Shown in pieces: positions 1 through 34,845 of a stretch of 34,845 nt of DNA (position 1 is the first letter of the stretch; every line of letters starts with the position of its first letter). Under the pieces are notes generated by a model. The model saw only the letters and a program-made list of their open reading frames with translations. It ran no database searches and had not been told where the DNA came from. Position numbers and translations under genes: made by a program. This DNA comes from an uncultured Schlesneria sp. (lineage in GTDB: Bacteria; Planctomycetota; Planctomycetia; Planctomycetales; Planctomycetaceae): positions 1 to 34,845 of the forward strand of contig CAIQIR010000021.1 in the NCBI GenBank assembly GCA_903871875.1, in the 5' to 3' direction.

Positions 1-36
1 CACATCTGGCAGGAACATCACATCTGGCAGGAACAT
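1..36. repeat. 18-bp tandem direct repeat, two copies at the window edge
   Basis: Positions 1-18 and 19-36 are identical 18-bp units beginning CACATCTGG. The array may continue left of the window. The unit length is a multiple of three. Read on the plus strand it gives a repeated HIWQEH hexapeptide ending at a TGA at 40-42. Read on the minus strand an ATG near 46 opens a frame repeating DVPARC that leaves the window. Neither frame can be shown to be a gene. Confidence 0.6.
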
Positions 37-116
37 CACTGATGGCCATGTTACCAGCGCACAGGACTGCGCACCCATTTCGGAACCCCGAGCAGACTTC
101 GTAAGACGCAGTCCTC

Positions 117-150
117 CGACCGATGTCAGAGGAGCTTTCGGTCGATTTTC
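117..150 (+). terminator. weak hairpin, possible terminator of a gene left of the window
   Basis: A perfect 7-bp inverted repeat (117-123 with 138-144) encloses a 14-nt loop and is followed by a short T-rich tract. It lies between the left window edge and the convergent 3' end of the oxidoreductase gene. The stem is short, so this is only a weak candidate. Confidence 0.2.
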
Positions 151-181
151 CTCACGGACGTCATACGTTGCCCTCGGGAAA

Positions 182-1480
182 TTACAGCACCCACCCCGCG
201 CGATATTCGCGTCTCAGGAAATGATCGGCCGCGGGCGAATCTGTTTTGAGCTGCTTCGTATTCCAGTTGAACGCTTTGCCGGCACGATAGCTCACATTTC
301 CGAGCAGCACGGCTTCGGTCAAATTTCCCGCATATTCAAAATGCGATGACGTCGTGCCGTTCGTCCGAATGGCTGTCAGCCATTCGGCATGATGTCCGGC
401 GACCGAATCGGCGATCCAGGGTTTGACCGCCGCGGCCGTTTTACCTTCGTGCATGAAGACTTTGTTCGTGTTGTAGTCGGCGATCAGACGTCCTTCTGTC
501 CCTTCGAACAGGATGGCCGAATTCATTTTGTAGGCTTCAGCCCCTTCCGGCATCAGGCCGCCGTGGTACCAAGTCAAATGCACCATGGACCGGTCGCCTT
601 GGGCCGGGAAATGGTATTCGACCTTCATTTTCAAGGGACATTCATTGTCGCCGTCATGGCCTTTTTCACCGGTCGCCGAGACGTAAGTCGGTGCCCCCAA
701 TTCCAGGGCCCAGAACGGCAGGTCCATGTAATGACAGCCAATGTCGCCCAATTGCCCGCCGCCAAAATCCCACCAGTAGCGCCAGTTGAAGGGAACCCAG
801 GCGTCGCTGAACGGTCGATAGGGTGCGGGACCGATCCACTGATCGTAATGAATCGACGACGGAGGATCGCTGGTCTTGACCGCCGGAAATCCTTTGCCGC
901 CGCCGGCCACCCAGACATGCACATGTTGGATCGGTCCGATCGTTCCCGAGCGGACAATTTCGACCGCGCGGCGGTAATTGGCTCGCGCATGAATCTGATT
1001 GCCCATCTGCGTGGGCACGCGAGTCGCCGCATTCAATTTCCGGATCTGACGGGCTTCCCACACGGAATGAGTGAGCGGCTTTTCACAATAGACGGGCAAC
1101 CCTTTCTTGAGTGCCGCGGACGTCACAAAAGCGTGCACGTGATCGGGCGTGCTGCAGACCACACCATCGAGATGCGGCATTTCGAGCGCCTCGCGAAAAT
1201 CGAAGACGCATTTCGCATGGGGATACTTCTGAGCCGCCGCCTGCAACCGGTTATCGTCGATGTCACATAAGACCGCGATATTTTCCGTCGATACGTTCTC
1301 GAGGTTGTACCCCCCTTGAGCGGCCACACCCACCACGGCCAGGTTCAGCTTTTCATTCGCACTGCGAACCTCTTTCGCCGGCAAAAACTGGGGCGACATC
1401 AGCGTCCCGGAAGCGGCGACCGATGTTCCCGCCATGATGGCGGACTCAAGAAAACCACGACGGCTGAGACCACGCTTCAT
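182..1480 (-). CDS. Gfo/Idh/MocA family oxidoreductase, Tat-exported
   Basis: Probable NAD(P)-dependent sugar or polyol dehydrogenase of the Gfo/Idh/MocA family, exported folded to the periplasm. The start at 1480 is chosen because it places a twin-arginine motif (SRRGFLES, Arg7-Arg8) at the N-terminus, followed by a hydrophobic Ala/Gly-rich segment; an upstream start at 1522 would bury it behind a non-signal extension. From about residue 44 a Rossmann strand with the degenerate loop GVAAQGG and an acidic strand end (LCDIDD) binds the nucleotide. The family EKP motif is at 133-135. A GDIGCHYMDLP segment in the C-terminal half matches the substrate-binding region of planctomycete members. Length (432 aa) is normal. 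The substrate cannot be told from sequence. No strong Shine-Dalgarno is seen and the gene appears to be alone. Confidence 0.9.
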   Translation of the reverse strand: MKRGLSRRGFLESAIMAGTSVAASGTLMSPQFLPAKEVRSANEKLNLAVVGVAAQGGYNLENVSTENIAVLCDIDDNRLQAAAQKYPHAKCVFDFREALEMPHLDGVVCSTPDHVHAFVTSAALKKGLPVYCEKPLTHSVWEARQIRKLNAATRVPTQMGNQIHARANYRRAVEIVRSGTIGPIQHVHVWVAGGGKGFPAVKTSDPPSSIHYDQWIGPAPYRPFSDAWVPFNWRYWWDFGGGQLGDIGCHYMDLPFWALELGAPTYVSATGEKGHDGDNECPLKMKVEYHFPAQGDRSMVHLTWYHGGLMPEGAEAYKMNSAILFEGTEGRLIADYNTNKVFMHEGKTAAAVKPWIADSVAGHHAEWLTAIRTNGTTSSHFEYAGNLTEAVLLGNVSYRAGKAFNWNTKQLKTDSPAADHFLRREYRAGWVL

Positions 1481-1599
1481 GACGGCATTCCCGACAAAAA
1501 AGAAGTAGAACCAATTCGGCAATGACGAACCAAAATACGCAGCTCGCCAACTGCCAATAGACCAATCGGAAAGACCCGCCGCAAGCCAGACGGCAAAAT

Positions 1600-2073
1600 C
1601 TAAACGGCGTCTTCACCGTCATCGAGCGGATGTCCGTTCTTGGCTGCGTGATAACGTCGGATTTGTTCTTCCAATTCGCTCCGTTCGTGCCGCAGATGCG
1701 CTCTGGCCACGGCGGAATAGGCGACCGTCGATAACCAGTCTCCCAGCGCCATCAACACCATCCACAACACCAGCACGAAAACGCAGCCGACCCAGACGAA
1801 AAACAACAACGGCCGCTGCACGAAGATCCGGTCCAATTGATCGCCCAGCGGAATCAGCAGGCCCACCGCCCCCAGCATCAGACTGACCTGCAGACGTCGA
1901 CGAAATTGACGATCCGCATGCAAGCGGGACTTTTCGTCACTTTCCACCGCCGGATCCAACGAGATTCGGGCTCGCCAGACAAAAACACCCATCATGACGG
2001 CAAGGGCGATCAGCAACCCACCAAAGATGAGTGCCGGCAAAGTGGTGGCGTCGATACGAAGAGGACCTAGCAT
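1600..2073 (-). CDS. small membrane protein of unknown function
   Basis: A 157-residue protein I do not recognise. It has three likely membrane segments: about residues 13-33, 63-80 and 88-112. A charged linker separates the first from the second, and an Arg/Glu-rich, probably helical C-terminal tail (ERSELEEQIRRYH) ends in acidic residues. The start ATG at 2073 is preceded by only a weak AGAGA. It lies 120 bases upstream of the oxidoreductase on the same strand and 197 bases downstream of the peroxiredoxin, so co-transcription is possible but not shown. Confidence 0.75.
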   Translation of the reverse strand: MLGPLRIDATTLPALIFGGLLIALAVMMGVFVWRARISLDPAVESDEKSRLHADRQFRRRLQVSLMLGAVGLLIPLGDQLDRIFVQRPLLFFVWVGCVFVLVLWMVLMALGDWLSTVAYSAVARAHLRHERSELEEQIRRYHAAKNGHPLDDGEDAV

Positions 2074-2270
2074 GATCTCTGGATACTAATCAACCCGCGG
2101 ACCTGTTCCCAGTGGGTAACGTCGGCGCCTTTTTCCGACGACGATCAAACTCAACGAAGGAAGAAGAACTTATCGGCAACCGGCAGACCGTCTTTGTCTT
2201 CCATTGCGTCCCCGCTCCTCGGCGCCTTGGCGTTACTTTCCGGCCTTTTACTGAGAATTCTCGACAGTCT

Positions 2271-2753
2271 TCACCCGCCAAGCTCTTCCAGCTTTTCGGC
2301 CACTTCTTCGATATGACCTTCGACTTTGACTCGGGGCCAGATGGCGACGATCTTGCCGGACTTGTCAATCAGAAACGTCGCCCGCTGTATGCCCATCGAT
2401 TTCTTGCCGTACATGTTCTTTTCGACCCAGACACCATACTTCTCGGCCACGGCGTGATCTTCGTCGGCCAACAGCGGAAACGGCAGGGAAAACTTCTCGG
2501 TGAATTTCTCGTGCGATTCGACCGTGTCCGTGCTGACACCCAGGACGACCGTGTCGGCCGATTGGAAATGACCGATCTCATCGCGAAAACCGCACGCTTC
2601 TTTCGTGCAGCCCGGCGTATCATCACGAGGATAAAAATAAAGGACGACGTTTTTCCCCTTCGGTCCGGCGAAGTCTTTCAGGGAAATCGTCTTGCCGTCA
2701 GTGGCGGCCAGTTTGAAGGCAGGCGCTTTGGAACCGACTTCGAGAGTGGTCAT
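2271..2753 (-). CDS. bcp: thioredoxin-dependent thiol peroxidase (Bcp/PrxQ)
   Basis: Atypical two-cysteine peroxiredoxin of the Bcp/PrxQ class, reducing hydrogen peroxide and organic peroxides with thioredoxin as donor. The 160-residue length is normal for the family and the whole protein is one AhpC/TSA thioredoxin fold without a signal peptide, so it is cytoplasmic. The peroxidatic motif DDTPGCTKEACGFRD has Cys49 as peroxidatic cysteine and Cys54 five residues on as resolving cysteine, the classical PrxQ spacing. The later conserved segment GIQRATFLID is present. The gene stands alone. The ATG at 2753 has no clear Shine-Dalgarno but gives the standard family N-terminus. No OxyR-type site was recognised upstream. 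Confidence 0.95.
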   Translation of the reverse strand: MTTLEVGSKAPAFKLAATDGKTISLKDFAGPKGKNVVLYFYPRDDTPGCTKEACGFRDEIGHFQSADTVVLGVSTDTVESHEKFTEKFSLPFPLLADEDHAVAEKYGVWVEKNMYGKKSMGIQRATFLIDKSGKIVAIWPRVKVEGHIEEVAEKLEELGG

Positions 2754-2832
2754 GGGCAGTTCTTTTGATGAATGGAGTTTACGCGGGGTTCGACACAGTC
2801 ACCCATCAATTAACAAACCCGCTTGCACTCTT

Positions 2833-2994
2833 TCAACGGACAATCTGCGGATCCGTCAGCGATTCCTGCAATTACTCAATACCCGCCGTGGTCACGCAGG
2901 TTCGAAGGACAGAGAGCATCATCAGCTTCTTCAGTTGGCCAAGTTCCTTCAGACCGTCGTTGATGTCGTTTCGGTCACGCTCCATTATCATAGT
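2833..2994 (-). pseudogene. C-terminal remnant of a leucine-rich-repeat protein
   Basis: On the minus strand this reads NDINDGLKELGQLKKLMMLS followed by VLRTCVTTAGIE, then an in-frame TAA at 2872-2874, then LQESLTDPQIVR and a TGA at 2833-2835. The pattern matches the planctomycete LRR repeat (TDAGLKEL-LKxLxxLxLxxTxVTDAGL), and the LQxxLPxxxI ending is typical of the C-terminus of such proteins. Only about one repeat and the tail remain. The upstream frame is no longer LRR-like and the tail is cut by a stop, so this is most likely a decayed gene end. It fills most of the 313-bp gap between the peroxiredoxin and HisA-like genes; nothing else was seen there. Confidence 0.6.
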
Positions 2995-3066
2995 ACCGGT
3001 AAATCCAGAACCACAGACCGGGCAATTTCCCCCCCGATGCGTTTTCAAGAATGACACGATCCCAAT

Positions 3067-3819
3067 ATGCAAGTTCTTCCGGTACTGGATCTTCTCAACG
3101 GCCACGTGGTCCACGGCGTAGCCGGACGGCGGGACGAATATCGACCAATTGTCAGCGGTCTGACGAGCAGCAGTAATCCGCTGGACGTGGCCGCAGCGAT
3201 GCGAGGCTCATTCGGTCTCCATCGGCTGTACATCGCGGATCTGGATGGAATTCTTCATCAACGCCCCGATCTGGAATTGTACCAGCGGCTAATTGTCGAG
3301 GGATTTGAATTATTGATCGACGCGGGGATTCGCGCCCCCGGTGATATGACGCCAATTCTCGAGACAGGAGTCACGGGTCTGATTGTGGGCCTGGAGACTT
3401 GCCGCTCACCAGAAGACCTGGCCACGATCGCGAACCAAACCACCGAAGTTATTTTCAGCCTGGATCTGCTGCATGGTCAGCCGCGTCGACGGAATGATGC
3501 TCAAGGCTGGAACGACAATCCGCGTGAGATTGTCCGTCAGGTGATTGAGGCCAAGGCGAGTGCAGTTCTGCCGCTCGACCTGTCCGATGTCGGCATGGGG
3601 ACGGGCGGATCGACTGACTCCCTGTGCCAGTGGATTCGTAACGAGTTTCCCGCCATCGGACTGATCGCCGGAGGTGGGGTGCGCGGCCCCGAAGACTTAC
3701 ATCGCCTCAGCGAGTTGGGCGTTGATGCGGTGCTTGTGGCGTCGGCTCTGCACGACGGGCGGCTGGTTCGTAGTGACTTGGATCGAGAGGAACCGAAACC
3801 GCGTTACGGGTTTCGATAG
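3067..3819 (+). CDS. HisA/HisF-related TIM-barrel protein
   Basis: A (beta/alpha)8 barrel related to HisA (ProFAR isomerase). The N-terminus MQVLPVLDLLNGHVV puts Asp8 at the HisA catalytic acid position. A second Asp (Asp133 in VIFSLDLLHG) matches the other catalytic aspartate. A phosphate-binding loop IAGGGVRGPEDL lies near residues 205-216. The sequence is divergent from true HisA, and no other histidine genes are nearby. It fits better the HisA-related group (COG1411/TIGR00734 type) known in methanogens, methylotrophs and planctomycetes, some of which sit near tetrahydromethanopterin C1-transfer genes; that role is inference. The ATG at 3067 has no Shine-Dalgarno but is fixed by Asp8. Its last 16 bases overlap the convergent BamE-like gene. 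Confidence 0.75.
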   Translation: MQVLPVLDLLNGHVVHGVAGRRDEYRPIVSGLTSSSNPLDVAAAMRGSFGLHRLYIADLDGILHQRPDLELYQRLIVEGFELLIDAGIRAPGDMTPILETGVTGLIVGLETCRSPEDLATIANQTTEVIFSLDLLHGQPRRRNDAQGWNDNPREIVRQVIEAKASAVLPLDLSDVGMGTGGSTDSLCQWIRNEFPAIGLIAGGGVRGPEDLHRLSELGVDAVLVASALHDGRLVRSDLDREEPKPRYGFR

Positions 3820-4235
3820 TCTTTCGGATTGAAGTTCGAGACATGTCCGTCGCGGAAGAACAGGATGACACTGTAGCCCTTGCTGTCCGGCCCCCACTTA
3901 TAAGCAGGGTCGTTTGTCTGGTGCAGTCCATCGGATTTGAGCTGTCTCGCCTCGGTCGTCAATTCACCTGGTGCACCCAGGATTTCTTCCACCTCATGCA
4001 ATTGCATGCCATTCCCGACACGGTTGGCCAGCAACCAATAGAGGGCTTTATGATCCTGATGCAGCGAGAACTTTTCTCGTTGCTCACGTTCCTCTTCAAT
4101 GACTGCCGGGTCTTCTTTGACATATTGTTCCAGGCCAGGCACTCCCGCTTTTTGGAGCGTCTCACAGCCAAACCCCGCGGCGAATGCCACGACGGCAATC
4201 CCCACTCCCCCATAAATCATTCTGCGACCTGACAT
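3804..4235 (-). CDS. exported or anchored BamE/SmpA-like small protein
   Basis: A 143-residue protein with a hydrophobic N-terminus (residues 6-22) ending in GFGC, a poor lipobox, so it is either a lipoprotein with an unusual box or an anchored protein. Residues about 70-140 resemble the BamE/SmpA-OmlA fold: VGNGMQLHEVEEILGAPGE is the helix with the typical G-M...EV...LG-P pattern, then a tryptophan strand (AYKWG) and a final strand SVILFFRDGHVSNF. The start at 4235 is supported by GGAGGAG seven bases upstream. Its 3' end overlaps the convergent HisA-like gene by 16 bp. A true outer-membrane assembly role is not shown, because the fold is shared by other lipoproteins. Confidence 0.7.
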   Translation of the reverse strand: MSGRRMIYGGVGIAVVAFAAGFGCETLQKAGVPGLEQYVKEDPAVIEEEREQREKFSLHQDHKALYWLLANRVGNGMQLHEVEEILGAPGELTTEARQLKSDGLHQTNDPAYKWGPDSKGYSVILFFRDGHVSNFNPKDYRNP

Positions 4236-4468
4236 GAGGTAACTCCTCCAAACGTCCTAATTCGACGCGAAGAGTAAGCCAGAAGGCTAATTTGAGCTAG
4301 GTCGATTTGACTCAATTCCCCTGAAGAAAAGGGATCGAACCTGAAATTGACGACATGGCAAGGGAACCAGAAGCTGCTGCTTCGATGGACCGAATGGCAG
4401 ATCCGCCTATAACTTGTCGCCTGGAATTGAGCTCGGATTCCCCCAAGATTAAGAGAAAGAAATCACCG

Positions 4469-5497
4469 ATGGCCAAGGACATTTCCGTCCCTGATCCCAG
4501 CATTGTGCTCGATTTGATCGAAGCCTTTCGGCGTTCGAAAACGATGTTCGCGGCCGTCTCGCTGGGAGTCTTCGACGCACTCAATTCAAAACCAAAATCG
4601 CTCGGCACTCTCGCCGGGGAACTCAAGGCCAACCCCGATGCGTTGAAGCGATTACTGGACGGCTGCGTGGGCTTACAACTGTTACAGAAAACTGCTGCAG
4701 GTGATTATGCCACCACGCCGGCAGCCGGCGCGTTTTTGACATCCACCAGTCCGCACCGCTTCACCGGGTATATCAACTACAGCAACTCCGTCCTGTGGAA
4801 GTTGTGGGCCAACCTCGAAGACGCGATCCGCGAAGGGACCAATCGCTGGAAGCAGACCTATGGCTGGGATGGTCCATTGTTCGAGAGCTTTTTCCACACG
4901 CCCGAGGCGCTGCGCGAATTCCTGATGGGCATGCATGGGTTCGGCATGCTCAGCTCGCCCGTCGTCGTGAATGCCGTCGACCTCAGTCAATTCCGTACGC
5001 TGATCGATCTGGGCGGTGCGACGGGGCATCTGGCAATCGCCGCCTGCCAGCGATACGCCGATCTTCAAGCCATTGTCTTTGATCTGCCCGCGGCCCTGCC
5101 ATTGGCTCAAGAAATCATTTCCGCGTCCGGTGTCGCAAACCGAGTCCGCGTCGTCGGAGGCAATTTCTTCGAGGATCCCTTACCGGAAGGCGATCTGATC
5201 GCGCTGGGCCGAATTCTGCATGACTGGACGGAAGAAAAGATCCATCGGTTGCTCCAGCGCGTCTACGAACGTCTGCCCGTTGGCGGAGCGTTGCTGATTG
5301 CTGAAAAATTACTCTACGAAGATCACAGCGGCCCCCGCGCAGCTCAGATGCAAAGCCTGAATATGTTGACCTGTACGGAAGGAAAAGAACGGACCCTGAC
5401 GGAATACGAATCGCTGCTCAACAAAGCCGGATTCCGTGATGTCATCGGCTGCCGCACGTCAACGGTGATCGATGTCGTCATGGCCTGGAAGCGATGA
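4469..5497 (+). CDS. SAM-dependent O-methyltransferase (plant-type family 2)
   Basis: A class I SAM methyltransferase with an N-terminal winged-helix dimerisation domain (about residues 10-95: FRRSKTMFAAVSLGVFDAL and LAGELKANPDALKRLLDGC) and a C-terminal Rossmann domain. The SAM motif LIDLGGATGHLAIA spans residues 178-191 and FDLP closes motif II. His251 in GRILHDWTEEK sits where the catalytic base of the acetylserotonin/hydroxyneurosporene O-methyltransferase family lies. The start at 4469 gives the usual family N-terminus; the frame is open to 4355, but that extension is low-complexity and unlike the family. The acceptor is unknown, probably a hydroxylated small molecule or carotenoid-like compound. 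It ends two bases before the convergent TolC gene. Confidence 0.88.
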   Translation: MAKDISVPDPSIVLDLIEAFRRSKTMFAAVSLGVFDALNSKPKSLGTLAGELKANPDALKRLLDGCVGLQLLQKTAAGDYATTPAAGAFLTSTSPHRFTGYINYSNSVLWKLWANLEDAIREGTNRWKQTYGWDGPLFESFFHTPEALREFLMGMHGFGMLSSPVVVNAVDLSQFRTLIDLGGATGHLAIAACQRYADLQAIVFDLPAALPLAQEIISASGVANRVRVVGGNFFEDPLPEGDLIALGRILHDWTEEKIHRLLQRVYERLPVGGALLIAEKLLYEDHSGPRAAQMQSLNMLTCTEGKERTLTEYESLLNKAGFRDVIGCRTSTVIDVVMAWKR

Positions 5498-5499
5498 CA

Positions 5500-7002
5500 T
5501 CACTTGGCCGATGATTCGTTCTCAGTGATGTCGGCCGTCTCGGTCGGGGTGGGGTTGGCTTCTGTAGGGCCGTGCTGATCAAATTCGGTTCCGACCGAAC
5601 GCAGCAGTTCGGTGCGGCTGCGGTGGTATTCGGTCAGTTTTTGCTGGTAGGCGATTTGTTGTTCGGTGGATTGCTTTCGAGCTTCCATCAGTCGCAGAAA
5701 ATCGATCGAACCGGCGATATACGCAGCGCGGGCGGCATCCAGATTCGTCTGGGCGGCCGGCAAGATGCGATCCTCGTAGAGGTAAACCGCTTGTTGATTA
5801 GCCAGCACGCGCGAATGGGCGATCTGAACTTCCTCGCAGACGACGTCTTGTTGCTGGGCCTGTTCGGCCATCAGCTTGCTGAGTCGAAACTGAGCTTCGC
5901 GAACGGCCGCACCGCGCCGGCTTCGATTCAAAGGAACGTTCATGTTCATGCCGACTTGTGGCCGCTGAACCTTGTCGGTCCAGAAGGAATCGTAACGGCC
6001 CATGAATTCGAAATCCGGGTAGTAGTCTTTGCAGGCAAGTGCGACCGCATTTTGTTCTGACTGGATCTTGGCGGACAGCGAGGCCAATTCGGGTCGATGT
6101 TCCACGGCCAATTGCCGAAGCATCGAAGCGTCGGGAAGCGGGTCCGTCGTGGCCAGTCGATGTGGAGGTGACGGCAAACGTTTATCGGGACGTTGATGCA
6201 GCAGCGTATTGATCCGTGCAATCGCAATGCGTCGAGCCTGCTCGAGTTCCAACCGCATCTGCTGCAGCTTGGCCAATTCCAGATCGGCAGCGGAAAGATC
6301 TTGTTCCGAAACTTGATTGGCTTCGTATTTGGTTTTGGCCGTGGCACGAAAATCCTGCATCAACTCGACATTCTGCAGGTTCAGTTCGAGTTCTCGCTCG
6401 GCCAGAAAGAAATCGAAGTAGGCCATTCGACTCGCCGCCGCCAGTCGCAGTTTCACTTCCTCGGTGTCCCACGATGCGGATTGCGCATCCCACTGGGCCA
6501 TCTGCCCGCGCAATGTCCGTTTGCCTTGCCAGGGTACACGCTGGGCCATGCCCAGGTAATAAGACGATTCGACCGGCGAACTGGAAGGAAATGTGGCCGG
6601 TGCGAACATCGTCTGCAGCATTGGATCCTCGAGTGCGATCACCTGGGGATATCGTTCGGCCGCCGCACTCCATGCCGCTTGCGCCGCGTGCATCGACGGA
6701 TTGCGGGCATGAACCGCCGCGATCAGCGCGTCGAGTGATAGTTCGTCCGCTCCGGCAAACAGATTGTCCCCGTCCAGCTGATCAGAGACAGGCATCTCTG
6801 AAGTCGTCAGATGACCGACAGACTGGATGCCAGCGTCCAGCTCCTCTTGTCCCGCGGCGTTTTGACGAGCGACCGACGCAGGTTTATCGCGAAGGTCCGT
6901 GCGATCGGGCAAAGCGGCCACGCGCGAAGACGCCCGGCAACCAGTCAGCCAACAGGCCGATGCAATGACTGCGCAGAACCCGAACCCGTGGAACAGCGAC
7001 AT
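5500..7002 (-). CDS. TolC/CusC-type outer-membrane efflux lipoprotein
   Basis: Outer-membrane channel of tripartite RND efflux systems. The start at 7002 is supported by AAGGAGG with good spacing and yields a lipoprotein signal with LTGC (Cys22). Two OEP repeats follow, with long helical stretches: about residues 100-290 (AVHARNPSMHAAQAAWSAAA; VELMQDFRATAKTKYEANQV) and 300-470 (QLAVEHRPELASLSAKIQSE; ARAAYIAGSIDFLRLMEARK). PLNRSRRGAAVREAQ and AGSIDF are typical of CusC/CzcC-like members. It is minus-strand and separated from the CusB and CusA genes by five accessory genes, but is the only outer-membrane partner in the island and so the likely third component. The C-terminal tail is Glu/Thr-rich and non-conserved. 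Confidence 0.9.
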   Translation of the reverse strand: MSLFHGFGFCAVIASACWLTGCRASSRVAALPDRTDLRDKPASVARQNAAGQEELDAGIQSVGHLTTSEMPVSDQLDGDNLFAGADELSLDALIAAVHARNPSMHAAQAAWSAAAERYPQVIALEDPMLQTMFAPATFPSSSPVESSYYLGMAQRVPWQGKRTLRGQMAQWDAQSASWDTEEVKLRLAAASRMAYFDFFLAERELELNLQNVELMQDFRATAKTKYEANQVSEQDLSAADLELAKLQQMRLELEQARRIAIARINTLLHQRPDKRLPSPPHRLATTDPLPDASMLRQLAVEHRPELASLSAKIQSEQNAVALACKDYYPDFEFMGRYDSFWTDKVQRPQVGMNMNVPLNRSRRGAAVREAQFRLSKLMAEQAQQQDVVCEEVQIAHSRVLANQQAVYLYEDRILPAAQTNLDAARAAYIAGSIDFLRLMEARKQSTEQQIAYQQKLTEYHRSRTELLRSVGTEFDQHGPTEANPTPTETADITENESSAK

Positions 7003-7414
7003 TCTCGCCTCCTTGGACGATCGCATGAATGATGCTGGCGGGTTAGCGTGTCAGCCAGATACAGTGCCTTTCGAGCACATTCGTTAGCCCCCTTATCGTC
7101 TGGAACAAACGCCGATTTGCGAAAATCAGACCTGGCCCGCAAACCCAAGCATTCTGCGGGAGTGAAATCCCCGTTCAAGTGATGGGGAGTGGCAGAAATC
7201 GCCACTGCGCTCCTCGGGACGATGGAGGCAACTCGCTTCAACAACAAAGGATTCTGTTTGGACGAGTCGGTGACGGAACGAGGGTTTGCGAAGCGTTGAC
7301 ATCCCCATGACGGACCGCAATCCCTGGAAACGCAATGGCGGTCGTTCGTTTCGCAACTGATTCTCGCGATCTCTATTGAACGTGGAACTTTCCTTTGACA
7401 CTCGGAGTGACGTC
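7003..7414. other. divergent intergenic region, 412 bp
   Basis: This region separates the minus-strand TolC gene from the plus-strand anchored protein and must hold both promoters. It contains the TolC Shine-Dalgarno next to 7003 and a 6-bp hairpin (7188-7193 with 7201-7206). No recognisable metal-regulator operator or protein remnant was found. Frames open in it have no family resemblance. Confidence 0.5.
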
Positions 7415-7960
7415 GTGTTGTCCACACCTGCGATCCCCGCCACGGCCCCCGACGAATTGCCAGCCCGTTCACGGCGCGATCGGTGGCGGTCACTGCCGGG
7501 ATGGTTCCGAATTTTGTGCTGGGCGACCTTGGGAGCGGTTCTGTTTGAAATCGCGATTGCCGTGCGAATCCGAATCGGATTGATCGAATCCCCAGAAATT
7601 CAACATATCCGCCAAGCAGGTGGAATCGTCTTGTATCCGTGGAGAAGCGGGTCTCCCGAGCCCTTCCAGGGGTACTATCTTATCTTGGATGGCCTGTCCG
7701 GTCGTTCCGCTCGCAATGTCCATGCCGTGATCTTACCGCGAGGAAAAGACGAACTCATTCATCGCTGCCTCACGGATTTTCCGCACGTGAAGGTCATCGT
7801 AATGACCGAGCTGCCGATTGAAGTTAATGACTATTTTTTCTACTCGTTCTGCTTGATGATGGAACAGCAATTTGGCACGACCGAGCCGATCATCATCGAC
7901 CACGCCGATGGACGGGTCCCCTGGAAACGAATTCGTCTGCCTTCCCAACAATCTACTTGA
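7415..7960 (+). CDS. single-pass anchored protein of unknown function
   Basis: A 181-residue protein I do not recognise. A Pro/Ala- and Arg-rich N-terminal cytoplasmic stretch precedes one membrane helix (WFRILCWATLGAVLFEIAIAV, about residues 35-55). A domain of about 120 residues follows, with alternating strands (GGIVLYPWR, YYLILDGL, VHAVILPRG, VKVIVMTELP) suggesting a small alpha/beta fold. The frame is open from a TTG at 7376, but the GTG at 7415 has GGAG seven bases upstream and is preferred. It lies 147 bases before ynfA in the metal-efflux island and may be co-transcribed with it. No metal-binding motif is seen. Confidence 0.65.
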   Translation: MLSTPAIPATAPDELPARSRRDRWRSLPGWFRILCWATLGAVLFEIAIAVRIRIGLIESPEIQHIRQAGGIVLYPWRSGSPEPFQGYYLILDGLSGRSARNVHAVILPRGKDELIHRCLTDFPHVKVIVMTELPIEVNDYFFYSFCLMMEQQFGTTEPIIIDHADGRVPWKRIRLPSQQST

Positions 7961-8107
7961 GGCTGACCTCGTCGTACGTGTTGAGAATTGGGGCTTCACG
8001 AACAGACGGTGAATTTCGGCAAGCCACCGTTGCCAACCGGCGAATACTCAATCTTGTTTGAAAACGAAATTTGTCCGCCGAATCTTCCAAGTGAAGGATT
8101 GTGTTTA

Positions 8108-8434
8108 ATGGAACTGGCAAAAACGCTGGGGATCTTTGTACTGACAGCGCTCGCAGAAATTGTCGGCTGCTACTTGCCGTATTTGTGGTTGCGCAAGGGG
8201 CAGTCACCGTGGCTATTGGTTCCCACGGCAATCAGCCTGTCGCTGTTCGCCTGGCTGCTGACATTACATCCCACGGCGGCAGGAAGAGTTTATGCCGCCT
8301 ATGGGGGTGTCTACATCACTGTCGCTCTGATCTGGCTGTGGGTGGTTGACGGAATTCGCCCGAATCCCAGTGATTGGGTCGGTATGTCGCTGTGCCTGGT
8401 CGGAATGGCCGTGATCATGTTTTCACCAAGATAA
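8108..8434 (+). CDS. ynfA: YnfA family (UPF0060) inner-membrane protein
   Basis: A 108-residue, four-helix membrane protein, exactly the family length. Recognisable family segments are [20 protein letters not shown] near the N-terminus, [23 protein letters not shown] in the middle and [20 protein letters not shown] at the end. YnfA proteins are related to small multidrug-resistance transporters. The frame is open to 7988, but ATG 8108 with AAGGA nine bases upstream gives the conserved N-terminus. It lies inside a metal-efflux island, and a transport or tolerance role there is inference. Confidence 0.92.
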
Positions 8435-8671
8435 TCTCGGCGAGCGAACGATTCACTTCGGAAAGAAGTATTTGCCCGATCCGATTCCCTGGGCTAGAAT
8501 AGGGCTTAGCCCGAGAAATTCTGTGGTGGCTCATCGGCACCTGACGAAATCGCGTTGAGGTCAGAGCCAAGACAATTTGGCGAGTTTTCTTCGCTGTTTC
8601 CAACGATTGAGCCGATATTATCGTAGAGCAACGTCGGTTGAGTTGAGTTCCTTGAGGACGAGTATTTCACG

Positions 8672-9145
8672 ATGAACCTGGTGCGGCTATTGACGGTGCT
8701 CATTCTTTTGCCGGTGACGGCATTGAGTGCGGTGCCTCACGTCGCCTGTCGCTGTTCCAACGGCGAAGTTCATCTGTCTTGCCCGCGCATGGCACAGCCA
8801 CAACCGGCTTCAGATGCCAAATCTTGCTGCAACACGTTGCAGACTACCGGTCGTAAGTCGTGCTGCGGCAGCAATCAGTGCGGTGGTTCGTCGAACCGGA
8901 AATTACCAGCCCCGCATTCATCCTGCTCGGCAGCAGGGTGCCATTGTACGCCGGTCTATCTGACCGCCGACGTCGGTCCCAAGCTGACGAAAGTTTGCGT
9001 GCCCGACCTGGTTCAACTCGAACTGGCGGATCTCTCGGCAACTGCGGCAATTGTGATGCACGTTGCTCACAAGGATCTGTCCCGCATCGACTTCACGCCC
9101 GAGCCGGTTGACCTGATTCTGCTCTATGAGCGGTTTCTCATTTAA
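8672..9145 (+). CDS. secreted cysteine-rich protein, probable metal binder
   Basis: A 157-residue protein with a cleavable signal peptide (about residues 1-22). The mature part has eleven cysteines between residues 26 and 92 (Cys26, 28, 37, 52, 53, 64, 65, 70, 85, 90, 92) and one more at 109, arranged as CRC, two CC pairs, CGSNQCGG and CHC. The remainder (about 95-157) has no cysteine after 109 and looks like an ordered strand/helix domain rich in acidic and hydrophobic residues. Position immediately upstream of other Cys/Met proteins and the CusBA genes suggests periplasmic copper or silver sequestration or sensing; this is inference. The family is not recognised. An upstream TTGAGGA is a rather distant Shine-Dalgarno (about 13 bases). 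Confidence 0.78.
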   Translation: MNLVRLLTVLILLPVTALSAVPHVACRCSNGEVHLSCPRMAQPQPASDAKSCCNTLQTTGRKSCCGSNQCGGSSNRKLPAPHSSCSAAGCHCTPVYLTADVGPKLTKVCVPDLVQLELADLSATAAIVMHVAHKDLSRIDFTPEPVDLILLYERFLI

Positions 9146-9451
9146 GATGCGTCATTGCGCCGTGCGACGCACTCGCACAGGCCTCTTCCAAGACGCTGCT
9201 CAAGTCTGCACACGTGTCTGACCGTTCGTTTTGGCGCGACCGTGGCGACTTCTCACTGGCCTCATCTGTTGGTCATCGAAGGGATTGCAGAGATCCCGCG
9301 TGATCGGGCACAGAGGGGACGATGCATATTTCCCGATGCAGGGTGTCCCTACGTCGGGTGGTCGTTTCTATCAGTTGTATTGCAAGGCTCTCGATTCGCG
9401 ATTCCAGAGGGAATTTGTGGCGCGAGTCCTTGTTTGAAAGGTCCAAATATC
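9146..9451. other. intergenic region, 306 bp
   Basis: This lies between the two secreted Cys-rich genes. It contains a 6-bp hairpin with a 12-nt loop just after the upstream stop codon (9148-9153 with 9166-9171), without a T-run. It also contains the GAAAGG Shine-Dalgarno of the next gene. The downstream frame stays open through it, but the translation is not protein-like. No operator was recognised. Confidence 0.45.
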
Positions 9452-9844
9452 ATGTCCAAATCAATTCTGTTTGCGTTGTTGACCGTGACCGGTTCCGTGT
9501 TGTCGACAGCGGACCTGTTCGCTGGCCAGGGCAAAGCCGGTTGTGCCTGCGGCGCCGCATGCGCAATGTCTGCATGCACAACCACTTCATGCTCTGCTCC
9601 GGCAAGCATGGCACCTGAGAAAGCAGCTCCCGCCGATCCGCATGCGGGCATGAACATGTCACAGGCGAATTCCGGCAGTCGGTATCAAAGCTTTTCGTAC
9701 GAACCCGACGCCGCGCAGCCCATGACGTCGACCTCCGCACGAACGACCGTACCCAGCTATCGGACTTACCGCCAACCGTCGACTTCGTTCTACGACTCGG
9801 TTCGCGGAGACCGCAAGGTCCGTAGTCTGAGCGGCGTTAACTAA
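9452..9844 (+). CDS. secreted Cys/Met/His protein, probable metal binder
   Basis: A 130-residue protein with a signal peptide (1-24, ending DLFA-G). The mature N-terminus has five cysteines at residues 31, 33, 37, 42 and 47 in small-residue context (CACGAACAMSAC), then a HAGMNM cluster (His64, Met67, Met69) of the sort used for Cu(I) by periplasmic copper proteins. The rest is Ser/Tyr/Arg-rich and probably disordered. The start at 9452 is preceded by GAAAGG and begins the signal peptide. Its place between the Cys-rich protein and the HMA protein supports a copper-handling role; no known family is recognised. Confidence 0.78.
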   Translation: MSKSILFALLTVTGSVLSTADLFAGQGKAGCACGAACAMSACTTTSCSAPASMAPEKAAPADPHAGMNMSQANSGSRYQSFSYEPDAAQPMTSTSARTTVPSYRTYRQPSTSFYDSVRGDRKVRSLSGVN

Positions 9845-9969
9845 TCCTCCTTGTGCCGTTGTTGTCCGTGGGGTCTCGCCTCAAACGGGATCCCACGGGC
9901 AACGCGGTGCGTGTTGGCCATTATGTTCCGGCTGATTCTTCCCCGTTCCTTCTGTCGAGGAGTTGATTC

Positions 9970-10521
9970 ATGAAACAGCAGATCTGGACCACAGCAACCA
10001 GCAGCGCGGCACTTCTCTGGTTCGCTGGCGCACTCACCGCCGCCGATCCCGCCCCCGCGGCAGCGGATGCCGCAGCACCCTCCACCGTGAAAGCAACGTT
10101 TTTGATGACAGGCCTGCACTGTCCACCCTGCACCTCCACGGTCGAAAGATCGATCAAATCGATTCCGGGCGTACGCAGCGTCAAAGTCGATTGGACGACC
10201 AAAAATGCCAGGGTTGAATTCGACGAAAAGCAGATCGCGGCCCAACAGCTATCCAACCGCATCGCCACGACGCCCCACATGATGGGCGGCACGATGAAAT
10301 ATGGAGGCTGGCTGGCTTTGAAAGTGCCCGAGATTGCCGCCGAAGGGAACGGCGACAAAGCCAAGGACGCTTTAACGAAGGTCAAGGGCGTGGACAAGGT
10401 CTCGATTTATGCAGCTCAAAAATCGATCGGGGTCTCGTTTTCCGCCGAGGGTCAGGTCACGAGCGCTCAATTGATCGAGGCTCTGAAAGGCACTGGTTTG
10501 GAAGCCAGCGTGCTTCCTTAA
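9970..10521 (+). CDS. secreted heavy-metal-associated (HMA) domain protein
   Basis: A 183-residue exported protein: signal peptide (about 1-25), a short Ala/Pro linker, then an HMA domain (about 40-107) with the metal motif GLHCPPC (Cys51, Cys54) and the usual beta-alpha-beta pattern (STVERSIKSIPGVRSVKVDW). A second region (about 115-183) has the same ferredoxin-like layout (ALTKVKGVDKVSIYAAQKSI; AQLIEALKGTGL) but no CXXC, so it looks like a degenerate duplicate. It probably binds Cu(I) in the periplasm and could deliver it to the CusBA complex encoded just downstream. GAGGAG precedes the start by about eight bases. Confidence 0.9.
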   Translation: MKQQIWTTATSSAALLWFAGALTAADPAPAAADAAAPSTVKATFLMTGLHCPPCTSTVERSIKSIPGVRSVKVDWTTKNARVEFDEKQIAAQQLSNRIATTPHMMGGTMKYGGWLALKVPEIAAEGNGDKAKDALTKVKGVDKVSIYAAQKSIGVSFSAEGQVTSAQLIEALKGTGLEASVLP

Positions 10522-10560
10522 GCACAACAGACAGGCCGTCGAACGTGGCAACACGGGTGA

Positions 10561-10646
10561 CGGCCGTCCGGCGAGCAGTCGGGGCCGGGTCAGTGGGTTA
10601 GCGCCTGTTTGGCTGGTTCGCGTTCCGGCTGCTCGCCGGATGGCCG
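10561..10646. repeat. 18-bp inverted repeat upstream of the adaptor gene
   Basis: Arms 10561-10578 and 10629-10646 are complementary over 18 bp with one G-T wobble; the inner 11 bp are perfect. They enclose a 50-nt loop. The structure sits in the 222-bp gap between the HMA gene and the adaptor start at 10744. No T-run follows, so it is not a simple terminator. It could be a regulatory leader structure, an mRNA-processing or stabilising hairpin, or a remnant of a small mobile element. Confidence 0.6.
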
Positions 10647-10743
10647 ACGAGAGATCGCCCGCCACACTGTCGACGGCGACCTGTCGATTCCCGTAAGAAC
10701 GATCAAATCGGTGACTGAAAAATTGTTGAAGGACTCGACGAAG

Positions 10744-13104
10744 ATGGTCAATCCTGCTGACTCTCGCCCGCCAGAATCAAACGACGTCACGTCCGACGAA
10801 GGGGGCCTGCGCGCTCCCTCCCATCTCAGCCGCTGGGGAAAAGCGTGGTGGTGGTTTGATTTTGTGATCCTCGTCAAGCTGGCTCGGCTGCGGTTCATTG
10901 CCATTCTGGCCGCGATTGGGATCGTGATCACTCAGTGGGACACGCTGGTGGCCTATTACGACAAGTGGACCCGTCCGAAGACCGCGGCCTCGGCCGCCGC
11001 AAGCAACACCGAATACTTTTGCCCTATGCATCCGGCGGTGGTCCGCGAGACGGGCAAAGAGAAATGCCCCATTTGTTTCATGCCGCTGTCAAAACGCAAG
11101 AAGGGCGACCATTCGATCGAAGCCTTACCAGCCGGCATCGTCAACCGCGTGCAATTGTCGCCTTATCGTGTCGTGCTCGCAGGTGTGAAAACCTGGGAGG
11201 TGGACGACGTTCCACTGACCAAGGAAATCCAGGCGGTGGGATACGTCGAATTCAACGAGCGAGGACTCAAGAATGTCTCGGCGCGCGTCAAAGGTCGCCT
11301 GGATGAACTGGCTGTCAATGAAACGGGGCAACTGGTGGCCGAGGGTGATCTGCTGGCTTCGCTCTACAGTCCTGACCTCAACGTCACCGTGCAGAATCTG
11401 CTCGACGCCAAGCGACGCAACAGCGCGGAAACGGTGGCCAGTGCTCGGCAGCGATTGCAACTGTTGGGAATCGGCGACGATCAGATCGACGAAATCGTTC
11501 AATCGGGTAAATCCAACAGTCACTTGCGGATTCGATCCCCCATCAGCGGTCATGTCATCAAGAAATACGTTCGCGAGGGTCAGTACGTCGACGAAGGCAG
11601 CCCGCTGTACGACGTCGCCGACCTGTCTTCGGTTTGGATTCAGGCGCAAATTTACGAAGACGACATGGTCTTTCTGCCCATTGATCAATCACACAAACTG
11701 GACGAATCGTTCCCCGTGTCCGCTACAACCCGCGCCTTTCCCGGCGAAGTGTTTCGAGGCACTTTGACCTTTGTTTATCCTCATGTCGACCAGCAATCGC
11801 GGACGGTGACGGTCCGTTTCGAGTTATCAAATCCGGGACACAAACTGCGCCCCGGAATGACCGCGACCATTACACTGCTTGTCCCACCCGAACGCGTTCC
11901 CGTGTTGCGACAACTGACGAAAAACACCGAATTAGAAAACGCCAAGCTTCTCTCCGGGCGGGTACTGGCCGTTCCCGAGACCAGCGTGATCGACACTGGC
12001 AACCAGACGATCGTCTATCGCGAAACCTTGCCGGGAACGTACGAAGGAGTGCTGGTGACTCTCGGCCCAAAAATGACCGGGCCCAACAATTTGACTTATT
12101 ACCCAGTCGTCGAGGGACTTGAACGCGGTGACCAGATCGCCACGTCGGGGTCGTTCCTCGTGGATGCGGAAACTCGACTGAATCCTGCGGCGGGCTCCAT
12201 TTATTTTGGCGGCAGCGGGGGATCAAAATCGGGTGGCGGTGCGACGACCGTTCGCCCAACAACACCGGAACACGAAGACGCAAAGCTAACGGCAGCCCTG
12301 AAGAAACTGGCTCCGGAAGACCGGGCTCTCGCCGAGCAACAGAAGTATTGCCCGATTCTGGAAAACAGCCGACTCGGTTCGATGGGCGTGCCGCTCAAGT
12401 TGATGATTGACGGAAAGCCCGTGTTTATTTGCTGTCCGGCGTGTGAGAAGTCGGCCAGAGACCAACCGGAAGAGACGTTAAAGAAACTTGAGCGGAAGAA
12501 GTCGTCGGCACCGATGCCCGGCTCACCAATGACTTCCCCATCAGCTGGCAAGAAAGTAACTGATTCCGAAGCCAAGATTCGGACCAGCCTCGCCGCACTC
12601 AGTGACGATGATCGCCAACTGGCCGAACAACAACGGGAATGCGTCGTCTTGAAGAATAGTCTTCTCGGATCAATGGGGACACCACGCAAATTGATGATTG
12701 AGGGGCATGCAGTCTTTATCTGTTGCGCCGCGTGCGAAAAATCGGCCCGCGCCAATCCCCAGGCGACATTGAAGCGACTGGCGGAACTGAAAGCGCAGAA
12801 CGAACACGAGTCCGATGAGTTGGCGGACCTCAAGGGACTCGATCCCGAAGTTCAGACCGCATTGGCCAAACTCAATGCCGCTGATCGAAAACTGGCACTC
12901 GCGCAGCGATTCTGTCCGATCGCGGAAGGGAGTCTGCTGGGATCAATGGGACCGCCGGTCAAGCTGATGATTGATGGCCAGCCAATTTTTCTCTGTTGCG
13001 AAGGCTGTGAGGACGCCGCACGAGAAAAGCCACAACAGACCGTGGCCAAGGTGAAAGAACTCATTGCCCAGCCCGTCGGCGAGAAGAAGGAGCGAACTCG
13101 ATGA
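10744..13104 (+). CDS. cusB: CusB-like RND periplasmic adaptor with four metal-binding modules
   Basis: Membrane-fusion adaptor of a heavy-metal RND pump, 786 residues; typical CusB is about 400. Order: an N-terminal anchor (LRFIAILAAIGIVITQW, about 45-61); an HMBD domain with YFCPMHP and CPIC (Cys93, Cys108, Cys111), typical of Cu/Ag adaptors; hairpin and barrel-sandwich domains (VSARVKGRLDELAVNETGQL; IRSPISGHVIKKYVREGQYV); beta-barrel and membrane-proximal regions to about 490. Three tandem repeats of about 72 residues follow, from residues 515, 612 and 703, each with C-X26-CC-X2-C (Cys536/563/564/567, 633/660/661/664, 724/751/752/755) and a shared GSMGxPxKLMIxG core, resembling YHS/TRASH treble clefs. 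The start at 10744 has AAGGA ten bases upstream. The stop overlaps the pump start by ATGA, so the two are translationally coupled. Confidence 0.92.
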   Translation: MVNPADSRPPESNDVTSDEGGLRAPSHLSRWGKAWWWFDFVILVKLARLRFIAILAAIGIVITQWDTLVAYYDKWTRPKTAASAAASNTEYFCPMHPAVVRETGKEKCPICFMPLSKRKKGDHSIEALPAGIVNRVQLSPYRVVLAGVKTWEVDDVPLTKEIQAVGYVEFNERGLKNVSARVKGRLDELAVNETGQLVAEGDLLASLYSPDLNVTVQNLLDAKRRNSAETVASARQRLQLLGIGDDQIDEIVQSGKSNSHLRIRSPISGHVIKKYVREGQYVDEGSPLYDVADLSSVWIQAQIYEDDMVFLPIDQSHKLDESFPVSATTRAFPGEVFRGTLTFVYPHVDQQSRTVTVRFELSNPGHKLRPGMTATITLLVPPERVPVLRQLTKNTELENAKLLSGRVLAVPETSVIDTGNQTIVYRETLPGTYEGVLVTLGPKMTGPNNLTYYPVVEGLERGDQIATSGSFLVDAETRLNPAAGSIYFGGSGGSKSGGGATTVRPTTPEHEDAKLTAALKKLAPEDRALAEQQKYCPILENSRLGSMGVPLKLMIDGKPVFICCPACEKSARDQPEETLKKLERKKSSAPMPGSPMTSPSAGKKVTDSEAKIRTSLAALSDDDRQLAEQQRECVVLKNSLLGSMGTPRKLMIEGHAVFICCAACEKSARANPQATLKRLAELKAQNEHESDELADLKGLDPEVQTALAKLNAADRKLALAQRFCPIAEGSLLGSMGPPVKLMIDGQPIFLCCEGCEDAAREKPQQTVAKVKELIAQPVGEKKERTR

Positions 13105-16100
13105 TCGAACATCTGATCGAAGCATCGATTCGCAACCGATTTCTCGTGTTGATCGCCGCGGCGATGCTCACGCTGGCGGGCGTGTATGCCATGATTCAAA
13201 CTCCGGTCGACGCCATCCCCGATTTGAGCGAGAACCAGGTGATCGTCTTCACCGACTGGATGGGCCGCAGTCCGCGTGAGGTCGAAGACCAGGTGTCGTA
13301 TCCGCTGGCGCGCAAGCTGCAAGGTCTGGCGGGCGTCCGCGCCGTGCGGTCCTCGTCCGAATTCAACTTCTCGATGATCACAATCATCTTTGAAGATAAC
13401 ATCGACTTTTATTTCGCTCGTCAGCGGGTGACGGAAAAGCTCGGACAGGCGTCCAACTATTTGCCGACGGGCGTCGTGCCCTATCTCGCACCCGACGCGA
13501 CAGCGCTGGGTCAGATCTTCTGGTACACCGTCGAGGCCGGACCCGAGCACCCTGTCGATCCACAGCGGCTGTGGGCCATCAACAAATTTTACATCGCACC
13601 GCAACTCAACGCGGCTCAAGGGGTCGCCGACGTGGCGACCGTGGGTGGGCTACCCCTGGAATACCAGATTGACGTCCGCCCTGAATCGCTGTGCGCCTAT
13701 GGCATCACGCTCGGCGATCTGTATTCGGCGGTGGCCCGCAGTAATATGCCGGCCGGCGGCGGAGTGATCCAAAAGAACAACGCCGAATATATCGTGCGGG
13801 GCATCGGCTGGATTCGCGATCAACGCGACATCGAACGGACGGTGATTCGCGAGGTCAATGGAACACCAATCTATGTGGGCACGGTCGCCTCGGTGCAAAT
13901 GGGTACCCAGTTCCGCCGTAGCGTCTACGAGAAAAACGGCAGCGAGGTGGTCGGCGGTGTGGTCCTGATGCGTCATGGCCAAAATCCACTCGCGGTGACA
14001 GAACGCGTCAAAGAAAAGATTCAGGAATTGCAGCCTGGCCTGCCGGAAGGCGTGCATATTGTCGCAGCCTATGACCGCACGCGATTGATTCATGGTGCGA
14101 TCCACACGCTGACCGAAGTCATGTGGCACGAAATGATTATTGCGTCGGTCGCCATCCTGTTGATCCTGTCGCATGTCCGCAGCGTGTTCGTGATCTGTAT
14201 CACCCTGCCGCTGGCGGTGCTGTTCTCATTCCTGATGATGTGGCTGCTGCGAACGCTGGGTGTCATCGATATTCAGGCCAATATCATGTCACTGGCGGGC
14301 ATTACGATTTCGATCGGCATTCTGGTCGATCAGGCAATCGTGATGGTTGAGAATGCGACGCATGTACTAAAGGATCATTTCGGCGACAAACCGGTCACGG
14401 GCGACACGCGCGAACTGGTGATTCCTGCTTGTCGAACGGTTGGTCGGCCGATCTTTTTCTCGGTGCTGATCATGCTGCTCTCGTTCGTTCCGGTGTTCAT
14501 GCTCAGCGGTCGTGAGGGGAAATTATTTCATCCGCTCGCCTTTACGAAAAGCTTTGCGCTGATCGGCGTGGCCCTGATTTCGGTCACACTGGTTCCGGCC
14601 TTGATCCCGATGTTCATTCGAGGCCGCCTGCGAAGCGAAGAAGAGAACTGGATCGTTCGCAGTTTCATTCATATCTACAAGCCAATGCTGACCTGGGCAT
14701 TGCCACGGCGCAACCTGGTCATGTGGATGTTCGCCGTCTTGCTGATCTTGGCAGCCGGCATGTTTCCTTTGCAGGCCATTGTCGGGCAAGGTGCGTCTGA
14801 AGCGGCCTGGAAGACGACGTTCTTATTGGTCTTCGCGCTGGTCGTGGCGTTGACGGTGATTTCCACTCGCAAAGTCCGTTGGCAGATCTTGTCGTTCAGC
14901 ACGCTGACACTGATCGGGCTGTGGGCCTATCACTTTCCCAAAATCGGCGTCGCATTCATGCCGGCGCTCGATGAGGGAACGACGCTCGATATGCCGATCA
15001 CCGTGCCGCGAGCCAGCATCACGCAAGCCTCTGACGATCTGAAAGCCCGCGACGCACTATTGCGAGGTTTCCCCGAAGTCGAATCGGTAATCGGCAAAGC
15101 CGGACGCGCCGATACCCCCACCGATCCAGCCCCGCTCGACATGGTCGAGACCTTCGTGAATTTCCGTCCTCGTGAGTTCTGGCCGAAGCGTGTGCTGCGA
15201 TATCACGACGCCGAACGTCAGACACGCGACGCACTCGCCACCCTGGAACAGAACGGTTACATCGCCGTCTCCGGAACCACTGAAGACCGCGAGTCACTCA
15301 TCAATAACGCGGCACAGAAGGCACTTGAACGCTGTGACGAGGCGCTCAAGGAATTGTCGCTGGCGAAATACCAGGCGTTCGAATCGCGACTCGGCGGCGA
15401 GTTGGCCGATTTTGGTGTCCGCGAATCGATCCGGGAATTGATGAGATCCGGAAACTGGGCCTGGCCGAAAGAGACGAACAGCGACAGCGCGACGATGGAA
15501 CTCGTGATGTCGCTCACGACCGAACTGGGTCCCTGGCTGGCAACGACCCCCGCTCTGGAGGACGTCACGCTGCTGGTCCATCGCGTCGTGCAGCAGGGCG
15601 TCGAATGGGGAGCCGTGACAAATTCCGTTCAAGCCTTGGAACTCAAACCGACATTGGTGGGCCAGGCGATGGCCCTCGTCGGAGAAACGTTGGGACACAC
15701 GCGTGCCACTCTGCCGGATGAAATGCTTCAGCGCGTGATCCACCAGCACGCCGAGCTGTGGCGAGAAAACGTTCGCCAGGTGAATTGGGAATTGTTTGAT
15801 CGTGGCACCGAGGCCTACACGTTATTTGCACTCGAAGAATTGGCCCTCGCGGCGAAACAGCAGGCACTGACGTCGTCCGCCGCAAAAGGGACCGAAACGG
15901 ACACCTTCGCCGAGGCGTCACTCCAATCGCAGTGGGGGAATGCACCCGACGTCAAAACGATGGAACCGTTTCTGGCACTTCAGGAGCGATTGCAAAAGCC
16001 GTTCGCCGACCGAGTCTTCCTTTGGCCGCGTCGCAACGGACCGAAGGGTGATCTGGTGGATGACGAAATGGGCCGGGTACTGCAAGTCCCGGGCTGGAGC

Positions 16101-17492
16101 AACATCTTCACCCAACCGATTATCAATCGAATCGAGATGCTGTCGACCGGCGTACGGACGGATATCGGTGTCAAGATTTTTGGCCCGGACCTCGACACGA
16201 TTGACGGCGTCTGCAAACAGATCGAAGTGGCGTTGAAACCCCTGAGCGGTGCTCGAGACGTCATTGCCGCGCCGATCATGGGCAAGGGTTACCTCGATAT
16301 TAACATCGATCGCGAAGCCGCCGCACGCTACGGAATCAGCGTCGAAGATATTCAGAACGAGATCGAAGTCGCCTTGGCCGGCCGCGCCGTGACCTACACC
16401 GTCGAAAAGCGAGAACGGTTCCCGGTGCGCATTCGCTACGCCCGATCCTCGCGCGAGAGCGAAGAATCGATCCGGCGGCTGCTGATCAGCCCGAACAGCA
16501 TGGGGGGAACTGCAAACATGTCCCGCCCAGCGGACGGGATGTCGCGGCAACCCGGCGGTGCGACAGGGACACTCGCCGCCGACCCGGATTCGGCCGAGAG
16601 CCATTCTACATCCCCCGGTCATGCGAGTTCCGGTCGGCCGCTGATCCCCTTGTCCGCCGTTGCCGAGGTCAAAATCGTCGAAGGCCCGGCCATGATCAAG
16701 AGCGAGAACGGCCGGCTGTTAAACTACGTGACACTGAATGTTCGTGGTCGCGATATCGTGGGGTTCGTCGAAGAAGCCCGGCGAGTGGTCTCGGAAAAAG
16801 TCTCGCTGCCCGAGGGTGTGCATATCGAATGGAGCGGCGAGTTTGAACATCAAGTTCGCGCGGCCCGGACACTGCGATTTGTCTTTCCTGCAGTGATCGC
16901 CGTTATCTTTTTGATTCTCTATTTAACCTATCGCGATCTGGCCGACGCCGCCTTGATGATGCTGACCGTTCCCGAAGCCCTGGCTGGTGGCGCGTTTTTC
17001 ATGTACCTGTTCCCCAAAATCATGCACGGCTGGGATGCGCCGCCAATGGATTTCAGCGTCGCCGTGTGGGTGGGATTCATCGCTTGTTTCGGCATGGCCA
17101 CGGAAACCGGCATCATCATGCTGGTCTACCTGCGAGAAGCCATCGAGCGACGCGGTGGTTTGGAAAAGATCGCTTCGTTGGAAGAGCTGCGGCAAGCGGT
17201 CATCGAAGGCGCAGTGCATCGCCTGAGACCCAAGCTGTTGACTGAAGGCGTCGCGATCATCTCCATTTTCCCGATGGTGTTCGCGAACGGCGTCGGTGGT
17301 GAAATCCTCGCTCCAATGGCCCTTCCGGTCTTGGGCGGACTGCTCATTTCTGACGAAGTCGTCGATCTATTCCTGCCGGTGCGATTCTATTGGGTCCGTC
17401 GCGCCCGCTGGCTTAAGCTGCACGGTCGCGTCGATACAGGACACGTGACGCACTCGACCGCGGCACCGGTCGACGCCACGACATCGGTTTAA
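13101..17492 (+). CDS. cusA: CusA/CzcA-type heavy-metal RND efflux pump, enlarged
   Basis: Inner-membrane proton-driven exporter of the HME-RND family. The proton-relay residues of CusA are all recognisable: Asp410 in GILVDQAIVMVEN, Glu1335 in MATETGIIMLVY and Lys1378 in RLRPKLLTEGV. At 1463 residues it is about 400 longer than usual CusA. Two additions explain this. Before GVAFMPALDEG there are three hydrophobic segments (about 536-612) where one is expected. After the porter motif FRPREFWP (about 692) a helix-rich segment of about 285 residues is inserted, before the sequence resumes at LVDDEMGRVLQVPGWSNIFT (about 984). A Ser/Gly/Met-rich loop (about 1134-1175) is also extra. Cu/Ag is favoured by the HMBD adaptor and Cys/Met-rich neighbours, but the substrate is not proven. 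Confidence 0.93.
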   Translation: MIEHLIEASIRNRFLVLIAAAMLTLAGVYAMIQTPVDAIPDLSENQVIVFTDWMGRSPREVEDQVSYPLARKLQGLAGVRAVRSSSEFNFSMITIIFEDNIDFYFARQRVTEKLGQASNYLPTGVVPYLAPDATALGQIFWYTVEAGPEHPVDPQRLWAINKFYIAPQLNAAQGVADVATVGGLPLEYQIDVRPESLCAYGITLGDLYSAVARSNMPAGGGVIQKNNAEYIVRGIGWIRDQRDIERTVIREVNGTPIYVGTVASVQMGTQFRRSVYEKNGSEVVGGVVLMRHGQNPLAVTERVKEKIQELQPGLPEGVHIVAAYDRTRLIHGAIHTLTEVMWHEMIIASVAILLILSHVRSVFVICITLPLAVLFSFLMMWLLRTLGVIDIQANIMSLAGITISIGILVDQAIVMVENATHVLKDHFGDKPVTGDTRELVIPACRTVGRPIFFSVLIMLLSFVPVFMLSGREGKLFHPLAFTKSFALIGVALISVTLVPALIPMFIRGRLRSEEENWIVRSFIHIYKPMLTWALPRRNLVMWMFAVLLILAAGMFPLQAIVGQGASEAAWKTTFLLVFALVVALTVISTRKVRWQILSFSTLTLIGLWAYHFPKIGVAFMPALDEGTTLDMPITVPRASITQASDDLKARDALLRGFPEVESVIGKAGRADTPTDPAPLDMVETFVNFRPREFWPKRVLRYHDAERQTRDALATLEQNGYIAVSGTTEDRESLINNAAQKALERCDEALKELSLAKYQAFESRLGGELADFGVRESIRELMRSGNWAWPKETNSDSATMELVMSLTTELGPWLATTPALEDVTLLVHRVVQQGVEWGAVTNSVQALELKPTLVGQAMALVGETLGHTRATLPDEMLQRVIHQHAELWRENVRQVNWELFDRGTEAYTLFALEELALAAKQQALTSSAAKGTETDTFAEASLQSQWGNAPDVKTMEPFLALQERLQKPFADRVFLWPRRNGPKGDLVDDEMGRVLQVPGWSNIFTQPIINRIEMLSTGVRTDIGVKIFGPDLDTIDGVCKQIEVALKPLSGARDVIAAPIMGKGYLDINIDREAAARYGISVEDIQNEIEVALAGRAVTYTVEKRERFPVRIRYARSSRESEESIRRLLISPNSMGGTANMSRPADGMSRQPGGATGTLAADPDSAESHSTSPGHASSGRPLIPLSAVAEVKIVEGPAMIKSENGRLLNYVTLNVRGRDIVGFVEEARRVVSEKVSLPEGVHIEWSGEFEHQVRAARTLRFVFPAVIAVIFLILYLTYRDLADAALMMLTVPEALAGGAFFMYLFPKIMHGWDAPPMDFSVAVWVGFIACFGMATETGIIMLVYLREAIERRGGLEKIASLEELRQAVIEGAVHRLRPKLLTEGVAIISIFPMVFANGVGGEILAPMALPVLGGLLISDEVVDLFLPVRFYWVRRARWLKLHGRVDTGHVTHSTAAPVDATTSV

Positions 17493-17508
17493 GCCCGCCA
17501 TTCGCCAG

Positions 17509-18768
17509 TTACTCAAGCCTTGGACGAGCACCAAGGCGATACGAATCGGCCAGTTTCTCGACCGATTCGCGACCCACATATTCGTGGACACCTCGTTGTC
17601 CCGTGAATCTGTTGGCCGGACCTTCGATGACGATGCGAATTTGATTCAATCCCAGCTCACGAACCAGTGCCAGTGCCACACCCACTTGGAAGCGGTCTTG
17701 CGGGTAGATCGGAGCATGCAGCGCATCCAGCGACCAGCGATCGAGTCTCAAGGGATACCACTCATCGAAGACCGTCTGCTGGCCCAAGTACGCCTGCCGG
17801 TCCTTCGGCCACTGCGAGAATTCAGACTCGCTCAGGTACACGGTCACTCGTTCCAATTTGGCCGCATAAACGGCCCAACTCGGCCAGTGATCACAGCCTC
17901 CCAGCGGCTCAAAGAGCGGCCAGATCAGCGCCGCAATCACCACCGCTTTGGCAAACCGGTTACCCCTGGTTGCCGCAAGAGTTGTAGGAACTTCCGCAAC
18001 CGAGGAGCCTGTCCGATGCCGCCAAAACAGCATCCAGTTCTGTACGAGAAAGAACAGGTTCCAGACCAACACACCGGGTTGATGATTGTGTCCCCATGGC
18101 CCTAGCGAAAGCAGCAGTCCCGCATGCATCGCTGCCGCACCACAGACGGCAAATCGCCGGGTCCGACGCCCGCACAATCCCACGGCGACTAACAGCTCGA
18201 ACAGGGGAATCGCGGCCGCCACGACGTATCGAACGTTGGCCGGCCAGGTTCGTGTCCCCTCCGCGAATCCAATCGCCTTGCAGATTCCGTCGAGCAAAAA
18301 GGGGCCGTGATGAACACAAAATCCATAGTCGATCTTCGACCAGGCTGACCAGGCGTAAATGCCGATCACCAGCCAGCGCCAGACCGTGCGAGCCGTCGAC
18401 GGCTGCGCCGTCGCGAGTACCAGCGAGACGATCACAAATTGCCACGCCCAAGGCTGCAATCGATGTTGATCGATACTGACCAGGCCCATCGTGGCCAGCC
18501 CGGTCAAGAGACTGGCACACCGTTGATACTTCGATGTCACGAACAACAGCATGCTGCCGAGACAGGCCAACAGCACGATCAGGAATCCCCATTCGACCGA
18601 CCGCGGACACTGGCCAGCGACGGAGATCAACGGAACTTGCGGGAAGACCGTCTGCGGTGTCCACAGTCGCCAAGTCGCGGCCAGCAGCGCCAAATACCCG
18701 CACGCCAACAATCGAAAAAGATTGTCGGTGCCACCATCAGACGGCGCAGATTGAGTTTTCAATATCAA
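17509..18768 (-). CDS. MauE/DoxX-like multi-pass membrane protein
   Basis: About 419 residues with roughly eight or nine membrane helices up to about residue 290, then a soluble C-terminal domain of about 120 residues (SQWPKDRQAYLGQQ; RFQVGVALALVRELGLNQIR). The middle section (IGIYAWSAWSKIDYG, then AAIPLFELLVAVGLCGRRTR and an HAGLLLSLGPWG segment) resembles the MauE/DoxX family of redox-associated membrane proteins, but the match is loose and an HTTM-like assignment is possible. The start is uncertain: the frame opens with TTG at 18768 without a clear Shine-Dalgarno, and there is no ATG before the first helix. Its 3' end faces the pump gene across 16 bases. Confidence 0.65.
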   Translation of the reverse strand: MILKTQSAPSDGGTDNLFRLLACGYLALLAATWRLWTPQTVFPQVPLISVAGQCPRSVEWGFLIVLLACLGSMLLFVTSKYQRCASLLTGLATMGLVSIDQHRLQPWAWQFVIVSLVLATAQPSTARTVWRWLVIGIYAWSAWSKIDYGFCVHHGPFLLDGICKAIGFAEGTRTWPANVRYVVAAAIPLFELLVAVGLCGRRTRRFAVCGAAAMHAGLLLSLGPWGHNHQPGVLVWNLFFLVQNWMLFWRHRTGSSVAEVPTTLAATRGNRFAKAVVIAALIWPLFEPLGGCDHWPSWAVYAAKLERVTVYLSESEFSQWPKDRQAYLGQQTVFDEWYPLRLDRWSLDALHAPIYPQDRFQVGVALALVRELGLNQIRIVIEGPANRFTGQRGVHEYVGRESVEKLADSYRLGARPRLE

Positions 18769-18875
18769 CGACTGTCACTTGGGAAGACTTCAGCAGAGCA
18801 GCGGTCACTCGATCGTCAAAACATGGTCACGCGACGGACCATTTCGTGTGCCTCGAAGGAACCGCCGCCGTCAAC

Positions 18876-18881
18876 TATAAA
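18876..18881 (+). promoter_or_regulatory. candidate -10 element of the M3 peptidase gene
   Basis: TATAAA lies 155 bases before the peptidase start in a GC-rich setting. No good -35 is found at normal spacing, so this is tentative. A transcript starting here would carry the hairpin at 18914-18956 in its leader. Confidence 0.25.
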
Positions 18882-18913
18882 AGGACGACGCTGTTTGGTC
18901 AAAGTTTGGAGGA

Positions 18914-18956
18914 GCGGCCCCAGGCTGTCTCCATTTTTCCAAGCCTGGCTGGCCGC
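18914..18956 (+). promoter_or_regulatory. strong hairpin in the M3 peptidase leader
   Basis: Arms of 6 + 7 bp (18914-18919 with 18951-18956, and 18920-18926 with 18942-18948) are interrupted only by a 2-nt bulge at 18949-18950 and enclose a 15-nt pyrimidine-rich loop. The structure ends 74 bases before the start codon and leaves the AAGGA Shine-Dalgarno at 19015-19019 free. It could be a leader structure or a terminator-like element; no T-run follows. Confidence 0.45.
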
Positions 18957-19030
18957 GCTACCGACGGACAAAAACGTTCGACCCGCTGTGCCCTGGATCG
19001 AGCGATTTCCATTTAAGGAATTCACCTGCG

Positions 19031-20869
19031 ATGACAACTTCGACCTTTCCCCAGACCTGGGATTTGACTTCGCTCGCACCGATCCCCACTTCACCGGAAT
19101 TTCGCGACCAACTGGATCAATTCAAAGCTCGCCTGCAAAAACTGGCCGAAGCGACGAATCAGTTACCACCCGTGAATGTTCGGCCGGAAAACATCCAACG
19201 CTGGGTGCAACTGATCACCGAATACGAATTCGTCGACGCGAAAGGTGCTGACTTCCGCGCGTTCATCGACTGTTGTGCCGCCGCTGATGCCGAAAACAAA
19301 CTCTATCGACAATTGCAGGCCGAACTGGCCGCCACAACGCCCGATCGAGAAAAGATCGCCACCAGCGTCGAATTTGCTCTGCGCGATGCCACCGCCCAGG
19401 ATTTTCTCGCCTTTGTCGAAGCGGCACCCATTCTGAAACGGAATCAGTATTTCCTGACGACTCGTCGCAAGAACGCCGAACTGCGCTTGCCGAAGACGCA
19501 AGAACTGCTTGCGGCCGACCTGGCTGTCGACGGTCTGCATGGCTGGGGACGGCTGTTCGACCGAATCTCGTCGACGCTGAAGGTGCAGGTTCAAGAGAAA
19601 GGCAAAATCGTTTCGCGATCGCCCGGCCAGGTTCAATTTGACTCGCCGCAACGGACCGTCCGCGAAAATAATTTCCTGGCACTCGATGTCGCCTGGTCGA
19701 CGATTGCCGACAACTGTGCCGACGCGATTAATCATATCGCCGGATCGCGACTGACCATGTATCGGCACGCGGGATTGAAGGATCATCTGGAAGCGCCGCT
19801 ACGCGCCAATCGCATGACGCGTGAAACGCTCGACACGATGTGGTCGACCATTTCGGCCAGTAAGGGTGTGCTCAAAGAGTATCTCGCCAAGAAAGCCATG
19901 CTGATCGGCGTGGATAAGCTGGCCTGGTACGACCAGTGGGCTCCGCTGCCCCAGTTACCGGGCGTCGGGAATTCGGATGACATTTCCTACGATCAGGCCT
20001 GCGAATGGATTGTCGATGCATTTCACACCTTCAGTCCCGAGTTAGGTAATTTCGCGAAGATGTCACTGACCGAGCGCTGGGTCGAAGCCGAAAACCGGTC
20101 TGGCAAACAGCAAGGCGGTTTCTGCACCGGGTTTCCCACTGCCCAGCAGTCACGCATTTTTATGACTTACACCAACAGCGCCGACAGCATGAGCACCCTG
20201 GCGCACGAATTGGGACACGCCTATCACTCGTGGGTCTTGCGAGACGAACCGGTCTTCTTGCAGGATTATCCGATGAATCTGGCCGAAACGGCGTCGACCT
20301 TCGCCGAAGCGGTGCTGGGTGAGCAGCGACTTCAGCGTGCGAGTTCCGACTACGAGCGGCTGCAAATGCTGGACGGAATGCTGGGTGACGCCGTCGCGTT
20401 TCTGATGAACATTCATGCTCGATTCTTGTTCGAAGACGAATTCCACAAACGGCGTCGGTCCGGCGAGGTCTCGGCCGAGCAACTGAATCAGATCATGGAG
20501 GCTGCCCAGCGCGAGGCCTATCTGGGCGCCTTGGCCGATGACGGCTGGAATCCCCAATTCTGGGTTTCCAAGCTGCATTTCTATATTACTTCAGTGCCGT
20601 TCTATAACTTCCCCTACACCTTCGGCTATCTCCTGTCACTGGGGGTCTATGCCATCGGAAAAGAGTCGGGCGGTGATTTCCCGCAGAAGTATCGAAGCCT
20701 GCTAATGGCCACGGGGTGCAACGATGCCGAAGAAGCCGTCTTGTCCACAATGGGCTTCGATTTGCGCCAACCCGACTTCTGGCAGAAAAGCCTGTCGATC
20801 GTCGCCGATCGTGTGCAACAGTTCGTCCGACTGGCCGATCAGGCCATGGGCAAAACGAAGACGCTATGA
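19031..20869 (+). CDS. pepF: M3 family oligoendopeptidase (PepF-like)
   Basis: Cytoplasmic zinc metallopeptidase cleaving short peptides. The 612-residue length and the N-terminal QTWDLTSLAPIPTSPEF match the pepF/M3 subfamily. The zinc motif HELGH is at His392-Glu393-His396, in the family context STLAHELGHAYHSW. The third ligand is most likely Glu419 in NLAETASTFAE. The C-terminal half includes the typical substrate-pocket region with FPYTFGYLLSLGVYA near residues 530-545. The ATG at 19031 has AAGGA about eleven bases upstream. No signal peptide is present. The gene is monocistronic and ends 40 bases before a convergent gene, with a perfect hairpin between them. Confidence 0.95.
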   Translation: MTTSTFPQTWDLTSLAPIPTSPEFRDQLDQFKARLQKLAEATNQLPPVNVRPENIQRWVQLITEYEFVDAKGADFRAFIDCCAAADAENKLYRQLQAELAATTPDREKIATSVEFALRDATAQDFLAFVEAAPILKRNQYFLTTRRKNAELRLPKTQELLAADLAVDGLHGWGRLFDRISSTLKVQVQEKGKIVSRSPGQVQFDSPQRTVRENNFLALDVAWSTIADNCADAINHIAGSRLTMYRHAGLKDHLEAPLRANRMTRETLDTMWSTISASKGVLKEYLAKKAMLIGVDKLAWYDQWAPLPQLPGVGNSDDISYDQACEWIVDAFHTFSPELGNFAKMSLTERWVEAENRSGKQQGGFCTGFPTAQQSRIFMTYTNSADSMSTLAHELGHAYHSWVLRDEPVFLQDYPMNLAETASTFAEAVLGEQRLQRASSDYERLQMLDGMLGDAVAFLMNIHARFLFEDEFHKRRRSGEVSAEQLNQIMEAAQREAYLGALADDGWNPQFWVSKLHFYITSVPFYNFPYTFGYLLSLGVYAIGKESGGDFPQKYRSLLMATGCNDAEEAVLSTMGFDLRQPDFWQKSLSIVADRVQQFVRLADQAMGKTKTL

Positions 20870-20885
20870 AATCTGTCAAATTGGC

Positions 20886-20911
20886 GAGGGAGTGGCGACA
20901 GCCACTCCCTC
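20886..20911. terminator. perfect 11-bp hairpin between convergent genes
   Basis: Positions 20886-20896 pair perfectly with 20901-20911 around a GACA loop. The hairpin lies 17 bases after the peptidase stop and overlaps the stop codon of the convergent ceramidase-like gene (20910-20912). A short T-run occurs about 15 bases further right. A bidirectional terminator or 3'-end stabilising hairpin is likely. Confidence 0.65.
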
Positions 20912-22301
20912 AGCGTGCGAGGAGATTTTTCAAGGTCGCTTGAATCAGATCCTCGGCGCCGGGGCGATTCCAGGTGTAGTGATGCTCTTCTCGAAAGCCT
21001 TCCCGGTAAGCCTGATTGGTCGGGATGTAACCCGGCGCGCTTTCGCCGAATCCCATGGTCACCACAAATCCGTCTGGACGCTGCTGCTGGGCAAACAACT
21101 GGTACGCAACAAAACTTTCCGCCGGCAGTAATAGCAATTGAGCCGCCCCGAAATCGATCAGCGGCACATCGATATGATGACCATCGGCATGCTGCATCAA
21201 CGAACTCAACCCCAGGGCCACTTGAACCCGCGACGCCAACGGAATGCGAGCCTCGTCCAATTGCTTCTTCAAAGTGGCTTCACTCAGCGAATCCAGTTCG
21301 CTGTGCGGAAGAATCAGTTGTTCATTCCGAAACGAGATACTCGTCAGTGGCTGCCGCTGAGTATTCTTCCAAGCCGCCGCCATGCCAGCCGCCAGTCGCT
21401 CGGCAAAGTTCGGGCGATTTTCGGGGGAACCGTCATTGAACTTGCCCGCGGTGACATCGCCGCAACAACCATTCGCAAAGATCTGGAAGACGGGCGGCGG
21501 GGCCACGTCGCGAAGTCGTCTCGCCAGGTTCGGAAAATCACCCGAGATTTCACCTCCGCCGTAGGTACTCATCGGATGACAGGCATAGGCCGACAAAGCC
21601 AACAACGGTTCGTCTCCGTTCCAAAAGCTGATCGTCTTTAACCAGGGATCGATCTCTCCTTCGGGCAATGCTTGCAGTTTCGGATCGGTACAACGGCTAT
21701 AGCGACGAAAGCTGACTTTTCCCTCTTCATCAACACGGCGATTGGAGGCCAGCTTTTCAATTTGAGCTTGCCCCGTTCCGATCTGCGTTACGGGCCGCAG
21801 TCGTCCCTGACAGTCTTTGACCGCCGCAGCCGCTCGCTGGACGCAGTCTTCATGGAACGCGGCATCAAGCATTTTGCCACCCGGTTTCGACGCTTCCAGC
21901 AACTTCTCGGCGGTCAGGTCGAAATACGGCGCGTCATGCTGATGGACGGTATGAACCAGCACGCGCTGCGGAGTTGTCCCGGCAGCTTCAGCCAAGACGT
22001 TTCGCCAGCGTTCGAAAGCATCGTTTCGCAGTTCGCACCAGTCAATCGAAATGACCACCAGGGGGCGGTCTGGTCCCGATAAGACAAACCCCCGCGCTTC
22101 CAGAGGATCACGCACGGATGTCGACGGCGCGAACTGGTTCCCGAGTAGTGGATGTCCGACCGGTGGCGTCACATCGAGTTGAAACGTGCCGAGCCGCCAA
22201 CCTGCCTTGTGATCGGCTTTCGCAGAGGAAGTGGCGGACAGGCCAACGCCCAGCACCAACAATTGCTTCAAAGCCTCACGGCGTGACGAGGGCACGGTCA
22301 T
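20910..22301 (-). CDS. neutral/alkaline ceramidase-like exported protein
   Basis: A 463-residue protein of the neutral/alkaline non-lysosomal ceramidase N-terminal-domain type, common in planctomycetes. The start at 22301 has GAGGAGAG upstream and gives a Tat-like signal (SSRREALKQLLVLGVGLSAT). The mature part begins WRLGTFQLDVTPPVGHPLLG, as in this family. Candidate zinc ligands are in HTVHQHDAPY and YACHPMSTYGG. GCCGDVTAG corresponds to the GDVSPN active-site region of ceramidases, but with Thr-Ala instead of Ser-Pro, so ceramide hydrolysis is doubtful and another amide or ester substrate is possible. It lies downstream of a terminator and is probably transcribed alone. Confidence 0.8.
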   Translation of the reverse strand: MTVPSSRREALKQLLVLGVGLSATSSAKADHKAGWRLGTFQLDVTPPVGHPLLGNQFAPSTSVRDPLEARGFVLSGPDRPLVVISIDWCELRNDAFERWRNVLAEAAGTTPQRVLVHTVHQHDAPYFDLTAEKLLEASKPGGKMLDAAFHEDCVQRAAAAVKDCQGRLRPVTQIGTGQAQIEKLASNRRVDEEGKVSFRRYSRCTDPKLQALPEGEIDPWLKTISFWNGDEPLLALSAYACHPMSTYGGGEISGDFPNLARRLRDVAPPPVFQIFANGCCGDVTAGKFNDGSPENRPNFAERLAAGMAAAWKNTQRQPLTSISFRNEQLILPHSELDSLSEATLKKQLDEARIPLASRVQVALGLSSLMQHADGHHIDVPLIDFGAAQLLLLPAESFVAYQLFAQQQRPDGFVVTMGFGESAPGYIPTNQAYREGFREEHHYTWNRPGAEDLIQATLKNLLAR

Positions 22302-22351
22302 CGATCTCTCCTCGGAACAAGGTGAACCTGCTTTCCCTGATCCGCAATGGC

Positions 22352-22399
22352 AAAAAAACATGGTGGGACCAGCACGGTTTAAGCGCTAATCCCACCATG
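22352..22399 (-). terminator. rho-independent terminator of the propeller-like gene
   Basis: A perfect 10-bp inverted repeat (22359-22368 with 22390-22399) around a 21-nt loop is followed, in minus-strand direction, by seven T residues (A-run at 22352-22358). It lies 79 bases after the stop of the secreted propeller-like gene and before the ceramidase-like gene. Confidence 0.75.
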
Positions 22400-22477
22400 A
22401 GTCATACCAAGTCGTTGATCAGTGAGCGATCTTGCTGGCAAAAAGCCCCGTCATCGAACGGCGCAGATCACGCCGCA

Positions 22478-23584
22478 TCAAGGAAGCGGAACGGTCCGCA
22501 GATCTTGCGATCCGCCGGCAACTTGCACGATCACAATGATATTGTCGTCATTGAGTCGATCGAGTTGCACAACGCCGTCAAGCTCCTTGATCGTTTCGTA
22601 CGACTGACCGGCCGTGCCTTCTTTGACCGGTTCCGTAATCCCGTCCGTCCGAGCAATGTTTTCAGTGCTGATCTTCATCACCCCGCGAGCCGAATTCGAC
22701 AGCAGCAGATAATCCTTGCCGTCCTTTTGATAAGCGATCATATCCAGCGGTTTGTTGCGGTTTCCCAGTTCCGCGACCGTGGTGCCGCGCGCTTTCTCGG
22801 ACGACTTCAGATGATCGATCGGAAATCGCACCAGTGGCGTGCAGACGAAGCCCGCCAGCAGACTGGGTTCGCCGTTGATCGTCATCGGCACGAAGGTACG
22901 AATCGCGGCGTAGTTTTCGACACGACCATGGGCACCGTGGAAAATTTCGACACTGGTTCCGGTCAGCCCGTCAGCGAACGGAAACGGAATCTGATGCACG
23001 CTGGATGGAGCAGTTCCGGCGGCCAGCCCCGACGCGAAGACCTTTCCTTCAGCATAGGCCAGATCGGTAATCGCATCGTCACGAGGATTTGAGGTCCGGC
23101 CATTGCGGACGACTTCTTTATCTTCTGGAGCCGACGTCAGCACCACTTTTTGGAACGGAATCTTTTTCAGAGAAATCTCGCTCAGCTGGCCTGTAGCGCT
23201 GATTCGCACGATCGCCGGTACCGCCTCGGCCCCCTTCCCCTTGGTCACTGACAAGAATACGTTTCCGGTAAGCGGATTGGTCGCCAGGTCGTTGATCGTG
23301 ATTTGCTCGGGGGTGGTCCCCAGCAGCGTCGCGACCTGTTTGTTCAGGCCTTCCAACTGAATGCGGACATTGGCCCGGTCGCCTTTGGTGTCGCCCGTTT
23401 CGAACGCGAAGATCGTGGCCGCTTTGGTATCGCCGACAAACAGAATTCCATCGGGACCGAAGGCCAAAGCCCCCACCGATTTCACTTCCGGGTGGCCTTC
23501 TTTCAAACCCCAGTCTGCCGAATACCCGGTGGAAACCGCGAGTAGACAAATTGAGGCACAGAAGGTGATCGTCCGCTTGTTCAT
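22478..23584 (-). CDS. secreted beta-propeller-like protein of unknown function
   Basis: A 368-residue protein with a clear signal peptide (MNKRTITFCASICLLAVSTGYS-A). The mature region has repeated strand motifs of propeller type: VGALAFGPDGILFVGDTKAA, INDLATNPLTGNVFLSVTKG, ITDLAYAEGKVFASGL, DMIAYQKDGKDYLLLSNSAR and DRLNDDNIIVIVQ. These alternate hydrophobic strands with Gly/Asp turns, much like NHL or SMP-30 sheets. No catalytic motif is evident. AAGGAG lies six bases before the ATG. It has its own terminator and no close same-strand partner upstream. The substrate or ligand is unknown. Confidence 0.75.
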   Translation of the reverse strand: MNKRTITFCASICLLAVSTGYSADWGLKEGHPEVKSVGALAFGPDGILFVGDTKAATIFAFETGDTKGDRANVRIQLEGLNKQVATLLGTTPEQITINDLATNPLTGNVFLSVTKGKGAEAVPAIVRISATGQLSEISLKKIPFQKVVLTSAPEDKEVVRNGRTSNPRDDAITDLAYAEGKVFASGLAAGTAPSSVHQIPFPFADGLTGTSVEIFHGAHGRVENYAAIRTFVPMTINGEPSLLAGFVCTPLVRFPIDHLKSSEKARGTTVAELGNRNKPLDMIAYQKDGKDYLLLSNSARGVMKISTENIARTDGITEPVKEGTAGQSYETIKELDGVVQLDRLNDDNIIVIVQVAGGSQDLRTVPLP

Positions 23585-24104
23585 TACATGCTCCTTGTTT
23601 GAATCACTTTCAGGATCAGCTCGTCAAAACGTTGGCGCGTCCTGAAGCTATGAAGACTGTCGTTATCGAAAATCCCTCTTCACCGGCAACGCCGGAGCCT
23701 ACTCGATGTCAACCCGATTGCGGCCGGCACTGTATGTCTGCCGAAATTTCGTCGACCATCGCAGGAGATCTAACGTACGATCAGTATGCAATCGGTTAGC
23801 CTGTTTGTGAACTGAATTCGCCGATCGGGAAATGCCGCTCACGTGGAATTCAGGTTGTTAAAAATGGCGATGACACAACATTCTTCGGGCGTATTCCTCA
23901 ACACCTTCTGAGGGAACCGTCTTTCACGATTTCAGGTTCGGCCGTACTATTCACTTGGCCTTCAACGAGCGGTGCTAACGATGTGGGACGATTCGCGTTT
24001 TTCGAACGTTCCGCTTGTAGCGGCAAACAGACGGATCATTGCGGTGAGACGCGAGGTTGAAGCGCGGATGGACAGGGATGATCGCAGAAGGAGGCGGCGG
24101 GAAG
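23585..24104. other. intergenic region, 520 bp
   Basis: This is a divergent gap between the propeller-like gene (minus) and exbB (plus), the longest non-coding stretch in the window. It contains a 5-bp hairpin (CCGCT/AGCGG) near 24011-24023 and the AAGGAGG Shine-Dalgarno of exbB at 24088-24094. No convincing promoter, RNA gene or protein remnant was seen. Confidence 0.5.
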
Positions 24105-24917
24105 ATGACGTTATGGAGGATCGTGCTACTGCTGGTGATTTCATTCGCCACAACAGAACTGGCGTGGGCCGAGGAACCGGTGACGCCACCCGTAAGGTCG
24201 CCGGCTCCGACAATTGATATTCGTCAAATGTTCATTGATGGTGGTGCGATTGGATACATCATCGTCGTGCTGAGCCTGGTGATGCTGGCGTTGATCTTCG
24301 AGCACCTGATGACCATCCGTCGTCAGACGTTGATGCCGCCTGGCTTGCAGGAAGACATTCAAAAACTGATCGGTCAAGGACAGACCAAACTGGCGGAAGA
24401 ACGCTGTGTCGCGAGCCACAGTTTTCTGGGCTACTTACTGGCTGCGGGTCTCAGGGAAATCGAATTGGGCTATTCGGCCGTCGAGAAAGCGATGGAGGAT
24501 GCCGCCGCTCAGCAGGCAGCGCGGCTGATGCGCAAGATCGAATACTTGTCGATGATCAGTACGGTCGCCCCGATGCTGGGATTGATGGGAACCGTTTGGG
24601 GCATGATCCTCGCCTTTATGGAGTTCGAGCGCAAGGCCAACCCCCAGGTCAGTGAGTTGGCTCCCGGCATTTATAAGGCCCTGGTCACGACGCTGTTCGG
24701 ACTGATTGTGGCGATTCCCGCCATTGCCGCGTTTGGCTTCTTCCGCAATCGCATTGATGAACTGGTGGCGCAGACAGCGCTGACCGCCGAACAGGTCTTC
24801 GCAGACTTCAAACGAGCCCTGGCCATTCATCGACGCGACGAACGACGACAAGCGCACGCGAGCGAAACCAGCCACCTGCCGGTCGCGCCTGTCGTGCGGA
24901 GGGAGACGCGCGGATGA
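24105..24917 (+). CDS. exbB: MotA/TolQ/ExbB proton channel family protein
   Basis: Inner-membrane subunit of a proton-driven energy transducer. The protein has a cleavable signal peptide (TLWRIVLLLVISFATTELAWA), usual in planctomycete ExbB, then a first helix (GGAIGYIIVVLSLVMLALIF) and a long cytoplasmic loop. The conserved double-helix core follows: MISTVAPMLGLMGTVWGMIL and YKALVTTLFGLIVAIPAIAA. The start at 24105 has AAGGAGG ten bases upstream, although the frame is open to a TTG at 24057. It overlaps exbD by ATGA, so the two are co-translated. The partner TonB-like protein is not in the window. Confidence 0.92.
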   Translation: MTLWRIVLLLVISFATTELAWAEEPVTPPVRSPAPTIDIRQMFIDGGAIGYIIVVLSLVMLALIFEHLMTIRRQTLMPPGLQEDIQKLIGQGQTKLAEERCVASHSFLGYLLAAGLREIELGYSAVEKAMEDAAAQQAARLMRKIEYLSMISTVAPMLGLMGTVWGMILAFMEFERKANPQVSELAPGIYKALVTTLFGLIVAIPAIAAFGFFRNRIDELVAQTALTAEQVFADFKRALAIHRRDERRQAHASETSHLPVAPVVRRETRG

Positions 24918-25330
24918 AGATTCCGACGCGAACCCAGGATCGCGGCTTCGCTTTCAATATCACGCCGCTGATCGACGTCGTCTTTCTGTTGATTATCTTC
25001 TTTCTGGTCGCCAGCCATTTCATTCGCAACGAAAATGTCGAGCGAATCGAGTTGCCCATTGCTTCGCAAGGACACGACGATGACGAATTGTCCAGCCGCC
25101 TGGTCGTCACCGTCGTCCCGACCGGCGAATTAATGCTCGGAACAACGGTCATCACGCCCGATGAATTTGAGCAGCGCCTGCAAACGTTGATCGCCCAACA
25201 TGGCACAGAATCGACCGAGCTGCGCATCCGCGCCGATCGAACCGTCATCTATTCGCGGGTTGAACCACTGTTGCTGACCGCCGCACGTCATGGAGTCAGT
25301 CGGGTGCGATTCGCCGTCTTGAAACAATGA
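24914..25330 (+). CDS. exbD: ExbD/TolR family protein
   Basis: A 138-residue partner of ExbB with a short cytoplasmic N-terminus, one helix and a periplasmic domain. The proton-carrying Asp21 lies in FNITPLIDVVFLLIIFFLVA, the family signature. The periplasmic domain has the expected strand/helix pattern (LVVTVVPTGELMLG; LRIRADRTVIYSRVEPLLLTA). The start overlaps the exbB stop by four bases. It is followed by a convergent second exbD 56 bases away. Confidence 0.93.
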   Translation: MKIPTRTQDRGFAFNITPLIDVVFLLIIFFLVASHFIRNENVERIELPIASQGHDDDELSSRLVVTVVPTGELMLGTTVITPDEFEQRLQTLIAQHGTESTELRIRADRTVIYSRVEPLLLTAARHGVSRVRFAVLKQ

Positions 25331-25369
25331 CGACGGAGACTTCGACCATCTGGAAAGTCCGGGGCCAGG

Positions 25370-25400
25370 CCGCTCAAGAGCGGTTCTCAGCTTTTCTTAC
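25370..25400 (+). terminator. weak hairpin between convergent exbD genes
   Basis: A 5-bp stem (25370-25374 with 25379-25383) and CAAG loop are followed by a T-rich tract reaching 25397, inside the 3' end of the facing gene. It is a possible terminator for the exbBD transcript. Confidence 0.25.
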
Positions 25401-25848
25401 CCAAGAGATTTGCGGAAGCGGCGAAATTGATCGAACGAAAACGGGCTGCCCGGCACGCGTCATAGACATGAATCACGTCTCCCAGCGGAACTTCACCTTC
25501 GATCTCCAAATTCACTGGAATCTCAGTCGTGGCCGACGCTAAGACTTTCAACGTCGCGTCCAACTGCGTCAGATCATGGAATTCACGGCCTTCCAGAAAG
25601 GCGGTCGTTTCGTCGGCAACCCGTTTCAGACGAATCCAGACTTCGCCGAGTGGCTTTTCGCGTTCCTTGGCCGTCGGCGAACCCACGTCTCCGACATGAA
25701 AATCGGTACGCAACAACAACTCTTTCATGTGTCCCGTCGAGGCGCAGATGAAAAAGATCAGCAGCTGAAAAACGACGTCAATCAAAGGCGTCATCGCCGT
25801 TTGCATATCAGCCTGCGAAGCGCGTTGACGCGAGGTCGGAATCCGCAT
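25387..25848 (-). CDS. second ExbD/TolR family protein
   Basis: A 153-residue ExbD-like protein on the opposite strand to exbBD. It starts MRIPTSRQRASQADMQTAMT and continues PLIDVVFQLLIFFICAS, with the conserved Asp24 in the helix. The periplasmic part ends with the typical VIHVYDACRAARFRSINFA. The start at 25848 is chosen because MRIP is the usual N-terminus. The frame stays open to a GTG at 25941 and includes another ATG at 25893, and none of these has a clear Shine-Dalgarno. It has no ExbB beside it, so it may share the ExbB encoded by the facing operon. Confidence 0.88.
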   Translation of the reverse strand: MRIPTSRQRASQADMQTAMTPLIDVVFQLLIFFICASTGHMKELLLRTDFHVGDVGSPTAKEREKPLGEVWIRLKRVADETTAFLEGREFHDLTQLDATLKVLASATTEIPVNLEIEGEVPLGDVIHVYDACRAARFRSINFAASANLLGKKS

Positions 25849-26026
25849 ATCCGCCGCTTTGAAATTCGGAAGGGTGGGGTTTAGACAATTCATACCGTAG
25901 CGGATTTGTGATGGCGTCGACAGAGGAACTTGGCGAATCACGACCGAGAAACAGGTCCGACCGATTGTCGTTCCGAGTCCAGATTGCCAACATGTCGGTA
26001 GCAGTCATTCCGGTTCGCTGGTCCTG

Positions 26027-27811
26027 GTGGAAATTGTTGTGCTTGAATTGGTGGCTCAGGGGTTAGATTCGAAAGATCGCTGGCGGCGGCCGATATCGCC
26101 CGGCCAGCGTTACCTGCTGGGTCGCGATACGGAAGTCCCGTTGTCCGTTCCCTGGGATCGACAGATTTCACGTCACCATGTGCAGATCGACGTGCATCTG
26201 GACCATCTGCAATTGACTCGGCTGGAAGCAGCTCGCAATCCCTTATTTTTCGCCGGGGAATCGGTCGGCACCTGTCGCGTGGAAATCGGACAGCACTTCG
26301 TCGTCGGTGCGACAACGTTTCACGTTGCCCCGTTCGAGACCGACACGGGGAACGCGTCGGTCCCGTTTGAGGAGGTCGCGTTCAAACCTCAAGAACTACG
26401 CAAGATCCGCTATCAAGATCCCGAAAACCGCATTGAGGTGTTGACTCATCTACCGGAAGTCATTTCCGGCGCGAGAAACGACAGTGAACTTTACTATCGT
26501 CTGGTGAACTTGCTGCTGAAGGGTGTCGTTCACGCGGAAGCGGTCGCCATCGTCACTGCCGCGGGGACCGACGAAATCACGATGCTGCATTGGGATCGCC
26601 GACATGAAACGGCGGGACCGTTTCATCCCAGTCGTCGGCTGGTCACCGAAGCCCTCGAACGTCGCCAGTCGAGCGTACTGCATATCTGGGAAAAAGATTC
26701 GCCGCAACCGCACGATAAAACGCTAATGCAGGAATTTGACTGGGCCTATTGCACACCGGTTCCCGGCCTGGTTCTGGAACCGGCCGGACTGTATGTCGCC
26801 GGCCGGATGGGCAAAACGTTCGTTCCAGGAACCACACTCTCGGACGCCCTGCAGTTGGAAGCGGACGTCAAATTCACCGAACTGGTGGCCGAGATCATCG
26901 GCGCAGTCATCCGGGCCAAACGCCTTGAACGGCAGAAAGCCGGCTTAAGGCAATTCTTCGCGCCCCCTATTCTCGCCGCGCTGGGCGACGAACTCGACAC
27001 GACCTTGCTGGAACCCAGCGAATGCGACGTCACGGTGATGTTCTGCGATTTACGCGGATTCAGTCAGCGAGCCGAAACCGAGGCCGGTGATCTGATCGGT
27101 TTGCTGGAACGAGTCAGCCGGGCGCTGGGCGTGATGACACAGCATATTCTGGACAATGGGGGCGTGACGGGTGACTTTCAGGGTGATGCCACTCTGGGCT
27201 TTTGGGGCTGGCCCTTTCCCTCCCCTGACGCCGCCGTGTATGCCTGCCGCGCCGCTCTGGGAATTCGCGCGGCCTTCGCCAAAGCGGCCGCCACAAAAAA
27301 TCACCCTCTGGCCGATTTTGCCATGGGAATCGGCATCGCCCATGGTCGAGCAGTCGCGGGAAAGATCGGCACGGCAGAACAGGTCAAAGTCACAGTGTTC
27401 GGTCCAGTCGTAAATCTAGCCAGTCGGCTCGAATCGATGACCAAACAACTGCGAGTGCCCATTTTGCTGGACGAAGCGACGGCCAACATTGTCCGACTGC
27501 GGTTGCCGGAAACAGAAGGACGCCTCCGGCGATTGGCCCGGCTGCTGCCGTATGGCATGGAAACGCCGGTCGTGGTCAGCGAATTGCTTCCGCCCGCCAC
27601 CGACTTCCCGGAATTGACCGACGCCCATATCGAAAGCTACGAACACGGAGTCGAACATTTCGTCGCCGGTGAATGGGACGACGCTTATCGCTGCCTGCAC
27701 GCGATGCCACCCAGCGATCGGGCGCAAGACTTCCTGATGCAACAGATTGTTTCGCACAATCGAACCGCTCCTCCCAATTGGGATGGAATTGTTCGCTTGC
27801 CCAGCAAGTAA
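26027..27811 (+). CDS. FHA and GAF-like class III adenylate/guanylate cyclase
   Basis: About 594 residues. An FHA domain (about 15-105) has YLLGRDTEV and QISRHHVQI, the phosphothreonine-binding signature. A GAF-like region (about 135-290) follows, then a helical linker (AVIRAKRLERQKAGLRQFFA) and a class III cyclase domain (about 335-520). Metal-binding Asp341 (VMFCDLRGFS) and Asp387 (QGDATLG) are present, as are transition-state Asn463 and Arg467 (VNLASRLE). The two purine-selecting residues are not canonical: Asp383 is where Lys is expected and Pro460 where Asp is expected. No membrane segment is seen. The start is uncertain: GTG at 26027 has no good Shine-Dalgarno. It converges with the zinc-ribbon gene across 13 bases. 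Confidence 0.88.
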   Translation: MEIVVLELVAQGLDSKDRWRRPISPGQRYLLGRDTEVPLSVPWDRQISRHHVQIDVHLDHLQLTRLEAARNPLFFAGESVGTCRVEIGQHFVVGATTFHVAPFETDTGNASVPFEEVAFKPQELRKIRYQDPENRIEVLTHLPEVISGARNDSELYYRLVNLLLKGVVHAEAVAIVTAAGTDEITMLHWDRRHETAGPFHPSRRLVTEALERRQSSVLHIWEKDSPQPHDKTLMQEFDWAYCTPVPGLVLEPAGLYVAGRMGKTFVPGTTLSDALQLEADVKFTELVAEIIGAVIRAKRLERQKAGLRQFFAPPILAALGDELDTTLLEPSECDVTVMFCDLRGFSQRAETEAGDLIGLLERVSRALGVMTQHILDNGGVTGDFQGDATLGFWGWPFPSPDAAVYACRAALGIRAAFAKAAATKNHPLADFAMGIGIAHGRAVAGKIGTAEQVKVTVFGPVVNLASRLESMTKQLRVPILLDEATANIVRLRLPETEGRLRRLARLLPYGMETPVVVSELLPPATDFPELTDAHIESYEHGVEHFVAGEWDDAYRCLHAMPPSDRAQDFLMQQIVSHNRTAPPNWDGIVRLPSK

Positions 27812-27824
27812 TCAGGCCCCGCGT

Positions 27825-28907
27825 TTAGAACGCATAGTCCCACATATCGCCAGTCCCCTTAATTCGGAGCGGCGAAAACCGATATTGGACGCGACCGAGC
27901 AATTCTTCCGGCTGATCGAAATATTCCGACAGCAACCGATCGAGTCCCGGATCACTGACCGCTGCGTCGCGCGGCTGGAAATGGGACAGCACCAACAAGC
28001 GATAGGAACCGGCTTCGATGGGAACTCGATAACTGCCCGTGGCATCGACGGTGGCGGCTGCACCACCCGCCGCTTTCAAAGCGGCATTGGCGACCAGTTG
28101 ATCGGCGGGACTATCGGCCGGTCGAAATCCGACGACCGGCAATTTGACCTCGCCCGACCGCTGCTGCGGAAAGATCAGAATTCGAGCTCCCCGATCAGGC
28201 TGACTTTCACCATCTTTCGTTTTGTAACTGATGCGTCCGGTCAACTCGTTGTCGACCACCGGGGGTGGCTGCTGTTCCTGTCTAACGACATCCACTCGAC
28301 CGCGACCTTCCAACAGACGAACAAATCGTTCCGTCAACATCCCGGCGAGAAACGTCACCAGGATGACCAGCGCAACGATCCCAGCCGAAAACGGCTGCGT
28401 TCGTTGGGAATAGGAAAATCGTGTCGCTTCTGGCTGAGACTTGAAAGCCCCCACTGGTGCGGTTCCTTCGGACAGAGCCGCCAATTCAGCAAACAATCCT
28501 CGTTCGTTAGCGGCGCCATTTTCGGAAGTCGTCGTCAGCACGGCGTTCATCGACGGTTGCACCATCACGGGCGTCGGAGGCAGCGGAACTTCGATCGGAA
28601 TCGGCTCAAGCAGTGGTTGGGGAATCTGATTGTCGGAATCGGAGTCATCCGGCTTGTTGCGAGACTCTTTCAATGACACATACTGCTGAACCGGCGCATC
28701 AACGAGTTGAGCCAATTCTTCGAGTGCTCGCGTCAGATGATCGTCCTCCAGATTCAGTTCGGGATCGGACATCGGCTGAACGGTCCCGTCGAGCAGCGGC
28801 ACGCGGATCGACCGACCGCAGGTTGGACAATCGACAACGCCACCCGCCTGAGCTCGTGAGATGCCCAGAAACTGTCGACAGTAACTGCACCGAAATTTAA
28901 TAGGCAC
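27825..28907 (-). CDS. zinc-ribbon single-pass membrane protein of unknown function
   Basis: A 360-residue protein. The N-terminus is a zinc ribbon with CSYC and CPTC (Cys7, 10, 27, 30), followed by an acidic, Pro-rich linker of about 130 residues. One membrane helix (GIVALVILVTFLAGMLTERF, about 170-190) separates it from a C-terminal domain (about 215-360). That domain has strand motifs (LTGRISYKTKDGES; GSYRVPIEAGSYRLLVLSHF) like a carboxypeptidase-regulatory or Ig-like fold. The layout suggests a cytoplasmic ribbon sensing or binding a partner and an exported sensory or structural domain. The start is GTG 28907, fixed by the ribbon. No known family is recognised. Confidence 0.75.
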   Translation of the reverse strand: MPIKFRCSYCRQFLGISRAQAGGVVDCPTCGRSIRVPLLDGTVQPMSDPELNLEDDHLTRALEELAQLVDAPVQQYVSLKESRNKPDDSDSDNQIPQPLLEPIPIEVPLPPTPVMVQPSMNAVLTTTSENGAANERGLFAELAALSEGTAPVGAFKSQPEATRFSYSQRTQPFSAGIVALVILVTFLAGMLTERFVRLLEGRGRVDVVRQEQQPPPVVDNELTGRISYKTKDGESQPDRGARILIFPQQRSGEVKLPVVGFRPADSPADQLVANAALKAAGGAAATVDATGSYRVPIEAGSYRLLVLSHFQPRDAAVSDPGLDRLLSEYFDQPEELLGRVQYRFSPLRIKGTGDMWDYAF

Positions 28908-29239
28908 GAAATACCGCTTCTCTTAATACTTTTTATGCGCAGCCACGGATGGGGCCTTATTTGAAAACTGTTCTCGCGTCAGGCCGGTTTGGTTCCATGA
29001 ACGAGTTTGACGATCGCTTCCCACTGAAAACGCAACAGGTGACCTGGTGTGGTTGGGCAGGGGAACTGCAATTCACGTTACCCCGTTGTCGGCCGTCGTT
29101 CAATTGGCGGACAAGGGACCAACAGATCCCTCGGTGCCTAACCAGTCACGGAGATCTCGTGGACATCGCGTGAGCATCCGGCGGGACCGGGATATATTCA
29201 GTCACGGCAGATCCTCATTTTCAATCGAAAGGCGAACTC
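28908..29239. other. intergenic region, 332 bp
   Basis: This is a divergent gap between the zinc-ribbon gene and the SDR gene. It contains the AAAGGCG Shine-Dalgarno of the SDR gene just before 29240. Otherwise I see nothing in it: no clear promoter, hairpin or protein remnant. Confidence 0.45.
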
Positions 29240-30004
29240 ATGCACGGCTTCACCAATAAGGTGGCCCTCATCACGGGTGGCAGTCGCGGTCTAGGCCGCA
29301 ACACGGCAATCACGCTGGCTCGCAACGGTGCTGATCTCATCCTCACCTACCGCACACAGCAACAGGAAGGTGAAACGGTTGTCGCGGATATCCAAAGCCT
29401 GGGACGAAAGGCCGTGTTGTTGCCCCTGGATGTCGGCGACGTAAGTCAGTTCACGCGGTTCCACGACGATGTGGCCCAATCGCTGCAATCGACCTGGCAA
29501 CGCGACAACTTTGATTTTTTGATCAACAACGCCGGCATCGATCGGATGTCGCCTTTTGCCGAAACGACCGAAGAAGCGTTCGACAGCCTGGTCAATGTTC
29601 ATTTGAAGGGTGTCTACTTCCTGACACAAAAACTGCTGCCGTTGATCGCCGACGGCGGGAGAATCGTGAATACCTCCAGCGGTCTGGCTCGTTTTGCCAT
29701 TCCGGGTTACTCGGCTTACGGGGCCATGAAGGGCGCCATTGAGGTGCTGACTCGTTACCTGGCAAAAGAACTGGGGCCACGCCGCATTACTGCGAACACG
29801 GTCGCGCCCGGGGCGATTGAAACCGATTTCACCCGCAGCGCGTTTGATCACCCGGGCGTCAAAGACTTCCTGGCATCGCAAACAGCACTGGGCCGCGTCG
29901 GAGTGCCGGACGATATCAGCGGTGTCATCGCGTTCCTCTGTTCGGAAGAAGGACGCTGGGTGAACGCGCAACGCCTGGAAGCATCCGGGGGAATGTTCGT
30001 TTAA
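29240..30004 (+). CDS. short-chain dehydrogenase/reductase (SDR)
   Basis: A classical SDR of 254 residues. The cofactor loop TGGSRGLGR spans 12-20. The NNAG motif is at 96-99. Catalytic Ser is at 146 or 147 in VNTSSGLA, with Tyr160 and Lys164 in YGAMK. The downstream NTVAPGAIETDF matches the usual PG motif, and the end RWVNAQRLEASGGMFV matches FabG-like SDRs, where GQ is more common than AQ. Arg16 suggests NADPH preference. The substrate is unknown and no fatty-acid genes adjoin it, so a secondary-metabolism or general carbonyl reductase role is equally possible. AAAGGCG precedes the ATG. Confidence 0.92.
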   Translation: MHGFTNKVALITGGSRGLGRNTAITLARNGADLILTYRTQQQEGETVVADIQSLGRKAVLLPLDVGDVSQFTRFHDDVAQSLQSTWQRDNFDFLINNAGIDRMSPFAETTEEAFDSLVNVHLKGVYFLTQKLLPLIADGGRIVNTSSGLARFAIPGYSAYGAMKGAIEVLTRYLAKELGPRRITANTVAPGAIETDFTRSAFDHPGVKDFLASQTALGRVGVPDDISGVIAFLCSEEGRWVNAQRLEASGGMFV

Positions 30005-30131
30005 GGCTCACCACGGCGGATCGAGATGAAGATCGTACTTGTCCGACAAGGATGTTGCGACGCCGTCGCCGCTCGATATAGTACGGGGTTGGCGGTTCCG
30101 TATTGGCTCTTCGGCGCCGGAGAGAATGCTC

Positions 30132-31568
30132 ATGATCACGCTGCTGGGATCTGCTCGCCGTGGATGCTGTGGGCCCACGCGTCGCGAAACGCTGCAGGCC
30201 GGGGCCTTCTGTCTGCTGAACAGCATGTTCGGTGGACCTGGACTTCCCGCGGCAGAGATCGCGGCTAGCCCCAGACGGCCCGCGCGAGCTAAAAGCGTCG
30301 TCCTGTTATATCTGCAGGGCGGCGCACCGACCCAGGACATGTTCGATCTGAAACCTCACGCTCCCGGCGGTGTCGGTGGCGAATTCAAACCGATCGCCAC
30401 GACGGCATCTGGTGTCAACATCGGCGAGTTACTGCCACTCACGGCCCGCTGGATGCACAAGTCGGCCATTGTGCGCAGTGTCTATCACAACGGCGGCTGT
30501 CACAAAAATCTACCGATGTATACCGGGTACGATACGAACCTCGCTGACGAAGAGTTCCGCGACAGCGATCCGCCGAGCATGGGTTCCGTATGTGCCTACG
30601 TCGAACGCGACCAGCCGCGCGACCTGCCGACTTATGCGTATCTGCCATGTCCCTTGGGCTGGGGTGAAGTCCGTAAAAAGGCCGGACCGCATGGCGGTTT
30701 TCTGGGCCGGCGTTACGACGCATTTTCCACCGAATGCACGGCCTATGTTGATCACCCGCCCGACGAGATGTGGGCACCGCAGGTCGTCCGCGGTGAGCCG
30801 CGCGTCACCGACACCGAATTGCTGGAAGGCATCACACTGGACCGACTGCTGGGCCGAAAGCGATTGGTAGAACAGCTTGACGATCAAGTTCGATCGCTCG
30901 AGGCACAGGGCGGCAGTGGAAATTTTTCGAGCCAGCAGCGTTTGGCTTTTGACATGCTGACGTCGCTGAAGATTCGCGAAGCCTTTGATCTGAGCTGCGA
31001 GGATCCGCGCATTCGCGATCGGTACGGTCGCTCGCTGTTTGGTTCGACCACACTACTGGCAAGGCGGCTGGTTGAACGAGGCGTGAAATTCGTCAACGTC
31101 AGTTGGGACAACCATTCGAAACGGTTCGAAGTCAGCAAGGCCGCTTGGGACACGCATGAACGCAACTTTCCGATGCTACGCGAGACGTTGCTGCCGAATT
31201 TCGATCAGACCTATTCCGCCTTCATCGAAGATCTCGACGCGCGTGGTCTACTTGACGAGACCTTGGTCGTGACGATGGGAGAAATGGGACGCACGCCGAA
31301 AATCAACGCCAAAGGCGGTCGTGATCATTGGACGGAATGTTATTCCGTCCTCTTGGCCGGCGCGGGAATTCAAGGTGGGTCGGTATATGGGGCATCGGAC
31401 GATCAAGCCGCGTTCATCAAAGATCGACCGGTCCATATTCGTGACATCTGTGCGACCATTTATCACCTGCTGGGAATCGATCCTGATATGCCTGTCTACG
31501 ATCGAGGCGGCCGCCCTGTCCCCGTGGCCCACGGCGGACAGCCACTTTCTGAAATTCTGACGAGCTGA
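30132..31568 (+). CDS. DUF1501 family exported protein (sulfatase-like)
   Basis: A 478-residue member of DUF1501, abundant in planctomycetes and related in fold to the alkaline phosphatase/sulfatase superfamily. The N-terminus has a Tat-like signal (GPTRRETLQAGAFCLLNSMF). The mature part opens with SVVLLYLQGGAPTQDMFDLK, the typical start of the domain. Later motifs include VNVSWDNHS, WDTHERNF, LVVTMGEMGRTPKIN, GGRDHWTECYSVLLAG, and the ending DICATIYHLLGIDPDMPVYD. In planctomycetes these genes usually accompany a DUF1549/DUF1553 cytochrome-like partner; none is seen here. The start at 30132 has GGAG nine bases upstream; another ATG at 30126 is too close to it. Confidence 0.93.
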   Translation: MITLLGSARRGCCGPTRRETLQAGAFCLLNSMFGGPGLPAAEIAASPRRPARAKSVVLLYLQGGAPTQDMFDLKPHAPGGVGGEFKPIATTASGVNIGELLPLTARWMHKSAIVRSVYHNGGCHKNLPMYTGYDTNLADEEFRDSDPPSMGSVCAYVERDQPRDLPTYAYLPCPLGWGEVRKKAGPHGGFLGRRYDAFSTECTAYVDHPPDEMWAPQVVRGEPRVTDTELLEGITLDRLLGRKRLVEQLDDQVRSLEAQGGSGNFSSQQRLAFDMLTSLKIREAFDLSCEDPRIRDRYGRSLFGSTTLLARRLVERGVKFVNVSWDNHSKRFEVSKAAWDTHERNFPMLRETLLPNFDQTYSAFIEDLDARGLLDETLVVTMGEMGRTPKINAKGGRDHWTECYSVLLAGAGIQGGSVYGASDDQAAFIKDRPVHIRDICATIYHLLGIDPDMPVYDRGGRPVPVAHGGQPLSEILTS

Positions 31569-31982
31569 ATCGCTGTTCGATCTGGCGAGCAACAAATCAT
31601 CTCCAGCGAAAGCGATCGGACGTCACAAACGCGATCGAATTCGCTGAAACGCTCGCAACCTCGCGAGATTAGCGATTTGACGCTGAATTTTACGTCATAA
31701 ATGACGACCTCGTTCGTGTTGGCGGGGATATCTCACATTTCCACACTTCCATGAAATGGATAGAAATCACCTGCTTGGTGGTCCTTTCCATTCTTTCAGC
31801 GTTATCGATCCTCACGTCGACAAGTAAATGACGATATTTGACGGTAGGAAACGTGGCGTAGCGATCTGTCGGCTGATGCCTACGAACGCCGTCGAATGCA
31901 CTTTGACCCGACGTGACCGACAACTGTCCCGGTCGCCTCGGGAAGCCGGATTCCTCTGGTGATCGACAAGGGAGTGCATATT
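31569..31982. other. intergenic region, 414 bp
   Basis: This lies between the DUF1501 gene and the Gly-rich gene. It holds a near-palindrome CGTCATAAATGACG (31693-31706), an imperfect hairpin (31755-31792) and the GGGAG Shine-Dalgarno (31970-31974) for a GTG start at 31983. No protein remnant or RNA gene was recognised. The promoter of the Gly-rich/BBP7 pair must lie here. Confidence 0.5.
31755..31792. repeat. imperfect hairpin upstream of the Gly-rich gene
   Basis: The loop-proximal stem pairs 31768-31771 with 31777-31780 around a 5-nt loop. The distal stem pairs 31755-31760 with 31787-31792, and there is partial pairing between them. It may be a terminator remnant of the DUF1501 transcript, or a leader structure of the downstream pair. 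Confidence 0.35.
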
Positions 31983-32993
31983 GTGCTGAAGCAGATCGGC
32001 TTCATCCCCGCGGTAATGGTTTCTGCGGCCCTGCTCGGCCTTCCCACCTTCGCGCTCGCGCGAGGAGGGGGCGGAGGTGGTAGTGGACATGGCGGGGGTG
32101 GCGGAGGCCGGGGATTTCACGGAGGACCGGGGAGCGGACGTGGCATCAGTCCGGGCTATCACGGCTACACCGGTGGCTATCATGGATACAACCGGGGATC
32201 TGTCGGGTACCGAGGATATCCCGGTTACCGCGGCTGGGGTTATCCCGGCTACTACTATGGTTGGGGCTATCCGTATTACGGTTATGGCTTGGGACTGGGC
32301 CTGGGATTGGGTCTCGGTTACGGCCTGTCTTCGGGGTACGGCTATAGCAGTTACTACGGATCCGGGTATCCCATGTACGCCTCCAGCGCGAACACCAGCA
32401 CTGTTCCCAGTTCGGTTTTGACCGCTTCTGCCACGACGACCTCAGATCCGGCGGCGGCCAAATCGCAAGAATTTTCCGATCGTGGCGACACCCTCTTCAG
32501 GACGAGCAATTACGAAGGGGCGACTTATGCCTGGCGGCACGCCGTCGTCGACGATCCTCAAAATCCGCTGCTAGTATTGAAGCTGGCCCAGGCGCTCTTC
32601 GCGATGGGCAAATACGAAGAAGCTGCCGGAGCAACCCAAGCAGCCATGCGTCAGCTTCCCAAAGAACAATGGAGTGCGATTGTTAGTCGTTATCAGGAAC
32701 TTTACGGCAAACCCCAGGACTACACTCAGCAGTTGAAAGCCTTGGAAAAAGCAATCAACAAGAAGCCGGACGACCCGGCCCTGCACTTCCTGGCGGGATA
32801 TCATTATGGCTACCTGAGTTTCTACAAACAGTCGATTGAGCAGCTGGAAAAAGCGATCCAGGGGGAACCTCGCGACGAGATCGCCAAGCAACTGCGGGAG
32901 GAAATGAAACGTCAACTTGCGGCGCGGGAGATTCCTCCTGCGACATTACCACCCGCGCCCGCCCCTGAAACCTATTGGACCACCCCTAAATGA
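31983..32993 (+). CDS. exported Gly/Tyr-rich TPR protein
   Basis: A 336-residue exported protein. The GTG start at 31983 has GGGAG eight bases upstream and begins a clean signal peptide (LKQIGFIPAVMVSAALLGLP, ending FALA-R). Residues about 27-130 are a low-complexity Gly/His then Gly/Tyr region with GYHGY, GYRGY and GYPGY repeats and a (GL)n run, resembling structural or surface-coating proteins. From about 155 to 300 come TPR-like helix pairs: ALFAMGKYEEAAGATQAAM, ALEKAINKKPDDPALHFLAG and QSIEQLEKAIQGEPRDE. The tail is Pro-rich. It sits directly before the BBP7 barrel, which suggests a joint cell-envelope role. The exact function is unknown. Confidence 0.85.
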   Translation: MLKQIGFIPAVMVSAALLGLPTFALARGGGGGGSGHGGGGGGRGFHGGPGSGRGISPGYHGYTGGYHGYNRGSVGYRGYPGYRGWGYPGYYYGWGYPYYGYGLGLGLGLGLGYGLSSGYGYSSYYGSGYPMYASSANTSTVPSSVLTASATTTSDPAAAKSQEFSDRGDTLFRTSNYEGATYAWRHAVVDDPQNPLLVLKLAQALFAMGKYEEAAGATQAAMRQLPKEQWSAIVSRYQELYGKPQDYTQQLKALEKAINKKPDDPALHFLAGYHYGYLSFYKQSIEQLEKAIQGEPRDEIAKQLREEMKRQLAAREIPPATLPPAPAPETYWTTPK

Positions 32994-33073
32994 GGCGATT
33001 GATTCCACGCAGTCTGCGCACCGATGCTCGGCGGCGCCGCCTGTACGGCCTGGAATGGGAGCGAGGGGATGCC

Positions 33074-34465
33074 ATGCGACTCGTCTACTTGACCTGCCTG
33101 ACTCTGATATTGATAGGTGGTACGCCGCTGTGGGCTCAGAACGTTGTCCCGCCGCCAGGATTTGTCCCGGGCCAGGATGACGGTACGCCCCCCAGCCCCC
33201 CTGCCGACTCGCTCGCTTATCCTCGCAGTCGAACATACTCGGGCAGTGGTGACTATCCGAATCCATTTGGGAATCCGGGTCCGAATAGTGATCCTGAATT
33301 CGATCCCGTCGTACCGGGTGGAACACAGCGTCCCCAAACATTCCGTGCGCCGTCCATTCCCACCACGCTGTTCGTCGAGGATGGTCCGCCGATGCCGAGG
33401 GTCTGGTTCAAGGCCGAGGCGCTCTTCTGGTGGTCGAAAAACAGTCCCCTGCCCGTACCGATCGTCACACAGGGCTACCCGGCCGATACGATTCCCGGTG
33501 CACTCGGACAGCCAGGAACGTCGGTCATCTTGGGCAACCAGAATATCGGACTGCCGATGCAACCGGGTGGTCGATACACCTTCGGATTCACCTTTGATGC
33601 CGAACAGACCTGGGGAACCGAACTGACCTATTTCTCGCTGGCGACCGCCAGCGTGTCGCAAGGCGTCTTCGCGGACGGAAGTCCTGGATCGGCCTTACTG
33701 GCCTTCCCATTTTACGACCCGAACCTGCATAGAGAATCGTCGTCACCCATCGCACTGCCGGGCTATTTCGCCGGGAGTGCAGTAATCATTTTGCAGAGTT
33801 CTCTACGGGGAACCGAGTTGAATCTGCTGCGTAACATCTTGAACTCAAATGGAATTCGTCTGGATCTACTCGGCGGCTTCCGTTACGTGAACTTTCAGGA
33901 AGGGCTGAACTTCAACACAGATAGCCCGAACGTCTATCCCAATCCTCCGGCGTTCTTCCATACCTTTGACCAATTCAACACCACCAACAATTTTTACGGC
34001 GGACAATTCGGTGTCCGGGCCAGCTATGACAGCTCAATCTTCTTTATGAACGCGACCACCAAATTGGCTTTGGGCGACACGTTCGAGAACGTCTCGGTCA
34101 ATGGGGGAACGTTCACCAATTTCAATGGCGGATTCTCATCAGCCAATGGTGGCTATCTGACGCAGCCCACGAACATCGGATCCCAGACACGCAGCCAATT
34201 CGGCGTGATCCCGGAATTCGATCTGAACTTGGGAGTGCGGCTGCGTCCCTGGGCCAGCATCATCGTCGGCTACTCGTTCCTGTACCTCAGTTCGGTCGCC
34301 CGACCTGGTAATCAGATTGATCGCGTGGTGAATCCCACCCAATCGTCGGCCATCAGCAACAATTTCCCAGCCAATCTGTCAGGCAACGCCAGCCCTTTTC
34401 TGAGTGTGCATAACACCGATTTCTGGGCACAAGGCCTGAACCTCGCCCTGGAGTTACGGTTCTAA
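33074..34465 (+). CDS. BBP7 family outer-membrane beta-barrel protein
   Basis: A 463-residue protein of the BBP7 family, a barrel family largely restricted to planctomycetes. The signal peptide (RLVYLTCLTLILIGGTPLWA) is followed by a Pro/Gly-rich linker of about 90 residues. The barrel opens with the typical VWFKAEALFWWSKNSPLPVP, continues with amphipathic strands (TFGFTFDAEQTWGTELTYFS; LDLLGGFRYVNFQEGL; DLNLGVRLRPWASIIVGYSF) and ends LNLALELRF with the terminal Phe expected for BAM-assembled proteins. The start at 33074 has AGGGG close upstream; the frame is open from an ATG overlapping the Gly-rich stop, but that would give no signal peptide at the N-terminus. It is likely co-transcribed with the Gly-rich gene. 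Confidence 0.93.
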   Translation: MRLVYLTCLTLILIGGTPLWAQNVVPPPGFVPGQDDGTPPSPPADSLAYPRSRTYSGSGDYPNPFGNPGPNSDPEFDPVVPGGTQRPQTFRAPSIPTTLFVEDGPPMPRVWFKAEALFWWSKNSPLPVPIVTQGYPADTIPGALGQPGTSVILGNQNIGLPMQPGGRYTFGFTFDAEQTWGTELTYFSLATASVSQGVFADGSPGSALLAFPFYDPNLHRESSSPIALPGYFAGSAVIILQSSLRGTELNLLRNILNSNGIRLDLLGGFRYVNFQEGLNFNTDSPNVYPNPPAFFHTFDQFNTTNNFYGGQFGVRASYDSSIFFMNATTKLALGDTFENVSVNGGTFTNFNGGFSSANGGYLTQPTNIGSQTRSQFGVIPEFDLNLGVRLRPWASIIVGYSFLYLSSVARPGNQIDRVVNPTQSSAISNNFPANLSGNASPFLSVHNTDFWAQGLNLALELRF

Positions 34466-34541
34466 TCCTGGCCCGGCTGTTTGCAGTGCAAAGGGATCGT
34501 GCCAGTGCGAAAGCGTTTTGCCAGGCAGAGACTGACAAAAG

Positions 34542-34577
34542 AAAAAAGCGCGCTGCGGCGGCAGGCGCAACGCGCTT
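34542..34577 (-). terminator. terminator of the truncated minus-strand gene
   Basis: A 7-bp GC-rich stem (34546-34552 with 34571-34577) is followed in minus-strand direction by six T residues (A-run 34542-34547, partly in the stem). It lies about 150 bases after the stop of the minus-strand gene at the right edge and could also affect the BBP7 transcript arriving from the left. Confidence 0.6.
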
Positions 34578-34726
34578 CGAGAAAGCCTCAGGTCTTGCTC
34601 CCGTTCTCGGGATAACCAAGGCTTCCCCCAGATCCAAGCGACTGGGCAACAAGCGGCGAAATCAAATTGTTTCGACACATTGGTTGGTCGTTGGCGGACG
34701 ATCAACCGATCGCATTCGCCCAGTCG

Positions 34727-34845
34727 CTATTTCGATTTGATTCGTTCGATTTCAATTTCGATATCCAAACGGTCAACCTTGGCTTCTTCCAACTTCAGTA
34801 GCGAAGCCCCTTCAGGCGACCCTTTTACGATCATCTTGGGCAAAC
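34727..34845 (-). CDS. C-terminal end of an unidentified protein, cut by the window
   Basis: A minus-strand frame enters from the right edge and ends with TAG at 34727-34729. The visible 38 residues are LPKMIVKGSPEGASLLKLEE followed by AKVDRLDIEIEIERIKSK. The alternating acidic/hydrophobic pattern suggests a helix or coiled coil at the C-terminus. Support comes from codon choice and from the terminator-like hairpin downstream. The family cannot be told from this piece. Confidence 0.6.
   Translation of the reverse strand, partial: LPKMIVKGSPEGASLLKLEEAKVDRLDIEIEIERIKSK

Follow-up and report, generated by a model that had tools for sequence, protein, structure and literature searches.

Three tandem cysteine-rich modules related to YHS/TRASH domains on a CusB-like adaptor of a Schlesneria bacterium, a putative tethered metallochaperone

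Domains of the YHS/TRASH families have a cysteine spacing of C-x(about 19-26)-C-x3-C. The YHS domain of Mycobacterium phlei has its cysteines at C181, C204 and C208, and ligand 1 of YHS/TRASH domains is an aspartate or a cysteine, placed by the D178/C181 rule three residues before the first conserved cysteine (excerpts of PMC4626032). CusF and the tail of the adaptor SilB represent one domain type which occurs both free and fused, as described in the excerpted part of PMC4446572. In the pump CusA the cluster of M573, M623 and M672 proved to be essential, and two divalent-metal pumps have other residues at these places (PMC3637150, in excerpt). No paper on a YHS/TRASH tail of a CusB-type adaptor was found among the matches listed from the open-licence PMC literature. 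A tail of related build is described here for an adaptor encoded in a stretch of 34,845 nucleotides from an uncultured Schlesneria sp., which as a whole is called the window.

The gene of this CusB-like periplasmic adaptor lies at 10744..13104 on the plus strand with ATG 10744 as the likely start; the reading frame is open from 10609 and has 831 amino acids, so that residues are numbered below either in this 831-residue frame or in the 786-residue form. Its body was assigned to HlyD_D23 (Pfam, E 1.5e-65; barrel-sandwich at 11215..11865, +), and the best solved relatives are CusB chains (E about 3e-17, residues 84-479 of the 786-residue form). With a CusB/HlyD barrel-sandwich body and an adjoining CusA-type pump the protein is a CusB-type adaptor. 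As the alignment to CusB stops at residue 479 of 786, the tail is extra compared with CusB, and it is these approximately 300 C-terminal residues which hold the three repeats. Near the N-terminus a helix in the predicted model (10831..10932, +; residues 30-63 of the 786-residue form) would serve as a membrane anchor, and the letters ARLRF...W of this region did not vary across 10 adaptors. An HMBD had also been proposed for the adaptor. The motif CPMHP...CPIC is present (11014..11076, +; residues 136-156 of the 831-residue frame; Pfam HMBD E 0.0012), its cysteines and HP letters being the same in 10 of 10 adaptors, but with 19.2 bits it stays below the Pfam cut-off of 23.6 and is called HMBD-like here. 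The four metal sites per adaptor chain that had been proposed with it are putative.

The original prediction had placed three tandem repeats with identical cysteine spacing at the C-terminus, and C-X26-CC-X2-C was indeed recovered three times in the 831-residue frame. In this numbering, module 1 (12277..12504, +) contains cysteines 581, 608, 609, and 612 and glutamine 578, module 2 (12568..12795, +) cysteines 678, 705, 706, and 709 and glutamine 675, and module 3 (12841..13068, +) cysteines 769, 796, 797, and 800 and glutamine 766. The helix LxxLxxxDRxLAxxQ and the core GSMGxPxKLMIxGxxxF were found in the repeats as claimed. Some values had to be revised: the repeat unit comprises about 76 instead of 72 residues, successive units are spaced by 97 and 91 residues, and all three together extend over 12277-13068 instead of 12286-13065. 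Ungapped self-diagonals of the adaptor scored 227, 214, and 200 at offsets 97, 188, and 91, compared with maxima of 30-42 in 10 whole-protein shuffles. When all three are cut to equal borders, repeat 2 shares 58% and repeat 3 shares 50% identity with repeat 1, and 29 columns are invariant. A profile of the three repeats detected in the window's genome these three and one weak match (L012, E 0.09), which is a YHS-like sequence. Structure prediction, named earlier as a check, yielded a confident alpha/beta model of module 1 (pLDDT 91.7). No CusF model matched the window adaptor at E up to 1 in Pfam, and the alpha/beta model likewise does not point to a CusF-type tail. The full-length adaptor model had a mean pLDDT of 69.1, with most of the three modules at 77-88 and values below 50 for the linkers 471-510 and 588-606 of the 786-residue form, the former being a probable flexible linker 5' of module 1 (12154..12273, +). 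According to this model the modules are probably arranged as beads on a string, joined by flexible linkers.

Relatives were taken from 79 loci, the best of 180 confirmed stretches, some of which share one genome. Seventy-six of them are from planctomycetes, some named to genus, and L126, L136, and L159 are labelled only 'bacterium'; the nearest adaptors belong to Schlesneria and to another Planctomycetaceae bacterium (66-75% identity). Loss of the cysteines in homologues had been set beforehand as the observation that would speak against a metal-binding role. To avoid circularity the cysteine and glutamine columns were masked in the conservation profile, which was run on 81 ORFs (the window adaptor, 74 motif-recognised adaptors, and six ORFs from five loci missed by the motif). 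It detected 136 modules, distributed over 79 of these ORFs, and all four cysteines were conserved in 133 of the modules; the remaining three are cut short, one by the end of its contig and two by an in-frame TGA.

The suggested link to YHS/TRASH domains was borne out by sub-threshold sequence matches together with weak fold matches. The window protein scored 23.0 bits with TRASH_HVO_1752_C and 19.7 bits with Arc_trans_TRASH at a cut-off of 27, and the YHS model of Pfam did not match it at E up to 1. As no Pfam model was above its cut-off, the window modules are termed YHS/TRASH-related and not members of these families, and such proteins are probably under-annotated. TRASH/YHS models matched 29, 21, and 14 of 86 module members at E up to 0.1. 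A Foldseek search with the module model had YHS-bearing hydroxylases in its top rows, weakly and at E >1; in the VIA list of this search Cap5 stood above the YHS proteins. Against the PDB the module profile gave seven weak sequences, the best being ribosomal S4/eS4 (E 0.0015), which was taken as a chance match and rejected as a relative, with Ta0938 (E 0.16) and ZMYM5 (E 0.32) further down. The spacing C-X26-C-(Cxx)-C, as in YHS/TRASH domains, is present in all three window modules, and in 127 of 127 modules found by motif the first and second cysteines have 25 or 26 residues between them (31 or 32-residue cores). The modules thus resemble YHS/TRASH domains (PF04945, PF08394, PF24273) in their weak profile matches, the FxCCxxC signature, the C-x3-C counted from the first cysteine of the CC pair, and the ligand-1 place at -3 of the first cysteine. 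They differ by an LGSMGxP insert, an additional N-terminal helix pair, their tandem arrangement on an efflux adaptor, scores below the cut-off in the window, and the residue at the ligand-1 place.

This residue is neither aspartate nor cysteine but glutamine, in 136 of 136 adaptor modules and in 77 of 83 relatives of mixed architecture (101 distinct motif matches minus 18 without a G.[MHKD]G.P-like core), and it is the last residue of the LxxLxxxDRxLAxxQ helix. Glutamine would be an unusual ligand and counts against a role as metal chaperone. It also counts against a structural role, in which each module would fix Zn(II) and mediate contacts, for instance from adaptor to adaptor or to the outer-membrane channel, as one ligand of the usual four is replaced by it. 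In favour of such a role, zinc binding and protein interaction are common functions of treble clefs. So is the TRASH protein eL24, seen with Cd(II) on four cysteines in a ribosome crystal (excerpts of PMC4626032). Free secreted versions of the module and the frequent change of its copy number, both described below, fit poorly to structural zinc, which we regard as quite unlikely.

The number of modules per locus was three in 9, two in 37, one in 32, and zero in 1 of the 79 relatives, a sample in which tail-less adaptors are under-represented because the ten members of the query all have modules; the adaptor of L154, split over two ORFs, was counted once. A survey of repeat number had been proposed beforehand; in these 79 relatives three-copy tails do exist but are not general, one or two copies being commoner. 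Two of the two-module adaptors, L121 and L165, belong to a record titled Gemmata sp. IIL30. With L145 a single locus has no module, so at least one relative can do without the tail. Of the adaptors in the 29 loci L013-L041, 13 were without a module by motif, and L030, L035, and L036 have a module-like motif in another ORF though the adaptor is without one. A plasmid collection contained 452 records with a match to the adaptor (E up to 1e-20). None of them spans 80% of it, and the best 8 of the 452 end near residue 528, ahead of the tail.

Copy number as the mark of a single clade was rejected, as at least 15 changes were required on a tree of the tail-less adaptor bodies (71 rows, excluding the six extra ORFs, L114, in which DAE[TS]R is absent, and the three adaptors with inserted modules, L163, L166, and L168). 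Recent triplication within the window gene was rejected for modules 1 and 2 by the module tree. In 57 rows these two modules group with the same-numbered Schlesneria modules (in starred sets comprising 6 and 3 rows), hence the copies predate the species; this holds for modules 1 and 2, module 3 of the window being in no resolved set. None of the starred sets in a broader quick tree, drawn from 127 modules, contains a window module.

Another finding was that the module also occurs outside the adaptor, with 16 of 74 loci having an additional small ORF which bears it. Small ORFs with one or two modules near the adaptor were seen in L091, L096, L099, L101, L109, L110, L112, L116, and L118, and further in L119, L125, L126, L143, L154, L158, L163, and L166. 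By eye, several of the ORFs inspected start with a lipobox or signal peptide, among them the free two-module proteins of L091 and L099, and in L110 a 134-amino-acid lipoprotein with a module follows directly downstream of a one-module adaptor; neither a lipobox nor a signal peptide was recognised by eye in the 91-amino-acid ORF of L096. The free modules of L109, L110, L112, L116, and L154 have their best matches (62-67% identity) in the last module of other two- or three-module adaptors or in the single module of L117, and four of these five share 46-54% with the module of their own adaptor. The terminal module therefore seems to occur both fused and free. Two further kinds of module-like proteins were encountered. 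In L054, L074, L075, L076, and L078 an ORF of 303-348 amino acids beside the free-module gene carries a YHS-like CPxTxTKANxxFxW...FCCPPC pattern. Small proteins of L020, L021, L082, and L085 have two dissimilar motifs in tandem. One of these has a core of the G/D-S/H type, and its closing helix is overlapped by the other, which is CPV...FVCCPPC-like.

In 68 of 75 adaptors module 1 starts 51-73 residues after DAE[TS]R, the distance not being obtainable in 4 of the 75. In L163, L166, and L168 the module precedes DAE[TS]R and lies inside the adaptor body rather than at the C-terminus. The near-fixed distance would suit modules which sense periplasmic copper and switch adaptor or pump between a resting and an active state without carrying the exported ion, a mode of action for which a mycobacterial adenylyl cyclase, with its YHS domain as a probable copper switch, provides a precedent (excerpts of PMC4626032). 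A sensor or gate is hard to reconcile with the poorly predicted linker, with the at least 15 changes in copy number on the core tree, and with the presence of the module on separate lipoproteins, and it appears unlikely to us.

The neighbouring genes provide the context for a function in metal transport. Directly after the adaptor lies the gene of a CusA/CzcA-type RND pump (13101..17492, +; TIGR00914, 923.8 bits compared with a cut-off of 701.45), and a pump motif was found downstream of the adaptor in 68 of 74 relatives, three of the other six being at contig ends. Alignment to E. coli CusA puts M631, M681, and M1013 of the window pump opposite M573, M623, and M672, and this predicted three-methionine cluster assigns the pump to the HME-RND proteins of the Cu(I)/Ag(I) class. 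Searched by motif in 30 relatives, all three methionine sites were present in 19 and not in 2, and 9 gave no pump ORF by regular expression. Our best guess for the cargo is Cu(I)/Ag(I). The pump gene has an insert at 15186-16040 (+), corresponding to residues 696-980, which adds about 285 residues between CusA chain positions 644-647. In 21 of the 30 relatives the open frames of the pump have 1361-2117 amino acids, so that long pumps look usual here. A secreted HMA-domain protein (9970..10521, +; HMA E 1.9e-16, signal peptide by eye) is a possible partner of adaptor and pump, and an outer-membrane efflux protein (OEP; 5500..7026, -; E 1.3e-39) is a possible candidate for the exit duct. Two cysteine-rich ORFs (8672-9145 and 9155-9844, +), with stretches resembling signal peptides by eye, precede the HMA gene and the adaptor gene; Pfam gave no match to either of these ORFs at E up to 1. 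The window also encodes a YnfA/UPF0060 membrane protein (7988-8434, +; E 1.7e-39) and an ORF (1600-2073, -) which CopD matches below its threshold (E 0.00084; 20.1 bits compared with 32.1).

We favour, as reasonably probable, that the tail is a tethered periplasmic metallochaperone and buffer for Cu(I)/Ag(I) which feeds the adaptor and the CusA-type pump. With the cysteines of C...CC..C each module would bind a single soft metal ion, most likely Cu(I) but possibly Ag(I). The module would capture Cu(I) in the periplasm, swing on its flexible linker and pass the ion to adaptor and pump, with additional copies increasing the local metal capacity. A similar action has been proposed for the CusF-like SilB tail. 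Metal binding, identity of the metal, hand-over, and a benefit of several copies are all four inferred from the conserved cysteines and glutamine, the TRASH/YHS matches, the pump with its methionine cluster, and the free secreted modules, which taken together make this role the probable one. By analogy, the SilB tail (excerpts of PMC4446572) and the copper-switched YHS enzyme (excerpts of PMC4626032) would lend it further support.

The two adaptors which end at an in-frame TGA have one module each, and the TGA (L115:5398-5400, L157:1199-1201) takes the place of the second cysteine of CC-x2-C. Both frames continue for 31 codons beyond it; these encode the closing helix and are followed by TAG or TAA. 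The loci are from two assemblies, genomes G698 and G664, of one genus (g412). SelB was above cut-off in both TGA genomes and in two of three other genomes searched, and tRNA-Sec in both and in G051; it was not found above cut-off in the window genome, G012, G004, or G022. L115 and L157 each have an in-frame TGA in a genome with SelB and tRNA-Sec, the combination expected for a selenoprotein. In 397 genomes of the class, among the matches listed, an internal TGA occurred only in these two loci, and one other had a TAA. A hairpin after the TGA has 7 bp in L115 and is interrupted in L157 (z -0.94 and +0.62), in both cases no more stable than shuffled sequences, and an Rfam search of L115 for a SECIS gave no match other than one irrelevant below threshold. 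Over the 31 codons after the TGA the two loci differ at 7 positions, 4 of them third positions, and 4 codons are changed non-synonymously. By eye, conservation of the non-coding flank is similar. A YHS-domain protein is listed among selenoprotein families in a review (PMC9312934, in excerpt), and the literature search yielded no paper on a YHS selenoprotein in symbionts. We consider it somewhat more probable that the TGA encodes selenocysteine, a shared nonsense mutation being the less probable but serious alternative. If selenocysteine is correct, the exchange would mark a metal-handling residue and a metal-efflux adaptor would be a selenoprotein.

Selenocysteine is usual in redox centres. 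A TGA read in this way would therefore also fit a CC-x2-C acting as periplasmic thiol-disulfide centre in shielding the pump or in the reduction of Cu(II) to Cu(I), the second cysteine of CC and the last one making up a C-x2-C. A redox function appears very improbable to us: the first cysteine, 26 residues away, is equally conserved, and metal-binding domains make up the nearest families. For the tethered chaperone a broader and still tentative extension, to which we give clearly less credence, is that planctomycete pumps use a carrier class of their own, a YHS-related Gln/Cys4 module in one to three copies, tethered or on lipoproteins, which would move Cu(I) over soft-ligand sites and whose labile ligand would be selenocysteine in at least one genus. 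If the chaperone role is true, a second domain type has been recruited for the job of CusF and the SilB tail, the feeding of a copper pump. The natural series of zero to three modules, fused or free, lets the value of additional metal sites be measured.

Compared with known systems, the locus is like E. coli CusCFBA in that the adaptor body aligns to CusB, the pump to CusA, and the three essential methionines are kept, and unlike it in the HMBD-like motif near the adaptor N-terminus and the approximately 285 additional pump residues. The YHS domain of the Mycobacterium phlei adenylyl cyclase is a related small cysteine module with copper as the probable ligand, but that domain is cytosolic, single-copy, and enzyme-regulating (both in excerpts of PMC4626032). 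Closest in arrangement is SilB of Cupriavidus metallidurans, where a small domain with a proposed role as metal chaperone likewise stands behind a CusB-type adaptor and also exists as a free periplasmic protein (excerpts of PMC4446572). The SilB tail is one CusF-type beta-barrel, in contrast to the one to three alpha/beta cysteine-rich modules of a different predicted fold found here, and cysteines take the place of the methionine-based site of CusF (methionine clusters in excerpts of PMC4446572). An adaptor with a fused metal-carrier tail is thus best called already known in kind, and the YHS/TRASH-related build of this tail new.
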